Source: Candidatus Villigracilaceae bacterium
GTDB lineage: Bacteria > Chloroflexota > Anaerolineae > Anaerolineales > Villigracilaceae
Assembly: GCA_026645935.1 (NCBI GenBank)
Contig: JAPKMP010000003.1
Span: 62,001 to 126,000 of the forward strand
Length of the DNA: 64,000 nucleotides
Reading direction: 5' to 3'
A program made the position numbers and the translations under genes. Under the pieces are notes generated by a model that ran no database searches, was not told the origin of the DNA, and saw only the letters and a program-made list of their open reading frames with translations. Numbering within the stretch: position 1 is the first letter of the stretch; each line of letters begins with the position of its first letter. Of the stretch, positions 1 through 64,000 are shown piece after piece.

Positions 1-906
1 CAAATTTCCCGCGTACACGAATTTGAGTCCCGCCTCGCGCCCGATCTCCGCCGCGCGGATGAGAGTCCTCGCATCGGTGTTATCCGGATCGGTCATTTTG
101 TAATCCTTATGGAATGCCGTCACATGCCAGGGAATATCCCTTGAAACCTCCGAGAGGAAACGCGCCGCATCCCACAACTCTTCATTCGAATCATTGAAGC
201 CGGGGATGACCAACGTGACCACCTCCACCCAGAGTCCATGTTGCCTTGCCCGTTTGATCCCGTCCAGCGTGCTTTGCAGGGTCCCGCCGAGTTTGCGGTA
301 GTTCTTGTCGTCCATGCACTTGAGATCGACCTTATAGGCGGAAAGATACGGCGCAAGGTAATCCATTACTTCAGCGGTGTTGTTCCCGTTGGAGACATAG
401 GCGCACATCAAACCGTTAGCCTTCGCCACCTTGAAGATATCCACCGCCCATTCGCTGGTGATCAGCGGTTCGTTATACGAGGAAACCACCACCGAGGCAT
501 TCACCCTGCGGGCATGGTCCGCAATCGCCTGGGGAGTCACTTCGCGTACGAATTGAGCCGAAATATCCGATGCCGGGTCGCGCATGGCTTGCGAGGTGAG
601 CCAGTTCTGGCAGTAACCACAATGGTAGTCGCAACCAAGCATTCCGAAGGTCAATGCATTTGCGCCGGGTAATACATGCGCGAACGGCTTTTTCTCGATG
701 GGGTCGTTCTGCAGTGCGGCGACGTAACCGTGCGGAACCATCAACCTCCCGCCCTTGTTGAAGCGCACCTGGCAGATTCCCCGTTTCCCCTCGCGGATGA
801 GACAGCGATGCCCGCATGCGAAACAGCGCACGGAATCGTCGGCAAGTTTCTCATACAGCTCGCCTTCGATGGTCAATCGGTCAAGTAGGGTAGCCAGAGG
901 ACTCAT
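1..906 (-). CDS. AmmeMemoRadiSam system radical SAM enzyme (3' end outside window)
   Basis: Reverse-strand translation from ATG at 906: MSPLATLLDRLTIEGELYEKL...RCFACGHRCLIREGKRGICQVRFN...GMLGCDYHCGYCQNW. Contains CX3CX2C radical SAM motif; open to window edge (not listed whole in the ORF track). Confidence 0.85.
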   Translation of the reverse strand, partial: MSPLATLLDRLTIEGELYEKLADDSVRCFACGHRCLIREGKRGICQVRFNKGGRLMVPHGYVAALQNDPIEKKPFAHVLPGANALTFGMLGCDYHCGYCQNWLTSQAMRDPASDISAQFVREVTPQAIADHARRVNASVVVSSYNEPLITSEWAVDIFKVAKANGLMCAYVSNGNNTAEVMDYLAPYLSAYKVDLKCMDDKNYRKLGGTLQSTLDGIKRARQHGLWVEVVTLVIPGFNDSNEELWDAARFLSEVSRDIPWHVTAFHKDYKMTDPDNTDARTLIRAAEIGREAGLKFVYAGNL

Positions 907-924
907 TTCATCTATAATATACCC

Positions 925-1566
925 ATGTTATCGGTTGTAATTCAAGCCGGCGGGCAGTCCTCCCGCATGGGCGAGGACAAGGCGCTCAAGCCGTTTTTGA
1001 GAAGGCCGCTCATCCAGCGGGTGATCGAACGGCTTGCGTCCATCGCGGACGAATTGATTGTAACGACGAATCGCCCCGCAGACTATGAATTCCTTAACGC
1101 TTCGACAGGCTCAGCGCAACCCGTGCGCCTCATGCCGGACCTCAAACCGGGCCGCGGCGCCCTGGGCGGACTCTACACCGCCATCGCATCCGCCAGTCAT
1201 CCATTCGTCGCAGTGGTCGCTTGCGACATGCCCTTCGCGAGTAAAAATTTCTTCGAAAGCGCGCACAGGCTCATCGTTGCGGAAGAGGCGGATGTGGTCA
1301 TCGCCCGCGTCGAGGCGGAAAACGAAAAAAGCGCAGGGTACGAGCCGCTCCATGCGTTATATCGAAAAGAGACCTGCCTGCCGGCCATCGAAAACGCAAT
1401 CGAAAAAGACCTGTGGAAAGTGATCGTCTGGTTTCCACAGGTCAGGGTGCGGACAGTAACCGAAGAAGAATTGAAAATTCTTGACCCATCCGGTTTGTGT
1501 TTTTGGAATGTCAACACCTCCGGGGAATTTCAAAAAGCCGAACTACTTGCCGGACTAAACGACTGA
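925..1566 (+). CDS. mobA: Molybdenum cofactor guanylyltransferase (MobA-like NTP transferase)
   Basis: N-terminal VVIQAGGQSSRMGEDKAL nucleotidyltransferase motif and LKPGRGALGGLYTAI, VACDMPF. Confidence 0.8.
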   Translation: MLSVVIQAGGQSSRMGEDKALKPFLRRPLIQRVIERLASIADELIVTTNRPADYEFLNASTGSAQPVRLMPDLKPGRGALGGLYTAIASASHPFVAVVACDMPFASKNFFESAHRLIVAEEADVVIARVEAENEKSAGYEPLHALYRKETCLPAIENAIEKDLWKVIVWFPQVRVRTVTEEELKILDPSGLCFWNVNTSGEFQKAELLAGLND

Positions 1567-1578
1567 CCGACTCTTCGA

Positions 1579-2001
1579 CTATCTGACTATCAATACCGGG
1601 CAGGGCGCATGCGAGACGACCTTCTGACTCGTGCTTCCCAGCAGCAAACCTGCCAGCCTACCCAGGCCGCGCGAACCCATCACGATCACATCACTTTTGC
1701 AGACGTTCGCCACTTCGATGATCGCGCCGGCTGCGTCGCCTTCGATGATCTCGGTGTGGATCCCGCAGGGCACCTCGCCGATTTCCTTGACGGCCATGTT
1801 CAATATTTCCTCGGCTTCACCTTTGCGGTTGGTGATCGCGATCTGCATATTCGGTTCGCCGAGATACATCGGGATGGGATCGTACGCAACAACGATGCGA
1901 AACTCTTTGGGTTTCATGCAGCGCGCCAGTTCGGCGGCTTTGCGGGTGGCATGGAGGGCGTGCTCGGAACCGTCCACAGCAAGCAGGATTCTCTCGAACA
2001 T
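1579..2001 (-). CDS. Universal stress protein, UspA family
   Basis: MFERILLAVDGSEHALHATRKAAELA...VMGSRGLGRLAGLLLGSTSQKVVSHAPCPVLIVR; G-2X-G-9X-G(S/T) ATP-binding motif. Confidence 0.92.
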   Translation of the reverse strand: MFERILLAVDGSEHALHATRKAAELARCMKPKEFRIVVAYDPIPMYLGEPNMQIAITNRKGEAEEILNMAVKEIGEVPCGIHTEIIEGDAAGAIIEVANVCKSDVIVMGSRGLGRLAGLLLGSTSQKVVSHAPCPVLIVR

Positions 2002-2076
2002 ACAGCCTCCTTTCGGTGGGGTACAATCCTAGTATAGTACCTGCGTGTTTGAAATTCATCTGAGGAGACCCTTTGC

Positions 2077-3336
2077 ATGTCACTAAATTTGGATGTCATT
2101 CGTCAGCAATTTCCGTCGCTGAACCGCCCGGCGATCTTCTTCGACAATCCCGGTGGGACTCAGATCGCAAAACAATCCCTCGACCGCATCACAAATTATC
2201 TGCTTGAGAACAATGCCAATCATGAAGGCGCATTCGCCACCAGCATCGCTTCTGATGCAATTCTCGACGAAGCGCATCGCGCCATAGCGGATTTTTATAA
2301 CGCCGCCTCTCCCGAAGAGATCGTCTTCGGCAACAACATGACCACCCTCACCCTGCACTTAAGCCGCTCCATTTCGCGCGAATGGAGGGAAGGCGATGAA
2401 ATCGTCTTGACGAGACTCGACCACGACGCCAATGTCACGCCCTGGGCGCTGGCAGCGCAGGATAAAGGCGTGAAGGTCAACTGGGTGGATTTCGATGTGG
2501 AAGACGGCACACTCAAACTGGATGATCTTCAAAAGGCTCTTGAACGCAAACCGAAACTTGTGGCTGTCGGATATGCCTCCAATTCGCTGGGAACGGTCAA
2601 CCCGATAACAAAGATCACGAAGATGGCGCACGACGTTGGCGCACTCGTCTATGTGGATGCCGTGCAATACGCCGTGCATGGACCGATCGATGTGCAAAAG
2701 ATCGGTTGTGATTTTCTGGTCTCTTCATCGTACAAGTATTTCGGTCCTCATGCGGGAATCTTGTACGGCAAACGCAACCTGCTTGAAAAGCTTTTCGCTT
2801 ACAAGGTGCAACCCGCAACGAACAAAATCCCCGGCAAATTCGAGACCGGCACGCAAAACCACGAAGGCATCGCAGGGGTTCTCGGCGCCATCGAATACTT
2901 TGAATGGCTGGGAAAGGAATTCGGCGGGCGTTATGTGGACGGTCTGCGCGAGGATGGTTACAGCGGACGAAAACTTATCCTCAAACAGGCAATGACCGCC
3001 GTCCATGCCTACGAATTCGAGTTGAGCCGCGCGCTTCTTTCCGCGCTCGAAGCGATTCCGGGACTGCGCATCTTCGGTCTCTCCGACCCCCGCCGCCTCG
3101 ACGAACGCATCGCCACCTTCTCCTTCCGCATCGGGGACATGCATCCAAAAATTGCGGCGGAGAAACTCGCGGCGGAAAATATCTACGTTTGGGACGGTAA
3201 CTACTACGCCATCAACGTCACCGAACGCCTTGGCTTGGAAGACAAGGGCGGCATGGTCCGCGTCGGTGCGGTCCATTACAACACGCTGGATGAGGTTGCA
3301 AAGTTGGAAGAGGTGTTGAAGAGAATCGCAGGTTAG
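2077..3336 (+). CDS. Cysteine desulfurase-like aminotransferase class V
   Basis: FFDNPGGTQI..., PLP-Lys motif VSSSYKYFGPHAGILYG, C-term KGGMVRVGAVHYNTLDEVAKLEEVL. Confidence 0.85.
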   Translation: MSLNLDVIRQQFPSLNRPAIFFDNPGGTQIAKQSLDRITNYLLENNANHEGAFATSIASDAILDEAHRAIADFYNAASPEEIVFGNNMTTLTLHLSRSISREWREGDEIVLTRLDHDANVTPWALAAQDKGVKVNWVDFDVEDGTLKLDDLQKALERKPKLVAVGYASNSLGTVNPITKITKMAHDVGALVYVDAVQYAVHGPIDVQKIGCDFLVSSSYKYFGPHAGILYGKRNLLEKLFAYKVQPATNKIPGKFETGTQNHEGIAGVLGAIEYFEWLGKEFGGRYVDGLREDGYSGRKLILKQAMTAVHAYEFELSRALLSALEAIPGLRIFGLSDPRRLDERIATFSFRIGDMHPKIAAEKLAAENIYVWDGNYYAINVTERLGLEDKGGMVRVGAVHYNTLDEVAKLEEVLKRIAG

Positions 3337-3381
3337 ATCGGACATCCCTGTGAACTGGGAGAAATTGGCGGCTTTACGTCT

Positions 3382-4218
3382 TTATATGTAAGCCGCGGAA
3401 TACCTCTCGAAATTTTCATGGAAGTGTTCCAGCCACGATTCGATGAATTGCCTGGATTCGAACATTGGCAGCAGGTCCACAGCAAGATCATGCACTCGAA
3501 TCCCCTCTGCCTTTCTTCGTAAAACATCCATGGCCGCGGGAATGGTGTATGCCTTTTGCGAGTCTTTTTCAAGTTTCTCTGCAAGCGGCACAACACCCTT
3601 TTGCATGAACCAGAGCAAATCGTAAAAATCGCGCCCTTTGATGAATGCGCCTTCGCGTCCGCGTTGGAAGTTGCGTTCGATGCATGCGATCATTTTTCCC
3701 GCCATCATGGTCTCCAGCGAAAAATGGGAGACGACAATGCTGTGTCCCAGATAAAAGACGGGGGTCTTTTGAATGAGCGCTGTCTGCTTGTGATGGCTTG
3801 CCTCGACCTTTAGGTGAAGAGCCTCATTTGCATGGCTGGACAGTCCCAGCGCGTTCAATATTGGGAATTTCATGGTCACACGTAAAACATCCTTTTCGCC
3901 GTGCTGAACCTTCGAAATCGTTTCATTGTAACCAAACGTATGCCTGAACATGTCCGTCAGGTCGCGCGGAAGGTTCGAAAGATCGATCCCCACGCTGTTG
4001 TCGAGGTCCAAATCCTCCGAAAGGCGGTTCAAATCATAGACGACATGCAGGCAGGTGCCGCCGTAAAAGTTCAATCCCCGGTAAACGGGGTGATTGTAAA
4101 GAAAATCCAGCACAGAGGATTGCAGAACTTCCTTGAGAACGATCCGTTTGGTCTCAGGGGAGGGAAGCGGCCCTCTTTGCTCAAGGGCGTGTTGCAAAAC
4201 CCGGACTAAATCCGCCAT
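3382..4218 (-). CDS. AbiEii/AbiGii-type nucleotidyltransferase toxin
   Basis: FYGGTCLHVVYDLNRLSEDLDL (GGTxL...RxSxDxD) and KGRDFYDLLWFM motifs of the AbiEii family. Confidence 0.85.
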   Translation of the reverse strand: MADLVRVLQHALEQRGPLPSPETKRIVLKEVLQSSVLDFLYNHPVYRGLNFYGGTCLHVVYDLNRLSEDLDLDNSVGIDLSNLPRDLTDMFRHTFGYNETISKVQHGEKDVLRVTMKFPILNALGLSSHANEALHLKVEASHHKQTALIQKTPVFYLGHSIVVSHFSLETMMAGKMIACIERNFQRGREGAFIKGRDFYDLLWFMQKGVVPLAEKLEKDSQKAYTIPAAMDVLRRKAEGIRVHDLAVDLLPMFESRQFIESWLEHFHENFERYSAAYI

Positions 4219-4856
4219 ACATGCCTCCTGAAATTTTCAAGAATATCGCGCATTTTCTTTGAATTACCCGCCTCAACGAAACCGGAAAATTCCGCGCGCG
4301 CCTTCGAATCCATTTCATCCAGGTTCAAACGAAGTTCCCCCGCAAGATCGATTTTCAGGGAACGGAAGGATGGAGGCACGGGACGCAAATAAAGATAATC
4401 GAACAGGGCTTTGGCGGGACCGGCAATTGCATACCGGATGCCGAAGTATTCAAAAAATGAAAATCCCTCATACAGATCCGCGCGGATGTTGCGATACCAG
4501 AAAGTGTTGATCCCGTTTGTGATCGTCTTTGTATTCTTTTTTGTAATGCAAGTGACGGGATAAGTGACCTCCGTCAACAGGTTGCCCTGCTGGAGCACAT
4601 ATTCCAGCGACACATAGGACTGGGGTACGAGAATTGCGCTGACCGCCGGGGAAAATGCCGCATCCAGCCGGTGGTTTTCGAAAAACCGGCGGGTCATGTA
4701 CAAACCCTTTTTAAGAGGCAGGATGATTCCCGTTTGCGCCCAGCGATGCAACAAGACACGCACAGAATGGGAGGATTCCATGCCTGAAATTTGCTTGAAA
4801 CCCTCGATGCTAAAAAAAGGAATGGTCTCAAAGGGGCGTAATAAGTTGGTCTTCAT
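4206..4856 (-). CDS. AbiEi-type antitoxin / transcriptional regulator
   Basis: Overlaps the AbiEii ORF (13 nt), N-terminal winged-helix-like region, SPAVSAILVPQSYVSLEYVLQQGNL...; typical AbiEi order upstream of toxin. Confidence 0.75.
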   Translation of the reverse strand: MKTNLLRPFETIPFFSIEGFKQISGMESSHSVRVLLHRWAQTGIILPLKKGLYMTRRFFENHRLDAAFSPAVSAILVPQSYVSLEYVLQQGNLLTEVTYPVTCITKKNTKTITNGINTFWYRNIRADLYEGFSFFEYFGIRYAIAGPAKALFDYLYLRPVPPSFRSLKIDLAGELRLNLDEMDSKARAEFSGFVEAGNSKKMRDILENFRRHVWRI

Positions 4857-4858
4857 AT

Positions 4859-4897
4859 ATATCGGATAATATACTTTTTTTGTATATTATCCGATAT
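4859..4897. promoter_or_regulatory. Perfect 16-bp inverted repeat with T7 spacer upstream of the antitoxin gene (candidate autoregulatory operator)
   Basis: ATATCGGATAATATAC-TTTTTTT-GTATATTATCCGATAT, ending 3 nt from the antitoxin start codon (ATG at 4856). Confidence 0.7.
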
Positions 4898-4921
4898 AAA
4901 AACGTGTTTGTCAAGCGCCGC

Positions 4922-5023
4922 TTGGAAAACAAAGGCGGCATGGTCCGCGTGGGTGCGGTGCATTACAACACGTTGGGTGAAGTGGCGAAGTTGGGGGAGG
5001 TATTGAAAAGGATCGCTGGATAA
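4922..5023 (+). pseudogene. Remnant of a second cysteine desulfurase-like gene (3' end only)
   Basis: Translates to LENKGGMVRVGAVHYNTLGEVAKLGEVLKRIAG*, near-identical to the C-terminus of 2077..3336 (LEDKGGMVRVGAVHYNTLDEVAKLEEVLKRIAG*). Confidence 0.85.
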
Positions 5024-5193
5024 AAGAAACATGGCTCACCCGGAAATTATGGTTTCGTGGGTGAGTTCGTTTTTAAGAGCAAATAGGGCGCGGATTATCG
5101 CTGGAAACGTGGTTTTTTTAATCCTTTTCCACGTTCACCTGCGCTCGTCTGCGTCCCAAATTAAATTCTGGGTTATTTATGTTTTGAACTTCA

Positions 5194-7143
5194 TCAACCA
5201 AACACCACAAAATCCAACGGCTCAAGGACGAGCGTATTCTTGGGAGAAACATGATTCCGTCCGTGCAGTTTCTTTAGCGAGGTGATCGAGTACTGTTCGA
5301 TGACGCGGCGCATAATGGGTTGAGGCACTTCGGAGAAGTTGGCAAAGACCACGGCGCGTTTGCCTGCATAGGTGCGCATATAGGCAAGGACGTGTTCATT
5401 TCCGGCCGGGATGACTTCCATTTCGCCGTCTGCAAAGACCTTGTGAACCTTTCGCAGTTCGATCAACGTGCGAAAACCGTGATAGATGTGCCCTTCGATG
5501 GAGTGGGGATTCTTTCTCCGCTTGTATTTCTCCCAATCCGCGCGCGGACGATGCACCCAGCGGCTGTCGCGTTCGCGGGCGGGGTCGTCGCGGTAGGCGT
5601 AATCGTTCAGGGTGCCGATCTCATCGCCAAGGTAAATGAGCGGGATCCCGCCCACAGTGAGGATGATTCCATGAATCAACAGGATACGGCGGATGGCAAG
5701 TTCCACTTCCTTTTCGCCTTCTTCATGCAGGGCTTTTTCCAGCCCGGCAAGGGAAGCGCAGGTGCCGCTGATCCGGCAATCACCGGTGGCGGGATTTTCC
5801 TGAAAGGGAAGCCCGCGCGCGAAACTGCCGGGAAACTTTCCGCGATAGAACTCGTTGAGAAAACGGCGGTGGTCGTAGCCGTTGATTCCCAATTGGGCGG
5901 CGTCTTCATCCGAAAATGTCCAGCCGATGTCGTCGTGCACCCGGACGTAATTGATCCAGGCCGTCCCCTGCGGGAGTTTAAACCGGGTCGCCAGAGCCTG
6001 TGAAAGCAAGCGTGTCTTCCGCGTGGCAAGCGAGTTCCAAAGCAAGGCCATTATGAGCGGGTTATAGGATACCTGGCACTCATCGGGCGAAACGTATTTC
6101 ACCACCTCGTCGGGATGCACGATGGCTTCGGATTTGAAAATGAGCGCAGGGGCGGCGATGCGTGCCACGGCATTAAAGGCTTTGATGAGCGTATGCGCTT
6201 GCGGCAGGTTCTCGCAGTTGGTGCCGAGTTGTTTCCAAATAAAAGCAACCGCATCGAGCCGCAGCGCTTCCACGCCTTGATTCGCAAGGAAGAGCATTTC
6301 CTCCGCCATGCGGTTGAAGACGGCCGGGTTGGCATAGTTCAAATCCCATTGGTAGGAGTGGAAGGTCGTCCACACCCAATGTTCTTTTTTCCTGATGATG
6401 AACGGTGAAAATGCGCCTGCATGGCCTTCGGGAAAGATTTCCCTGAGATTCTGCTGGTAGCGGCCGGGCAGGTCACGGTCCGGGAAGATGCGGTAGAAAT
6501 CCATGTGGTCTTCATCGCCCTGCTTGGCACGTTCCGCCCAGAGATGTTCATCCGAGGTGTGATTGAAGACCAGGTCCAAAACAAGGCTGATGCCCGCCCG
6601 GCGCAATTCGCGCGCAAGTGAAGACAGTTCCTTCATCGTGCCAAGCGCGGGATTCACTTCGCGGTAACTGCTGACGGCATATCCGCCGTCGTTCTCGCCT
6701 TCGGGGGATTTGAAGAGCGGCATGAGGTGAAGATAGGTGAGACCGAGTTCCTTGAAGTACGGGATTTTCCTGCGGATCCCATCGAGGTCATTCGCAAAAA
6801 GATCCGCATAACAGACTGCTCCGAGCATTTGGTTGGATTGAAACCAGAGCGGGTCGCGCTCGCGCGCATCGTCGAGTTCGCGCAGGTCGAGCGGGCGGTT
6901 GAACCATGAACGCGCCATGCTTGCCACCAGGTCTTCGAGTTGATAGGCAAGGTCGTATCGGTCACCATACAGCTCAGCATACAACGCCAGCAGGGAGGGG
7001 AAGGTCTTATTGAGTCGGCTTGTGAATTGCTGCCAACCATGCGGGTCCCTTGCGATCAGGCGTTTAAGGTCGGCTTCCACTCGCGGAAGAATTGATCTCA
7101 ATAATTTATGAGAGTTACGTTCGAGGAGTTTGGATTGAATCAT
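5194..7143 (-). CDS. Amylosucrase (GH13)
   Basis: 649 aa; [108 protein letters not shown]; amylosucrase-like architecture. Confidence 0.85.
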
Positions 7144-7148
7144 TGAAT

Positions 7149-8057
7149 TTATTGTAACGCTTCTTCAGCCAGGGCAAACGCGCCAAGTATACCCGAACGG
7201 TTCCCCAAGCCGGGATGGACGATATAGGTTTCGATATTTTCAAGGATGACGGGAGATTGAATGTAGCCGTTGATGTAACCGCGCGTCTTTTCCTGGACCT
7301 TTGGCAGGAGATGCTCCAGCGAGCCGACTCCTCCGCCGATGATGATGCGCTGAGGCGAGAGGGTCATCACATAATTGCTGAGCGCCTGCGCAATGTAATC
7401 GGCTTCGAGGTCCCATGCCGGGTGATCTGCCGGGAGCAAAGAGCCGCGTTTGCCCCAGCGCTTTTCGATGGCAACGCCCGACGCAAGCCCCTCGAAACAA
7501 TCGGCATGGAACGGGCAGGCTCCCTTGAAAGGATCCCTTTCCATATCGTGCCGGACGATTACATGGCCCATCTCCGGGTGGATCAATCCATGCAGGAGGT
7601 TCCCCTCCACATATGCGCCTCCGCCGATGCCCGTGCCCACGGTGAGATAAATAAAGGTTTTTCGTCCCTGGGCCGCGCCCCAGCGCCACTCGCCCAGGGC
7701 GGCGCCATTCACATCGGTATCGAATGCGACGGGAACATCGAACGAGTCGCGCAGCATGCCGACGACATTTGCGTTCGACCAGCCGGGTTTGGGCGTTGGC
7801 AGAATAAAACCGAATGTGTTTGAAGCCGGATCCGGATCGAGCGGGCCAAAGCAGGCAAACCCAATGGCGGAGAATTTGCCCATAATCTCCTCCTGTTGTT
7901 TGAAGAAGTCGACCACATGCGCCATGGTTTCTTCAGGCGTGGTCGTTTCAAACCTCGCCTCAGCCCGGATATTTTTCGGCGCCGCGCCGACCGCGCAGAT
8001 GAACTTCGTGCCGCCGCCTTCAATGGCGCCGTAGAGAGGAACATGATCATTCTTCAT
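7149..8057 (-). CDS. ROK family fructokinase
   Basis: [68 protein letters not shown] zinc motif. ATG at 8057 preferred over the track start 8075. Confidence 0.85.
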
Positions 8058-9652
8058 CGCTGCACCTGCATCCAATGGTAGGCATAAGGCGCGATCTCAA
8101 GAGTTTCAGTCAGGGATTGTGAACGGCCCGTGAACAGGTCGATACAGGGCATTCGAAAATCCATTGGGATATCCACGCATTGATTCGAGCCGCTCAGGTT
8201 ATTGAAAATAAGCATAACATCCCCGCCATGTTCGCGCACATACACGGCAACCGCCGGATTGCCCGTCTCCACCCATTGCATTTCACTGCCGCCGAATGCG
8301 GCGTGTTTTTTTCGCAGGGAGATCATCTTTTGCAGGGTATGGAACAGCGAGTTCGGATCCTTCAACTGGCTGGCAACGTTGATCTGTTCGTATCCCATCG
8401 ATCCGCGCACCGGCGCGGTAAACGGCTCGGCAAGCGTGAAACCCGCATTCAGTGAATCGTTCCATTGCATAGGCGTGCGGACCCCGTTGCGGTCCGGCAG
8501 ATCGAGGTTGTCGCCCATGCCGATCTCATCGCCGTAATAGATGATGGGCGCGCCGGGCAGGGTGAATAATAATGAGTTCGCCAGTTCGATCTTGCGGCGA
8601 TCGTTATCGAGCAATGGCGCGAGTCGGCGGCGAATGCCAAGGTTGAGTTTCATGCGCGGCTCGGGCGCATATTCCTTCCACATCCATTGGCGTTCTTCTT
8701 CGGTGACCATCTCTAAGGTCAATTCATCGTGGTTGCGCAGGAAGGTGCACCACTGGCAATTTTCGGGAATGGAAGGCGTGCGGCGCATGATCTGCGCCAT
8801 ATCTTCGTAAAGTCCCTTTTTGATCGCCATGTAAATACGCGGCATGATCGGGAAGTGAAAGCCCATATGGAATTCGTCGCCATTGCCGAAGTAGGGACGC
8901 ACATCTTCAGGCCATTGATTCGCTTCACAAAGCAGAATCCGCCCGGGATAATGCTCGTTCATGAAGGCGCGTAATGTTTTCAAGTACACATGAGTTTCGG
9001 GCAGGTTCTCACAATTGGTCCCCTCGCGCTCGAAGAGATACGGAACCGCATCGGCGCGAAAACCATCGATTCCCATTTCCAGCCAGAAGCGCGCCACGTT
9101 GAGCATTTCTTCCCGCACTTTGGGATTGTCAAAGTTCAAGTCTGGCTGGGTGGAATAAAAACGATGCCAGAAATATTGACCGGCTTGTTCGTCCCACGTC
9201 CAGTTCGATGTTTCGGTATCCACAAAGATGATGCGCGCATCTTTATATTTTTCGTTCGTGTCGCTCCACACGTAATAATCGCGATAGGGCGAGTTCCTGT
9301 CGGAGCGCGCGGCTTGGAACCAGGGATGGGCATCGGAGGTGTGATTCAGGACAAGGTCCATGATGAGGCGGATATCGCGTTGATGCGCCGCCTCGATCAG
9401 GACTTTGAGATCGTCCAGCAACCCGTAGGCTGGGTCCACGCTGTAATAGTCCGCGATATCATAGCCGTCATCGCGCAAAGGCGAAGGGTAGATGGGCATG
9501 ATCCAGATGCAATCCACGCCGAGGGTTTGCAAATAATCGAGCTTCTGCGTCAGCCCACGCAGGTCACCGCGCCCGTCGCCGTTGCTGTCCTTGAAAGCAC
9601 GGACGGAAATTTCATAAAAAACTGCGTTCTTGTACCAAAAGTTGTTGGTCAT
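8054..9652 (-). CDS. Trehalose synthase-like GH13 (maltose alpha-D-glucosyltransferase)
   Basis: Starts [92 protein letters not shown]. The upstream part of the track ORF (to 10111) is not supported. Confidence 0.82.
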
Positions 9653-9717
9653 AAATTTAGTGTCATTGCTCCAGGCGGCATCCTCGCCGCCGGGGACGGC
9701 AGCATAAGTGAAATAGA

Positions 9718-11067
9718 TTAGACCGTAATGGAATTTTGTCTGATGACTTCCCCGAACCAATACGCGCTTTGCTTGGGAGTACGTTTCAGGGTTTCGAAAT
9801 CCACGCGCACCAGACCGAAGCGTTTGCTGTAGCCGCGCTCCCATTCGAAGTTGTCGAAAATGCTCCAGACGAAATATCCATGCACATTCGCCCCTTCCTG
9901 AATTGCTTGATGCAGGGCTTGCAGGTGTGCCTGCAGGAACCGGATGCGGTCCCAGTCTTCTACAAAACCTTCCGGGTTCGGAGCATCCGGCATGGCACAG
10001 CCGTTTTCCGTAAGATAAAGGACGGGGTTGCCGTAATTTTCCTTGAGATACATGACTTCGTTCTTCAGCCCCATCGGGTGGATGCCCCAATTCATTTCCG
10101 TTCGTCCCCAACCGGCGGCTGAATACGGCGTAAGGCAGGCTTTGTTCAATCCGCCGAAAAGGTCGAACGAAACAAGGTCGGTATTATAGTGATTGAGACC
10201 GAAAAAATCGATCGGCTGATGAATGATATCCAGATCGTTCGCGTGAACCTTCGGCTGGTGGACGCCAATGTAGTCGAACAACGCCTGCGGATACGTTCCT
10301 TTGAAAACAGGATCGAGAAACAACGCATGGGTCTCGTCATGGACACGCTGCGTCGCCGCCACATCCTCTTTGCTGTCGGAGGCGGGGATCAACCCGTTCA
10401 AATTAAGGATGAATCCGATCTTTCCATCATGCCCGCCCTGTCGGTAGACTTGCACGGCTTTGCCGTGCGAAAGCAATAAATGATGCGCGGCTTGATATGC
10501 CTGCGAGTAATCGCAAATCCCGGGCGCGTGCAATCCCTGAGCATGACCCAAAAAGGCGGCGACCCATGGCTCGTTGTGGGTTGCCCAAAGTTTAACCCGG
10601 TCTGCCAGATGGCTGAAGACGATGCGGGCATAGTCGGCGAAATAGTCGGCCGTATCGCGCGAGGTCCATCCACCCAGGTCTTGAAGCGCCTGGGGAAGAT
10701 CCCAATGAAAGAGCGTGCCCTTGGGTTGGATGCCTGCATTCAGAAGTTCATCCACGAGGCGGGAGTAAAAATCCAGTCCCTTTGTGTTGACCGTCCCGCG
10801 TCCCTGCGGCAGGATGCGCGTCCAGGCGATGGTGAATCCATAACAAGGAATGCCCAGCGACTTGATGATCGCCACATCCTCCTTGTAACGGCGGTAATGA
10901 TCACAAGCCACGTCGCCATTATCGCCGTTAAGAATGTGCGCCTCCCAACGGGTAAAGCGGTCCCAAATACTCTCGCCTTTACCGTCCGCATTGTATGCGC
11001 CTTCGATCTGGTACGCCGAGGCGGCCGCGCCCCAAAGAAAATCTTTTGGAAATTTCAATATTCTCAT
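9718..11067 (-). CDS. Beta-glucosidase, GH1
   Basis: [54 protein letters not shown] at 11067; track ORF overextends upstream. Confidence 0.92.
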
Positions 11068-11070
11068 GAT

Positions 11071-11101
11071 AAAAAAAGTGGACTGGGCAGACCAGTCCAC
11101 T
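11071..11101 (-). terminator. Intrinsic terminator/attenuator just before the GH1 start codon
   Basis: Minus strand AGTGGACTGG-TCTGC-CCAGTCCACT-TTTTTT; U-tract ends 3 nt before the ATG of the GH1 gene. Confidence 0.75.
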
Positions 11102-11111
11102 TGTCTCCAGA

Positions 11112-12215
11112 TTAACCTTTGACTGAGCCCGCCAACAATCCGCGCACGAAGAACCGCTGCAAGGTGAAGAAGACAGTGAGCGGCAGGATCATGGACACGA
11201 ACGCGCCCGCCGTCAGCAGGTGCCAATCCTGGCCGCGTGCCCCGACGATGGCGGCCATCCGCTGGGTCACAAGTTCGAATTCGGGGTTGCCACCCAGAAA
11301 GATCAACGCCACAAGGTAATCGTTCCAGACCCATAGGAACTGGAAGATGGCAAAGGAGGCAAGCGCGGGTACGGAGAGGGGTAATACGAGCGTTGTGAAT
11401 ACCGTGAAATGGGAGGCGCCGTCAATGAACGCCGATTCCAAAATATCGCGCGGCAATGAGCTGATGTAGTTGTAAAGCAGATACGTTGCCAGCGCCAGAC
11501 CAAAGCCGGTATGCGCAAGCCAGATCGCAAGGAAGGTGCCATTGAGATTCAATGACCTATAGTCGCGCAGGATCGGCACCAGGGCAATCTGGAGAGGCAC
11601 GACCAGAAGAGCAACGACCATGATGAACATGCCGCGGCGACCGGGGAATTTCATCCATGCAAAGGCATACGCCGCAAATGCGGCGATCAAGATCGGAATG
11701 ACCGTGGATGGAATCGCCACCGCCAGACTGTTAAGGAAGGCATTGACCATGTTGTCACCGGGGACCACTTCCACCGAGCCATCCGGCCGTCTGAATTCGA
11801 AATCCTGCCCGCCAAGGACCTGTTCGTAATTATCGAGGGAAAAGTCCCAATCTATCGTCCATGCATTTTCCTGCACTTCGACCTTTCCAAGCCGCTTATT
11901 GCCAATCCAGGTTACTCGTTTGCCGTCCGGGGTTTCAATGCCTTTACGGAATTGGTCGAATGTGCCGGAGACGCCTTCGATCTCCATGACTTCATCAGGA
12001 TTGAGACCAAGCGCCTTCGGGTCCAATTCGCTGACCGGCCGCCATTCACGATGTGGAAAAACGTTCCACCAGCCTGTTGTGGCGATCTTATCCCTGTTGC
12101 GAAAGGACGAAATGAAAATGCCAAGTGTTGGGATGGTCCAGATCAGAACAAGAAGGAGAAGCGTGAGATTGACCAGCCATTTGCCAAGTCGTTTTTGATT
12201 TTTTGCGCTGCTCAT
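11112..12215 (-). CDS. Carbohydrate ABC transporter permease (MalG/AglG-like)
   Basis: Multi-TM; EAA-like loop ILESAFIDGASHFTVFTTLVLPLSVPALA. Confidence 0.88.
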   Translation of the reverse strand: MSSAKNQKRLGKWLVNLTLLLLVLIWTIPTLGIFISSFRNRDKIATTGWWNVFPHREWRPVSELDPKALGLNPDEVMEIEGVSGTFDQFRKGIETPDGKRVTWIGNKRLGKVEVQENAWTIDWDFSLDNYEQVLGGQDFEFRRPDGSVEVVPGDNMVNAFLNSLAVAIPSTVIPILIAAFAAYAFAWMKFPGRRGMFIMVVALLVVPLQIALVPILRDYRSLNLNGTFLAIWLAHTGFGLALATYLLYNYISSLPRDILESAFIDGASHFTVFTTLVLPLSVPALASFAIFQFLWVWNDYLVALIFLGGNPEFELVTQRMAAIVGARGQDWHLLTAGAFVSMILPLTVFFTLQRFFVRGLLAGSVKG

Positions 12216-12216
12216 C

Positions 12217-13386
12217 TTAAAATGCCTCCTGTTCCCTGAAGCGTTTCAAGTTGTAGATCATGACCGGGATCACGGCGATGAGAAGCACAATGGCGATCGC
12301 CGAACCAAATCCCGAATTGCGGTTTGTGAATGACTGGCGGTAGAACTGTGTGGCAATGACATGCGTGCCGAATTGCCCTCCCGTCATTACCCAGACAACG
12401 TCGAATATTTTGAGGGTAAAGATGATGATCGTGGTCCACACCGAGATGAGGGTGCCCTGAATGTAGGGCATCATGATACGGAAAAAGATCTGAAATTCAT
12501 TTGCGCCGTCGATGCGTCCGGCTTCCAGCAGCTCCTCCGGTATGCCCTTGAGCGCCGCGGAGAAAAGCACCATTGAAAAGCCTGCCTGCAGCCAGACCAC
12601 GATCACGATTAGGAATAAGTTGTTCCAGGGCGATATGGCCACCCATTGCGGCCACGCCTCCGGGGTTCCGCCAAGGCTGGTAACAATGGAATTCAATAAA
12701 CCGATTTGTGTCTGACCTTCGGGTCTGTATTCGTAGATGAAATTCCAGATAATTCCTGCGCCAACGAAGGAGATCGCCATCGGCAAAAAAATGAGCGACT
12801 TTGCCAGTTTCTCGAAACTGCTCCGGTCGGCAAGTACCGCAATCAGAAGGCCGAAGATGACCGAGAATGTGCTTCCGAAGATGATCCACATCAGGTTGTT
12901 ACGGAAGGCTTCGACCATCAAATCCTGGGTGAAGACCGAAGCATAATTGCCGAAGCCAACGAAAGCAGCGCTGGAGATCTGCTGTATGAAACTCAACCCT
13001 TCCGGCGGGCCGTCGCGTCCGAACAGGCTGAGATAAAATGTGCGCAGGGTCGGAATTGCCAGGTACCAGGAAAGGATGGCGATGGCGGGTCCTACGAACA
13101 CAAAAGGAAGCAGTCTTCCCTTCCATTGGTCGGGAAGCTTTTCTACAAGCCAGTTGAAGACCCAATACAAAAGGCCGACGCCGCCAACACCCCATATGAT
13201 GGCAATCAGGACGATGATCTCGCGCGGGGCATTACTGTCCCGCAGGAAAAGGAATCCGAGATAGAGAACATAAAATGAAATCAACGGGATGCTTACTGCC
13301 AATAAAACACGTCCGATTAGGGCGAGTATCCCCGCAACAAACGATTGATCCCCTGCCACTTTGTTGTTCGGTGATTCCATGGTCAT
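12217..13386 (-). CDS. Carbohydrate ABC transporter permease (MalF/AglF-like)
   Basis: Multi-TM; EELLEAGRIDGANEFQIFFRIMMPYIQGTL EAA loop. Confidence 0.88.
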   Translation of the reverse strand: MTMESPNNKVAGDQSFVAGILALIGRVLLAVSIPLISFYVLYLGFLFLRDSNAPREIIVLIAIIWGVGGVGLLYWVFNWLVEKLPDQWKGRLLPFVFVGPAIAILSWYLAIPTLRTFYLSLFGRDGPPEGLSFIQQISSAAFVGFGNYASVFTQDLMVEAFRNNLMWIIFGSTFSVIFGLLIAVLADRSSFEKLAKSLIFLPMAISFVGAGIIWNFIYEYRPEGQTQIGLLNSIVTSLGGTPEAWPQWVAISPWNNLFLIVIVVWLQAGFSMVLFSAALKGIPEELLEAGRIDGANEFQIFFRIMMPYIQGTLISVWTTIIIFTLKIFDVVWVMTGGQFGTHVIATQFYRQSFTNRNSGFGSAIAIVLLIAVIPVMIYNLKRFREQEAF

Positions 13387-13415
13387 CTCCTTTAGCTTAA
13401 CTAAGAAGAAGGATA

Positions 13416-13451
13416 AAAATGGGGGTGGAAGGTTGTTGGACCTCCCACCCC
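13416..13451 (-). terminator. Hairpin after the solute-binding protein gene (intra-operon attenuator)
   Basis: Minus strand GGGGTGGGAGGT-CCAACA-ACCTTCCACCCC followed by CATTTTTA. Confidence 0.6.
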
Positions 13452-13473
13452 AGCATTTTACTACTTCACTTTA

Positions 13474-14826
13474 TTATTTCGGCCAGGTTGCATCGATCGC
13501 CTTCATGGCGGTATCAAGGTCTTCGGAACCCGCCACGTAGCTGGAAATGTGCTCCCAGAAGGAACCGGCACCAACTTCGCCGGGCATGAGGTCAGAGCCA
13601 TCGAAGCGGAAACTGGTCGCCTGCGCTACGAGTTCGGCGATGCCCTTTTCCAGTTCGACACCGTACATATCGGGTGTGACGGTCTGGTGAGCAGCCAATG
13701 CGCCGCCGCCCTGGAGCCAGCCGCTCGCCGACTCAGGCACGGTGAAGTATTCCATCAGCGCGCGAACTTCGGGGCGGTCGTTGAACATATACATAGAGTC
13801 GCCTGCCACGAGGAACGGTTTCCCATAAGCGGGGTCCACGGGCGGGAAGTAGAAGAAGCCATAATCCTCGCCTGCCACAGTGCCTTCAGGGAAGAAACCG
13901 GTGATGAAGTTGCCCTGCTTGTGCATCCAGCATTGCGGGGGATCTTCGAACATCGGCGCGGGAGAATCGCCAAAGAAGGTTGTGACAATGGAGGATCTGC
14001 CGCCGTAAACATAAGCATCATTGAACCAGAGTTCGCTCCAGGTTTCGATGGCTTTCTTCACCTCGGGGGAATCGAAGGACAGTTCACCAGCGACCCATGC
14101 ATCGTAATTTTCCAGAGACGTGGTGCGCAACATCATCTCCTCGGTCCAGTCGGTGGCAGCCCAACCGGTGGCGGCGCCGGATTCAACGCCGATGCACCAT
14201 GGGGTATCGCCGTCGTCGGCGATCTGTTGATTCAACGCCATCAACTCTTCCCAGGTTTCGGGGATCTCATAGCCAGCCGCATCCCACGCCTTCTTGGGAT
14301 ACCAGACCAGGCTCTTGCCGTTGAAGCGGTGGAAAATACCCATTTCAGCGCCGTCGAAGGTGACCATATCACGCCAGCTCTGGTTGTACTGCTGGGTAAG
14401 CCACTCATCCGAGAGATATTCGCTGACAGGAACTATATCGCCACCAGCAACAAATTGTGCGGCTTTACCGGGCTGCGGGAAGTCTACAATGTCGGGAGCA
14501 TCGCCAGCATCGACACGGACGGAAATGGTGGCTTCGAATTCCTTGTTGCCAATGTAGTTGACGGTGATGCCGGTCGCTTCTTCAAACGCCTTTACACTCT
14601 CTGCGAATTTCACACCATCGGGATCGTTGCCTTCGAAGGCTCCATCAACGGTGACGGTCGTACCCGAATAGCTTCCCTTGAGGGCTTCTTCCAAAGCGCC
14701 CCCCGCCGGGTACGGAAAGTCAACTTCGGTCGCGGGAACTTCAGTTGGAGCGGGAGTTCCGCATGCCGCAAGAAGCAGGGAGGCAGCCAGCGTCAAAGCG
14801 AGGACTTGCCATAAAACTTTTTTCAT
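13474..14826 (-). CDS. Extracellular solute-binding lipoprotein, carbohydrate ABC transporter
   Basis: Lipobox LLLAACGTPAPTE; family 1 SBP features (KAFEEATGITVNYIGNKEFE...DAPDIVDFPQPG). Confidence 0.9.
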   Translation of the reverse strand: MKKVLWQVLALTLAASLLLAACGTPAPTEVPATEVDFPYPAGGALEEALKGSYSGTTVTVDGAFEGNDPDGVKFAESVKAFEEATGITVNYIGNKEFEATISVRVDAGDAPDIVDFPQPGKAAQFVAGGDIVPVSEYLSDEWLTQQYNQSWRDMVTFDGAEMGIFHRFNGKSLVWYPKKAWDAAGYEIPETWEELMALNQQIADDGDTPWCIGVESGAATGWAATDWTEEMMLRTTSLENYDAWVAGELSFDSPEVKKAIETWSELWFNDAYVYGGRSSIVTTFFGDSPAPMFEDPPQCWMHKQGNFITGFFPEGTVAGEDYGFFYFPPVDPAYGKPFLVAGDSMYMFNDRPEVRALMEYFTVPESASGWLQGGGALAAHQTVTPDMYGVELEKGIAELVAQATSFRFDGSDLMPGEVGAGSFWEHISSYVAGSEDLDTAMKAIDATWPK

Positions 14827-14960
14827 TCTTCTCTCCTTGAAAAAGATTGGAAATGGATCGTAATTTGGTTGTCAGGTTTGGGGGAATGGTGATCAATATC
14901 CGGGGCACCTCCTTCAGCAAAGGAATGATCCGATGTTGCTATCAATTGAAAGAGTTTTTA

Positions 14961-14974
14961 TGAAAGCACTTTCA
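14961..14974. promoter_or_regulatory. LacI-family operator upstream of the sugar ABC operon
   Basis: TGAAAGCACTTTCA (TGAAAG/CTTTCA arms), identical 14-mer at 16104-16117 upstream of the lacI-like gene. Confidence 0.8.
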
Positions 14975-15074
14975 CCAATAAGTATAGCACATCCATTTAT
15001 TAAGTCAATAAGCAATTTATGAAGTCTAATTTTATTGAGAAGAAACGCACAAATCGAACTCCCCCAATAAATAG

Positions 15075-16085
15075 CTATGCGGTTGCACGCTCAATGAGAT
15101 TCAAGGGAAGATTAATATGCTGCAGTGCCCGATTATGCCCGCCTGTACGCATCAATGCCATTTCTGCGGAGAGTCGGCCCGATTCATCGAGATGCTGGCG
15201 AATGGTCGTCAGGTCCACATAATCCGCCATATCGATATCATCGAAACCGATGATTGCCAGGTCATCGGGGATGCGGAGATTCAATTGGCGCGCGACCTTC
15301 ATCACACTCAACGCCTGTATATCCGACGCAGCAAATAATGCGGTCGGACGGCTGCTCATGCTTAGGAGTTCGTACGCCGCCTGCCGCGAATTCTCATGCG
15401 AATAAAGCGCCTGCTTGACGTTCTTTTTTGGCAGTGGGATCCCGGCTTCTTCCAATGTTTTTTTGAAACCTTCCAGTCGGGACTTCACTGGATGAATGGC
15501 ATACCGCTCAGGCGGTTCGATATCTCCAAGAAAGCCGAATGAATTGTGTCCCTTCTTGATCAGATACTCCGCCACCATCCTCCCACCCTGCTCGTCATTG
15601 ATGACAATGCTGTTTAATTCATCATGGGAGAATTCGATCAGCACCGTTTGCATTCCGTTTTCGATCAGCCGTCGTACATCTTTATCCTCGATGGCCAGCG
15701 ACATGATGATCAACCCATCCAGGTTGCCCATGATCGGGATGGAGGAGATATATCCTTGGAGATGTTCCACCGAATCGACAGGGTAGATCACCAACTCATA
15801 ATTCTCGCGAGACAAAGTCCCTGCCACGCCGCGCAAGCGCTGCACAAACGAGGGTGCCGTAAAGAATGGCGTGATGACGCCAACCCGGTTCGAATACTTC
15901 AACGCCCGCGCGCGCGCTTCCGCCTTTGGGACAAAACCGAGGAGATCGATCGCATCGATTACCCGCGTCCGGGTTTCGGGATTTACTTTATCCGGCGCGT
16001 TCAGCACACGGGAAATGGTGGAGATGCTCACGCCCGAAAGTGCGGCAACATCGTAGATTGTGGGTTTTTTCTTGGTCTTTGGCAT
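15075..16085 (-). CDS. LacI family transcriptional regulator
   Basis: MPKTKKKPTIYDVAALSGVSISTISRVLNAPDKVNPETRTRV HTH. Track start at 16112 is a GTG lying inside the operator; ATG at 16085 preferred. Confidence 0.93.
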   Translation of the reverse strand: MPKTKKKPTIYDVAALSGVSISTISRVLNAPDKVNPETRTRVIDAIDLLGFVPKAEARARALKYSNRVGVITPFFTAPSFVQRLRGVAGTLSRENYELVIYPVDSVEHLQGYISSIPIMGNLDGLIIMSLAIEDKDVRRLIENGMQTVLIEFSHDELNSIVINDEQGGRMVAEYLIKKGHNSFGFLGDIEPPERYAIHPVKSRLEGFKKTLEEAGIPLPKKNVKQALYSHENSRQAAYELLSMSSRPTALFAASDIQALSVMKVARQLNLRIPDDLAIIGFDDIDMADYVDLTTIRQHLDESGRLSAEMALMRTGGHNRALQHINLPLNLIERATA

Positions 16086-16103
16086 GATGAAGTGAAAGCT
16101 GTG

Positions 16104-16117
16104 TGAAAGCACTTTCA
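16104..16117. promoter_or_regulatory. LacI-family operator upstream of the lacI-like gene (autoregulation)
   Basis: TGAAAGCACTTTCA, exact copy of the 14961 site. Confidence 0.8.
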
Positions 16118-16158
16118 GTCTAACACGGAATTGAGCAAGTTTCCAGTAATGGCAGAGA

Positions 16159-16857
16159 TTATTTTGCTGGTTTTACGACAGGGGTATTCCCCTCACCTAG
16201 TCTGGTCACCTCCACCCAAAGGGATGCCGCGAGTTCGTAGCCGATAAGGTGGCCTTGCGGCTTCATTTGCAGCCTTAATGGACCTTTGAAAGGGGCGCAA
16301 CTCAACAGGTGGAAGGGTTTATCGGGAACGAGTCCCAATTCGCCAATATAAGTCAATTTCTCCAGATCATGCGTGCGCACACGGCTGATGACACAATCCG
16401 AACCGGAAGGAACTTCAATCAGCGGAACATCGTTGACCACTGGCATAACGCCGTTTTTGGATGGAATCGGCTCGCCATGCGGGCAGCGGGTGGGGTGCCC
16501 TGCCAATTCGTCCATGCGGTCTTCGATCTCATCGTTGACGCCTTTTTCGAATGTGTCCGAAAGTTCGTGGGCGGTTGCCCAATCGTATTTCATCACTTTA
16601 ACGAGAAAGACCTCGGTGAGGCGATGTCGGCGCAGGGACGGCATGGCGATTCTTTCGCCGGTTTCGGTGAGACGGACTCCGCGATACGGCTCATGCACAA
16701 GATAGCCAAGTTTCTGCAAACGTTTGACCATCGTCGAGATCGCCTGCGCTGACGAATCGACATGTGAGCTTAAAAGGGAAAGCGGAACCTGTTCATGGTC
16801 CTGCTGCAAACGGTAAATTTCGGCAGCATAACGCTGCATTACAGGGCTGGCGGTCAT
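16159..16857 (-). CDS. DtxR/MntR-family metal-dependent transcriptional regulator
   Basis: LLSSHVDSSAQAISTMVKRLQKLGYLVHEPYRGVRLTETGERIA...HRLTEVFLVKVMKYDW...; C-terminal FeoA/SH3-like region; divergent from Fe transporter. Confidence 0.85.
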   Translation of the reverse strand: MTASPVMQRYAAEIYRLQQDHEQVPLSLLSSHVDSSAQAISTMVKRLQKLGYLVHEPYRGVRLTETGERIAMPSLRRHRLTEVFLVKVMKYDWATAHELSDTFEKGVNDEIEDRMDELAGHPTRCPHGEPIPSKNGVMPVVNDVPLIEVPSGSDCVISRVRTHDLEKLTYIGELGLVPDKPFHLLSCAPFKGPLRLQMKPQGHLIGYELAASLWVEVTRLGEGNTPVVKPAK

Positions 16858-16870
16858 CGTACTCCGTGAT

Positions 16871-16976
16871 GTCGTTCTGAGCCGCGAAGCGGCGAAGAAT
16901 CTCTACGACTATCTCAGAGATCCTCACCCCACTGCACCGCAATGCGGAGCATGTGCCACTATCGCTCAGGGTGACA
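16871..16976. repeat. Dispersed intergenic palindromic repeat (type B: GTC..CTGAG..GAAGAATCTC/CTATCGCTCAGGGTGACA)
   Basis: GTCGTTCTGAGCCGCGAAGCGGCGAAGAATCTCTACGAC...CCACTATCGCTCAGGGTGACA; related sequence at 23126-23155 and 32662-32728. Confidence 0.6.
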
Positions 16977-17139
16977 TAATTTTATCAACCGGGTTGAAAA
17001 CATTTCACAACCAGATATAGATAAAATTTAATACAAATATCTAGATTATTCGATTGGCGGTCATTATACTACGCCCCACTCAAGGCAGATAAAAATTATC
17101 TTATTTATCCGCCCGCATTACACAAGGAGATTTCGTACG

Positions 17140-18222
17140 ATGCAAACCAGCAAGAAACTTTTTATCCTGTTATTTCTGATGGCGTTGTCCGTCAGCGCGT
17201 GTGGCGGCGCGGCGACAGAACCCGTCGGCGAAGAACAAGCCACCGAAGCAGCACCCAGCACCGAGGTCAGCAGTGAGGCGGAAGTATCCGGCGACCTGGT
17301 CATTTATTCGGGTCGTTCCGAGCCGCTCATCCAGCCGGTGCTCGATGCGTTCAAGGCGAAGTATCCGAATGTGAATATCCTGCTCAAGGCGGGCAGCAAC
17401 AGTGAGTTGGCGAATGCGCTCATCGAAGAGAAAGCCAACCCGCAAGCGGATGTGTTCATCACCACCGAGCTGCTCACTGTGCAATCGCTGACTTCGGAAG
17501 GGGTCTTCCAGTCTTATGCCCCGGCGGGTGTGGAGAATATCCCCGCTGAATTTGTGGGCGAAGGCAATGCGTGGACCGGGCTGACCAAACGCGCGCGCGT
17601 CATCATCTATAACAAAGACCTTGTGGCTGAGGACGAAGCGCCCGCCTCGATCTTCGATTTGACTGACTCCAAATGGCAGGGTCAGATCGCCGCTGCGGGC
17701 TCGACCAACGGCGGGATGCAGGCGCAGGTCGCCGCGATGCAGCAATTGCTCGGCGACGAAGCGACCGAAGAATGGCTGAATGGTTTGATCGCGAACGATG
17801 TGACCTTCTTCGGCGGTCACACCGATGTGCGCAAGGCGGTCGGCGCGGGCGAGTTCAAGATCGGGTTGGTCAATCACTATTACTATCACCTGCAACTTGC
17901 CGAAGGCAGCAACGTGGGTGTGATCTATCCTGATCAGGGTGAGGGACAGGTTGGTTTGTTCACCAATGCCACGGCTGCGGCAGTGGTGAACGGTTCAAAG
18001 AACCCCGCAGCAGCGCAAGCCTTTTTGGACTTCCTCATTTCGGAAGAAGGACAGAAGTTGTTCGCCGAGCAGAATTATGAATATCCCCTGCTCGCGGGTG
18101 TGCCGATCAAGGAAGGTGTTCAGCCTCTCGATAATTTCCGCCTCGCCGATGTGGATGTGGTGAAAGCCGCCGCGAATTTCGATGTGATGTTCGATCTGAT
18201 CGAACGCGTGGGATTGCCGTAA
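17140..18222 (+). CDS. Fe(3+) ABC transporter substrate-binding lipoprotein
   Basis: Lipobox LSVSACGG; VIYSGRSEPLIQPVLDAFKAKYPNVNILLKAGSNSELANALIEEK typical of iron(III)-binding proteins. Confidence 0.88.
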   Translation: MQTSKKLFILLFLMALSVSACGGAATEPVGEEQATEAAPSTEVSSEAEVSGDLVIYSGRSEPLIQPVLDAFKAKYPNVNILLKAGSNSELANALIEEKANPQADVFITTELLTVQSLTSEGVFQSYAPAGVENIPAEFVGEGNAWTGLTKRARVIIYNKDLVAEDEAPASIFDLTDSKWQGQIAAAGSTNGGMQAQVAAMQQLLGDEATEEWLNGLIANDVTFFGGHTDVRKAVGAGEFKIGLVNHYYYHLQLAEGSNVGVIYPDQGEGQVGLFTNATAAAVVNGSKNPAAAQAFLDFLISEEGQKLFAEQNYEYPLLAGVPIKEGVQPLDNFRLADVDVVKAAANFDVMFDLIERVGLP

Positions 18223-18231
18223 AAATAATCA

Positions 18232-18295
18232 ACCACAAATGGAACGAAGGGTCACAAAGGTTTTTCCTTAGTGCTCCTTTGTGACCCTTCGTGGT
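18232..18295. repeat. Strong inverted repeat between binding protein and permease genes
   Basis: Perfect 16-bp arms CGAAGGGTCACAAAGG (18245-18260) / CCTTTGTGACCCTTCG (18276-18291), extended by ACCAC/GTGGT. Confidence 0.75.
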
Positions 18296-18330
18296 GAGTA
18301 AATCCTGTTAAAATGGTGCGCTAACGCCCA

Positions 18331-19965
18331 ATGGAAATAACCCGCACGAACATCACCTATCAAAAAATACGCTCGAAGATCAGCCCGCGGCTTGCACTTG
18401 CTGCGGGCTTGGTGGCTTTATTTGTAGCAGTGCCGCTCATTTATATTTTCGTCCGCGCCATCACTGCCGAACCCGAGGCGTGGACTCGTTTATTTCAGGA
18501 ACGGATTTGGAAATTATTCGCCAACACACTGGGACTTGTGCTTGCCGTGACGGCAGGAGCCATGCTCACCGGCGTGACGATGGCATTTCTCACCGAGCGC
18601 ACCGACCTGCCTGGGGCAAAAATCTTCCGCTGGATGTTAGCCATGCCTCTCGCCATTCCCGCCTACATTGGTGGTATTGTGCATTTGGCGTTGCTGCGTC
18701 CGCGCGGCGGGGTGATCCCAAAATTATTGGAAGATATTTTCGGTCAGCCCGTGTTCACGCCCAGCCCGTTGGGATTTGGCGGCGCGGCGTTCATCCTGAC
18801 CTTGTTCATGTTCCCATATGTTTACCTCTTAAGCGGGGCTGCCTTCCGCACATTGCATGCCTCGCTTGAAGAAGCCTCTCGTGTTTTTGGTCGCACTCCC
18901 TTGCAGACTTTATTTCAAGTGACTTTGCCTGCGTTGCGTCCCGGCTTGACTGCGGGTGCGTTGTTGGTGGCGTTGGATATTCTGGCAGAATACGGTACGG
19001 TGGCGTTACTACGCTACGAAACTTTTTCATCTGCAATTTTCGTACAACTCTCCGGTCGTTATGACCGTTCGGCGGCTTCGGTTCTGAGTGGCATTCTCGT
19101 CGTTTTAGCAATTGGCATTTTATGGAGTGAACTGCGCCTGCAAGGTCGCGCGCGCTTCACCCAAATGGAAAGCAACTGGCGCCCCGCTCCGCTGATGATG
19201 TTGGGCAAGTGGCGCATTCCGGCATTTTTGCTTGTGCTGGGAGTCGTCTCTGCCAGTTTGCTACTACCTGTTGGAGTCTTGCTCGTCTGGAGCATTCAAG
19301 CCTCCCTCGACCCTGATACGATGCGGACTTTGTTCAGCACCGGCTCACAGGGGTTTGGAAATTACATTTGGAACAGTTTATGGAGTTCCTCAATGGCGGC
19401 GTTCATTGCGGTTGTGCTTTCTTTGCCTGTGGGATTATTGTCCGTCCGTTACCCGAATCAAGTTACAAAATTCATCTCGCGGCTTTGTCAGGTCGGTTAT
19501 GCCATTCCCGGCGTGGTCATTGCATTGAGTTTGGTATTGCTGGTCAATCGGTTTCTTCCGTTTTTGTATGCCACGCCATTTGTCGTTGTCATCGCCTTTG
19601 TCCTGCGTCACATGCCGCAGGCGGTGCGCGCCAGCGAGTCGGCGTTGAATCAGCTTTCACCCTCGCTCGAAGAAGCCTCACGCGTGATGGGGCGCACATC
19701 ATTCCAGACTCTTTTTCAAGTGACTCTTCCGTTGATTCTGCCGGGCTTGCTGGCGGGCGGATCGTTGGTGTTCCTAACCTCGCTCAAAGAATTACCGGCC
19801 ACACTTCTGCTGCGTCCGGCTGGCTTCGATACGCTCGCCGTGCGCGTGTGGGTGTGGGCAGGCGAAGGCTTTTACTTCCAAGCTGCGCCCGCCGCGTTAT
19901 TGCTCGTGCTTGTTTCTGCATTGCCGTTATCCTTCCTTCTTCGCAGGGAGCAGATATTCAAATGA
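18331..19965 (+). CDS. Fe(3+) ABC transporter permease (two fused permease domains)
   Basis: 544 aa, duplicated EAA loops LEEASRVFGRTPLQTLFQVTLPALRPGL and LEEASRVMGRTSFQTLFQVTLPLILPGL. Confidence 0.9.
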   Translation: MEITRTNITYQKIRSKISPRLALAAGLVALFVAVPLIYIFVRAITAEPEAWTRLFQERIWKLFANTLGLVLAVTAGAMLTGVTMAFLTERTDLPGAKIFRWMLAMPLAIPAYIGGIVHLALLRPRGGVIPKLLEDIFGQPVFTPSPLGFGGAAFILTLFMFPYVYLLSGAAFRTLHASLEEASRVFGRTPLQTLFQVTLPALRPGLTAGALLVALDILAEYGTVALLRYETFSSAIFVQLSGRYDRSAASVLSGILVVLAIGILWSELRLQGRARFTQMESNWRPAPLMMLGKWRIPAFLLVLGVVSASLLLPVGVLLVWSIQASLDPDTMRTLFSTGSQGFGNYIWNSLWSSSMAAFIAVVLSLPVGLLSVRYPNQVTKFISRLCQVGYAIPGVVIALSLVLLVNRFLPFLYATPFVVVIAFVLRHMPQAVRASESALNQLSPSLEEASRVMGRTSFQTLFQVTLPLILPGLLAGGSLVFLTSLKELPATLLLRPAGFDTLAVRVWVWAGEGFYFQAAPAALLLVLVSALPLSFLLRREQIFK

Positions 19966-21002
19966 CCACGCTCGAAGTGCGGAATCTCGCCAAACGATTC
20001 AATGGCTCACCGAATGCGGCTGTGAACGATATTTCCTTTGAGTTAAGCGACAACGAGATCCTCGCGCTGGTCGGACCGAGCGGCTGTGGGAAGACAACCA
20101 CGCTTCGACTCATCGCCGGGCTTGAGCGGCCGGATGCAGGCTCGATCAGGCTGAATCGGATTCTGGTCGCGTCTGAAGCGGTTTTCGTTCCTCCCGAACA
20201 ACGCGGCGTTGGAATGATCTTCCAGGATCACGCACTCTTCCCGCATCTAACCGTTTTCGATAACGTGGCATTTGGTTTGAGCGGCAAGACAACAGCGGAG
20301 GTTCGCACGCGGGTGGGCGAGATGCTGCACATGGTAGGTCTGCTTTCCCACTCGAAACGATATCCGCATGAACTCTCCGGCGGTGAACGGCAGCGTGTGG
20401 CGTTGGCGCGCGCGCTTACACCGCGACCAGTGCTGGTTCTTATGGACGAACCCTTCAGCAGTCTCGACGCCGACTTGCGCGCCGGTGTGCGCGAACATGT
20501 GCGCGGCATTCTCAAGTCGATGCAGGCAACGGTCGTCTTCGTAACGCACGACCAGGAAGAAGCGCTTTACATGGGTGATAGACTCGCCGTGCTGAAAAAA
20601 GGGGAATTGGAACAGATCGGCACACCGGAAGAAATTTTCCACGAATCGAACACACGCTTCGTCGCGGAGTTCATGGGCCACAGCGATTTCCTCAAAGGGA
20701 AAGTGACCCGCGACGGTATTCAAACCGCCATTGGGCTTGTCAGGCAGATCGTTGACCTGCCTCTCTCCACCGCCGTTGAGATCGCCATCCGCGCCGATGA
20801 TATCGACTTTCACGTGGATGGTTCCGGCAACGCCCTCATCATCGACCGTTTCTTTCGCGGCGCGTTCAATCTCTATCGTCTGCGCCTCGATACCGGGCAG
20901 GTCATCCACGCCATCAATCCGCACACGAACATTCTGCCCGTCGGCACACGTGTGCAGGCATTCGTCAGCGCGGAGCATTCTCTAACTGTCTTTACTCAGT
21001 AG
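19962..21002 (+). CDS. Fe(3+) ABC transporter ATP-binding protein
   Basis: [69 protein letters not shown]; ATGA overlap with permease. Track ORF start 19368 is spurious. Confidence 0.93.
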   Translation: [346 protein letters not shown]

Positions 21003-21179
21003 AGCGTCGCATTCTCCCGCATCTCCTCACAAAACTCTAGTAAAATTCTACGCAAATCTATATAGTATTAAAGAAACTTACGCCTACAATTGTCCCTGAG
21101 GTGAGGGCGAGTAACAACCGCCCTTGCTTTGTTTAACCAACTGCAAGACCATTCGACGATCCTGACTGAAAGACCAACC

Positions 21180-22484
21180 ATGTTCATCAAACGTCTTCAA
21201 CTCGCCCTCATCCACACCGCGGTCGCCATGACTCTCGTGCCGATCAACAGCACGCTCAACCGCGTCATGATCTTCGACCTCGGCATCTCGAAAACGTTGT
21301 TTACCGTTCTTGCCATCTTTCCATATTTGCTCGCGCCGATCCAGGTTGCCATCGGTTCTTTCTCAGACCGCCACCCCATTGCAGGTTTCCGTCGCAGCCC
21401 ATACATCCTTGCCGGGCTCGTGCTTTGCGTGATTGGCGTTGCTGTTTCCCCGCAGATCGCAATCCTTATCACCGAGAACTTCACGCTCGGCATCGCTGTG
21501 GGGATCCTTGCTTTTGGGGCTTGGGGCATGGGTTACAATCTTTCCGCGGTCTGTTACCTTTCACTTGCCTCGGAACTTTCCGGTGAAAAAGAACGCGGCA
21601 AAACGATAGCGACCATGTTCACGGTCATGGTTATCGGCTTGATCGCGACGGGCATCGGTCTCAGCAGGATGGTTCCAACCTTCGACTTGATCGCCCTCGA
21701 ACAGGCATTCCTCGCCATCGCCGCCTCCGCCCTGACCTTGGGTTTGATCGGCCTCTTCAAACTTGAGCCGCCCTTTGGCTTTTCCTCCCAACCCGCCCCC
21801 GCCGACAATTACACCGTCAAACAAATGGCCGCCGCCATCACTGAAAACCGGGTCGCAAAGATCTTCTTTGTTTATTTATTATTGCTGCTTGCCGCCATCC
21901 TCGGGCAGGACGTTCTGCTCGAGCCCTTTGCCGCCCAGGCTTTCGGCATGACCCTCGAACAAACCTCGCGCATCGTCTCCATCACCAACGGTTTTACGCT
22001 CATTGCCTTTCTCGTTGCAGGCTTTCTCGACGGGCGCGTGAAAAAGAAATACACGGCGCAATCCGGCAATCTCGCGGCTTTGACCGGTTTCATCATCATC
22101 GTCATCAGCGGAATGACCGCCAGCGCGAGCGCCTTCTACATTGGCATCACCCTGCTTGGATTCGGCACAGGTATTTCCACCATAGCAAATCTTTCCCTGA
22201 TGTTCGATCTGACCGTCCCCGAAAAGGTCGGCTTGTACATCGGCGCATGGGGTTTCTCGAACGGACTTTCGCGCCTGGTCGGCTTGCTCATGGCGGGCGT
22301 GGTCGCAGACCTTGCCACACAAATCAGCGGAAATTCATTGAACGGATATCTGGTCGTATTCAGCCTTGAAGCGATGATGTTATTGATTGCGGCCGTCCTT
22401 TTGTATCGAATCGACGTCGACGTCTTCCAAAAGAAGGCGCACGAACCCGCTTTTACGGAAAAAGTTGCGTTGGCGGCTGAGTGA
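21180..22484 (+). CDS. BCH/PucC-family MFS transporter
   Basis: LALIHTAVAMTLVPINSTLNRVMIFDLGISKTLFTVLAIFPYLLAPIQVAIGSFSDRHPIAGFRRSPYILAG resembles PucC/LhaA family; 12 TM pattern. Confidence 0.75.
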   Translation: MFIKRLQLALIHTAVAMTLVPINSTLNRVMIFDLGISKTLFTVLAIFPYLLAPIQVAIGSFSDRHPIAGFRRSPYILAGLVLCVIGVAVSPQIAILITENFTLGIAVGILAFGAWGMGYNLSAVCYLSLASELSGEKERGKTIATMFTVMVIGLIATGIGLSRMVPTFDLIALEQAFLAIAASALTLGLIGLFKLEPPFGFSSQPAPADNYTVKQMAAAITENRVAKIFFVYLLLLLAAILGQDVLLEPFAAQAFGMTLEQTSRIVSITNGFTLIAFLVAGFLDGRVKKKYTAQSGNLAALTGFIIIVISGMTASASAFYIGITLLGFGTGISTIANLSLMFDLTVPEKVGLYIGAWGFSNGLSRLVGLLMAGVVADLATQISGNSLNGYLVVFSLEAMMLLIAAVLLYRIDVDVFQKKAHEPAFTEKVALAAE

Positions 22485-22490
22485 CATGCC

Positions 22491-23120
22491 ATGACCCAGA
22501 ATGAATGGCTTTCTCTCGCAGGAGCGGCGGATCTGCTCGGAGTTCATCCGAGCACGGTGCGGCAGTGGTCGGATAAGGGCATCCTACCCGTCCACAAGAC
22601 GCAGGGAGGTCACCGCCGTTATAAGCGCGGAGAAATTCTCCTCTGGGCCGAATCAACTCAAAGGTCCAAAGAGGAGGCGATTGAACCCGAGGGGATGATG
22701 CAGGAGATCGTGAGGAATGTCCGCATGCAGATCTCGGAGGGGCGTCTGCAGGAGGAAACCTGGTATCAAAAACTGGATGAGGATGCGCGCACACAATATC
22801 GCGCGAGCGCTCGTTCGCTCTTTCAAGGCTTGATGACCTATGTCGCAACGAACGGAAAGGAAGCTTCGCACGAAGCCCATGCCATTGGCTACGAGTACGC
22901 CTCGCGGGCGCGACGTTACAGCCTGAGCTACGTGGATGCGGCGAAGGCGTTCCTATTCTTCCGGGATACGCTGGTCGAGTCGGTCATTAAGGTGTTCACT
23001 GAGGCAAATGTCCCGGCACGGCGCGCGACCGAAATGTACACCCGCATGCATGCCTTCACGGATGACATCCTCATCAGTTTGTTGGAAACATATCGCAAGC
23101 TGGAAAATGCAAACCATTAA
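22491..23120 (+). CDS. MerR/excisionase-type HTH protein with C-terminal helical (RsbRD-like?) domain
   Basis: SLAGAADLLGVHPSTVRQWSDKGILPVHKTQGGHRRYKRGEI HTH, then all-helical C-terminus. Confidence 0.65.
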   Translation: MTQNEWLSLAGAADLLGVHPSTVRQWSDKGILPVHKTQGGHRRYKRGEILLWAESTQRSKEEAIEPEGMMQEIVRNVRMQISEGRLQEETWYQKLDEDARTQYRASARSLFQGLMTYVATNGKEASHEAHAIGYEYASRARRYSLSYVDAAKAFLFFRDTLVESVIKVFTEANVPARRATEMYTRMHAFTDDILISLLETYRKLENANH

Positions 23121-23208
23121 TGCTTGTCATCCCGATAGTGAAGGATCTCTACGACAATAATAGTGACCCTTCGTGGCGCCTTACGCCACTCAGATTGACG
23201 CACTTAAA

Positions 23209-23247
23209 ATCAAAAAGAGCCGCAGAATGACTCCGGCTCTTTTTGAT
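23209..23247. terminator. Bidirectional intrinsic terminator
   Basis: Perfect 14-bp stem ATCAAAAAGAGCCG / CGGCTCTTTTTGAT between convergent genes. Confidence 0.85.
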
Positions 23248-23252
23248 TCAAC

Positions 23253-24074
23253 TTAATCCGCCGATGCTGGTGCGGGGACCGACTCGATCATTTCATGCGG
23301 CTGGGGCTTTGCGGCAAGCTGGAAGCCCGCGTACATCAGGATGGCAGAGAACAACTCCCCGACATACAGGTATTCTCCATACCCGAGGCGGGTGAGCGTG
23401 CTGGCGAACCCGATCAGCAACGCTCCGGCTGCGATCAGGACATTTGCGATCACGCGATTCGGCATTACACGCTTCCGCCAGAACAGGAACGCCGAGTAGA
23501 TCGCGCCGCCCACAAGCGTGATCAGGCCATAGATGTTGAAGAACGGGGTTGTAAGACGCACCGGTGTGCCGAGCGGGAGCAGTCCGCGCACGGCGGTCAC
23601 TTCTTCACCGCGATACGTGGTGGTGATGGTCAACGCACCTGCGGGCGCGGACTCGCCTTCTTCGAGGACTTTCGTCCCATACTGTTCGCTGACGATCTTA
23701 TCGATGGTAAAGACAGCTTCATCGAGCTTCGGCATGGCTTGCAGCATGAGATAGCCCGCGAACAGGCTGCCAACGATGAGGATTCCCGTCACAACATTAA
23801 CCCACTTTCTGCGCACCAGAAGATATAACGTGCCGTGCCCCAGCCACGCGGCATTCAATGCCGCGCCGAACAAGTACCAGGCAAAGAATATCCATTTATT
23901 CCACGCCAGGGCAAGGTAGGCTTCGGCAAAACTTCCCGCGCCGAACATTGCCAGACCGATGCCCCAGAACAGGAAGTGCGCCTGACGACGCACAATATAT
24001 CTTCGCAGGACGCTGACCGTAAAGACCAGCATGATAAGGGTCGACAAGAAAGGAAGAACATGATTGACCGACAT
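23253..24074 (-). CDS. Integral membrane protein of unknown function
   Basis: MSVNHVLPFLSTLIMLVFTVSVLRRYIVRRQAHFLFWGIGLAMFGAGSFAEAYLAL...; several predicted TM helices. Confidence 0.65.
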   Translation of the reverse strand: MSVNHVLPFLSTLIMLVFTVSVLRRYIVRRQAHFLFWGIGLAMFGAGSFAEAYLALAWNKWIFFAWYLFGAALNAAWLGHGTLYLLVRRKWVNVVTGILIVGSLFAGYLMLQAMPKLDEAVFTIDKIVSEQYGTKVLEEGESAPAGALTITTTYRGEEVTAVRGLLPLGTPVRLTTPFFNIYGLITLVGGAIYSAFLFWRKRVMPNRVIANVLIAAGALLIGFASTLTRLGYGEYLYVGELFSAILMYAGFQLAAKPQPHEMIESVPAPASAD

Positions 24075-24087
24075 GAGTTTCTCCTGT

Positions 24088-24237
24088 TTAGAATTTGATG
24101 AAGCCAAGCAGTACGCCCGCCGCGAAGATGATCAGCCCAAGCATGACAAGCCCCATGAAGACCAGCGACGCAGGAACGACCTTCTCGAAGAAAAAAGAAT
24201 CCTTTGGCATGTGCGACTTCCCGTTTTTCTCGGTCAT
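24088..24237 (-). CDS. Small single-TM protein (49 aa)
   Basis: MTEKNGKSHMPKDSFFFEKVVPASLVFMGLVMLGLIIFAAGVLLGFIKF*, 13 nt upstream of the membrane protein gene. Confidence 0.5.
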   Translation of the reverse strand: MTEKNGKSHMPKDSFFFEKVVPASLVFMGLVMLGLIIFAAGVLLGFIKF

Positions 24238-24397
24238 GGCTCACCTCGATACAGTTGATATTTTCCCTCTTTCGAACGAAATCGCAACTGAGATTGTAGA
24301 AGTTTGGATTAAATATGTATAAAGATGGTCTGTTTTGTGCATGATGCAAGTCACAAGTTTCATGAATATTCATCATGCGGTTCCCCCAATGTGAAAA

Positions 24398-26941
24398 CTA
24401 TTTCAACAACTGTTCCAGGATCGCAAACGTCTCCGCCCTGCCCCCATGCCCGTTCTCCCCGCCGGGACCCACACACGAAGGGCAGCCGTCTTCGCAGGCG
24501 CAATCGTTTACGAGTTCTTGCGCACGGCGGATCAATTCGTCGTGCAATTCGAATAATTTCGCGCTGAAACCGATTCCCGCCGGGACGAGGTCATACAGAA
24601 CTACAGACGGCAGACCTCCGACCGCGGACCACGCGGGTTCAGCGTAAATTCCGAGGTCGCCCGCATCGCACATCAGAAACAATGGAGCAAGGTTACCCAG
24701 CACGAATCCCAATCCCGTCAAACCGCTCCGGATGCGCACATTCTGCTCCACTTTGCGATGGCAGCTCTGGCAGAGTGTGGTCAGATTTTCGAGGCGGTTG
24801 GCTTCCTCGTGATTCACCTTTCCATCCTGAATAAAAGCACGGAAGGGAATCATGTGATGCACGTCATGTTCGCGATTCGTCTCCGCCGCGCCGCATACCT
24901 GACATTTGAACTGGTCCCGTTTTCGGACTGCGAGTCTTATCTTTTGCCAGTCCGGTCCGTAGTCGTTCGGGTCGTTTGTCCATAGGCCGGCATCGCGCAA
25001 TGTTTTCAGCGCGGATTCGGAAAGGGTCAGCCAATAGCCTGTTGTTTGTAACTCGGAAGGCGGCATGTCGAGCGGCTCCTGCCCAAGATTCTCGTTCGTG
25101 AACCAGCGCAGTTTGCGAAACCCAACGACTTGCGTGGTGACTTGGATTTCGCCATACGCCTTCTCCCCGCCGGGGACGGCGGATTGAGCCTGCCGAGCCG
25201 TGATCAGAATTTCCGATTGCTGCTGGGCTTCGGTGTAATAGTCCAAGCCAACAGGCACAAGGTGGGCAATGTGATTATCGATATCGAGTTCCTTCACAAA
25301 ATATTGCTGGGCTTCGTGCATGTAGATCGCGCCGGGGTGGACCATCCAATTCGCCGATTCGCCGTCCACTGTGCCAACGATCATCGGTTTGCCATCCGCA
25401 TCGGCGGATTGCAAGACCACACCTTGCGGCGATGCGGAACGCAGTGAAATGTTCGCAGCGGGATAGGCATCCTGCATCCAGAAATATTTTTCGTTCGAGA
25501 AATGCGCTTCGTTGTTGGAAAGCAGAAATTGAAGATACTCCTCGATCAATTCCCAGGACAAGGAGCCGAAGCCCTCCCCTTTTTGAAACGGCAGTTCGAA
25601 CATGGCGCAGCGCAGGTGATTAAGCAAAATCAACAGATGATTCGGGTTGACCAGCGCCATCTCGGGCGAACGTTCGAAGAAATATTCAGGATGATGCGCC
25701 AGGAACTGATCGAGCGGGTTGGAATTGGTGATCAAAACCGCAGCAGCTGGAGTATCCCCGCGCCCGGCGCGACCGGCTTGCTGGCGGGCGCTGGCTATCG
25801 TACCGGGATACCCAACCATGAGCGCCGCGCCCAGTCCGCCGATGTCAATGCCGAGTTCGAGGGCGTTTGTGGCGACAACGGTTTTGACAGAGCCGTCGCG
25901 CAAGCCTTGTTCAATTTCACGGCGTTGTCGAGGGAGGTAGCCGGAGCGATAGCCGCGGATGAGGTTATTGGTAATTGGGGATTGGTAATTGGAAGATGGA
26001 GAATTGGAGATTAGAGATTGGAAATTGGTAAGGAGGATTTCCACGCTTCTTCGAGTCCGTGCAAAGATGACAGATTGGATATTCCGTTTCAACAAATCCA
26101 TTCCCAGCCGTACGCCTTCGAGTAGACTGCTTTTCCGCAAGCCGAGGGTCGGATTCAAAACGGGCGGGTTGTAGATGATGAAATGGCGCGGCCCTCGCGA
26201 GGAACCGTCGTCATCCACCAGTTCGACAGGTTCCTCGATGAGGGTTTTGGCTAATTCCTTTGGATTACCGATGGTTGCCGACGAAAGGATGAACTGCGGT
26301 TTCGCGCCGTAGAATTTCGCCACGCGTTTGAGTCTGCGAATCACATTGGCGACGTGCGAGCCGAAAACTCCGCGGTAGGTGTGGGTTTCGTCGATGACCA
26401 CAAACTTGAGATTCGAGAAGAAGTCGCTCCAGTTGGCATGATGCGGGAGGATGCCTGTGTGAAGCATGTCGGGGTTGGTCAGGATGATGTTGGCAGTTTT
26501 TCGAATGACGGGGCGATGGGACTGGGGAGTGTCTCCATCATAGATTGCCGATTTTAGATTTGCGATTGAAGATTGAAAAGATTCGAGGTTCGATTGTTGA
26601 TCCTGGGTGAGCGCTTTGGTGGGGAAGAGATATAACGCGCGAGAATGCGAATCTTCAATCAACTTTGCAAGGACGGGCAGGTTGTAGGCAAGGGTCTTTC
26701 CGCTGGCAGTGCCGGTGGCGAGGATGAGGTTTAGTCCGGCGCGGGCATGAGTCCAGGCTGTCAGTTGATGGGAGTAGAGCAGGGAAATGTTCCGGGAAGA
26801 TAAGGCTTTTCGAAGCGATTCAGGCATATCGTTCGGGAAAGGATGCGTCTGTGCGGCGCGAGGTGGAGTCGTCTGCCAGGCAACAAGGCTTGGCGCGGTT
26901 TCTTCATCCTGTTTCCAAAAATCCAGAAGCGATGAAAGCAT
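24398..26941 (-). CDS. MrfA/YprA-like DEAD/DEAH helicase with DUF1998/zinc-binding C-terminus and embedded HNH domain
   Basis: ATGTASGKTLAYNLPVLAKL, VVIDETHTYRG, VVATNALELGIDIGGL, QQAGRAGRG; HNH CQVCGAAETNREHDVHHMIPF..NLTTLCQSCHRKVE; terminal CACEDGCPSC. Confidence 0.85.
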   Translation of the reverse strand: MLSSLLDFWKQDEETAPSLVAWQTTPPRAAQTHPFPNDMPESLRKALSSRNISLLYSHQLTAWTHARAGLNLILATGTASGKTLAYNLPVLAKLIEDSHSRALYLFPTKALTQDQQSNLESFQSSIANLKSAIYDGDTPQSHRPVIRKTANIILTNPDMLHTGILPHHANWSDFFSNLKFVVIDETHTYRGVFGSHVANVIRRLKRVAKFYGAKPQFILSSATIGNPKELAKTLIEEPVELVDDDGSSRGPRHFIIYNPPVLNPTLGLRKSSLLEGVRLGMDLLKRNIQSVIFARTRRSVEILLTNFQSLISNSPSSNYQSPITNNLIRGYRSGYLPRQRREIEQGLRDGSVKTVVATNALELGIDIGGLGAALMVGYPGTIASARQQAGRAGRGDTPAAAVLITNSNPLDQFLAHHPEYFFERSPEMALVNPNHLLILLNHLRCAMFELPFQKGEGFGSLSWELIEEYLQFLLSNNEAHFSNEKYFWMQDAYPAANISLRSASPQGVVLQSADADGKPMIVGTVDGESANWMVHPGAIYMHEAQQYFVKELDIDNHIAHLVPVGLDYYTEAQQQSEILITARQAQSAVPGGEKAYGEIQVTTQVVGFRKLRWFTNENLGQEPLDMPPSELQTTGYWLTLSESALKTLRDAGLWTNDPNDYGPDWQKIRLAVRKRDQFKCQVCGAAETNREHDVHHMIPFRAFIQDGKVNHEEANRLENLTTLCQSCHRKVEQNVRIRSGLTGLGFVLGNLAPLFLMCDAGDLGIYAEPAWSAVGGLPSVVLYDLVPAGIGFSAKLFELHDELIRRAQELVNDCACEDGCPSCVGPGGENGHGGRAETFAILEQLLK

Positions 26942-26946
26942 GAGAG

Positions 26947-27957
26947 TCAATCCACAGGTTCGCTGCGTTCCTTGTGAAGAGTGCGGAACGCCCACGCGCC
27001 GACTCCCAGCGGAAACCAAAAGGTGGCGGCGCGATAGAGCAGGGTGATGACGACGGATTGACTCCAATTGACGTTGAGTGAGGTCAGTGCAATGGGCATG
27101 ATGCCTTCGACGATGCCAATGCCGGATGGTGTGGGCGAAACGATTAGAAAAAGATACGCCATCGAAAACCCGGCGATGATGGTGCCTGCCGAGAACGGGA
27201 CTTCAAATGCAAGAAAAGAGCAGACGAGAATCATCATCAACAATCCCTTGTCGAAGATACCCCACAGGACGGGGCGGACCAGGCTGGACGGTTTTTCCGT
27301 CAACCCTGAGAAGCCGTCCGCTATCTCATGGGCAAACCCGTGTGCGCGATCTTCGCTGAGATAATTTTCCCTGCGAAAAAGATGCACGATGCGGTTGACT
27401 CCGCGTGCAAATTTCGCGAGCAGGTTCCCCAGTTTTTCGGCGGACCGATACCCGATGTATAGAACAGATCCGTAGGTGGCGGCGATTCCAAACAGGAAGA
27501 GCGAAGCGGAGATTTCCCCGGCGTTCAAATCGTTGCGGCGGATGAGAACGATCAATCCCAACGCAAGGATGACAAGAAACGCCGCCTGGTCGAGCAGGAG
27601 GAATAACGCCGCCGCCACCGTGACCTTGCCGGTGGGATGCCCGCGACGATGCGCCTCCGCCGCGAAGAGGGCGACTCCGCCTGCCCCGGCGGTTGGCGCC
27701 ACCACGTTAATAAAGTTCGCCGCTGTGGCAATACGGCTGAGCGTGAAGACATCGTCGTGGACCCCAAGTAAATGAAAGACGGATTGGTACATGCGCCCGC
27801 TGGAGATGAACCAAACGATCTGAATCAAAAGCGCAAGCAGGAAGAAACCTATATGCGCCTTTTGCAAAGTGAGAAGAATGGTTTCGAGTTCGCTGAAGCT
27901 AAGCGCAGCCACAATCACGCCAAGGAACAGAATAACGAAAACCAATACTTTCCTCAT
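26947..27957 (-). CDS. Lysylphosphatidylglycerol synthase TM-region (UPF0104) family protein
   Basis: MRKVLVFVILFLGVIVAALSF...NFINVVAPTAGAGGVALFAAEAHRRG...SPTPSGIGIVEGIMPIAL. Confidence 0.8.
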   Translation of the reverse strand: MRKVLVFVILFLGVIVAALSFSELETILLTLQKAHIGFFLLALLIQIVWFISSGRMYQSVFHLLGVHDDVFTLSRIATAANFINVVAPTAGAGGVALFAAEAHRRGHPTGKVTVAAALFLLLDQAAFLVILALGLIVLIRRNDLNAGEISASLFLFGIAATYGSVLYIGYRSAEKLGNLLAKFARGVNRIVHLFRRENYLSEDRAHGFAHEIADGFSGLTEKPSSLVRPVLWGIFDKGLLMMILVCSFLAFEVPFSAGTIIAGFSMAYLFLIVSPTPSGIGIVEGIMPIALTSLNVNWSQSVVITLLYRAATFWFPLGVGAWAFRTLHKERSEPVD

Positions 27958-28267
27958 ATGCTGCGCTTCACCGTGAATCCCCAAAACCCTACGGCGCGGC
28001 GACTGGCGTCGGTGTTTCACCGACCAGGCGTTTACCGCAGGCTGACAGAATGATTAACGCCAGGATTACAAAAGTGCCATGAAGACTGTTACGCATAATT
28101 CCTCGTCAGTACTCTAATGCGCCTAGGATTGTAACAAACATTGACAACCCGCCTGAGTCAATACCATTGACAAATATCAATGAATGAGCTTCGAATTTTG
28201 CCGGCAAACAAAAAAACCCGCTACCATAAATGATTGGACTTTTCCTTCATAAAGTACATTTCGACCC

Positions 28268-28672
28268 CTATTTGATCACATCCGCTATCGTGGTCTTTTC
28301 CAACTTGTTCGAGACGTAGTCCCGAATGTCCTTGAAGACCTTCGTCAGTTTCTTCTCTTTTTCAATAGGTGTTGATTCGTAAAAATTCTCGCTGACCGAT
28401 TCTGTAGGGGCGAGAGCGCCGTCGAATAACCGAATGACGTCGGCAAGAGGAATCTGGTCAGGGCGTTTGGCGAGACGATAACCGCCTTTTTGCCCCTTGG
28501 CGCTGCGGAGGAAATGAGCGCGTTTGAGCGCCAGCATCAATTGCTCCAAGAATTTGGGTGGGATTCCCTGCGCGGTAGCGATCGTGTCAATGGAAATGAA
28601 ACCTTCACCCTCATTGCGGGCAAGATAGACAAGGGCGAGGAGGGCATATTCACTACGGGTGGTTAATTTCAT
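28268..28672 (-). CDS. Rrf2 family transcriptional regulator (no cysteines)
   Basis: MKLTTRSEYALLALVYLARNEGEGFISIDTIATAQGIPPKFLEQLMLALKRAHFLRSAKGQKGGYRLAK. Confidence 0.92.
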   Translation of the reverse strand: MKLTTRSEYALLALVYLARNEGEGFISIDTIATAQGIPPKFLEQLMLALKRAHFLRSAKGQKGGYRLAKRPDQIPLADVIRLFDGALAPTESVSENFYESTPIEKEKKLTKVFKDIRDYVSNKLEKTTIADVIK

Positions 28673-28700
28673 TTCAAAACTCTACTTTCTTGATTTGACC

Positions 28701-28713
28701 TACTGAGGCAGTA
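28701..28713. promoter_or_regulatory. Candidate autoregulatory operator of the Rrf2 gene
   Basis: TACTG-AGG-CAGTA palindrome 28 nt upstream of the Rrf2 start codon. Confidence 0.4.
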
Positions 28714-28775
28714 TAGTATAAAAAATAAGCGTGTCAAGCTGGGTGCTTTTCTTCTCATCAAATGATTTTCAGGTC

Positions 28776-28804
28776 TTGACATAATTCAGCCGTTGAATTA
28801 TGAT
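28776..28804 (+). promoter_or_regulatory. Sigma-70-type promoter for pst operon
   Basis: TTGACA-N17-TATGAT. Confidence 0.65.
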
Positions 28805-28954
28805 TTTAGGAAATAAGCCTATTGGATTACTAGGAATTCATAAAATGTTGATCTCTGAAGCCTAGGTCAGAAAGATACGCATTTTTTATTTCCTTCAAAT
28901 CCCTACTAAACCAATAGGATTTATAAAAATAATTGACATAATTGGAGAAACAAT

Positions 28955-29950
28955 ATGCAAAAACAAACCATAACCTGGCTGTCTCTTCTTTTGGTTTTGG
29001 CGGTATCCCTCACAGCGTGTGGGACTGCCGCGCCGGAAGCAACAGCCGGCCCTGAGTCTGAGGCGCTTGCTTCATCCGAATTGAGCGGCACACTGTCCAT
29101 CTCTGGCGCGTTCGCCCTCTACCCCATGATGACCGTTTGGGCGGATGAGTTTAGCAAGCTCCACCCGAATGTTCAGTTCGATGTGCAAGGCGGCGGCGCT
29201 GGCAAAGGCATGACCGATACTATCGCGGGCGCAGTGGATATTGGCATGATCTCGCGCAGTATCAAGGAAGAAGAAACCGCGCAAGGCATCTTCTGGGTGT
29301 CGGTGACGAAGGATGCGGTCTTCCCGATCATCAATGTTGAGAATCCAGTGGCAGAGCAATTGATGGCGCAAGGCATTACACAGGAAACCTACAACAAGAT
29401 CTACATCACAGGTGAGATCACAACATGGGGTGAAGTCGTTGGCGACCCGGCCATCACCGACAAGATCAATGTGTTCACCCGCTCGGATGCGGCTGGCGCA
29501 GCCGAGCAATGGGCAAAGTATAGCGGCGGCGAAGCACAGGAAGACCTGCTTGGTATCGGTGTGAACGGTGAACCTTCCATGCTCGACACCGTGTTGAAAG
29601 ACCCACTTGGCATCGGCTTCGGCAATCTCAACAGCATCTTTGATCTGAGCAATGGCAATCTCGTTCCTGGAATCTTCATCCCTCCAATCGATATCAATGA
29701 GAACGGTACAGCAGATGCAGGCGAAGTTTACAAAGTAAAGGAAGATGCCTTCAGCGCAGTGGCAAACGGAACGTATCCCTCTCCTCCCGCCCGTTTTGAA
29801 AACCTTGCCACGCTCGGCAAACCCGAAGGGCTCGAACTTGAATTCGTCAAATGGATCCTGACCGATGGTCAACAGTATTTGGAAGCGGCAGGCTATGTCC
29901 CGCTCACCCCGGAGCAACAAGCCGAGTCTCTCGCGAAGCTTGAACAATGA
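28955..29950 (+). CDS. pstS: Phosphate ABC transporter substrate-binding lipoprotein (PstS-like)
   Basis: Lipobox VSLTACGT; GTLSISGAFALYPMMTVWADEFSKLHPNVQFDVQGGGAGKGMTDTIAGAVDIGMISR. Confidence 0.85.
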   Translation: MQKQTITWLSLLLVLAVSLTACGTAAPEATAGPESEALASSELSGTLSISGAFALYPMMTVWADEFSKLHPNVQFDVQGGGAGKGMTDTIAGAVDIGMISRSIKEEETAQGIFWVSVTKDAVFPIINVENPVAEQLMAQGITQETYNKIYITGEITTWGEVVGDPAITDKINVFTRSDAAGAAEQWAKYSGGEAQEDLLGIGVNGEPSMLDTVLKDPLGIGFGNLNSIFDLSNGNLVPGIFIPPIDINENGTADAGEVYKVKEDAFSAVANGTYPSPPARFENLATLGKPEGLELEFVKWILTDGQQYLEAAGYVPLTPEQQAESLAKLEQ

Positions 29951-30924
29951 GCGAAATCGAATTGACACAAATGAAAATGGAAGGGCGGCTAAGCCGCCCT
30001 TCCACGCCGTCTCGCGCCAGAACGAATCGAGCCGCACAACGCACATTCTTTATCATCACGCTGGTGCCTGTGGTGCTTATCATCATTGTGGCAACGGCAT
30101 TGGTTGTCCGCGCTTACCCCATTTTGAATTCTTACAGTTTTAGCGAATTGTTATTTGGCGATATTTGGCGGCCCAACGATGGTCAATTTGGTTTTCGTCC
30201 GTTCATTCTTGGCACTCTGTGGGTGACAACCGTTGGTGTACTGCTTGCTGTTCCACCCTGCTTACTGGTGTCAGTCTACCTCGCGGAATATGCCCATAAC
30301 CGTCTTCGTACCATCGCCAAACCCATTCTGGATGTGCTCGCCGCCATCCCGCCCGTCGTCTATGGCGTGTGGGGATTGCTGTCCATCGTGCCGTTCGTGG
30401 ATGACGTGCTTGCGCCTCTCTCTGAACGTTGGCTTGGTTCTATTCCCTTTTTAGCAGTTACCCAGCCGACAGGATTCGGAATCCTCGCAGGCGGAATTGT
30501 GCTTGCCGTGATGATTGCCCCGCTGATTATCTCGGTGATCTTTGAAGTGCTCTCCACTGTCCCCAATGACTTGCGTCACGCGGCTCTTGCCGTTGGCGCG
30601 ACCCAATGGCAGACCATTCGCACTATCGTCCTGCCGCAAGTCCTGCCCGGCATTGTTGCCGCCATTGTGCTGGGAGCCTCGCGTGCGTTGGGCGAGACCA
30701 TCGCCGTGCTGATGGTGGTGGGAAACGTCCCGCAAATTCCCACTTCTGTTTTTGATACTGCCTATCCGCTGCCCGCGCTGATCGCCAACAACTACGGCGA
30801 GATGATGTCCATTCCGCTGTATGATGCGGCGCTGCTCGGGGCGGCTTTGGTTTTATTGGTGGTCATCCTCATCTTTAACATTCTTTCCACGCTGGTACTC
30901 CAGCGTTTCTTGAGGCGTTCATGA
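29947..30924 (+). CDS. pstC: Phosphate ABC transporter permease PstC
   Basis: TLWVTTVGVLLAVPPCLLVSVYLAEYA..., VLSTVPNDLRHAALAVGATQWQTIRTIVLPQVLPGIVAAIVLGASRALGETIAVLMVVGN. Confidence 0.9.
   Translation: MSEIELTQMKMEGRLSRPSTPSRARTNRAAQRTFFIITLVPVVLIIIVATALVVRAYPILNSYSFSELLFGDIWRPNDGQFGFRPFILGTLWVTTVGVLLAVPPCLLVSVYLAEYAHNRLRTIAKPILDVLAAIPPVVYGVWGLLSIVPFVDDVLAPLSERWLGSIPFLAVTQPTGFGILAGGIVLAVMIAPLIISVIFEVLSTVPNDLRHAALAVGATQWQTIRTIVLPQVLPGIVAAIVLGASRALGETIAVLMVVGNVPQIPTSVFDTAYPLPALIANNYGEMMSIPLYDAALLGAALVLLVVILIFNILSTLVLQRFLRRS
29979..30003 (+). repeat. Perfect 11-bp hairpin inside the pstC N-terminal coding region
   Basis: GGAAGGGCGGC-TAA-GCCGCCCTTCC; coding for ..EGRLSRPST.. in pstC. Confidence 0.85.
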
Positions 30925-31790
30925 GATTCAAGAAAAAACACTCTGAACGGCGTCATATCGTCGAACTTTCCATCAAGATCATCATGTGGCTGGCGCTCCT
31001 GATCGTTGCAGGTGCACTTGGTTTAATTTTATGGACGATCATCTCACGCGGACTTCCTTCGCTTTCATGGGAAATGGTCTCGCAAGTCCCCAAAGGCGGA
31101 TATTACATGGGCAAAGGTGGCGGCATTCTTAACGCCATCATCGGCTCGGCATATCTCGCCACAGGCGGAACTTTCCTTGCCATGCTGTTGAGCGTGCCGA
31201 TTGCGCTCTATCTCAAAGCCTATCTCGGTAAATCACGCTGGGGTGAGTACGTCCGCCTCTCGCTGGATGTGTTGTGGGGCATTCCTTCGATTGTGTATGG
31301 CGCATTCGGTTTTGCGTTGATGATCCTTTTGGGAATGCGTGCTTCATTGCTCGCAGGCATCATCGTTCTAGCGCTGGTTGAATTGCCCATCATGACCCGC
31401 GCCATGGACGAAGTTATCCGCCGTATGCCCGCAGACTTGGAACATGCCGCCCTCGCGCTTGGTTCCACCAAATTTGAAGTGGCTATGAACGTAGTCACAC
31501 GCCAAATGCTGCCCGGCATCATCACCGCCATTCTACTTGCCTTCGGGCGCGGCATCGGTGACGCGGCCTCGGTGCTGTTCACCGCAGGTTACACCGACCG
31601 AATCACCACCTCGTTGATGAATCCAACTGCGTCTCTCCCTTTGGCGGTCTTCTTCCAACTCGGTTCCCCCTACCCCGAAGTCCGCGAGCGCGGATATGCC
31701 GCCGCCCTGATTTTGACCATCATCGTGCTGCTCGTCAGTTTTGGTTCGCGCTGGTTGTCGGCAAGATTAAATCGGTACTCGATCAAATAA
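30921..31790 (+). CDS. pstA: Phosphate ABC transporter permease PstA
   Basis: GGILNAIIGSAYLATGGTFLAMLLSVPIALYL, RMPADLEHAALALGSTKFEVAMNVVTRQMLPGI, GRGIGDAASVLFTAGY. Confidence 0.9.
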   Translation: MRFKKKHSERRHIVELSIKIIMWLALLIVAGALGLILWTIISRGLPSLSWEMVSQVPKGGYYMGKGGGILNAIIGSAYLATGGTFLAMLLSVPIALYLKAYLGKSRWGEYVRLSLDVLWGIPSIVYGAFGFALMILLGMRASLLAGIIVLALVELPIMTRAMDEVIRRMPADLEHAALALGSTKFEVAMNVVTRQMLPGIITAILLAFGRGIGDAASVLFTAGYTDRITTSLMNPTASLPLAVFFQLGSPYPEVRERGYAAALILTIIVLLVSFGSRWLSARLNRYSIK

Positions 31791-31794
31791 CATC

Positions 31795-31878
31795 GTCATT
31801 GCGAGGGCAAAGCCCGAAACAATCTCAGACCCAATCATAAGATTGCTTCGTCGGGAAGAACACCCTCCTCGCAATGAC
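31795..31878. repeat. Dispersed palindromic repeat, type A (GTCATTGCGAGG...CCTCGCAATGAC)
   Basis: 12-bp terminal inverted repeats, 84 bp, between pstA and pstB; similar elements at 34789-34865 and 63757-63832. Confidence 0.85.
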
Positions 31879-31893
31879 AGAAAAGGACGATAT

Positions 31894-32652
31894 ATGAACA
31901 ACACCCACATCCAAGTTAATAACCTCAATGCCTATTACGGCAAGCAACACGCCCTGAAAGATATTAATATTGAAATCCCAAAGAACCAGATCACCGTCAT
32001 TATGGGACCCAGTGGCTGCGGCAAGACCACTTTATTAAAAACCTTCAACCGATTCTTTGAACTGACCGAAGACGTCAAACTCACCGGCGAAGTACTGGTG
32101 GACGGCGAAAACATCTACGACCCTGCGGTGGACGTAACCGAAGTCCGCAAGGTGGTTGGGCTGCTGGCACAGCGTCCTTCACCCCTGCCCATGTCCATCT
32201 ACGACAATGTCGTCTACGGCATGCGCATCCACCAGATGAAGAAAGAACGCGCCGAATATAAAAAATCCGTGCGGCATTATTTGGAAATTGCAGGCTTATG
32301 GGAAGAAGTCCAAAAGCGGATGCACGACCCCGCGACCTCTCTTTCCATCGGACAGCAACAGCGCCTCTGCCTCGCCCGCGGCCTGGCAGTCGAACCGGAA
32401 ATTATCCTCGGCGACGAACCCACCTCCGCGCTCGACCCGATCTCCTCACAGAACATCGAAAGCCGTTTGATCGAATTGAAGAAGGATTACACCATCGTCA
32501 TCGTGACGCACACGCTGCGTCAGGCAAAGCGATTGGCAGATCATGTCATTTATATGTATCTCGGCGAAGTTGCAGAAGCCGGACCTGCGCACGATGTATT
32601 CAACAACCCCAAACACGAACGGACGAAGCAGTATTTGGAAGGATTGTTCTAA
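31894..32652 (+). CDS. pstB: Phosphate ABC transporter ATP-binding protein PstB
   Basis: MNNTHIQVNNLNAYYGKQHALKDINIEIPKNQITVIMGPSGCGKTTLLKTFNRFFEL; LSIGQQQRLCLARGLAVEPEIILGDEPTSALDP. Confidence 0.93.
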   Translation: MNNTHIQVNNLNAYYGKQHALKDINIEIPKNQITVIMGPSGCGKTTLLKTFNRFFELTEDVKLTGEVLVDGENIYDPAVDVTEVRKVVGLLAQRPSPLPMSIYDNVVYGMRIHQMKKERAEYKKSVRHYLEIAGLWEEVQKRMHDPATSLSIGQQQRLCLARGLAVEPEIILGDEPTSALDPISSQNIESRLIELKKDYTIVIVTHTLRQAKRLADHVIYMYLGEVAEAGPAHDVFNNPKHERTKQYLEGLF

Positions 32653-32661
32653 TTTTTCGAT

Positions 32662-32728
32662 ATGACACTCTGAGTGGAGAGTCTCTTGTATTGCAGTTGA
32701 GACCCTTTTCCATCGCTCAGGGTGACAA
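32662..32728. repeat. Dispersed palindromic repeat, type B copy
   Basis: TATGACACTCTGAG...GAGTCTC...GAGACCC...CATCGCTCAGGGTGACA. Confidence 0.5.
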
Positions 32729-32733
32729 CATAA

Positions 32734-33432
32734 CTACCAAATCCCCGGGAACAAACGGTACTTTGTTCTCCGCGCGTACTCTTTGTAGCCGGGGAGTTCG
32801 GCTTGCAGGGTTTTATCTTCCAGCGATGTCCTGACCACGAGAACGAAGACCAGCAAGACCGCAGGGATGAGCGCCCAAAGAGAGTCGAGCAGAAAGGGCA
32901 TGGCGAGATACGTCCATAATGCGCCGCCATAGCCCGGGTGGCGGATGAAGCGGTAGGGTCCCGTTGTAATGACATGATGTCCGCGGTCGGTTTGAATGCG
33001 GACAACGCCGGAGAAGAAGCGGTTCTCGATCAATGCCCATGAGCCGAAGATAAAGCCAAGCAGGATCAGGATCAATGATGCGATTTTGACGGGCGGAGAA
33101 AAAGCGGTAGTCCAGCCGAAAAGTTTATCGAACCCAGCTACGACAAGGATTGCGATGGAGCCGAAGGCCAGCATGGGGGCAAGGATTTTGTCCCAGGGCT
33201 TTGCATCCTTCATTTCGATGGAACGCGAGCGTTCCGCCAGAATATCGGGGTGTCGTCTTGCCGCCAGTGCGCGGCTGAGGATGAATCCAAAGATGCTGAT
33301 GATCGCGTATGTCCACGCCTCCAGCCAGTCCCATACGCCGGATATGATCATTGGCAGGAATGGGATGACAAATACCACAATGACCATCAAAAGGATCGAG
33401 CGCAGGGTGAACGTTCGCTTAGTTTCAGTCAT
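32734..33432 (-). CDS. Isoprenylcysteine carboxyl methyltransferase-like membrane protein
   Basis: HHVITTGPYRFIRHPGYGGALWTYLAMPFLL...EDKTLQAELPGYKEYARRTKYRLFPGIW. Confidence 0.8.
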   Translation of the reverse strand: MTETKRTFTLRSILLMVIVVFVIPFLPMIISGVWDWLEAWTYAIISIFGFILSRALAARRHPDILAERSRSIEMKDAKPWDKILAPMLAFGSIAILVVAGFDKLFGWTTAFSPPVKIASLILILLGFIFGSWALIENRFFSGVVRIQTDRGHHVITTGPYRFIRHPGYGGALWTYLAMPFLLDSLWALIPAVLLVFVLVVRTSLEDKTLQAELPGYKEYARRTKYRLFPGIW

Positions 33433-33479
33433 GATGCCCTCCACAACCAGTATAATGGTTTCAGGAATTAGAAACAACC

Positions 33480-34781
33480 ATGAAAACCAGAAGCATACTT
33501 CTTCTTATCATCCTTATGGCGTTTGCTCAAACCGTCCTTGCGCAGGCGAACAACCCTGTTGCAGTAGTCCTGACCGCAGACGGTCCCATCATGCCGCCCA
33601 TGCTGGAGTACATCAAACGCGGCATCGAAACAGCAGACCAGCGGGATGCGGAAATGCTTGTCATCCAACTCAATACACCGGGCGGCAGCGTGGATACCAT
33701 GCTGGAGATCATCGCAGCGATCCGCGACAGCAACGTGCCGGTGGTGGTGTATGTTGCCCCGCGGAACGCCATCGCCGGGAGCGCGGGCGCGATGATCACG
33801 ATGGCGGGTCACGCCTCCGCCATGGCACCCGAGTCATCCATCGGCGCATCCAGTCCAATCACAAGTTCCGGCGAAGACCTTAACAGCACTGCGGATGCAA
33901 AAGCGAAGGAAATCGTCAAAGCCTCGATCCGCCCGTTTGTGACTCCGCGCGGAGAAAAGGCGTTGGAACTCGCCGAAGCGATGATCGATGAAGCCAAAGC
34001 CGTCACCGCCGATGAAGCGCTGGAGGCGGGTCTCATCGATTTCATTGCCGACGACCTCGACGACCTTCTGGAAGGCTTGAATGGTCTCACGGTCGCGATG
34101 AAAAACGGCCCGCGCACGCTTGAAACAACCGGCATCGAAGTCCAACCGCTGGACATCAGTTTCATCGAACAGCTCCTGCTCCTGCTTACGGACCCGAACA
34201 TCGCATTCTTATTACTCGCCATTGGCGTGCAGGCGATCCTTATTGAACTTTCCAGCCCCGGCGGCTGGGTGGCTGGATTCATCGGCGCGGTCTGCATCAC
34301 ACTTGCGATCTATGGGTTAGGCGTATTGCCCGTCAATTGGTTCGGCGTCATCTTTCTCATCATCGCATTCGTCTTATTCGTGCTCGATATCAAGGCGCCC
34401 ACGCACGGCGCATTGACAACGGCGGGGGTCGCGTCCTTTATCGTCGGCGCGCTGGTCCTGTTCAACTCGCCGGGCACGCCGGAATTCCAACGCGTGTCGG
34501 TTCCTCTCGTGATCGGAACAGGCATCTTCCTCGGCCTGATCTTTTTCGCCATCATGATGATCGCCTTGCGGTCGTTGCATAAACCAATATCCATGGGGGC
34601 GGAATCCTATGTCGGGAAAACAGGATCAGCCAAAACGTTCGACGGCGAGGCGGGGCAGGTCCAGTTGGAATCTGAACTCTGGAGCGCGGAAAAATCCCCC
34701 GAGTCCGGTGAGATTCGTAAGGGTGATAAAATCGAGGTCGTCGAAGTACGTGGTTTGAGATTGATCGTAAAGAAAAAATAA
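33480..34781 (+). CDS. NfeD family membrane-bound serine protease (ClpP-class) protein
   Basis: LVIQLNTPGGSVDTMLEIIAAIRDSNVPVVVYVAPRNAIAGSAGAMITMAGHASAMAPESSIGASSP; C-terminal NfeD OB-fold. Confidence 0.9.
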   Translation: MKTRSILLLIILMAFAQTVLAQANNPVAVVLTADGPIMPPMLEYIKRGIETADQRDAEMLVIQLNTPGGSVDTMLEIIAAIRDSNVPVVVYVAPRNAIAGSAGAMITMAGHASAMAPESSIGASSPITSSGEDLNSTADAKAKEIVKASIRPFVTPRGEKALELAEAMIDEAKAVTADEALEAGLIDFIADDLDDLLEGLNGLTVAMKNGPRTLETTGIEVQPLDISFIEQLLLLLTDPNIAFLLLAIGVQAILIELSSPGGWVAGFIGAVCITLAIYGLGVLPVNWFGVIFLIIAFVLFVLDIKAPTHGALTTAGVASFIVGALVLFNSPGTPEFQRVSVPLVIGTGIFLGLIFFAIMMIALRSLHKPISMGAESYVGKTGSAKTFDGEAGQVQLESELWSAEKSPESGEIRKGDKIEVVEVRGLRLIVKKK

Positions 34782-34788
34782 TTTTCAT

Positions 34789-34865
34789 GTCATTGCGAGG
34801 CGCAGCCGAAGCAATCTTCAAATTCTTTGATGAGATTGTTTCGACACCCTGCTCCTCGCAATGAC
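34789..34865. repeat. Dispersed palindromic repeat, type A
   Basis: GTCATTGCGAGG...CCTCGCAATGAC, 77 bp, between nfeD-like gene and lipA. Confidence 0.85.
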
Positions 34866-34885
34866 ATACGCTTCAAAAGGACCTT

Positions 34886-35842
34886 ATGCCTGTCACACCC
34901 ACCCGAGACCGAGTCTCCCCGCAAACGGATTCGCGCCCCCTCCGCCGCCCCGAATGGATCAAAGTCCGCGCGCCTTCGGGCGAGACCTACGAATGGCTGC
35001 ACGGCTTGATGCGCAAAAAAGAATTGCACACCGTCTGCGAAGAAGCCATGTGCCCGAACCTCGGCGAATGCTGGGGCAGCGGCACCGCGACATTTTTGAT
35101 GCTCGGCGATGTTTGCACACGCACCTGCGGATTCTGCGACATCAAACACGGCAAGCCCGCCTTATTGGATTGGAACGAAGCCGAGCGTGTGGCGCAAGCT
35201 GTCAAAGCCATGGAGTTGAAACACGCCGTCATTACATCTGTGAATCGCGACGAACGAAGGGACGGCGGCGCCCCCATTTTCGCGATGGTGATTCGGAGAA
35301 TCAGGGAATTATTACCGGGATGTTCCATCGAAGTCCTGATACCCGATTTCAAAGGCAGCATCGAAGCCTTGAAGATCGTCATGGATGCGCGCCCCGAAAT
35401 TTTGAACCACAACGTCGAGACCGTGCCGCGTTTGTTCAAGCAGGTCCAGCCGCAGGATAATTACGAATGGGCGGCGGCGACTTTATCCAACGCAAAGAAA
35501 CTTGACCCCGACGTTTTGACCAAGAGCGGGATCATGCTTGGGCTTGGCGAAACGATGGACGAGGTCAAGGAAGTGATGCGCGACCAGCGCAGTTGGGGCG
35601 TGGACATCCTGACCATCGGTCAATATCTCCAGCCGAGCAAAAAGCACATGCTCATGGATCGTTACTACACCATGGAAGAGTTCGCCGAACTGCGCGAGTA
35701 CGGTTATTCAATTGGTTTCAAATGGGTGGAATCTAATCCGCTCGTTCGGTCTTCTTATCACGCTGCGGAGCAGGTGCGCGCGTTGAGTGTGGTGCATCGG
35801 AAGTTGTATGGGGAGAAATTACAAGTGTTCAGTAATCAGTGA
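34886..35842 (+). CDS. lipA: Lipoyl synthase
   Basis: [41 protein letters not shown]: both [4Fe-4S] motifs of LipA. Confidence 0.95.
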
Positions 35843-35846
35843 TCAG

Positions 35847-35882
35847 TGGCTCCCGTCGGCGTAAGGCCAGCGGGAGTTTTTT
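35847..35882 (+). terminator. Intrinsic terminator after lipA
   Basis: GGCTCCCG...GCGGGAGTTTTTTAT hairpin plus T-tract. Confidence 0.65.
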
Positions 35883-35997
35883 ATACGTCATGGTCATGTG
35901 CATTCTTTGGGCATATAATTTCTCAGTCGGCAATTATCCGGAATGATTTTGAAAGAAGTAGCATCGATATTGGCAGGCATCCTTACAAGAGAATTTT

Positions 35998-36528
35998 ATG
36001 GATGAAAAACAACGCGAGGCAATCCTTGATTTTGCGGGTACACATAATCTCAGCGACTTAAACGAAGCGCTCGGTTTTGATATACAAAGAGAGCCGAACT
36101 CAGTATTGTCGCTGCTGGAAGATGCTGCCGGTTCTGAAAATCCCGATGATATCGAATGCGCATTGATCGTCCTTTCTGCGGCGGGAATTTTCGCGGATGC
36201 CGCGCTCCTTCTGATCGCGTTATTGGAGTTGCCCTGGCATCGAAAGCATGAAGATGTTGCCCATGCTTTGCAAATTTTAAAAGACCCCAGAGCCATTGAT
36301 GCACTTTATCAAGGAGCGCTTTCAAAACATGACTATCTTGCTTATGATGAGTCTCATGGACTGGCAAGAAAATGCACCTGGGCTTTGGCAGATATTGGCA
36401 CACCAGAAGCGTTCGAGAAACTGCAACTGCTCGCCAAGTGCGGCAATCCGATGATCGAAGGCCACGCTCAACAACGAATCGACGCGTGGCAGAAAGAAAC
36501 GACAAGGAAAGGGATCAAAGGGTCATAA
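35998..36528 (+). CDS. HEAT-repeat-like hypothetical protein
   Basis: HKHEDVAHALQILKDPRAIDALYQGAL...RKCTWALADIGTPEAFEKLQLLAKCGNPMIEGHAQQRID. Confidence 0.6.
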   Translation: MDEKQREAILDFAGTHNLSDLNEALGFDIQREPNSVLSLLEDAAGSENPDDIECALIVLSAAGIFADAALLLIALLELPWHRKHEDVAHALQILKDPRAIDALYQGALSKHDYLAYDESHGLARKCTWALADIGTPEAFEKLQLLAKCGNPMIEGHAQQRIDAWQKETTRKGIKGS

Positions 36529-36534
36529 TTCCAC

Positions 36535-36831
36535 ATGGCGCTGACTCTCCACCTGAAGCAGGGCGATATTGTGCTTGGCACTCTCAAAGAGACAGACAAC
36601 GACTTTCCCTGGCGTTACTGCACCTTCACGCCAACGGATGCGTTCCAAAGCGTCAAGCCGCTCTTCGACCGCGAACTGGAACTGCTGGAAGCCGAAGATT
36701 GGGAACAGTTTGATAAAGCCTATCAACAAATCGAAGCGCTGGGTTTGCGTCTGGTTGACCCGTTGAGCGGAGATGAAATCAGGGAGTTCCTGCTGCACAT
36801 CGAAGGCGATTCGGCATCGTTTCGATATTGA
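36535..36831 (+). CDS. Hypothetical protein (98 aa)
   Basis: Intact ORF tightly packed between the HEAT-like and NADAR ORFs. Confidence 0.55.
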   Translation: MALTLHLKQGDIVLGTLKETDNDFPWRYCTFTPTDAFQSVKPLFDRELELLEAEDWEQFDKAYQQIEALGLRLVDPLSGDEIREFLLHIEGDSASFRY

Positions 36832-36869
36832 CAATCAACACCTCCAGGCACGCGGCTCCTACCGTCGAA

Positions 36870-37304
36870 ATGGCCATCTATTTCTACTCAACAAAAGATC
36901 AATATGGAGCATTCTCCAACTTCTCCCGGCATCCATTCGAACTGGATGGCTTGATCTGGCCCACCAGCGAACATTATTTTCAAGCGCAAAAGTTCGAAGA
37001 CGATGAGTATCGCGGGAAAATAAGATCAACGCCTTCGCCAATGATCGCCGCGCGTCTCGGTCGCAGCCGCAAGGTGCCAATCCGTTCTGATTGGGAGGAA
37101 AGGAAAGATGAATTCATGTATCGCGCGGTGCTGGCCAAGTTCCAGGCGCATTCTGATTTGAAGCAGCTACTCTTATCAACCGGACAAGAGGAGATCATCG
37201 AGAAAACGACCAGGGATTATTACTGGGGATGCGGCGCCAATGGGACTGGCAAAAATATGCTGGGTAGAATTTTGATGCAGGTTCGAGAAGAGCTGCGAAG
37301 TTGA
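36870..37304 (+). CDS. NADAR family protein (YbiA-like, DUF1768)
   Basis: FYSTKDQYGAFSNFSRHPFELDGLIWPTSEHYFQAQKFEDDEYRGKIRSTPSPMIAARLGR...DYYWGCGANGTGKNMLGRILMQVREEL. Confidence 0.92.
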   Translation: MAIYFYSTKDQYGAFSNFSRHPFELDGLIWPTSEHYFQAQKFEDDEYRGKIRSTPSPMIAARLGRSRKVPIRSDWEERKDEFMYRAVLAKFQAHSDLKQLLLSTGQEEIIEKTTRDYYWGCGANGTGKNMLGRILMQVREELRS

Positions 37305-37433
37305 GTGTGGTGCCCGGAAATTGTATTGAAGCCCGGTGAATAGTGAGCAGTGGTTAGATGGTAGAATACCCGCCTTAACTGACAAGCGGCATGGATTTCC
37401 TTATCCAAGAGGCAAGAATGTTTCCGCATCCCC

Positions 37434-37608
37434 CTGCTCTCCCGCCTGACACCGCGAGCCTCCATCAACCCCGGCCTTGATTTCGCTCATATCACGCGGG
37501 ACGCCGACACGGTCCGTGAATATACCAGTGACCCTCTCTTTCAATCCATAACCACCCCGTGCCCAAGTCTTTGCAGATATCGTGCAATGGCTGGAGCGGC
37601 ATAGCTAA
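37434..37608 (+). pseudogene. Decayed alpha/beta-hydrolase (monoacylglycerol lipase-like) remnant
   Basis: Frame 1: LLSRLTPRASINPGLDFAHITRDADTVREYTSDPLFQSITTP; after a frameshift: RAQVFADIVQWLERHS*. No intact ORF. Confidence 0.65.
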
Positions 37609-37640
37609 TCTTCGCCTACGAAAAAAAGCATTTTCCCAGC

Positions 37641-38441
37641 ATGTCAACTGACGAACTCTCCATCCAATTCCCAACCTTTCAGCGCGAACTCAAGTCCTTC
37701 CTCCTGCGCCTCACCGCCAGCGTACAGGATGCGGAGGATATCGTTCAAGAAACGTATCTCAAGGCGCAATCGAAGATCGATTCGTTTCGCGGCGACTCGT
37801 CATTGAAGACGTGGGTATTCAGCATTGCTTCCAACCTCGCCAAAGATCTGCTTCGGTCACAGAAACGCTGGCCTGAGACCGTCACGGATATCTGCAGAGA
37901 AGAGACTCTGCAAAACAAAGGATTCCTACAGGAAGCCATGCACATCCGGCAGACTTCGCCACAGGGGAATTTCGAGATCCGGGAACACATTGCCTTTTGT
38001 TTTACCTGCATTGCCAAATCGCTTCCGCTGGAGGGGCACCTCGTCATCCTGTTGAAGGAGGTGTACGACTTCAAGGTCAAAGAGATTGCGCAGATCCTGC
38101 AGCTCTCCGAGGCGATGGTGAAATATCACCTGCACGTCAGCCGCAAGAAGATGATGGACATATTCGACCAGCGCTGTTCTCTCATCAACAAGCAGGGCAT
38201 CTGTCACCAATGCACCGAGTTGAACGGCATCTTCAACCCGAAGCAAGAGGCGCAGGAGGAACTGGTCAAGATCGAGATGGCGCGTGAAGCGGATCGTAGA
38301 AACCGGGACGATTTGTTCGATCTGCGGATGAATATCCTGCAGGAACTCGATCCGTTCGAGTCGGGGGCGGCGAAATTGCAGCTTCATCACCTCGAACACA
38401 ACCGCCAGGTGATGGAAAAATACCTCCAAAATATCGATTAA
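37641..38441 (+). CDS. ECF RNA polymerase sigma factor with C-terminal extension
   Basis: LRLTASVQDAEDIVQETYLKAQSKIDSFRGDSSLKTWVFSIASNLAKDLLR; KVKEIAQILQLSEAMVKYHLHVSRKKM; extension with CHQC. Confidence 0.88.
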   Translation: MSTDELSIQFPTFQRELKSFLLRLTASVQDAEDIVQETYLKAQSKIDSFRGDSSLKTWVFSIASNLAKDLLRSQKRWPETVTDICREETLQNKGFLQEAMHIRQTSPQGNFEIREHIAFCFTCIAKSLPLEGHLVILLKEVYDFKVKEIAQILQLSEAMVKYHLHVSRKKMMDIFDQRCSLINKQGICHQCTELNGIFNPKQEAQEELVKIEMAREADRRNRDDLFDLRMNILQELDPFESGAAKLQLHHLEHNRQVMEKYLQNID

Positions 38442-38491
38442 TTTCCTATCGTTTTTCGACCTCCAGTCGTCCAAATAGAAAGGAGATCGAA

Positions 38492-38944
38492 ATGGAACAA
38501 AAAGCGAAAACTATTGGAAAAACCTTCAGCCGGGAGACGTCGGTTCACGCCTCGATTGCGGCTGATCCCGCCATCGTTTGGGCGCTCCTCACCCACGCCG
38601 CGGACTACCCGCGCTGGAATTCGACCGTCACATCGATCCAAGGCGAAATCAAGGCAGGTGGGGCTATCGAACTCAAATCCACGTTGGATGCGAAGCGGAC
38701 GTTCAAATTGAAGGTCAAGGAATTCGTGCCGGAGAAACGACTCGTATGGGGCGACGCGATGGGAAGCCGCGTGTACAGCCTGGAAAAATCGGGGGGCGGC
38801 ACACAATTTTCAATGTCGGAACGAATCGGCGGTCCGTTGTTCCCGCTGTTCGCCGGGATGATCCCCTCCTTCGATGAATCCTTCGACAAGTTCACGGCGG
38901 ACCTGAAAAAGGAAGCAGAGACGATCCAAAAATCGAAAAAGTAA
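38492..38944 (+). CDS. SRPBCC family protein
   Basis: FSRETSVHASIAADPAIVWALLTHAADYPRWNSTVTSIQGEIKAGGAIEL. Confidence 0.85.
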   Translation: MEQKAKTIGKTFSRETSVHASIAADPAIVWALLTHAADYPRWNSTVTSIQGEIKAGGAIELKSTLDAKRTFKLKVKEFVPEKRLVWGDAMGSRVYSLEKSGGGTQFSMSERIGGPLFPLFAGMIPSFDESFDKFTADLKKEAETIQKSKK

Positions 38945-38955
38945 GGAGACTCGAC

Positions 38956-39357
38956 ATGGAAAAGAGAACCAAAGACAAACCCTGGAAGTTGAAGACCCCG
39001 CCGCTCACGTCGGATTACACCATGCATGTTGAAACAAAGGATGGAAAGGAGATCCTCGTCTGCACGGTGGGCACAACGGTCTTGCACTATGATTATCGCT
39101 CCATCGAAGACCTGCACGAGATGCTGAAAAAACACGGCGATTGGATGGAACTCGGAAGCAAGGACGAGAAACAGGAAGCCGTGCCCGGCACCGTCGAACA
39201 CTGGGCGCGTTCGCCGAAGAACCCCATCGGCGGTTGGTATGGACTCAAGAAAGGCTTCCGCGGCCGCTTTGCAATGTATATCCCGCCGCTGATGGAGGCA
39301 CTGGGTCTCGCGGACGTGGAGCACAACCCGCGTAATAATCGAATGAGAGCGAAATAG
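38956..39357 (+). CDS. Hypothetical protein co-operonic with SRPBCC protein
   Basis: 133 aa intact ORF 11 nt downstream of the SRPBCC gene with GGAG upstream of the ATG. Confidence 0.65.
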   Translation: MEKRTKDKPWKLKTPPLTSDYTMHVETKDGKEILVCTVGTTVLHYDYRSIEDLHEMLKKHGDWMELGSKDEKQEAVPGTVEHWARSPKNPIGGWYGLKKGFRGRFAMYIPPLMEALGLADVEHNPRNNRMRAK

Positions 39358-39372
39358 ATTCCAATCTGAAAG

Positions 39373-39408
39373 AATCTCCCGTTGATCACAAATCGGCGGG
39401 AGATTTAT
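39373..39408 (+). terminator. Intrinsic terminator
   Basis: AATCTCCCG...CGGGAGATTTATTTT. Confidence 0.7.
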
Positions 39409-39604
39409 TTTGTCAAAAGCCTCCGACTCGCTTATTACAATTTGTGAAAAGGTCGATAACCCAATCAGATCAATGAATAGATTTTACAAATCCATGCCTC
39501 TTTATGCATTAATTCAGATATAATGACGAAGATGCCGCAAAATGCAAGGACAATTTTACAACCCTTACAGGTGGATGGTGCTTCATTTTTTTAAGGGTTG
39601 CGTA

Positions 39605-39625
39605 CTTGTTAACCATGTTAACAAG
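39605..39625. promoter_or_regulatory. Palindrome in phn leader
   Basis: CTTGTTAA-CCATG-TTAACAAG, upstream of phnD. Confidence 0.5.
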
Positions 39626-39689
39626 CGGTATCATCAAGCAGTCGGGGCGAATGCCCCAATTTCCCAATTCATTTCAAGAGGAGAAAAAG

Positions 39690-40742
39690 ATGAATAAACG
39701 TTCCCTGTTCGTCCTGCTGACACTCATCGTGACCGTATCGATGATGCTCAGCGCCTGCGGTTCGGGTGGTGGTCTATTTGCGCCAGAGATCGGCTCGCCT
39801 GAACATCCCATCAAGGTCTTGTTCGTCCCCTCCGTGGATGCGGCTGTGATCGTGACCGGCGGTGAAGTGATGGCGAACGCGTTGAAGGAAGCCACCGGAC
39901 TCAACTTCGAAGTCGTGGTCCCGACCTCCTACGCTGCCACCATCGAAGAGATGTGCGCCTCGCCCACCGATACGATGGGCTTTATTCCCGGTCTCGGTTA
40001 CGCGCTTGCCAGCCAGCTCTGCGGTGTGGATGTCGCCTTCAAAGCCGTCCGCTTTGGTCATTCCGTTTACTGGGCGCAAATCCTCGTCCCGCGCGACAGC
40101 GACATCGATTCCATCGAAGACCTCGACGGCTTGAAATGGGGTTTCGGCGATCCCGGCTCCACGTCTGGATACATGGTTCCCCTTATCATGTTCCAGGAAG
40201 CCGGCATCACCCCTGTGCTGGTTGAAACCGGCGGCAGCCATAACGGCGCCGCGCTTGCGCTCTACAACGGTTCCGTGGATTTCGCCACCACCTTCTACAG
40301 CCCCTATCTGGCTCCCGAAGGCGGCATTGAATGGTCGAGAGAAAATCCCGATATTCCGGATGAATTTGTGGAAAGCTGCGCCCCGAACGCCGATGGATCG
40401 CGCCTCTTCTGCGGACCCAATGCGGATTACCGCGTTCTGGATGCCCGCGCCGGTGTCCGAACTGAAGCCCCCGATATCATCCAGAAGACTCGCATCCTGA
40501 TGATCTCCGGTGATATCCCCAACGACACCCTGTCCTTCGGTCCCGAATTCCCCGCTGATCTGCGCGCCCAAATCGAAGAAGCCTTGCTCGCCTTTGCTGA
40601 AACCGAAGCCTGGAACGAATCGCTTGGCAACCAGGACTTCTACGGTTGGACCGGCATCGACCCCGCTACCGACGCTGAATACGACATCGTCCGTCAGATG
40701 GTGGAAGCGACCGGATTGACCCTTGAAGGTCTTGGTCAATAA
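39690..40742 (+). CDS. phnD: Phosphate/phosphonate ABC transporter substrate-binding lipoprotein (PhnD-like)
   Basis: Lipobox LSACGSGG; IKVLFVPSVDAAVIVTGGEVMANALKEATGLNFEVVVPTSYAATIEEMCASPTDTMGFIPGLGYALAS. Confidence 0.88.
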   Translation: MNKRSLFVLLTLIVTVSMMLSACGSGGGLFAPEIGSPEHPIKVLFVPSVDAAVIVTGGEVMANALKEATGLNFEVVVPTSYAATIEEMCASPTDTMGFIPGLGYALASQLCGVDVAFKAVRFGHSVYWAQILVPRDSDIDSIEDLDGLKWGFGDPGSTSGYMVPLIMFQEAGITPVLVETGGSHNGAALALYNGSVDFATTFYSPYLAPEGGIEWSRENPDIPDEFVESCAPNADGSRLFCGPNADYRVLDARAGVRTEAPDIIQKTRILMISGDIPNDTLSFGPEFPADLRAQIEEALLAFAETEAWNESLGNQDFYGWTGIDPATDAEYDIVRQMVEATGLTLEGLGQ

Positions 40743-40759
40743 GCAAGTTTTATTAAATA

Positions 40760-40792
40760 AATCCCGGACGGGGTCTCCCCGCCCGGGATTTT
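40760..40792 (+). terminator. Hairpin between phnD and phnC
   Basis: AATCCCGGACGGGG-TCTC-CCCGCCCGGGATTTTG. Confidence 0.7.
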
Positions 40793-40826
40793 GTACTCCG
40801 ACCATATCAACTCGGCGGTGAACACC

Positions 40827-41579
40827 ATGCTTAGAATAGAAAACCTAACGAAAATATACACCGGGGGCGTACAGGCTCTGATGAATGTCAGTTTCGATGT
40901 GCCCAAAGGGCAGTTTTTGGCTGTAATCGGTTTGAGCGGCTCCGGCAAATCCACCCTTTTGCGATGCATAAACCGGCTGATCGAACCGACATCCGGAACA
41001 ATCGTCTGGAATGACATCGATGTAACAGCCGCCTCCGACGAGGAACTTCGCCGCATCCGCCGCAAGATCGGCATGGTATTCCAACATTTCAATCTGGTTC
41101 ATCGTTCATCGGTTCTGACTAACATCCTGGCAGGCCGCCTGGGATACGTCAACCCAGCCTGGAGTTTGTTGAACCGGTTTCCAAAAACCGATATGGAGAA
41201 CGCCTACAAACAACTGGAAAGGGTCGGTATTGCAGACAAAGCCGACCACCGCGCCGACGAACTCAGCGGCGGGCAACAACAACGTGTGGGGATTGCACGC
41301 GCCATGATGCAAAATCCGGACATGATCCTGGCGGACGAGCCGGTTGCCAGTCTCGACCCGGTCCTGGCACACAGCATTATGCAATACCTGGAAAAAATCA
41401 ACAAGGAGGACGGCGTGACCGTCCTGTGCAGTTTGCATTTCCTCGACCTCGTGCATCGTTATGCCGATCGCGTCGTCGCCCTGAAGGAGGGCATCCTGAT
41501 GTTCGACGGTTTGCCGAAGGATATCGACGACGCCAAATTCAAGGATATCTACGGGCGCGACGCGGAACGAGTGGGGTAG
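40827..41579 (+). CDS. phnC: Phosphonate ABC transporter ATP-binding protein (PhnC)
   Basis: MLRIENLTKIYTGGVQALMNVSFDVPKGQFLAVIGLSGSGKSTLLRCINRLIEPTSG; LSGGQQQRVGIARAMMQNPDMILADEPVASLDP. Confidence 0.93.
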   Translation: MLRIENLTKIYTGGVQALMNVSFDVPKGQFLAVIGLSGSGKSTLLRCINRLIEPTSGTIVWNDIDVTAASDEELRRIRRKIGMVFQHFNLVHRSSVLTNILAGRLGYVNPAWSLLNRFPKTDMENAYKQLERVGIADKADHRADELSGGQQQRVGIARAMMQNPDMILADEPVASLDPVLAHSIMQYLEKINKEDGVTVLCSLHFLDLVHRYADRVVALKEGILMFDGLPKDIDDAKFKDIYGRDAERVG

Positions 41580-41590
41580 GAGAGCCTTCC

Positions 41591-43411
41591 ATGAAAAACA
41601 AAAAACCGAACCCGATGCGCTCCTTTGGAACAGGCTTGCTCGTTCTGTTGGCTCTTATCATTTATGCGTACGGTTTTCAGGTCACAAAAGTCAACCTTGC
41701 AGAGACAAAGTCCGAACGTCGCCAGGAACAACTCTTTCGCATCCTGCGGGCATTGGCGAGACCCAACATCTTTGCGTATGAAAAAGAAGTGTTCGAAGTC
41801 CGCGTTCCGGTTATGATCCCCTGCCCGGCGGAGGGATTTACCCCCCCAGCGGTTCAAAACCCGGACCAACCATACATGATCGTCACGCCATCGTGCAGTG
41901 ATCCGCGCTCGAAAGTTCTTGTCCAGGGATTCAATTTCGAACCGCAGACTCGCGGTCCACTCAACCTCGTCCCGCATGAAAGCGGAGTCAACCTGCAACT
42001 GGCAAGCATCGAGGTCGATAGATTTGGGCAGTTCGAAGCGACAGTATTACTCCCGAATCGCCCCAGCGAAGAATCGCATGAGATCGTCGCGATCACCCGC
42101 CGGAACATCGGCTCCCCGCATCTTACGAAAACAGCTTACGACACATGGGACAAGATCGTAGAAACCGTATTTCTAGCCTTATTGGCCACAACGTTGGGGG
42201 TGATCATCGCAATCCCTTTGAGCTTCTTTGCCGCCCGCAATTTGATGAAGGAAATCACTAGTACGCTGACAGGAATGTCGCTCTCCATTCTGCTCATACC
42301 CATTGGTTTGTATATTGGCGCACAATTCGCCAGCCTGGCGGAATGGGTTAGCAGAACGATGGTCGGCAACTGGTTGATCGTCGCGGTGGGCATTTTGGGA
42401 TTCCCGTTCCTACTAACAATCGGTATGCGTTGGGCGCTCCCTCAGCAGGAAACCCAAACCCCATCTGCGGGATTAAAGACCATCCGCCTCTCCACCTTGT
42501 TTGGATTGGCTTTTATTTTCGTTCTTCTATTGTATCTAATCTCTTATCTTGCATTGACCGCGGGCTCGGCGTTGGGCGATGCGCTTGGTAATTTGGGTTT
42601 CCTAGGGTTCTTTGTGCGAGACCTGGGCGATATCCTGAACATGCTGATCAAGGTGGTCGTGGCGCTTGCAGGAGCCGGGGTTCTCAGCAGTATGGCTGGC
42701 AAATGGAGCGAGTCGCTCAGCCGTCAAAAGGGACCTCTTGTCAGGCTCAGCCATACCGTTCTTGCGGTCCTTGGCGGCGCGACACTCGCTGCACTGCTGT
42801 TGGCGGTAATCTACTGGCTGTATCAATTCAGGGATGCCCAGTTGTATTTCATTTACGCCATCGTTATCGGCGGCGCCCTTGGGCTATTAGCCAGCGTATT
42901 AACCAAACCGGCATCCCCGCTGCTGAGCGGATTGGTCGTTTACTATGTAGCCAGAACCATTTTCAACGCCTTGCGCTCGGTGGAAGCTCTGGTCATGGCA
43001 ATTGTTTTCGTTGTCTGGGTGGGAATTGGACCTTTTGCCGGGTCGCTGGCATTGGCGCTGCACACAATTGCTTCGCTTGCCAAGTTGTACTCCGAGCAGG
43101 TCGAAAGCATCATGACGGGTCCGCTGGAAGCCATTCGAGCCACCGGGGCGAACCGTTTGCAGACCATCATCTATGCGGTCGTGCCGCAGATCGTGCCGCC
43201 GTATATTTCCTACACCATGTACCGCTGGGATATCAACGTGCGCATGTCCACGATCATCGGTTTCGTGGGCGGCGGCGGCATCGGCTTCCTGCTCCAGCAA
43301 AACATCAACCTGCTCAACTACCGCGACGCAAGCGCCCAGATGATCGCCATCGCGATTGTGGTATCCATCATGGATTACATCAGTTCGGTGATGCGGGAGA
43401 AGGTGGTGTAG
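41591..43411 (+). CDS. phnE: Phosphonate ABC transporter permease (PhnE) with large extracytoplasmic insertion
   Basis: TVFLALLATTLGVIIAIPLSFFAARNLM..., GPLEAIRATGANRLQTIIYAVVPQIVPPYISYTMYRWDINVRMSTIIGFVGGGGIGFLL; 606 aa with an Ig/IPT-like N-terminal segment. Confidence 0.9.
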   Translation: MKNKKPNPMRSFGTGLLVLLALIIYAYGFQVTKVNLAETKSERRQEQLFRILRALARPNIFAYEKEVFEVRVPVMIPCPAEGFTPPAVQNPDQPYMIVTPSCSDPRSKVLVQGFNFEPQTRGPLNLVPHESGVNLQLASIEVDRFGQFEATVLLPNRPSEESHEIVAITRRNIGSPHLTKTAYDTWDKIVETVFLALLATTLGVIIAIPLSFFAARNLMKEITSTLTGMSLSILLIPIGLYIGAQFASLAEWVSRTMVGNWLIVAVGILGFPFLLTIGMRWALPQQETQTPSAGLKTIRLSTLFGLAFIFVLLLYLISYLALTAGSALGDALGNLGFLGFFVRDLGDILNMLIKVVVALAGAGVLSSMAGKWSESLSRQKGPLVRLSHTVLAVLGGATLAALLLAVIYWLYQFRDAQLYFIYAIVIGGALGLLASVLTKPASPLLSGLVVYYVARTIFNALRSVEALVMAIVFVVWVGIGPFAGSLALALHTIASLAKLYSEQVESIMTGPLEAIRATGANRLQTIIYAVVPQIVPPYISYTMYRWDINVRMSTIIGFVGGGGIGFLLQQNINLLNYRDASAQMIAIAIVVSIMDYISSVMREKVV

Positions 43412-43427
43412 GCGCAAATCGGAGAAA

Positions 43428-43458
43428 CGAGCCTGGGTCGATTTGACTCAGGCTTTTG
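43428..43458. terminator. Hairpin between convergent phnE and esterase genes
   Basis: GAGCCTGGGTCGATTTGACTCAGGCTTTTG. Confidence 0.55.
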
Positions 43459-44230
43459 AGTCTTCGACGCGTCGGATGAAGTCCCGCGCCAATTCGAACA
43501 CCTGCTGGCGCGCCGCATCACGCGTGACGACGTGACCTGATCCCGTTATATAAACCTTTGTCTTATCCGGCGCATTGACCAGCGCTGCGTATAACCTTTC
43601 CATATTGCCGGGCAATACATAAGTATCGTCTTTGGAGTGGATCAACAAGACCGGCTTGTTCACTGAAGGCAAAGCTGCGCGCATCTCCCCCAGCAGGGAT
43701 TTCAACTCCGCGATCGAACGGACGGGATTCTGAGGGTAGGAAACATGATCCTTGTAGGCTTCCTTGTCGAACCATGATGCGCCCGGCGCTTCTTTCGACT
43801 TTGGCAGGAACTTAATGAAGCGGCTGTTAAATTTGATATACCAGACCGGGTAATCCTTCGGGTCGTTGGGCAGGAGGTAGGGCGTGGACATGGCGATGAT
43901 TCCTGCGACATTCATCCGTGTGGACATCAGCAGGGATAAGATACCGCCCATCGAAAGCCCGGCGAGAAAGATTCGGTCAGCGAAACCCGAGAGCAGGTGA
44001 AAGCCATCTTCAACGGAGGCGGCCCAATCGGTCCACCGTGAGCCGATCATATCGTCCGGGGTCGTGGCATGACCGGCGAGTCGAACGCCGAGGCAGGAAT
44101 ATCCCAGACCATTGAGGGTATCCCCCATCCAGCGCATTTCCTTCGGCGTGCCTGTAAAGCCATGAATCAGCAAAATTCCCGTACGGCTACCCGGGAGCAA
44201 AAACGGTTCGGCAGTTTCGATGATCCTCAT
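43448..44230 (-). CDS. Alpha/beta hydrolase (carboxylesterase Est30-like)
   Basis: GILLIHGFTGTPKEMRWMGDTL, IFLAGLSMGGILSLLMSTR, LLIHSKDDTYVLPGNMERLY, GSGHVVTRD. Confidence 0.88.
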   Translation of the reverse strand: MRIIETAEPFLLPGSRTGILLIHGFTGTPKEMRWMGDTLNGLGYSCLGVRLAGHATTPDDMIGSRWTDWAASVEDGFHLLSGFADRIFLAGLSMGGILSLLMSTRMNVAGIIAMSTPYLLPNDPKDYPVWYIKFNSRFIKFLPKSKEAPGASWFDKEAYKDHVSYPQNPVRSIAELKSLLGEMRAALPSVNKPVLLIHSKDDTYVLPGNMERLYAALVNAPDKTKVYITGSGHVVTRDAARQQVFELARDFIRRVEDSKA

Positions 44231-45306
44231 GGGTTTCTCTCCTTGAGTATTCTACCCAATAATGGATGGTAGACTGCGAAAGCAACGCCGGGAAGAAGTT
44301 CGAAATAACTTACATAAGATGGTTTGGGAATCGCCAATGATGCCGCAAAAATCAATAGAAGCAGGACGACCCAAGTAAAGATGCGGCGAAAGGGCAACTC
44401 GAACCATTCTGCAAAAAACAGAATGACCCACATGGCTGCCGCCGTAAGCGCAAGTACGAGCACCCAGAACAGCCATGGATTTTTGAAGATCACTTCGATA
44501 TTATGCTGAATCTTATACAGGCGCAGGAATTTAATGAGCGCATAATGGACATAAAGGAATAAGAGCGAATTCCTTCCCCCAAAAAGGATTGGCGCGCTGA
44601 CCTTGAGTTCACCCAATGCTGGGGTGGAGCGAACCAGGAAGAATGATAGGAACAATGCGGCTGATGAAGCGATAAAGAATTCCGGCAGGAACTGCCATTT
44701 GCTTTCCTGGACGTCTGGAAGAACAAAACCAAAAAGAAGATAATACAACGCAAAGCACGCCAAAAACAGGAGCAGGTTGTAAAGATTTTTTGTCCGATAC
44801 GCTAACACGCCGAAGAAGAACACCGAAAGCCAGGGGATGAGCGGAAATAGACCAGGCGCAATCAGGATACCCTCGAGAAATTCGAACCCAAGCGGATAGA
44901 TCAATTTATCCAACCCGAAGGCGAGGACGCCAAGCAAGGCATACACCCATGGTCGGGGATGCAGAAAATGCTCGATGAGATACACCGTCAAAACGCCCGC
45001 CGCGATGGTTTGGATGATCTCGAATTGAAAATTGTTCAGGAAGTTCGGATCGAGAAATCCACTGTAACTAAAGCCGAGCAAAAAGATGAAACCATAGAGG
45101 AAAACCATTCTCCGCGGAGGCTTGCCCGCCTGAAACACCGCCGTCACCCCCGCTGCTGAAAAGAACAAGGCTGGGGCGAGATTGCCCCAAAAAATGGCGT
45201 CTTCGTAATTCCACATCTTGAGTTTGGAATGTGCGATCACCATCAGGGCACAGCCGATGCCCTTCAATATATCCAGCCCCGGATCGCGTTTTTGCGTATC
45301 GGTCAT
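44227..45306 (-). CDS. Acyltransferase/heparan-alpha-glucosaminide N-acetyltransferase-like membrane protein
   Basis: DPGLDILKGIGCALMVIAHSKLKMW; multi-TM (DUF1624/acyltransferase-3-like). Confidence 0.65.
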   Translation of the reverse strand: MTDTQKRDPGLDILKGIGCALMVIAHSKLKMWNYEDAIFWGNLAPALFFSAAGVTAVFQAGKPPRRMVFLYGFIFLLGFSYSGFLDPNFLNNFQFEIIQTIAAGVLTVYLIEHFLHPRPWVYALLGVLAFGLDKLIYPLGFEFLEGILIAPGLFPLIPWLSVFFFGVLAYRTKNLYNLLLFLACFALYYLLFGFVLPDVQESKWQFLPEFFIASSAALFLSFFLVRSTPALGELKVSAPILFGGRNSLLFLYVHYALIKFLRLYKIQHNIEVIFKNPWLFWVLVLALTAAAMWVILFFAEWFELPFRRIFTWVVLLLLIFAASLAIPKPSYVSYFELLPGVAFAVYHPLLGRILKERNP

Positions 45307-45371
45307 GGTTGAAATTATACTGCCCAGCTTACTTCCTAACCGATTAAAAATATTATTGGAAATGTTAAATA

Positions 45372-45401
45372 AATCCGCCCCTTCAAAAGAAGGGGCGGAT
45401 T
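45372..45401. terminator. Intrinsic terminator/strong hairpin
   Basis: Perfect 13-bp stem AATCCGCCCCTTC-AAAA-GAAGGGGCGGATT. Confidence 0.75.
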
Positions 45402-45450
45402 GTTGATATATCGATCTGTTGCGCTGGACGGATTCTAATTTTTTTTCAAC

Positions 45451-46056
45451 TTATTCATCAAAACCTTCTTCGTTCCCGCTTTCTTCGTAATAGTAACCTT
45501 CTCCAGGGTTAGTACTGGGATCGAGGGTCCAAGGAAGACCATTTACCTCGAAGAAGTAATCATAATAGTCTTCCCAATAGGGCGAATAGAAATTAATCAT
45601 ATCACCTTGAGAAGCAGGTCCTTCCTGGCAATGCTGTCCCTGGAAAATCCATGCATCGGGTTGACCCTCAATCGGATAATCGTAAACGTTATAGCAGTAC
45701 CCACCAAACCCGCGCGGCCCGCCGCCTTCAGGGACTCGATCCCAGAAGACAAAACCGGCAAGGAAGACCTGCACAAATTGCCCGGCGAGCGCCCGCGAAG
45801 CCGTGCATTGCACCACGCCTTCCCCTTCCACGATGTTGCAATCGAGCGGGTAATACTGTCCGTTGAACAGGACCGAGCCGTTCTTGAAATCGCCTTCGGT
45901 GAAGTTACCCGTATATTCGAAGACGAAGAGCACGCCGCCGCCGGGGTTGTTGCCCACACTACGCAGTGTGAGAATTCCGTTGGCGGCAAGGGCTGAACCG
46001 GTCGTGAGGGAAAGCAGGGCAATGAGAATTATGAAAGTAGATGCTATTTTCTTCAT
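45451..46056 (-). CDS. Secreted hypothetical protein
   Basis: Signal peptide MKKIASTFIILIALLSLTTGSALA; acidic/aromatic C-terminus. Confidence 0.65.
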   Translation of the reverse strand: MKKIASTFIILIALLSLTTGSALAANGILTLRSVGNNPGGGVLFVFEYTGNFTEGDFKNGSVLFNGQYYPLDCNIVEGEGVVQCTASRALAGQFVQVFLAGFVFWDRVPEGGGPRGFGGYCYNVYDYPIEGQPDAWIFQGQHCQEGPASQGDMINFYSPYWEDYYDYFFEVNGLPWTLDPSTNPGEGYYYEESGNEEGFDE

Positions 46057-46235
46057 GAATATACTCCTTATTAATTATAGAACGGCCGATAAATGTTGAC
46101 TTATTATATCTCGGTTCGGTACCCCAGCCTGGTTGGCGAAATTTTGTCATGGAACTATCATCCGTATCCGGGATGGATGGGAGCCCTTCGGGTCGTCCCG
46201 CTGTTATACTTTCTGTTGGAAGTATAATCTCCCGT

Positions 46236-47441
46236 ATGTCCATCCTGAAAGGCAAGCATGTTCTCCTCGGCGTGACCGGCTCCATCGCGGCATTCAAAGC
46301 GGCAGACCTGGCTTCCAAATTGACCCAGGCTGCGACGAACGTGGATGTGATCCTGACGGGTGCCGGTGAAAAATTCGTCACGCCGCTCACATTCCAATCC
46401 GTCACCGGGCGCCGCGCCTTCACCGACAAAGACCTGTGGGGCAATGAAGCGCACGTCATGCATGTCAACCTTGGCAAGATGGCGGATCTGTTGGTCATCG
46501 CTCCCTGTACGGCGGATACGATGGCAAAACTCGCACACGGCATCGCGGATAACCTGTTGACCGTCACTGCGCTGGCGGCGACCTGCCCTATTTTGATCGC
46601 GCCTGCCATGGACGGAGGGATGTACGATCACCCGGCCACGCAGGAGAATCTCAAAACGCTTCAGACTCGCGGTGTGCTGGTTGCAGGACCCGCCGCCGGG
46701 CACCTCGCTTCGGGTTTGTCCGGTGTCGGACGTATGATCGAACCGATGGAGGTTCTCGGTCATATTCGGGCCGCATTGGGAAGAAACGGTAAGCTCAAAG
46801 GAAGGAAAGTCATCGTCACCGCCGGCGGGACACAAGAATCCATCGACCCGGTGAGGGTGATCACGAATCATTCATCGGGCAGACAGGGTTATGCGCTAGC
46901 GCAGGCAGCGATCGATTCGGGCGCGGATGTAACTCTCATCACTGCACCGACGGCTTTGACACCGCCTGTCGGAGCGAAGGTCGTTCCCGTCAAAAGCGCG
47001 CAGGATATGCTCGATGCGTTGCTGAACGAAACGGGCGATGCGCTGGTCATGGCGGCCGCGGCAGCGGACTTCCGCCCGAAGGAAACCGCGAAGGATAAGA
47101 TAAAGAAGCGGGACGGGATTCCGCAGATCCATCTCGAGGCCGCGCCTGATATTTTGAAAGCCGTATCAAGCCAGAGCGGAGTCCAGAAGCGTTTCAGTGT
47201 CATGGTCGGGTTTGCCGCGGAGAGTCGCGACCTTTTGCAGAACGCATCTGAAAAGTTAAAATCCAAGGGATTGGATTTCATCGCTGCAAACGACGTCTCG
47301 GCGAAGGATGCAGGCTTCGCAGTCGAGACGAATCGTCTTACGTTGTTGTTTTCAGATGGGACGCAGGAAAGCCTGCCGTTGATGAGCAAAAGCGAAGCGG
47401 CGGAAAGAATCATCGAGCACATTGCGAGGCTCTTGGAGTAA
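46236..47441 (+). CDS. coaBC: Bifunctional phosphopantothenoylcysteine decarboxylase/phosphopantothenate-cysteine ligase
   Basis: MSILKGKHVLLGVTGSIAAFKAADLASKLTQ; APAMDGGMYDHPATQENL; GRKVIVTAGGTQESIDPVRVITNHSSGRQGYALAQAA. Confidence 0.95.
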   Translation: MSILKGKHVLLGVTGSIAAFKAADLASKLTQAATNVDVILTGAGEKFVTPLTFQSVTGRRAFTDKDLWGNEAHVMHVNLGKMADLLVIAPCTADTMAKLAHGIADNLLTVTALAATCPILIAPAMDGGMYDHPATQENLKTLQTRGVLVAGPAAGHLASGLSGVGRMIEPMEVLGHIRAALGRNGKLKGRKVIVTAGGTQESIDPVRVITNHSSGRQGYALAQAAIDSGADVTLITAPTALTPPVGAKVVPVKSAQDMLDALLNETGDALVMAAAAADFRPKETAKDKIKKRDGIPQIHLEAAPDILKAVSSQSGVQKRFSVMVGFAAESRDLLQNASEKLKSKGLDFIAANDVSAKDAGFAVETNRLTLLFSDGTQESLPLMSKSEAAERIIEHIARLLE

Positions 47442-47442
47442 T

Positions 47443-48174
47443 ATGCGAATTTTGGTGATGTCGGATATTCACGCGAATTACAACGCGCTGGAGGCGGTCT
47501 TGAAGGATGCCGGCCAGGTGGATGAGACCTGGTGTCTCGGCGATCTTGTCGGGTATGGTCCCGACCCGAACGCGGTGGTGGAGGAGGTGCGCGAGATCAA
47601 AAACCTCACCTGCTTAATGGGCAATCACGATGTGGCTGTGATCGGCAGAATGTCGCTCGAAACCTTCAACGGCGACGCCAAACGTTCGCTCATGTATCAC
47701 GAGCAAGTGCTCTCCGCCAGCAACATGGACTTCATCCGGTCGCTGCCATCCAAGCCGAAAGTGCGGAGCGAGGCGACCATTGTCCATGGAAGTCCGCGCG
47801 ACCCCTTATGGGAATACATTCTCAATTCGACGACGGCAAGCCTGAACTTCGATCATTTCGATACGGATGTGTGTTTCGTCGGGCATACGCACATCCAGTG
47901 CAGTTTCACCCTCAAGGAGAGGATGGGACAGGTTGCCGCTGAACATGCCAAACCGGATGTGGCGCTTCCCCTCCATCCGAAGGTGATACTCAATCCCGGC
48001 TCAGTGGGGCAACCCCGCGACCGCGACCCGCGAGCCGCCTACGCCATCTACGACACCGAGGCGCGCACCTGGACTCCCAAACGGGTCATATACGATATCG
48101 CCGATGTACAAAACCGCATCCGCGAAGCGGGCTTGCCAGAGAAACATGCCGCCCGGCTCGCCGAAGGCTGGTAG
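47443..48174 (+). CDS. Metallophosphoesterase (YfcE-like)
   Basis: MRILVMSDIHANYNALEAVL, CLGDLVGYGPDPNAVVEEV, MGNHDVAV, GHTHIQ, NPGSVGQPRD. Confidence 0.92.
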   Translation: MRILVMSDIHANYNALEAVLKDAGQVDETWCLGDLVGYGPDPNAVVEEVREIKNLTCLMGNHDVAVIGRMSLETFNGDAKRSLMYHEQVLSASNMDFIRSLPSKPKVRSEATIVHGSPRDPLWEYILNSTTASLNFDHFDTDVCFVGHTHIQCSFTLKERMGQVAAEHAKPDVALPLHPKVILNPGSVGQPRDRDPRAAYAIYDTEARTWTPKRVIYDIADVQNRIREAGLPEKHAARLAEGW

Positions 48175-48183
48175 CCCCTCATG

Positions 48184-48217
48184 AGTCCTCTCGCTGGCTT
48201 GGGAGGACTTTTTCTTT
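48184..48217 (+). terminator. Intrinsic terminator
   Basis: AGTCCTC...GGAGGACTTTTTCTTT. Confidence 0.7.
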
Positions 48218-48307
48218 GCCGAAAGTTGTAAAATAAAAAGGGAACAATTGATTTGCGATCATCGTCATTTTGGCAGAGAAGTTACCAAAGGAAAAGGAGA
48301 AGTTGAA

Positions 48308-49240
48308 ATGAAACGCCTATTGCCGTTTATATTGATGATTGCCGCGCTTATTCTGACTGCGTGTGTAGGGGCGAGAGCTCCCATGGAAGCGCCCGCAGAA
48401 CCCGCATATGACGTCGCTCCGCTTCCGGCCATGGAAGAAGGATTCGCCGCCGAACAAGCCCCTTCAAGTGGAGGCGGGGGCGTGGAAGCATCCAGCGTCG
48501 AACGGCTCGTCATCCAGAATGCCGACCTCGCCATCGTAGTCTCGGATGTGGAAGCCCGCATGGAAGAAATCCAGAAAATGGCGGAGGAGATGGGTGGGTT
48601 CGTGGTCTCGTCGAATCTGTACCAGGGATATACCAGCAATTACATCCCTGTGCCTGAGGGAGCAGTCACCATCCGTGTACCGGCTGAAAAACTGGACGAA
48701 GCGCTGGAACTTATCAAGGAAGGCGCGGTCGAGGTCCAAAGTGAAACACGCTCCGGGCAGGATGTCACCGCTGAATATGTGGATCTGAAGTCCCGCCTCA
48801 AGACCTATGAAGCCGCCGAAAGAGAATTGACCGAACTCATGGAGAACGCGCAGGACACCGATGAAGTGGTCAACATCTTCAACCAATTGATGTATTACCG
48901 CGAGCAGATCGAGATCATCAAAGGTCAGATTCAATACTACGAGGAAGCCGCGGCGCTTTCCGCCGTCAGCGTCCGTTTGATCGCGGAGGAGACCATCCAG
49001 CCGGTGACCATCGGCAAATGGGAGCCGAAGGGCGTGGCGCTCGAAGCCATCCAGGACCTGCTCAACTTCTGGAAGAACTTCGTCGACTTTATGATCCGCT
49101 TTGTGATCTACACCCTGCCCGTCCTGATCACCATCGGCATTCCGTTATACCTGGCATTCCTCGGTTTACGCTGGGTCTTCCGCAAGATGCGCGGGAATAA
49201 AAAGAAAGCCGAGCCGCAGCAGGCTGAAGAAAAGAAGTAA
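48308..49240 (+). CDS. DUF4349 domain-containing lipoprotein
   Basis: Lipobox LILTACVG; VIQNADLAIVVSDVEARMEEIQKMAEEMGGFVVSS...TRSGQDVTAEYVDLKSRLKTYEAAERELTELMENA. Confidence 0.88.
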   Translation: MKRLLPFILMIAALILTACVGARAPMEAPAEPAYDVAPLPAMEEGFAAEQAPSSGGGGVEASSVERLVIQNADLAIVVSDVEARMEEIQKMAEEMGGFVVSSNLYQGYTSNYIPVPEGAVTIRVPAEKLDEALELIKEGAVEVQSETRSGQDVTAEYVDLKSRLKTYEAAERELTELMENAQDTDEVVNIFNQLMYYREQIEIIKGQIQYYEEAAALSAVSVRLIAEETIQPVTIGKWEPKGVALEAIQDLLNFWKNFVDFMIRFVIYTLPVLITIGIPLYLAFLGLRWVFRKMRGNKKKAEPQQAEEKK

Positions 49241-49256
49241 TTTGCGGTATGCGCCA

Positions 49257-49290
49257 AGAGGACGGCCATCGGGTCGTCCTCTTTTGTTTA
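49257..49290 (+). terminator. Intrinsic terminator
   Basis: AGAGGACG-GCCATCGGGT-CGTCCTCTTTTGTTT. Confidence 0.7.
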
Positions 49291-49516
49291 AACGCTTTGC
49301 CGCATTTCTTGCGGGAAAATTCCGGGGCGGGAGTCACATCCGGAGACGCCAGACAAGTCTCACGTCTGCGCAGGAAGCGATGGGGCTCGTCCGGATGATC
49401 CCGCATGCATTTGAATATCATCGGATGTTTTTATTCCAGTCGGGGAGGATTAGGATCGAAATGATTTCTTTTCGGGATGATTATCAGGGTTGTATGATTA
49501 TTTTTGTTACTATATA

Positions 49517-49534
49517 TTGTGACAACTTTCACTA
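49517..49534. promoter_or_regulatory. Candidate Rex-like operator upstream of hdr-mvh operon
   Basis: TTGTGACAACTTTCACTA versus Rex-type TTGTGAANNNNTTCACAA: two mismatches in the 14 defined positions by eye. Confidence 0.4.
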
Positions 49535-49634
49535 GTATGGATATTGGGGGTAGTTTACGCGTATCTGCGAATGGATGACTTCGGTCATGCCGAGCAGCGG
49601 CTGGTCGGGTTTTGGTTGTAGCACGGAGGCTCCT

Positions 49635-50231
49635 ATGCCCCATATGACAGACGAACGGGTCCGGGCGGGTTTAACCCACGAGGAGGACCTTTCCCTTTTG
49701 CATGAAGTCAGCATGAAGACTGCGGGTGTATCGCGGCTGGAGATGTGCATCCAATGCGGAACGTGCGGGGGCTCCTGCCCCGCCGCCAAGGATATGGACC
49801 ACACGCCGCGCATGCTGTTCGCGATGTTGCGGGCGGGTATGCGCGAGGAAGTGCTGCGGAGCAACACGCAATGGATCTGCGTCTCGTGCTATCACTGCGT
49901 GGTGCGCTGCCCGCAGGAGGTGCACATCGCGGACGTAATGTACACGCTCAAGGGCATGGCGATCAAGGAGAAGTTGTACGAGGACTCCACCGCGCCCGAT
50001 TTTTCGCAGACCTTCGTGGACATGGTCGAGACGTATGGGCGCAGTTTCGAAATGGGGCTGGCGTCACGCCATTACCTGAGACACTTCCCGCTTAGACTGC
50101 CAGGCATGATGCCGATGGGGCTTGGGATGATCACGAAGGGGCGCATGGCGCTGATGCCAAAGAAGATCAAACAGATGGACCAGTTGAAAAAGATATTGGA
50201 CCACGCCAAGCAACTGGAGATGACTTCATGA
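49635..50231 (+). CDS. hdrC: Heterodisulfide reductase subunit C-like 4Fe-4S protein
   Basis: CIQCGTCGGSCPAAKDMDHTPRMLFAMLRAGMREEVLRSNTQWICVSCYHCVVRCPQEVHIADVMYTLK; order HdrC-HdrB-HdrA. Confidence 0.9.
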   Translation: MPHMTDERVRAGLTHEEDLSLLHEVSMKTAGVSRLEMCIQCGTCGGSCPAAKDMDHTPRMLFAMLRAGMREEVLRSNTQWICVSCYHCVVRCPQEVHIADVMYTLKGMAIKEKLYEDSTAPDFSQTFVDMVETYGRSFEMGLASRHYLRHFPLRLPGMMPMGLGMITKGRMALMPKKIKQMDQLKKILDHAKQLEMTS

Positions 50232-51241
50232 ACAAATATCTTTTATATCCAGGCTGTTCGATGGAATCCAGCGCAAAGGCGTACATGGAGTCCATGAATA
50301 CGATCCTCGAATCGCTCGACCTCCATTTCGAAGAGATCGAAGATTGGAACTGCTGCGGCGCGACGGAGTATCTCGGCATCAACCTGATTCCCGCGTATTC
50401 GCTGATCGCGCGCAACCTGGCGCTGGCAACGAAGCAAATGCATCCCGTAAACGGGACAGGTGGCACGCGTACCGTCGTTGCGCCGTGTTCAGCGTGTTAT
50501 CTTAACCTTGCGAAAGCGGATCACTACATGAACGAGCGACCGTCGCTGGGCGAAAAGGTCAATGAGGCACTCGCGGCGGGCGGACTGCACTATGAGGCTG
50601 GCACGCTGGATGTGCGCCACCTGATCGATATTCTGGTCTATGACGTGGGGCTGGAGAAAATACGGGAGGCTGTCGTGCATCCATTGACTGGACTCAAGGT
50701 GGTTCCCTACATGGGCTGCATGTTGCCGCGACCCGATTACCAGCACCGCTGGTCGGACCATGAGCATCCCACCGAATTGGACGACCTGTTGCGCGCGCTG
50801 GGCGCGGACGTGATCGATTATCCGCTCACGACGGAATGCTGCGGCGGACACATGACCCAGATCGGACCCGAAACTGCTTTTGAACTCATCCGCCGGCTCG
50901 TGGCGGACGCGGATGAGCGCGGCGCGCAGATGATGGTCACAGTCTGCCCGATGTGCCAGATGAACGTGGATGCCTACCAAAATGAGATGAACAATTACTT
51001 CGGCACGGATTATCACATTCCGATCCTATTCTTCACGCAATTGATGGGGCTGGCGTTCGGGAAGGAACCCGGCGAGTTGGGGATCGGCGTGGAACTGGTC
51101 AGTTCGCGGAATGTGTTGGCGGGCATCGGCGTGGAAGTGCCTGTTACGCAGGAACCCGCCGCGCCGAGGAAGAAGGATGAAGGGCTACCCATGCCGCGTC
51201 GCTGGACCAAGCATGAGGGCAGGAAGGAGACGGTGAAATGA
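50228..51241 (+). CDS. hdrB: Heterodisulfide reductase subunit B-like (CCG domains)
   Basis: YLLYPGCSMESSAKAYMESMNTILESL...EDWNCCGATEY, YPLTTECCGGHMTQ, VTVCPMCQMNVDAYQ. Confidence 0.92.
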   Translation: MNKYLLYPGCSMESSAKAYMESMNTILESLDLHFEEIEDWNCCGATEYLGINLIPAYSLIARNLALATKQMHPVNGTGGTRTVVAPCSACYLNLAKADHYMNERPSLGEKVNEALAAGGLHYEAGTLDVRHLIDILVYDVGLEKIREAVVHPLTGLKVVPYMGCMLPRPDYQHRWSDHEHPTELDDLLRALGADVIDYPLTTECCGGHMTQIGPETAFELIRRLVADADERGAQMMVTVCPMCQMNVDAYQNEMNNYFGTDYHIPILFFTQLMGLAFGKEPGELGIGVELVSSRNVLAGIGVEVPVTQEPAAPRKKDEGLPMPRRWTKHEGRKETVK

Positions 51242-53235
51242 CAGAGAAAATCGGAGTCTATGTCTGTCACTGCGGGTCGAACATCGCGGGCGTGGTGGAC
51301 GTCGAAGATGTCGCCAAATGGGCGGCGGAGAAACTCGGTCATCAGGGCGTGGTCATTGCGCGCGATTACAAGTTCATGTGCTCCAGTTTGGGGCAGGAGT
51401 TGATCGAGAAGGATATCAAGGAACTTGGTTTGACGCGCGTGGTGGTTGCCGCATGCTCGCCTCATTTGCACGAGAAAACGTTCCGCATCGCGGCGCAGAA
51501 CGCGGGCTTAAACCCGTATCTTGTGGAACTCGCTTCGATCCGTGAACAGGTTTCATGGGTGCATACGGACAAGGCTGTCGCGACGGCGAAGTCAAAGGCG
51601 GTGGTATCAGGCGCGGTGTCGAGGGTGATCGAGAATGCCCCGCTGGAGGAGATCAAGGTCCCGATCAATCCGAACACGCTGGTGGTGGGCGGAGGGATTG
51701 CGGGCATTCAATCCGCTTTGGAGATCGCGAACGCGGGCTTCCATGTGTATCTGGTCGAACGCGAGCCGTCCATCGGCGGACACATGGCGCAGTTCGACAA
51801 GACCTTCCCGACGCTGGATTGTTCGGCATGCATTCTCACGCCGCGCATGGTCGAGGCGGGGACGCATCCGAACATCACGTTGTTGACGTGGAGCGAAGTG
51901 GTGAACGTGGCGGGATATGTCGGCAATTTCAACGTGACGATTAAAAAGAAGGCGCGCTTTGTCAACGAGGAACTGTGTACAGGCTGCGGCATTTGCCAGG
52001 AGAAATGCCCGAAGAAAGTGATTGATGATGTGTACGAAGCGGGGCTGGGATACCGCAAGGCGGTCTATACACCGTTCGCGCAAGCCGTTCCGAACTATCC
52101 CGTGATGGACAAGGAAAACTGCATCTATTTCGAAAAAGGGACCTGCAAGGCTTGCGAGAAATTCTGCCCGACCAACGCGATCGATTTCAACCAGCAGGAT
52201 CAGTTGTTGAATGTCGAAGTGGGCAACATCATCCTCGCCACGGGCTATGACCTGTTCGATGCGCGGCGTGTGAGCAACTACGGTTATGGGCGTTTGCCGA
52301 ACGTGTTCACGAGTCTGGAATTCGAGCGTCTATCCAACGCGGCGGGACCGACCAACGGCAATATCGTTTTGCGCGACGGCAAGACCATGCCGAAGAGCGT
52401 GGGCATCATCCACTGCGTCGGCTCGCGCGACCGAAATTTCAACAACTACTGCTCGGTCATCTGCTGTATGCAGGGATTGAAGTTCGCGCATCTCGTCCAT
52501 GAGCGGACGGGCGCGACAGTCTATAACTTCTACATTGACATGCGCACGGCGTATAAGGCGTACGACGAGTTCTATCAACGAGTGCTGGAAGAAGGGACTC
52601 TGTTCGTGCGCGGCAAAGTGGCGGAGGTCACGGATGCGGCGCGCTATTCCAACGAAAGAGGCAAACTGATCGTCCAAACCGAAGATACGCTGGCTGGCAA
52701 GCAGAGGCGCATCCCTGTGGATATGGTCATCCTTTCCAGCGGATTACAACCGCGTCACGATGCCAAGGAAGTCGGCAAGATGTTCGGCATCTCGTGCTCC
52801 ACCGACGGCTGGTTCACGGAGAAACACCCCAAACTCGATCCCGTCGCCACGATGACCGAAGGCATCTACATCGTCGGTTGCGCGCAGGGACCGAAGGATA
52901 TTCCGTCCAGCGTGGCGCAGGGCGCGGCGGCATCGGCGCGCGTGCTGGATAAGATCCTGCAGCGCGAAGTCGCGCTCGAGCCGATCAAGGCAACCGTGAA
53001 TAAAGAGATGTGCTCGGGCTGCCGCATTTGCAACGGGCTGTGTCCGTTCAACGCCATCGCCTTCATCGCGGATGACAACGTCTCCGAGATCAACCCCGCG
53101 CTTTGTCAGGGCTGCGGCACGTGCGTGGCAGCTTGTCCTGCGGGCGCGATCAGTGGCACAGGGTTCAGCAATGAGCAGATCAATGCGCAGATCGACGGGC
53201 TGTTGATGAAGAATCTTGAACCAGTTGGAGCGTAA
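51238..53235 (+). CDS. hdrA: Heterodisulfide reductase subunit A-like (FAD, multiple FeS)
   Basis: KIGVYVCHCGSNIAGVVDVEDVA, NTLVVGGGIAGIQSALEIANAGFHVYLVEREPSIGGHMAQFDKTFPTLDCSACILTPRM, CTGCGICQEKCP, CSGCRICNGLCPFNAI, CQGCGTCVAACPAGAI. Confidence 0.95.
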   Translation: MTEKIGVYVCHCGSNIAGVVDVEDVAKWAAEKLGHQGVVIARDYKFMCSSLGQELIEKDIKELGLTRVVVAACSPHLHEKTFRIAAQNAGLNPYLVELASIREQVSWVHTDKAVATAKSKAVVSGAVSRVIENAPLEEIKVPINPNTLVVGGGIAGIQSALEIANAGFHVYLVEREPSIGGHMAQFDKTFPTLDCSACILTPRMVEAGTHPNITLLTWSEVVNVAGYVGNFNVTIKKKARFVNEELCTGCGICQEKCPKKVIDDVYEAGLGYRKAVYTPFAQAVPNYPVMDKENCIYFEKGTCKACEKFCPTNAIDFNQQDQLLNVEVGNIILATGYDLFDARRVSNYGYGRLPNVFTSLEFERLSNAAGPTNGNIVLRDGKTMPKSVGIIHCVGSRDRNFNNYCSVICCMQGLKFAHLVHERTGATVYNFYIDMRTAYKAYDEFYQRVLEEGTLFVRGKVAEVTDAARYSNERGKLIVQTEDTLAGKQRRIPVDMVILSSGLQPRHDAKEVGKMFGISCSTDGWFTEKHPKLDPVATMTEGIYIVGCAQGPKDIPSSVAQGAAASARVLDKILQREVALEPIKATVNKEMCSGCRICNGLCPFNAIAFIADDNVSEINPALCQGCGTCVAACPAGAISGTGFSNEQINAQIDGLLMKNLEPVGA

Positions 53236-53247
53236 GGAGTTGATTCC

Positions 53248-53751
53248 ATGACCGACCAATTCGAACCGACCATCATCGGCTTCACCTGCAACTGGTGTAG
53301 TTATCGCGCAGCGGACCTGGCGGGGACAGCGCGCATGAAGTATGCGCCGAATGTTCGCCTCATCCGCTTGATGTGCTCGGGACGCCTCGACCCGACCTTC
53401 GTCCTGCGCGCGCTCTCGGGCGGCGCAGACGGCGTGATGATCACAGGCTGTCATCCGGGTGAATGTCATTACATCGAACAGAATTACAAGGCACTTAGGC
53501 GTTTTCTTTTGCTCAAGCGAGTGCTGACCGGGCTGGGCATCGAACCTGAACGGGTCAAGCTCGTTTGGGCGAGCGCGGCGGAAGGCGCGAAGTTCGCGGC
53601 GGAGACGACGGCATTCGTGGAAGAGATCCGGAAACTGGGACCGCTTTGTTGGGGGAAGGACGAAGATGGAAGGATGAAGGATGACGAAGATATCGGAAAT
53701 TCATCCATCAAAATTCATCCTTCATCCTTTGAAAAGGAGGTGCCTGCATGA
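53248..53751 (+). CDS. mvhD: Methyl-viologen-reducing hydrogenase delta subunit (MvhD)
   Basis: TIIGFTCNWCSYRAADLAGTARMKYAPNVRLIRLMCSGRLDPTFVLRALSGGADGVMITGCHPGECHYIEQNYKA. Confidence 0.92.
   Translation: MTDQFEPTIIGFTCNWCSYRAADLAGTARMKYAPNVRLIRLMCSGRLDPTFVLRALSGGADGVMITGCHPGECHYIEQNYKALRRFLLLKRVLTGLGIEPERVKLVWASAAEGAKFAAETTAFVEEIRKLGPLCWGKDEDGRMKDDEDIGNSSIKIHPSSFEKEVPA
53670..53729. repeat. Palindromic element at 3' end of mvhD coding sequence
   Basis: Perfect 15-bp arms AAGGATGAAGGATGA (53670-53684) / TCATCCTTCATCCTT (53715-53729), in frame with mvhD. Confidence 0.85.
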
Positions 53752-54740
53752 CACACGTCAAACCAAAATTTGCAATGTATTGGGCGGCATCCTGCGGAGG
53801 CTGTGAGATCGCGGTGCTGAACACCCATGAGAAGATTTTGGATGTGGATGCCAATTTCGATGTGGTCTTCTGGCCCGTCGCCATGGACGCGAAATACAAG
53901 GACGTTGAGGCAATGGAAGACGGTTCGATCCTTCTCACGCTTTTCAATGGCGGCATCCGCAACGACGAGAACGAGCATATTGCGAAACTGCTCCGGCAGA
54001 AATCGAAGATCCTTGTCGCGTTCGGTTCATGCGCCTGCGAAGGATGCATTCCCGGGCTGGCAAATCTGAGCCCGGTTGGAGAGATCGTCCACACGGCCTT
54101 CAACACGATTTCGACCGATAACCCGCATGAGATCTATCCGCGCACCTCGTACGATGTACCCGAAGGCGAATTGCACATCCCCAAACTTGAAAAGACGTTA
54201 CGACCGCTCGATCATGTCGTGGATGTGGATTACTTCATGCCAGGCTGCCCGCCGGAAAGTCATCAGATCGCAGCCGTTCTGGACCTTGTCATCGATGTGC
54301 TGCATGGACGGGCGACTCTCCCGCCAAAAGGCTCCACGATAGGGGTGGGCAACTCGACCGTGTGCGATGAATGTCCGCGCGCGCGCAACGTGAAAGCTAT
54401 CAAGGAGTTCAAGCGCATTCAAGACATTGCACCAGCCGACCCGGACTTGTGCCTGCTCGAGCAGGGAATCCCATGCAACGGGCCCGCAACATGCAGTGGA
54501 TGCAATGCGCGCTGCCCGCAAGCGGGGGCGCAGTGCATTGGATGCTACGGACCGGCTCAGGGCGTGACGGATTACGGTGCGCGGCTGATCACCGCATTCG
54601 CATCAGTGATCGATGCAAAAGAACCTGAAGAGATCGACCGCATCCTTGACGGGATCCCCGACCCGACCGGACAGATGTATCGCTTCAGCCTGCCCGCTTC
54701 GCCGCTCAAGGCGAACAGGGAGGCTTTCAAGGCGAAATGA
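53748..54740 (+). CDS. mvhG: NiFe hydrogenase small subunit (MvhG-like)
   Basis: KFAMYWAASCGGCEIAVLNTHEKILDV..., FMPGCPPESHQIAAVLDLVIDVL, CSGCNARCPQAGAQCIGCYGPAQGVTDYGA. Confidence 0.92.
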   Translation: MTHVKPKFAMYWAASCGGCEIAVLNTHEKILDVDANFDVVFWPVAMDAKYKDVEAMEDGSILLTLFNGGIRNDENEHIAKLLRQKSKILVAFGSCACEGCIPGLANLSPVGEIVHTAFNTISTDNPHEIYPRTSYDVPEGELHIPKLEKTLRPLDHVVDVDYFMPGCPPESHQIAAVLDLVIDVLHGRATLPPKGSTIGVGNSTVCDECPRARNVKAIKEFKRIQDIAPADPDLCLLEQGIPCNGPATCSGCNARCPQAGAQCIGCYGPAQGVTDYGARLITAFASVIDAKEPEEIDRILDGIPDPTGQMYRFSLPASPLKANREAFKAK

Positions 54741-54792
54741 TCCGTGCTATCGTAAGTATGTCAGTCCGTCTATTTTTTGAAAGGAGGATGGC

Positions 54793-55044
54793 ATGACTGC
54801 GAAACCGATCGAAAACGCCGAGCCCGTCGAGGACCCCAACGCCCTGCTGGAAAGGGCGCTGATCGAGGAATACCTCAAGACAAAGGGCTACACTCATGAA
54901 GACCTGAAGAAACTTCCCGCCGATCTTGTCGAGAAATTGATGAAGGAAGCCTCGCAATACGCCTCGCTCAAAATGGAAGAGGTCGAGGCGCGGGCGCACT
55001 TCGTCAAGGAATTGCACAACGACACATCACCGCTTGAGAAATGA
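54793..55044 (+). CDS. Small conserved-looking helical protein between hydrogenase subunit genes (83 aa)
   Basis: MTAKPIENAEPVEDPNALLERALIEEYLKTKGYTHEDLKKLPADLVEKLMKEASQYASLKMEEVEARAHFVKELHNDTSPLEK; AAAGGAGG upstream of ATG. Confidence 0.7.
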   Translation: MTAKPIENAEPVEDPNALLERALIEEYLKTKGYTHEDLKKLPADLVEKLMKEASQYASLKMEEVEARAHFVKELHNDTSPLEK

Positions 55045-55048
55045 AAAA

Positions 55049-55092
55049 TGATGAGTGGAACGTGAAGGACAAAATTCATCTTCCACTCATCA
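55049..55092. repeat. Palindromic repeat between small ORF and mvhA
   Basis: TGATGAGTGGAA / TTCCACTCATCA 12-bp arms. Confidence 0.7.
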
Positions 55093-55107
55093 CCGACAGG
55101 AGTTCCC

Positions 55108-56574
55108 ATGACCCAACGAATATCCATCGATCCCGTCACCCGTCTTGAAGGTCACGGCAAGATCGAGATCTTCCTCGACGATCAAGGCAATGTCGCCAAC
55201 TCGTATTTTCAGATTCCGGAACTGCGCGGCTTCGAACGATTCGTGGTCGGGCGTCCGATCGAGGAAATGCCGCTTCTGACGAACCGCATCTGCGGCGTGT
55301 GCCCCGAGGCGCATCATATGGCGGCGGCAAAAGCGGCCGATGCGGTCTATCACGTCGATCCGCCGCGCACGGGAAAGATGCTGAGGGAATTGCTTTACTC
55401 CGCGTTCTACTGCACCGACCACACGACTCACTTCTATGCGCTCGGCGGACCCGATTTCGTAATGGGACCCGATGCGCCCGTCGCCGAACGAAACATCCTC
55501 GGTGTGATCCATAAAGTGGGTTTGGAGATCGGTGGCAAGGTCATTCAGATGCGGAAATACGGGCACAATGTCGTCGAGATGATCGGCGGAAGGAAAGTCC
55601 ATCCATGCACGTCCATCCCCGGCGGAATCACAAAAGGCATCACCGAAGAACAGCGCAAAGAGATCGAAGAGATGGGACGCTGGGCAATCGAGTTCGCGCA
55701 GTTCAGCTTGAAGCTCTTCAATGACATCGTGCTTTCCAACAAGAGTTACGTGGATCTGATCCTCGGCGACGTCTATACCCATCGCACCTATTATATGGGA
55801 CTCGTGGACGAGAATAACAAGGCCAACTTCTACGACGGCAAAGTGCGCGTGTCAGACCCGAACGGAAAAGAATTCGTCAAATACGAGCCGAAGGATTACG
55901 CTCAACACGTTGCCGAACACGTCGAGCCATGGACCTATCTCAAATTCCCGTATCTCAAGAACGTCGGCTGGAAAGGCTTCGTGGACGGGATCGACTCCGG
56001 CATCTATATGGCGACCCCGCTCTCGCGCCTCAATGCCGCGGATGGAATGGCAACGCCTCTTGCGCAGGAACAGTACGATAAATTCTATGCGACCCTGGGC
56101 GGCAAGCCCGTGCATCAACGGCTTGCGATTCACTGGGCGCGCCTGATCGAATTGCTCTATGCCGCGGAACTCTGGGTGGAATTGGTCACGGATCCCGAGA
56201 TCACCTCGCCGAACATTCACACCAAACCAACCGAGAAACCAACGGAAGGAGTCGGCATCGTCGAGGCGCCGCGCGGGACGCTTACGCATCATTACTGGAC
56301 CGATGAGCGCGGTGTTGTAACCAAAGCGAATCTCATCGTGGGCACGACCAACAACTACGCGCCGATCCAGATGTCCACGCACAAGGCGGCGAAGAGTCTC
56401 ATCCATGACGGGAATGTGAACGAAGGCCTGCTCAACATGGTGGAGATGGCGTTCCGCGCCTACGACCCGTGCTTCGGCTGCGCCACCCATTCACTGCCCG
56501 GTCAGATGCCTTTGGAGATCACGATCCGAGACGCGGACGGGAATCTGCTCGAGGTGTTGAAACAGTTTTGTTGA
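55108..56574 (+). CDS. mvhA: NiFe hydrogenase large subunit (MvhA-like, group 3)
   Basis: RICGVCPEAHHMAAAKAADAVY N-terminal and DPCFGCATHSLPGQMPLEI C-terminal NiFe ligating motifs. Confidence 0.95.
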   Translation: MTQRISIDPVTRLEGHGKIEIFLDDQGNVANSYFQIPELRGFERFVVGRPIEEMPLLTNRICGVCPEAHHMAAAKAADAVYHVDPPRTGKMLRELLYSAFYCTDHTTHFYALGGPDFVMGPDAPVAERNILGVIHKVGLEIGGKVIQMRKYGHNVVEMIGGRKVHPCTSIPGGITKGITEEQRKEIEEMGRWAIEFAQFSLKLFNDIVLSNKSYVDLILGDVYTHRTYYMGLVDENNKANFYDGKVRVSDPNGKEFVKYEPKDYAQHVAEHVEPWTYLKFPYLKNVGWKGFVDGIDSGIYMATPLSRLNAADGMATPLAQEQYDKFYATLGGKPVHQRLAIHWARLIELLYAAELWVELVTDPEITSPNIHTKPTEKPTEGVGIVEAPRGTLTHHYWTDERGVVTKANLIVGTTNNYAPIQMSTHKAAKSLIHDGNVNEGLLNMVEMAFRAYDPCFGCATHSLPGQMPLEITIRDADGNLLEVLKQFC

Positions 56575-56616
56575 GGAGAGGCAGGTTCAGGTCGCGAAAG
56601 AACCGGAGGCTTCATC

Positions 56617-57120
56617 ATGAAAACGATCATCGTCGGCTTGGGCAATCCGATCCTGGGCGATGACGGGGTCGGCTGGAAGGTCGTCGAAGAATTAACCCGG
56701 CAGATGCCAACGGATTTATCTGTGGGGCTTGAATGCCTTTCGGTGGGCGGCATCGGTTTGATGGAGCATCTGATCGGATACGACCGCGCCATCATCATCG
56801 ACGCTTTCATCGCCGACAAGGAAGATCTGGGCTCGATCCTGATCCAAAAGCTCGACAACCTGCCGAACTATTCTGCCTTCCATATTTCCAGCGCGCACGA
56901 CACATCCTTGCAGAACGCGATCGAGCTCGGCAAACGCATGGGCGCGCAATTGCCCGTCGACGTGACCGTGATCGGGATCGCCATCCAACGCATCAGCGAA
57001 TTCGGCGAGAACCTATCGCCGCCGGTCGCGGAATGCGTGCCACAAGCCGCGCATATCGCATTGAATTTGTTGAAAGAAAATGTAACGAATTCACGAGAGG
57101 AAAGTCATCCGCACGGGTGA
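56617..57120 (+). CDS. Hydrogenase maturation protease (HyaD/HycI-like)
   Basis: MKTIIVGLGNPILGDDGVGWKVVEEL; GLMEHLIGYDRAIIIDA. Confidence 0.92.
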   Translation: MKTIIVGLGNPILGDDGVGWKVVEELTRQMPTDLSVGLECLSVGGIGLMEHLIGYDRAIIIDAFIADKEDLGSILIQKLDNLPNYSAFHISSAHDTSLQNAIELGKRMGAQLPVDVTVIGIAIQRISEFGENLSPPVAECVPQAAHIALNLLKENVTNSREESHPHG

Positions 57121-57169
57121 CTTTCTCATCTTGGATGTAACCCGTATTGGGATTAAGTTAAGGGTGGAT

Positions 57170-57502
57170 ATGCATGAACTTTCAGTGACACAGAGCGTCC
57201 TTGATATTGCCCTTGCGAATGCCGGTGCAAGAAAGATCAAACAGGTTAACCTCGTGATCGGGCAATTCTCATCCATCGTGGATGATTCGGTTCAATTCTA
57301 TTGGGACATGATCACGAAGGGGACGCCAGCGCAAGGTTCATTGCTCCATTTCGAGCGTATTGCCGGTGAGATGACCTGTCGGAGATGCGGGCACGTTTTT
57401 CACCCGACAGATGAGACCTTCGAATGCCCGTCCTGTTCGAGTCCGCTTGTGAAGATCAGTAAAGGTGAAGAATTTCAGGTCGAGAGCATCGATGTTGAGT
57501 GA
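57170..57502 (+). CDS. hypA: Hydrogenase nickel incorporation protein HypA
   Basis: MHELSVTQSVLDIALANAGA; CRRCGHVFHPTDETFECPSCSS zinc motif. Confidence 0.95.
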   Translation: MHELSVTQSVLDIALANAGARKIKQVNLVIGQFSSIVDDSVQFYWDMITKGTPAQGSLLHFERIAGEMTCRRCGHVFHPTDETFECPSCSSPLVKISKGEEFQVESIDVE

Positions 57503-57517
57503 TTTATCGGAGACCGA

Positions 57518-58183
57518 ATGACCACGCGTATCCCTGTTGTTGAAAATATATTATCCGCCAATGATCGCATCGCGGACCGCAACCGCGTGCTGCTCGATGA
57601 GAAAGGTGTGTACTCGATCAATATCATGGCCTCGCCCGGCGCAGGCAAGACCAGTTTCATTCTCAAGACCCTCGAAGCCTTGAAGGGACGCCTGAAGCTG
57701 GGCGTGATCGAAGGCGATCTTGCCACCTCCATCGATGCCGAGAAGGCGATGGCGGCGGGTCTTCCTGCGGTGCAGATAAACACGGGAGGCGGGTGTCATC
57801 TTGACGCGGTTATGCTGGCGGATGCCCTGCCTGCGCTTCCTCTCTCCGACCTTGACCTGGTGCTGGTCGAGAATGTGGGGAATCTCGTTTGTCCGGCAAA
57901 CTTTCAAATCGGCACGCACCTGAACGTCTTGATTGCCTCCATCCCAGAGGGAGATGACAAGCCTTATAAATATCCCGGCATGTACCGGGGCGTCCAGGTC
58001 TTGATCATCAACAAGACCGACCTCATGCCGTACGTAACGTTCAACATGAATTATTTTATAAAAGGCGTGGAAGCGCTCAACCCGGATGTGACGATCTTCC
58101 CGGTCTCCTGTAAATCGGGGGAGGGGATGGATGCATGGGCGTACTGGATTACTGAAAAGGTTCGCGCGGGAAAGCAGGGATGA
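57518..58183 (+). CDS. hypB: Hydrogenase nickel incorporation GTPase HypB
   Basis: NIMASPGAGKTSFILKTLEAL; VIEGDLATSIDAEKAMAAGLPAVQINTGGGCHLDA; VENVGNLVCPA; NKTDLMPY. Confidence 0.95.
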   Translation: MTTRIPVVENILSANDRIADRNRVLLDEKGVYSINIMASPGAGKTSFILKTLEALKGRLKLGVIEGDLATSIDAEKAMAAGLPAVQINTGGGCHLDAVMLADALPALPLSDLDLVLVENVGNLVCPANFQIGTHLNVLIASIPEGDDKPYKYPGMYRGVQVLIINKTDLMPYVTFNMNYFIKGVEALNPDVTIFPVSCKSGEGMDAWAYWITEKVRAGKQG

Positions 58184-60537
58184 TAATGAACCGCCATATC
58201 TCCGTCACCGGTATCGTGCAGGGAGTCGGTTTCCGCCCGTTCATTTACGGGCTCGCGAAACGGCTCGACTTGCACGGCTGGGTGCGGAACACATCTGGCG
58301 GCGTGGAGATCGTGGTTCAAGGGAACGAGTCGCAGGTTGAACGTTTCGTTCGCAGCCTGAAGACGGAAGCACCCCCGCTGGCTAAGATCGATTCGATCTC
58401 AATTCGATCCGGCCTCCCGGACATAAACTTTAAGACCTTCGACATTCAACCTTCAACCCGGATCGAAGGCGCATTCCAGCCAGTTTCAGCGGATATTGCC
58501 ATCTGCACGGACTGCGAACGCGAACTCTTCGACCCGAGAGACAGGCGGTATCTTTATCCGTTCATCAACTGCACGAATTGCGGTCCGCGTTTTACGATCA
58601 TCACCGACCTGCCCTATGACCGCCCCGCCACCACCATGGCGGAATTCGAAATGTGCGCTGAATGCCGCGCCGAATATACCGACCCTTCGAACCGCCGCTT
58701 CCACGCCCAGCCGGTGGCTTGTCCGCAATGCGGACCCTGCGTCCATCTCGAAGAGCCGCCGTCTCATTTTCAAGACCTGTCCACGATCGATCTGCGCCTC
58801 GCCGCAATCCTGAAAACAAGAAAATATCTACGGGAGGGAAAGATCATCGCCGTCAAAGGGATCGGCGGTTTTCATCTTGCCTGTGATGCGGAAAACAAGA
58901 TGGCGGTCGATGAATTACGGCGAAGAAAGGGCAGGGAGGGCAAACCGTTCGCATTGTTGGCGGCGGACCTTGAAATGATACGGCGCCATTGCGAAGTGAA
59001 CGAAGCGGAACGCGAATTGCTCACCGGCAGGGAAAAGCCCATCGTCCTCTTGAACAAAAGGGAAAACTCCACCCTGCCCGATGACCTTGCCCCCGGCATG
59101 GACAGGCTCGGTTTCATGCTGCCCTACACCCCGCTCCATCATTTGCTCCTCAATCGAAGCGACCCCATTCTCAATCGAGAACCCGTCCCGCCGATCCTCG
59201 TGATGACCAGCGGCAACTTCAGCGAGGAACCCATCGCCACCGATAACCAGGACGCGCTTGAACGTCTCGCGCCCCTGGCAGATGCCTTTCTTCTACACAA
59301 CAGGGATATTCACGTAAGATGCGATGATTCAGTCTTAAGAGTGGAAAGAAGAAAGAAGAAGGAAAGCGCGGCGCTTTCCTCTTTCATCTTTCTTCGTCGT
59401 TCCCGCGGGTATGCTCCGTATCCCGTTCGTCTTCCCTTCGATGCGATTCCCACCCTCGCCGTCGGCGGCGAACTCAAGAACACGTTTTGTCTTGCGCGCG
59501 ACCGAAGCGCCATCCTCAGCCACCACATCGGCGACATGGAAAACGTCGAAACCTTCCAGTCCTTCGAGCAGGGAGTCGACCATCTCAGCCGTTTGTTCCG
59601 TGTGAATCCCGAACTTATCGCCTGCGACATGCATCCCGGTTATTTCACGACAAAATACGCGCAGGAAATCGCAAACATTCCCCGCATTGCCGTCCAGCAC
59701 CATCACGCGCACATCGCTTCCTGCCTGGCGGATAACGGGTTGGAAAATAGACGATTGATTGGCCTCGCCTTCGATGGAACCGGATATGGGACCGATGGAT
59801 CCATTTGGGGAGGGGAAATCCTTCTCGCCTCCTTCGCAGACTTTGAGCGGTTCGCACACCTCGAGCCTTTGCCTCTCCCCGGCGGCGACTCTGCCATCCG
59901 CCATCCCTGGCGAATCGCGGTGGGATACACCCACGCCCTGGGAATCGACATCGATGATCTGCAATTCCTGAAAAATCTGGACATGCTGGCTGTCAACATC
60001 GTCAGACAGCAGGCGGACAGAAAACTGAACGCGCCGCTCACCTCCTCGATGGGCCGCCTCTTCGACGCCGTTGCAAGCCTGATCGGAATCCGGAATGACG
60101 TTACCTATGAAGCGCAAGCCGCAATCGAAATGGAAGTATTATCCAAGCCGTTCCTGACAACCAAACCGTATCCATATTCGGTGGATAAATCCATTCCGCT
60201 CAAAGGACTCCTTCAATCCATTGTTCATGACGTCCGCACAGGCAAACCCGCCGGGATGATTGGCGCAAGATTCCATAAAACGATTGCCGATATAACCATT
60301 GATGTTTGCAAATGTGCCCGCGTTCAAACGAGTCTCAGTGAGGTCGCTCTCTCAGGCGGCGTCTGGCAGAACGAACTCCTGCTGAACCTTGTCCGTGACG
60401 GACTTGAGCGCGAAGGCTTTACTGTTTATTTCCACAAGCAGGTCCCATGCAATGACGGCGGCTTGGCGCTGGGTCAGGCTGTGGCAGCGAATGCCATTGC
60501 GAGCCGCGAAGCGGCGAAGCAATCCCCCGTCGTATGA
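58180..60537 (+). CDS. hypF: Carbamoyltransferase HypF
   Basis: Acylphosphatase domain MNRHISVTGIVQGVGFRPFIYGLAKRLDLHGWVRNTSGGVEI; CTDCERELFD, CTNCGPRFTI; C-terminal VALSGGVWQNELL. Confidence 0.95.
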   Translation: MIMNRHISVTGIVQGVGFRPFIYGLAKRLDLHGWVRNTSGGVEIVVQGNESQVERFVRSLKTEAPPLAKIDSISIRSGLPDINFKTFDIQPSTRIEGAFQPVSADIAICTDCERELFDPRDRRYLYPFINCTNCGPRFTIITDLPYDRPATTMAEFEMCAECRAEYTDPSNRRFHAQPVACPQCGPCVHLEEPPSHFQDLSTIDLRLAAILKTRKYLREGKIIAVKGIGGFHLACDAENKMAVDELRRRKGREGKPFALLAADLEMIRRHCEVNEAERELLTGREKPIVLLNKRENSTLPDDLAPGMDRLGFMLPYTPLHHLLLNRSDPILNREPVPPILVMTSGNFSEEPIATDNQDALERLAPLADAFLLHNRDIHVRCDDSVLRVERRKKKESAALSSFIFLRRSRGYAPYPVRLPFDAIPTLAVGGELKNTFCLARDRSAILSHHIGDMENVETFQSFEQGVDHLSRLFRVNPELIACDMHPGYFTTKYAQEIANIPRIAVQHHHAHIASCLADNGLENRRLIGLAFDGTGYGTDGSIWGGEILLASFADFERFAHLEPLPLPGGDSAIRHPWRIAVGYTHALGIDIDDLQFLKNLDMLAVNIVRQQADRKLNAPLTSSMGRLFDAVASLIGIRNDVTYEAQAAIEMEVLSKPFLTTKPYPYSVDKSIPLKGLLQSIVHDVRTGKPAGMIGARFHKTIADITIDVCKCARVQTSLSEVALSGGVWQNELLLNLVRDGLEREGFTVYFHKQVPCNDGGLALGQAVAANAIASREAAKQSPVV
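59343..59396. repeat. Palindromic element embedded in hypF coding sequence
   Basis: AGAAAGAAGAAAGAAGAAGGAAAGCGC/GGCGCTTTCCTCTTTCATCTTTCTTC imperfect palindrome in frame. Confidence 0.8.
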
Positions 60538-60585
60538 AGGGGGTTGCGTTTGAGAACGCAACCTACGCAACACAAAGGATGAACC

Positions 60586-60828
60586 ATGTGTCTCGCCATT
60601 CCCGGAAAGATCACCAAAATCTATCAAAAAGATGACCTCAGCATGGCAAAGATCGACTTCGGAGGAATCGTCAAGGAAATCTGCCTTGCGTACACCCCCG
60701 AGGCAAAGGTCGGCGATTATGCGCTGATCCACGTCGGCTTTGCGATCAGTCTAATGGACGAAGAAGAAGCCCAAGAAACCTTGAAGTTGATCAAGGACGT
60801 GGCGGATTTCGAGAATGAAATTTCTTGA
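60586..60828 (+). CDS. hypC: Hydrogenase assembly chaperone HypC
   Basis: [12 protein letters not shown]...[34 protein letters not shown]. Confidence 0.95.
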
Positions 60829-61918
60829 CGAGTACCGCAACCCCGCAAAAGTAAAATCCCTCCTGCGCGAGATCGAATCCATCGTCACCCGGAACTGGGT
60901 CATCATGGAAATCTGCGGCGGGCAGACTCACGCCTTCCTTCATCACGGCCTCGATGAGATGCTCCCGCCGCAGGTTGAACTCGTGCATGGACCGGGCTGC
61001 CCGGTGTGTGTCACTCCTCTTGAACAGATCGATAAGGCAATCGCCATCGCTTCGCGCCCGGATGTCATCTTTACCTCATATGGCGACATGCTCCGCGTGC
61101 CCGGTTCGTCGAAGGATTTATTCTCCGTCCGTGCCAAGGGCGGTGATGTGCGCGTGGTCTATTCGCCGCTCGAAGCCGTTCAAATCGCAGAAGCAAATCC
61201 CAATAAAGAGGTTGTCTTCTTCGCCATCGGTTTCGAGACCACTGCTCCCGCCAATGCGATGGCGGTCTTGCAGGCAAAGAACAAGGGCGTAAAGAACTTT
61301 TCAGTGCTGGTGTCTCACGTCCGCGTGCCGCCTGCGATGGAGGCGATCCTCAGTTCGAAGACCAATCGCGTGCAGGGATACCTCGCGGCAGGGCATGTCT
61401 GCGCGGTAATGGGATTCCACGAATATCCGCCCATTGCGGAGAAATATCGGGTCCCGATCGTCGTAACGGGTTTCGAACCCATCGATTTGTTGAACGGTTT
61501 GTTCGCAGCGGTCAAGCAGCTCGAAGAGGGCGAAGCGTTCGCCGAGAATCAGTATCAGCGGGCTGTCCGCTTCGAGGGGAATGAATCAGCCCAAAATACG
61601 ATTCGAAGCGTGTTCCAATCCGTTGACCGAAAATGGCGCGGCATTGGGCTTATCCCACAAAGCGGCTGGGGTCTTCGGCTCGATTTCGCGGAGTTCGATG
61701 CTGAAAAAAGATTCGACGTCGAAAATCTTCTTGCGCAGGAATCTCCGTTGTGCATCGCGGGCGAGATCCTGCAAGGCATGAAGAAGCCGACGGGATGCGC
61801 CGCGTTTGGAAGGGAATGCACACCGCTAAACCCACTCGGCGCGCCGATGGTTTCCGCCGAAGGCGCATGCGCGGCGTATTACAAGTATCATCGGATTTCG
61901 GAGTCCAACGTCTCCTGA
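60815..61918 (+). CDS. hypD: Hydrogenase formation protein HypD
   Basis: [70 protein letters not shown]. Confidence 0.95.
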
Positions 61919-61947
61919 CGTTGGCGCGATAGGGCATCAAGGTGATT

Positions 61948-63003
61948 ATGTTTGACGATTTAGATTTCGAAGGTTACACGTGTCCGGTTCCGATTCGTCC
62001 TAACGATACAGTTGTGCTTGGTCATGGCTCCGGCGGGACCTTGAGTCACGACCTGCTCAGGCGGCTGTTTCTTCCCGAATTAGGCAAAGCCGCGCCGCGC
62101 GCATTGGATGATTCTGCTGTGGTGGTGATCGACGGCGAACGATTTGCATTGACGACTGACTCGCACGTCGTCTCTCCATTGTTCTTTCCGGGCGGCGACA
62201 TCGGACGGCTCGCAATCTGCGGAACCGTGAACGACCTCGCCATGATCGGGGCGAAACCGATCGCGTTGACCTGCGGGTTCGTGATCGAAGAAGGATTATC
62301 GTTCGAGATTTTGCAGCGCGTCGTGGCTTCGATGAAGGAAGCAGCGGACGAAGCGGGAATTTACATCGCGGCAGGAGATACAAAGGTGGTGCAAAAAGGC
62401 GGCGCGGACAAGTTGTTCATCAACACATCGGGAATCGGAAGGATCGCAGATGGAGTCGATATCTCCGGCGCGAATGCAAGGGAGGGAGATGTCATTATCC
62501 TTTCAGGGACAATTGGGGATCACGGCATTGCAGTTTTATCCGCGCGGGAGGATCTGGGTTTTGAAACGACCCTCGAAAGCGATGTTGCTCCGCTCAATCA
62601 TCTCGTGGACGCGATGCTCGACGCCGGTGAAGTTCACGTCTTGCGCGACCCCACCCGCGGCGGACTGGCGACTTCGCTTGTGGAAATCTCGGAGCAATCA
62701 AAAGCAATCATTGAGATCGTAGAGGAACGATTGCCGGTTAAGCCTGCCGTTAAAGCCGCATGCGAAATGCTGGGATTCGATCCGTTATTCATTGCCAATG
62801 AAGGGAAGTTGGCGGCGTTCGTGAAAGAGAGCGATGCAGATAAAATTTTGAACGCGATGAAGAAAACAAAATACGGAAAAGACGCCGCCGTGATCGGAAA
62901 AGTGATCGGAAGCGGAAAACCGCAAGTGAGATTGAAAACCGCCATCGGGGGGACTCGGCTTGTGGATATGCTGCCAGGGGAAATGCTGCCGAGAATTTGT
63001 TAG
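61948..63003 (+). CDS. hypE: Hydrogenase expression/formation protein HypE
   Basis: VVLGHGSGGTLSHDLLRRLF; DPTRGGLATSLVEI; C-terminal MLPRIC. Confidence 0.95.
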   Translation: MFDDLDFEGYTCPVPIRPNDTVVLGHGSGGTLSHDLLRRLFLPELGKAAPRALDDSAVVVIDGERFALTTDSHVVSPLFFPGGDIGRLAICGTVNDLAMIGAKPIALTCGFVIEEGLSFEILQRVVASMKEAADEAGIYIAAGDTKVVQKGGADKLFINTSGIGRIADGVDISGANAREGDVIILSGTIGDHGIAVLSAREDLGFETTLESDVAPLNHLVDAMLDAGEVHVLRDPTRGGLATSLVEISEQSKAIIEIVEERLPVKPAVKAACEMLGFDPLFIANEGKLAAFVKESDADKILNAMKKTKYGKDAAVIGKVIGSGKPQVRLKTAIGGTRLVDMLPGEMLPRIC

Positions 63004-63058
63004 CCATTTGCCTGATCCATTTTTTTTCTCATCGCCGATTCATGGTAAAAGTGGGGAT

Positions 63059-64000
63059 ATGATATCCATCCAACGTCGCGATCTTGTGTGGAGTTTGCCG
63101 CTGTCCCTTTTGCTCGGAGCTGGACTCTCCGCCCTCCAGCCGGGGAATTTTTTCATCGGTTGGCTGGGTTTCTCTCTCCTCCTTTTTCTTTCCCTCTTTC
63201 TTCTTTCATCCGCAACGCGCTGGGCTGGCGGTGGTCTCGATACCTTCGTACTCGACCACCGCAAAACCCTCGCATGGATGGTTGCTCTCGCTTTCATTCT
63301 CCGGTTTGCGGGCGGCGTAGGGACCTATCTCGCTTTGCCGGTTTACGGTCACGCAGGGGATGAGGAGCAAAGCGCGGGCTTCACATACACGGATGCCTAC
63401 CGCCGCGATTCTCAAGCTTGGGAACTTGCTTCATCCGACCGCCCAATTCTGGACGCCTTCAACAGCCGCTTCGCCTCGGACCAATATGGCGGTTTGCTGG
63501 CGTTCTGTGCTTTTATCTACCGTTATCTTTCTCCCGACGCGCATCGCGTTTTGTTACTTGTGCTAATGTCCGCTTTGATGGGCGCATTGGGAATCCCGTT
63601 CTTATGGAAGGCGGCGAACTTGCAATGGGGTGAAAAAGTTGCGACGGCAACAAGCTGGATCTTTGCGTTATATCCGGAAAGCATCCTGCTGGGCGGAGTT
63701 CCCATGCGGGAGCCGTATTTGCTGGCATTCAGCGCGTTTTGCCTGTGGGGATTTGTGTCATTGCGAGCGGAGCGAAGCAATCTCCCCCTTGAAACCGGGA
63801 GGCTGCTTCGGGAAGAACACCCTCGTAACGACATAATTGGAAGCAATAAAAAATCATTGGCCTGGCTTGCGCTCGGCGTTTTGGGAATGCTGCTCGTGTC
63901 GCCGTCCATTGCACTGGTCACGCTCATCATCCTCGGCGGGTGGATATACTTTTCCAGCGAGCGCGGACGATTTCCATGGTGGGTTGTGGCTTTATTGGTG
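63059..64000 (+). CDS. Multi-TM membrane protein, glycosyltransferase-39-like (truncated by window end)
   Basis: Continuous frame from ATG at 63059 to window end: MISIQRRDLVWSLPLSLLLGAGLSALQPGNFFIGWLGFSLLLFLSLFLL...GVPMREPYLLAFSAFCLWGF.... Not reported whole in the ORF track. Confidence 0.65.
   Translation, partial: MISIQRRDLVWSLPLSLLLGAGLSALQPGNFFIGWLGFSLLLFLSLFLLSSATRWAGGGLDTFVLDHRKTLAWMVALAFILRFAGGVGTYLALPVYGHAGDEEQSAGFTYTDAYRRDSQAWELASSDRPILDAFNSRFASDQYGGLLAFCAFIYRYLSPDAHRVLLLVLMSALMGALGIPFLWKAANLQWGEKVATATSWIFALYPESILLGGVPMREPYLLAFSAFCLWGFVSLRAERSNLPLETGRLLREEHPRNDIIGSNKKSLAWLALGVLGMLLVSPSIALVTLIILGGWIYFSSERGRFPWWVVALLV
63757..63832. repeat. Type A palindromic repeat in frame inside the membrane protein gene
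   Basis: GTCATTGCGAGCGGAGCGAAGCAATCTC...GGCTGCTTCGGGAAGAACACCCTCGTAACGAC, matches 31795-31878 and 34789-34865. Confidence 0.85.

Follow-up and report, generated by a model that had tools for sequence, protein, structure and literature searches.

A dispersed palindromic repeat in a gene for a membrane protein, carried there without loss of the reading frame, raises two questions: how it came to lie in that site, and what becomes of such a site as related species diverge. The element concerned lies near the end of the 64,000-nucleotide stretch of DNA analysed here (the window), in the second of two variable loops of the encoded protein (loop 2), and matches two intergenic copies elsewhere in the window, as an earlier note on this DNA had claimed; the coordinates given there are exact (Table 1). 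The account that we consider very probable is that a REP-type dimeric palindrome has been inserted in a tolerant loop of the membrane protein and would be translated as a near-neutral insert, such loops being hit, emptied and refilled across species. Three features central to this account were missed by the earlier note: the nature of the element as a dimer of REP hairpins, the family D palindrome at 63230-63260, and the reuse of loops by unrelated families.

Table 1. Positions of the host gene and of the palindromic elements discussed in the text
Feature	Position	Strand	Basis
Host ORF, multi-helix membrane protein, 554 aa	63059..64000, runs on past the window	+	Intact frame, orthologs, AF2 model
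Family A element in loop 2, two REP-like hairpins head to head (GTCATTGCGAG...CTCGTAACGAC), in frame, coding SLRAERSNLPLETGRLLREEHPRNDI	63757..63832	+	Genome end counts, covariance model, ortholog absence, sharing with L250/L258
Loop 1 of the host ORF, in-frame palindrome of family D (GGTGGTCTCGATAC CTTC GTACTCGACCACC), adds about LDTFVLDHR	63230..63260	+	13 genome copies, control 0
Intergenic family A dimer	31795..31878	+	Window search
Intergenic family A dimer	34789..34865	+	Window search
Single family A REP unit at hypF 3' end, codes last 13 residues (IASREAAKQSPVV) and stop	60490..60530	+	E 6e-5 for the stretch 60490-60576
YyaL/DUF255 protein, in-frame family A copy	C25:22146
Second predicted membrane protein, in-frame family A copy	C33:35704
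FGE-sulfatase lipoprotein, in-frame family A copy in signal-peptide region	C9:29285-29368 (L112:2601-2684)
Family D nested in family A	G000 C1:94396, C14:32888, C44:187578, C70:143461

The host gene and its insert

The earlier note described a frame open from 63059 to the end of the window. This frame starts with an ATG and remains open, closing about 720 bp further on at a stop codon at L031:4721-4723. The downstream frame is intact, and the approximately 294 codons that follow the insert align with orthologs and contain no stop. Orthologs of the host ORF were detected in 55 of the 60 genomes of the family, the nearest being those of Anaerolineales/Chloroflexota MAGs. Pfam and NCBIfam searches with the host protein gave no match. 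Its AlphaFold (AF2) model (pLDDT 86, pTM 0.89) has OST, AglB, PMT and ArnT as its top matches in the PDB, with E values down to 9e-5 and low or modest TM-scores. The predicted structure is thus distantly like GT-C/oligosaccharyltransferase folds, by which a function is only suggested.

The element in loop 2 is recognised by the family A covariance model at E = 1.4e-12, and RNA folded from the copy at 63757-63832 has a z score of -3.9. Alignment with orthologs shows that the segment is missing from most of them, and sister orthologs have no equivalent of the RAERSN-like peptide; most alignments stop at residues 234-239 and restart at 261-264, which is exactly the position of the element. At the level of residues the loop is short and variable at the insertion site, and element-free orthologs of the same genus mostly have a short loop (e.g. 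L034, L047, L052, L262 and L266). The insert has the lowest pLDDT of the model (52-53, residues 241-260) and falls between predicted helices at 218-239 and 256-280. The copy is 76 bp long, which is not a multiple of three, and the net inserted length was inferred from the alignment. A RAERSD-like peptide in L035 and L036 was considered as a further family A copy and rejected, as it derives from another repeat, family E.

Two orthologs that are 77% identical to the host protein, L250 and L258, carry the same family A copy in the same frame, together with a further in-frame insertion of 21 bp, and are identical to each other in the insert region. Comparison of the insert with that of L250 gives three synonymous and four non-synonymous codons. 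The inserts have kept an open frame, but no clear constraint on their amino-acid sequence is apparent from such comparisons, and a tolerated linker is therefore their most likely state. The insert differs from that of L250 by 8%, versus 22% for the whole gene, a difference that a plain neutral linker would not predict, though the sample is small, and that could reflect gene conversion, a recent transfer or constraint.

Family A in the genome

Exact occurrences of the family A ends (GTCATTGCGAG/CTCGCAATGAC) number 83 in the 4.33-Mb genome, versus one for a reversed-pattern control, and a covariance model built on 18 copies places family A at about 74 distinct sites. The family is accordingly dispersed. 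Each half of the element is a hairpin consisting of TGTC, ATTGC, GAG, a variable paired apex, CGAA, GCAAT and CTC, and the two halves face each other, so that the whole element is also a long palindrome. Among 100 apex variants listed from members of the class, pairing between the apex ends is seen at 84% of positions, versus 47% when shuffled, which indicates that the hairpin is conserved and the apex sequence is not. The core motif was found in 61 of 150 genomes of the class, with zero for the controls, and the distribution of family A is patchy. An Rfam search gave no match, and none of the papers listed in a literature search for the motif CATTGCGAG was relevant.

No cognate transposase flanked by family A was found; there are five Y1_Tnp matches in all, four of them with no repeat nearby. 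The fifth, in a gene some 160 bp away from an element, was considered as a mobilising RAYT and rejected, the match being a Y1_Tnp (HUH transposase) domain near the C-terminus of a 537-aa response-regulator-like protein (L062:1453-3066, on C2), possibly a domesticated transposase domain.

Other coding copies

The proposal of the earlier note that in-frame insertion is a general process in this genome proved right, by way of other examples than those it had offered. It had named two further cases in hypF and one in mvhD; when the window was searched with the model and all filters were switched off, there was a single family A unit at the 3' end of hypF, no second case in that gene, and no repeat in mvhD. 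The examples that do bear out a general process are in a YyaL/DUF255 protein, a second predicted membrane protein and the signal peptide of a lipoprotein (Table 1). The YyaL insert, like that of the host protein, is modelled with low confidence and lies between helices. The copy in the FGE-sulfatase lipoprotein is common to L201 and L202, and L203 retains only the right arm, after an in-frame internal deletion. This right arm seems to serve as the hydrophobic core of the predicted signal peptide. The FGE insert differs from that of L202 by four synonymous and eight non-synonymous codons.

The length of the element is divisible by three in 11 of the 12 coding copies versus 19 of the 61 non-coding copies (p = 1.3e-4; p = 0.0015 after equal lengths were collapsed per gene), with many element-spanning ORFs of poor coding score and antisense appearance left out of the coding set. 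The conserved ends leave two of the three frames on each strand free of stops, and a fair share of copies can therefore yield an open in-frame insert.

Unrelated families in the same loops

The host ORF contains a second palindrome, of family D, in loop 1. This is missing from many orthologs; L256 also has a family D copy there, with a different and longer apex, and L250 has a GGACAAACT/AGTTTGTCC repeat, named family F. Loop 2 is occupied by several families within the genus. Family A occupies it in the query genome and L258, and in part in L277; family C (TGGAGT..ACTCCA) occupies it in L033, L260, L261, L263, L267 and L275; and family D (TCTCGATAC..TACTCGACC, in either orientation) occupies it in L257, L259, L270 and L276. 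Across species the loop thus contains A, C, D, E or nothing recognisable, in a polyphyletic pattern on the gene tree. L257, the closest full-length ortholog (88%), has D in this loop, and the more distant L258 shares A with the query genome. In L256 (JABWAU010000151.1; 87%, partial) the contig ends exactly at the loop 2 site, probably an assembly broken by a repeat there.

Two other sites first found via family A behave similarly: that in the predicted membrane protein has A, B or C, and that in YyaL has A or C, again polyphyletic on the gene trees. In the three loops, family C is present in 6 of 26, 4 of 20 and 5 of 19 orthologs, versus about 1% expected; occupancy among orthologs is the measure used for this family because an enrichment over ten genomes chosen for having C at these sites is unsuitable. 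Families C and D are dispersed in their own right, C with up to 20 distinct strict matches per genome (controls zero) and D with 13 copies in the query genome (control 0). Dispersal was counted for A, C and D, whereas the palindromic or repeat-like nature of B, E and F was judged by eye. No sequence is common to A, B, C and D, and in the genomes examined the copies in the loops match the dispersed consensus of their own family. Some family C copies are in frame in further genes. In the relatives L236, L239, L240, L244 and L249, family C lies in long open frames of other genes, among them ORFs that by eye are polyketide-synthase-like or code for membrane proteins.

Origin of the loop inserts

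In the mechanism that we propose, a family A copy of the head-to-head dimeric REP type would have inserted into the loop between two helices and would be translated as a hydrophilic insert of 25-26 residues, the stop-free frames at the conserved ends allowing a fair share of copies to give an open in-frame insert. Selection would remove insertions into genes elsewhere, and copies in tolerant loops would persist as near-neutral linkers. With several unrelated palindromic families present, either the flux may be high enough, or the landing selective enough, for the same few loops to be revisited, and the mobilising enzyme probably acts in trans. Two readings of the cause of loop reuse remain, namely few tolerant loops combined with high flux, or palindromes that attract palindromes.

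The second of these would add a targeting step to the mechanism above: palindromes would insert into existing palindromes, or swap hairpin apices with them, and an occupied loop would become a hotspot. Four of the 13 copies of family D are nested in family A elements, where about 0.02 would be expected, although nested copies would also survive better, intergenic repeats being tolerated. The orthologous loop 1 copies of D in the query genome and L256 differ at the apex only, and the extra 21-bp insert of L250 is itself palindromic and sits at the tip of the left A hairpin. The frequency of family C at the three family A loops points the same way. Against this, the junctions differ by several bases between families, and the target is therefore not fixed; the empty loops of orthologs that lie outside the occupied clades allow independent first insertions; and no enzyme for such a step is known. 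We hold targeted landing to be a real possibility, though one that falls short of even chances. The broader form of the idea, in which unrelated palindromic families target each other's hairpins and make a few protein loops of the genus durable hotspots where coding sequence is repeatedly rewritten with the frame kept, is somewhat more doubtful.

It is also conceivable, but improbable, that the insert has been domesticated and now does something useful for the host protein, for instance as a signal peptide or an interaction segment. The apparent contribution of the FGE right arm to a signal peptide, with the retention of that arm in L203, and the conservation of the main insert with L250 are consistent with this; the synonymous and non-synonymous changes are nevertheless about as expected without constraint, and the content of the loop ranges from empty to unrelated peptides among close species.

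Slightly less probable again is a single ancient insert that has diverged at one site into seemingly different families. The authors of a study of Rickettsia japonica considered both hotspots and the divergence of a single insert, and were inclined towards divergence for RPE-4, RPE-6 and RPE-7 (PMC3767692). Some A copies in the present case are clearly shared by descent (those of the query genome with L250/L258, and the FGE copies of L201 and L202), and the copy common to the query genome and L182 probably is. Yet the families that occupy one loop bear no sequence relation to each other, and C and D, like A, are dispersed, which makes divergence of a single insert unlikely; their polyphyly on the gene trees, and the presence of D in the closest full-length ortholog when A is found in the more distant L250/L258, argue against it as well. 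Finally, a chimeric assembly, or a pseudogene whose frame is open by chance, to which misassembly-prone repeats and the truncated L256 contig might point, is very improbable given that L250 (CAADGT010000042.1), a separately deposited genome record, carries this insert too, in the same frame, and that the codons after the insert align with orthologs. Repeated insertion remains the preferred reading.

Comparison with known systems

Family A resembles MITEs in being short, non-autonomous and dispersed, with terminal inverted repeats. It is unlike them in that no parent transposon was identified and no target-site duplication was detected, matching flanks of 2-10 bp showing no excess. With its TGTC tag and no repeat-flanked RAYT, it also differs from the GTAG REPs that are associated with RAYTs.

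In structure, family A resembles the C/TGTC-tagged REP superfamily (Di Nocera 2013, PMC3733652), which includes RPE-4 and RPE-6 of Rickettsia, classed as CGTC REPs (PMC3733652). A T precedes GTC in 60 of 65 family A copies, giving the terminal TGTC; ATTGC pairs with GCAAT, the stem thus starting with a complementary AT; and 65 of 86 places were resolved as dimers with both ends, so that head-to-head dimers predominate. Intragenic units are likewise common to both, as is the lack of a cognate transposase, reported for CGTC REPs in general (PMC3733652). However, family A has a 5-bp ATTGC/GCAAT stem, a GAG/CGAA internal loop, a variable paired apex and the tail CTC, whereas the four described CGTC/TGTC REP families have a stem of 8-9 bp, a loop of 4-5 bases and the tail CCA. 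Family A is therefore outside these four, and represents at most a new branch of the superfamily. Intragenic REPs and the enterobacterial RU elements are likewise small mobile palindromes inside genes, potentially translated, although the parts of those accounts that were consulted (PMC3733652; PMC2759123) do not describe reuse of one loop by multiple families across a genus.

The likeness to Rickettsia palindromic elements that the earlier note had drawn is well founded, since a dispersed palindrome is here in frame in a real, conserved gene and the insertion has occurred without loss of the frame. The Rickettsia elements are also dispersed palindromes, many of them in frame in ORFs and coding 20-30 residues, and orthologs carry different RPE groups at the same loci (PMC3767692). 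A comparison of the host protein with NCBIfam alone gave no RPE match at E <= 1. Unlike the Rickettsia case, the hosts here are Chloroflexota with larger genomes, most copies are non-coding, and single loops are used by at least four families that are unrelated in sequence.

In-frame palindromes are already known from Rickettsia, Wolbachia and several REP-rich bacteria (PMC3733652, PMC3767692), and a literature search of open-licence papers found no account of palindromes of this kind in Chloroflexota. What is new here is the lineage and the reuse of the same loops by multiple families. Such loops seem to serve repeatedly as landing sites in which selfish DNA is turned into protein, natural experiments in that transition, with one signal peptide seemingly built in part from a repeat. 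The presence of unrelated families in the same loops of one much-sequenced genus makes the question of hotspots versus divergence that was raised in R. japonica directly testable, and favours repeated insertion.
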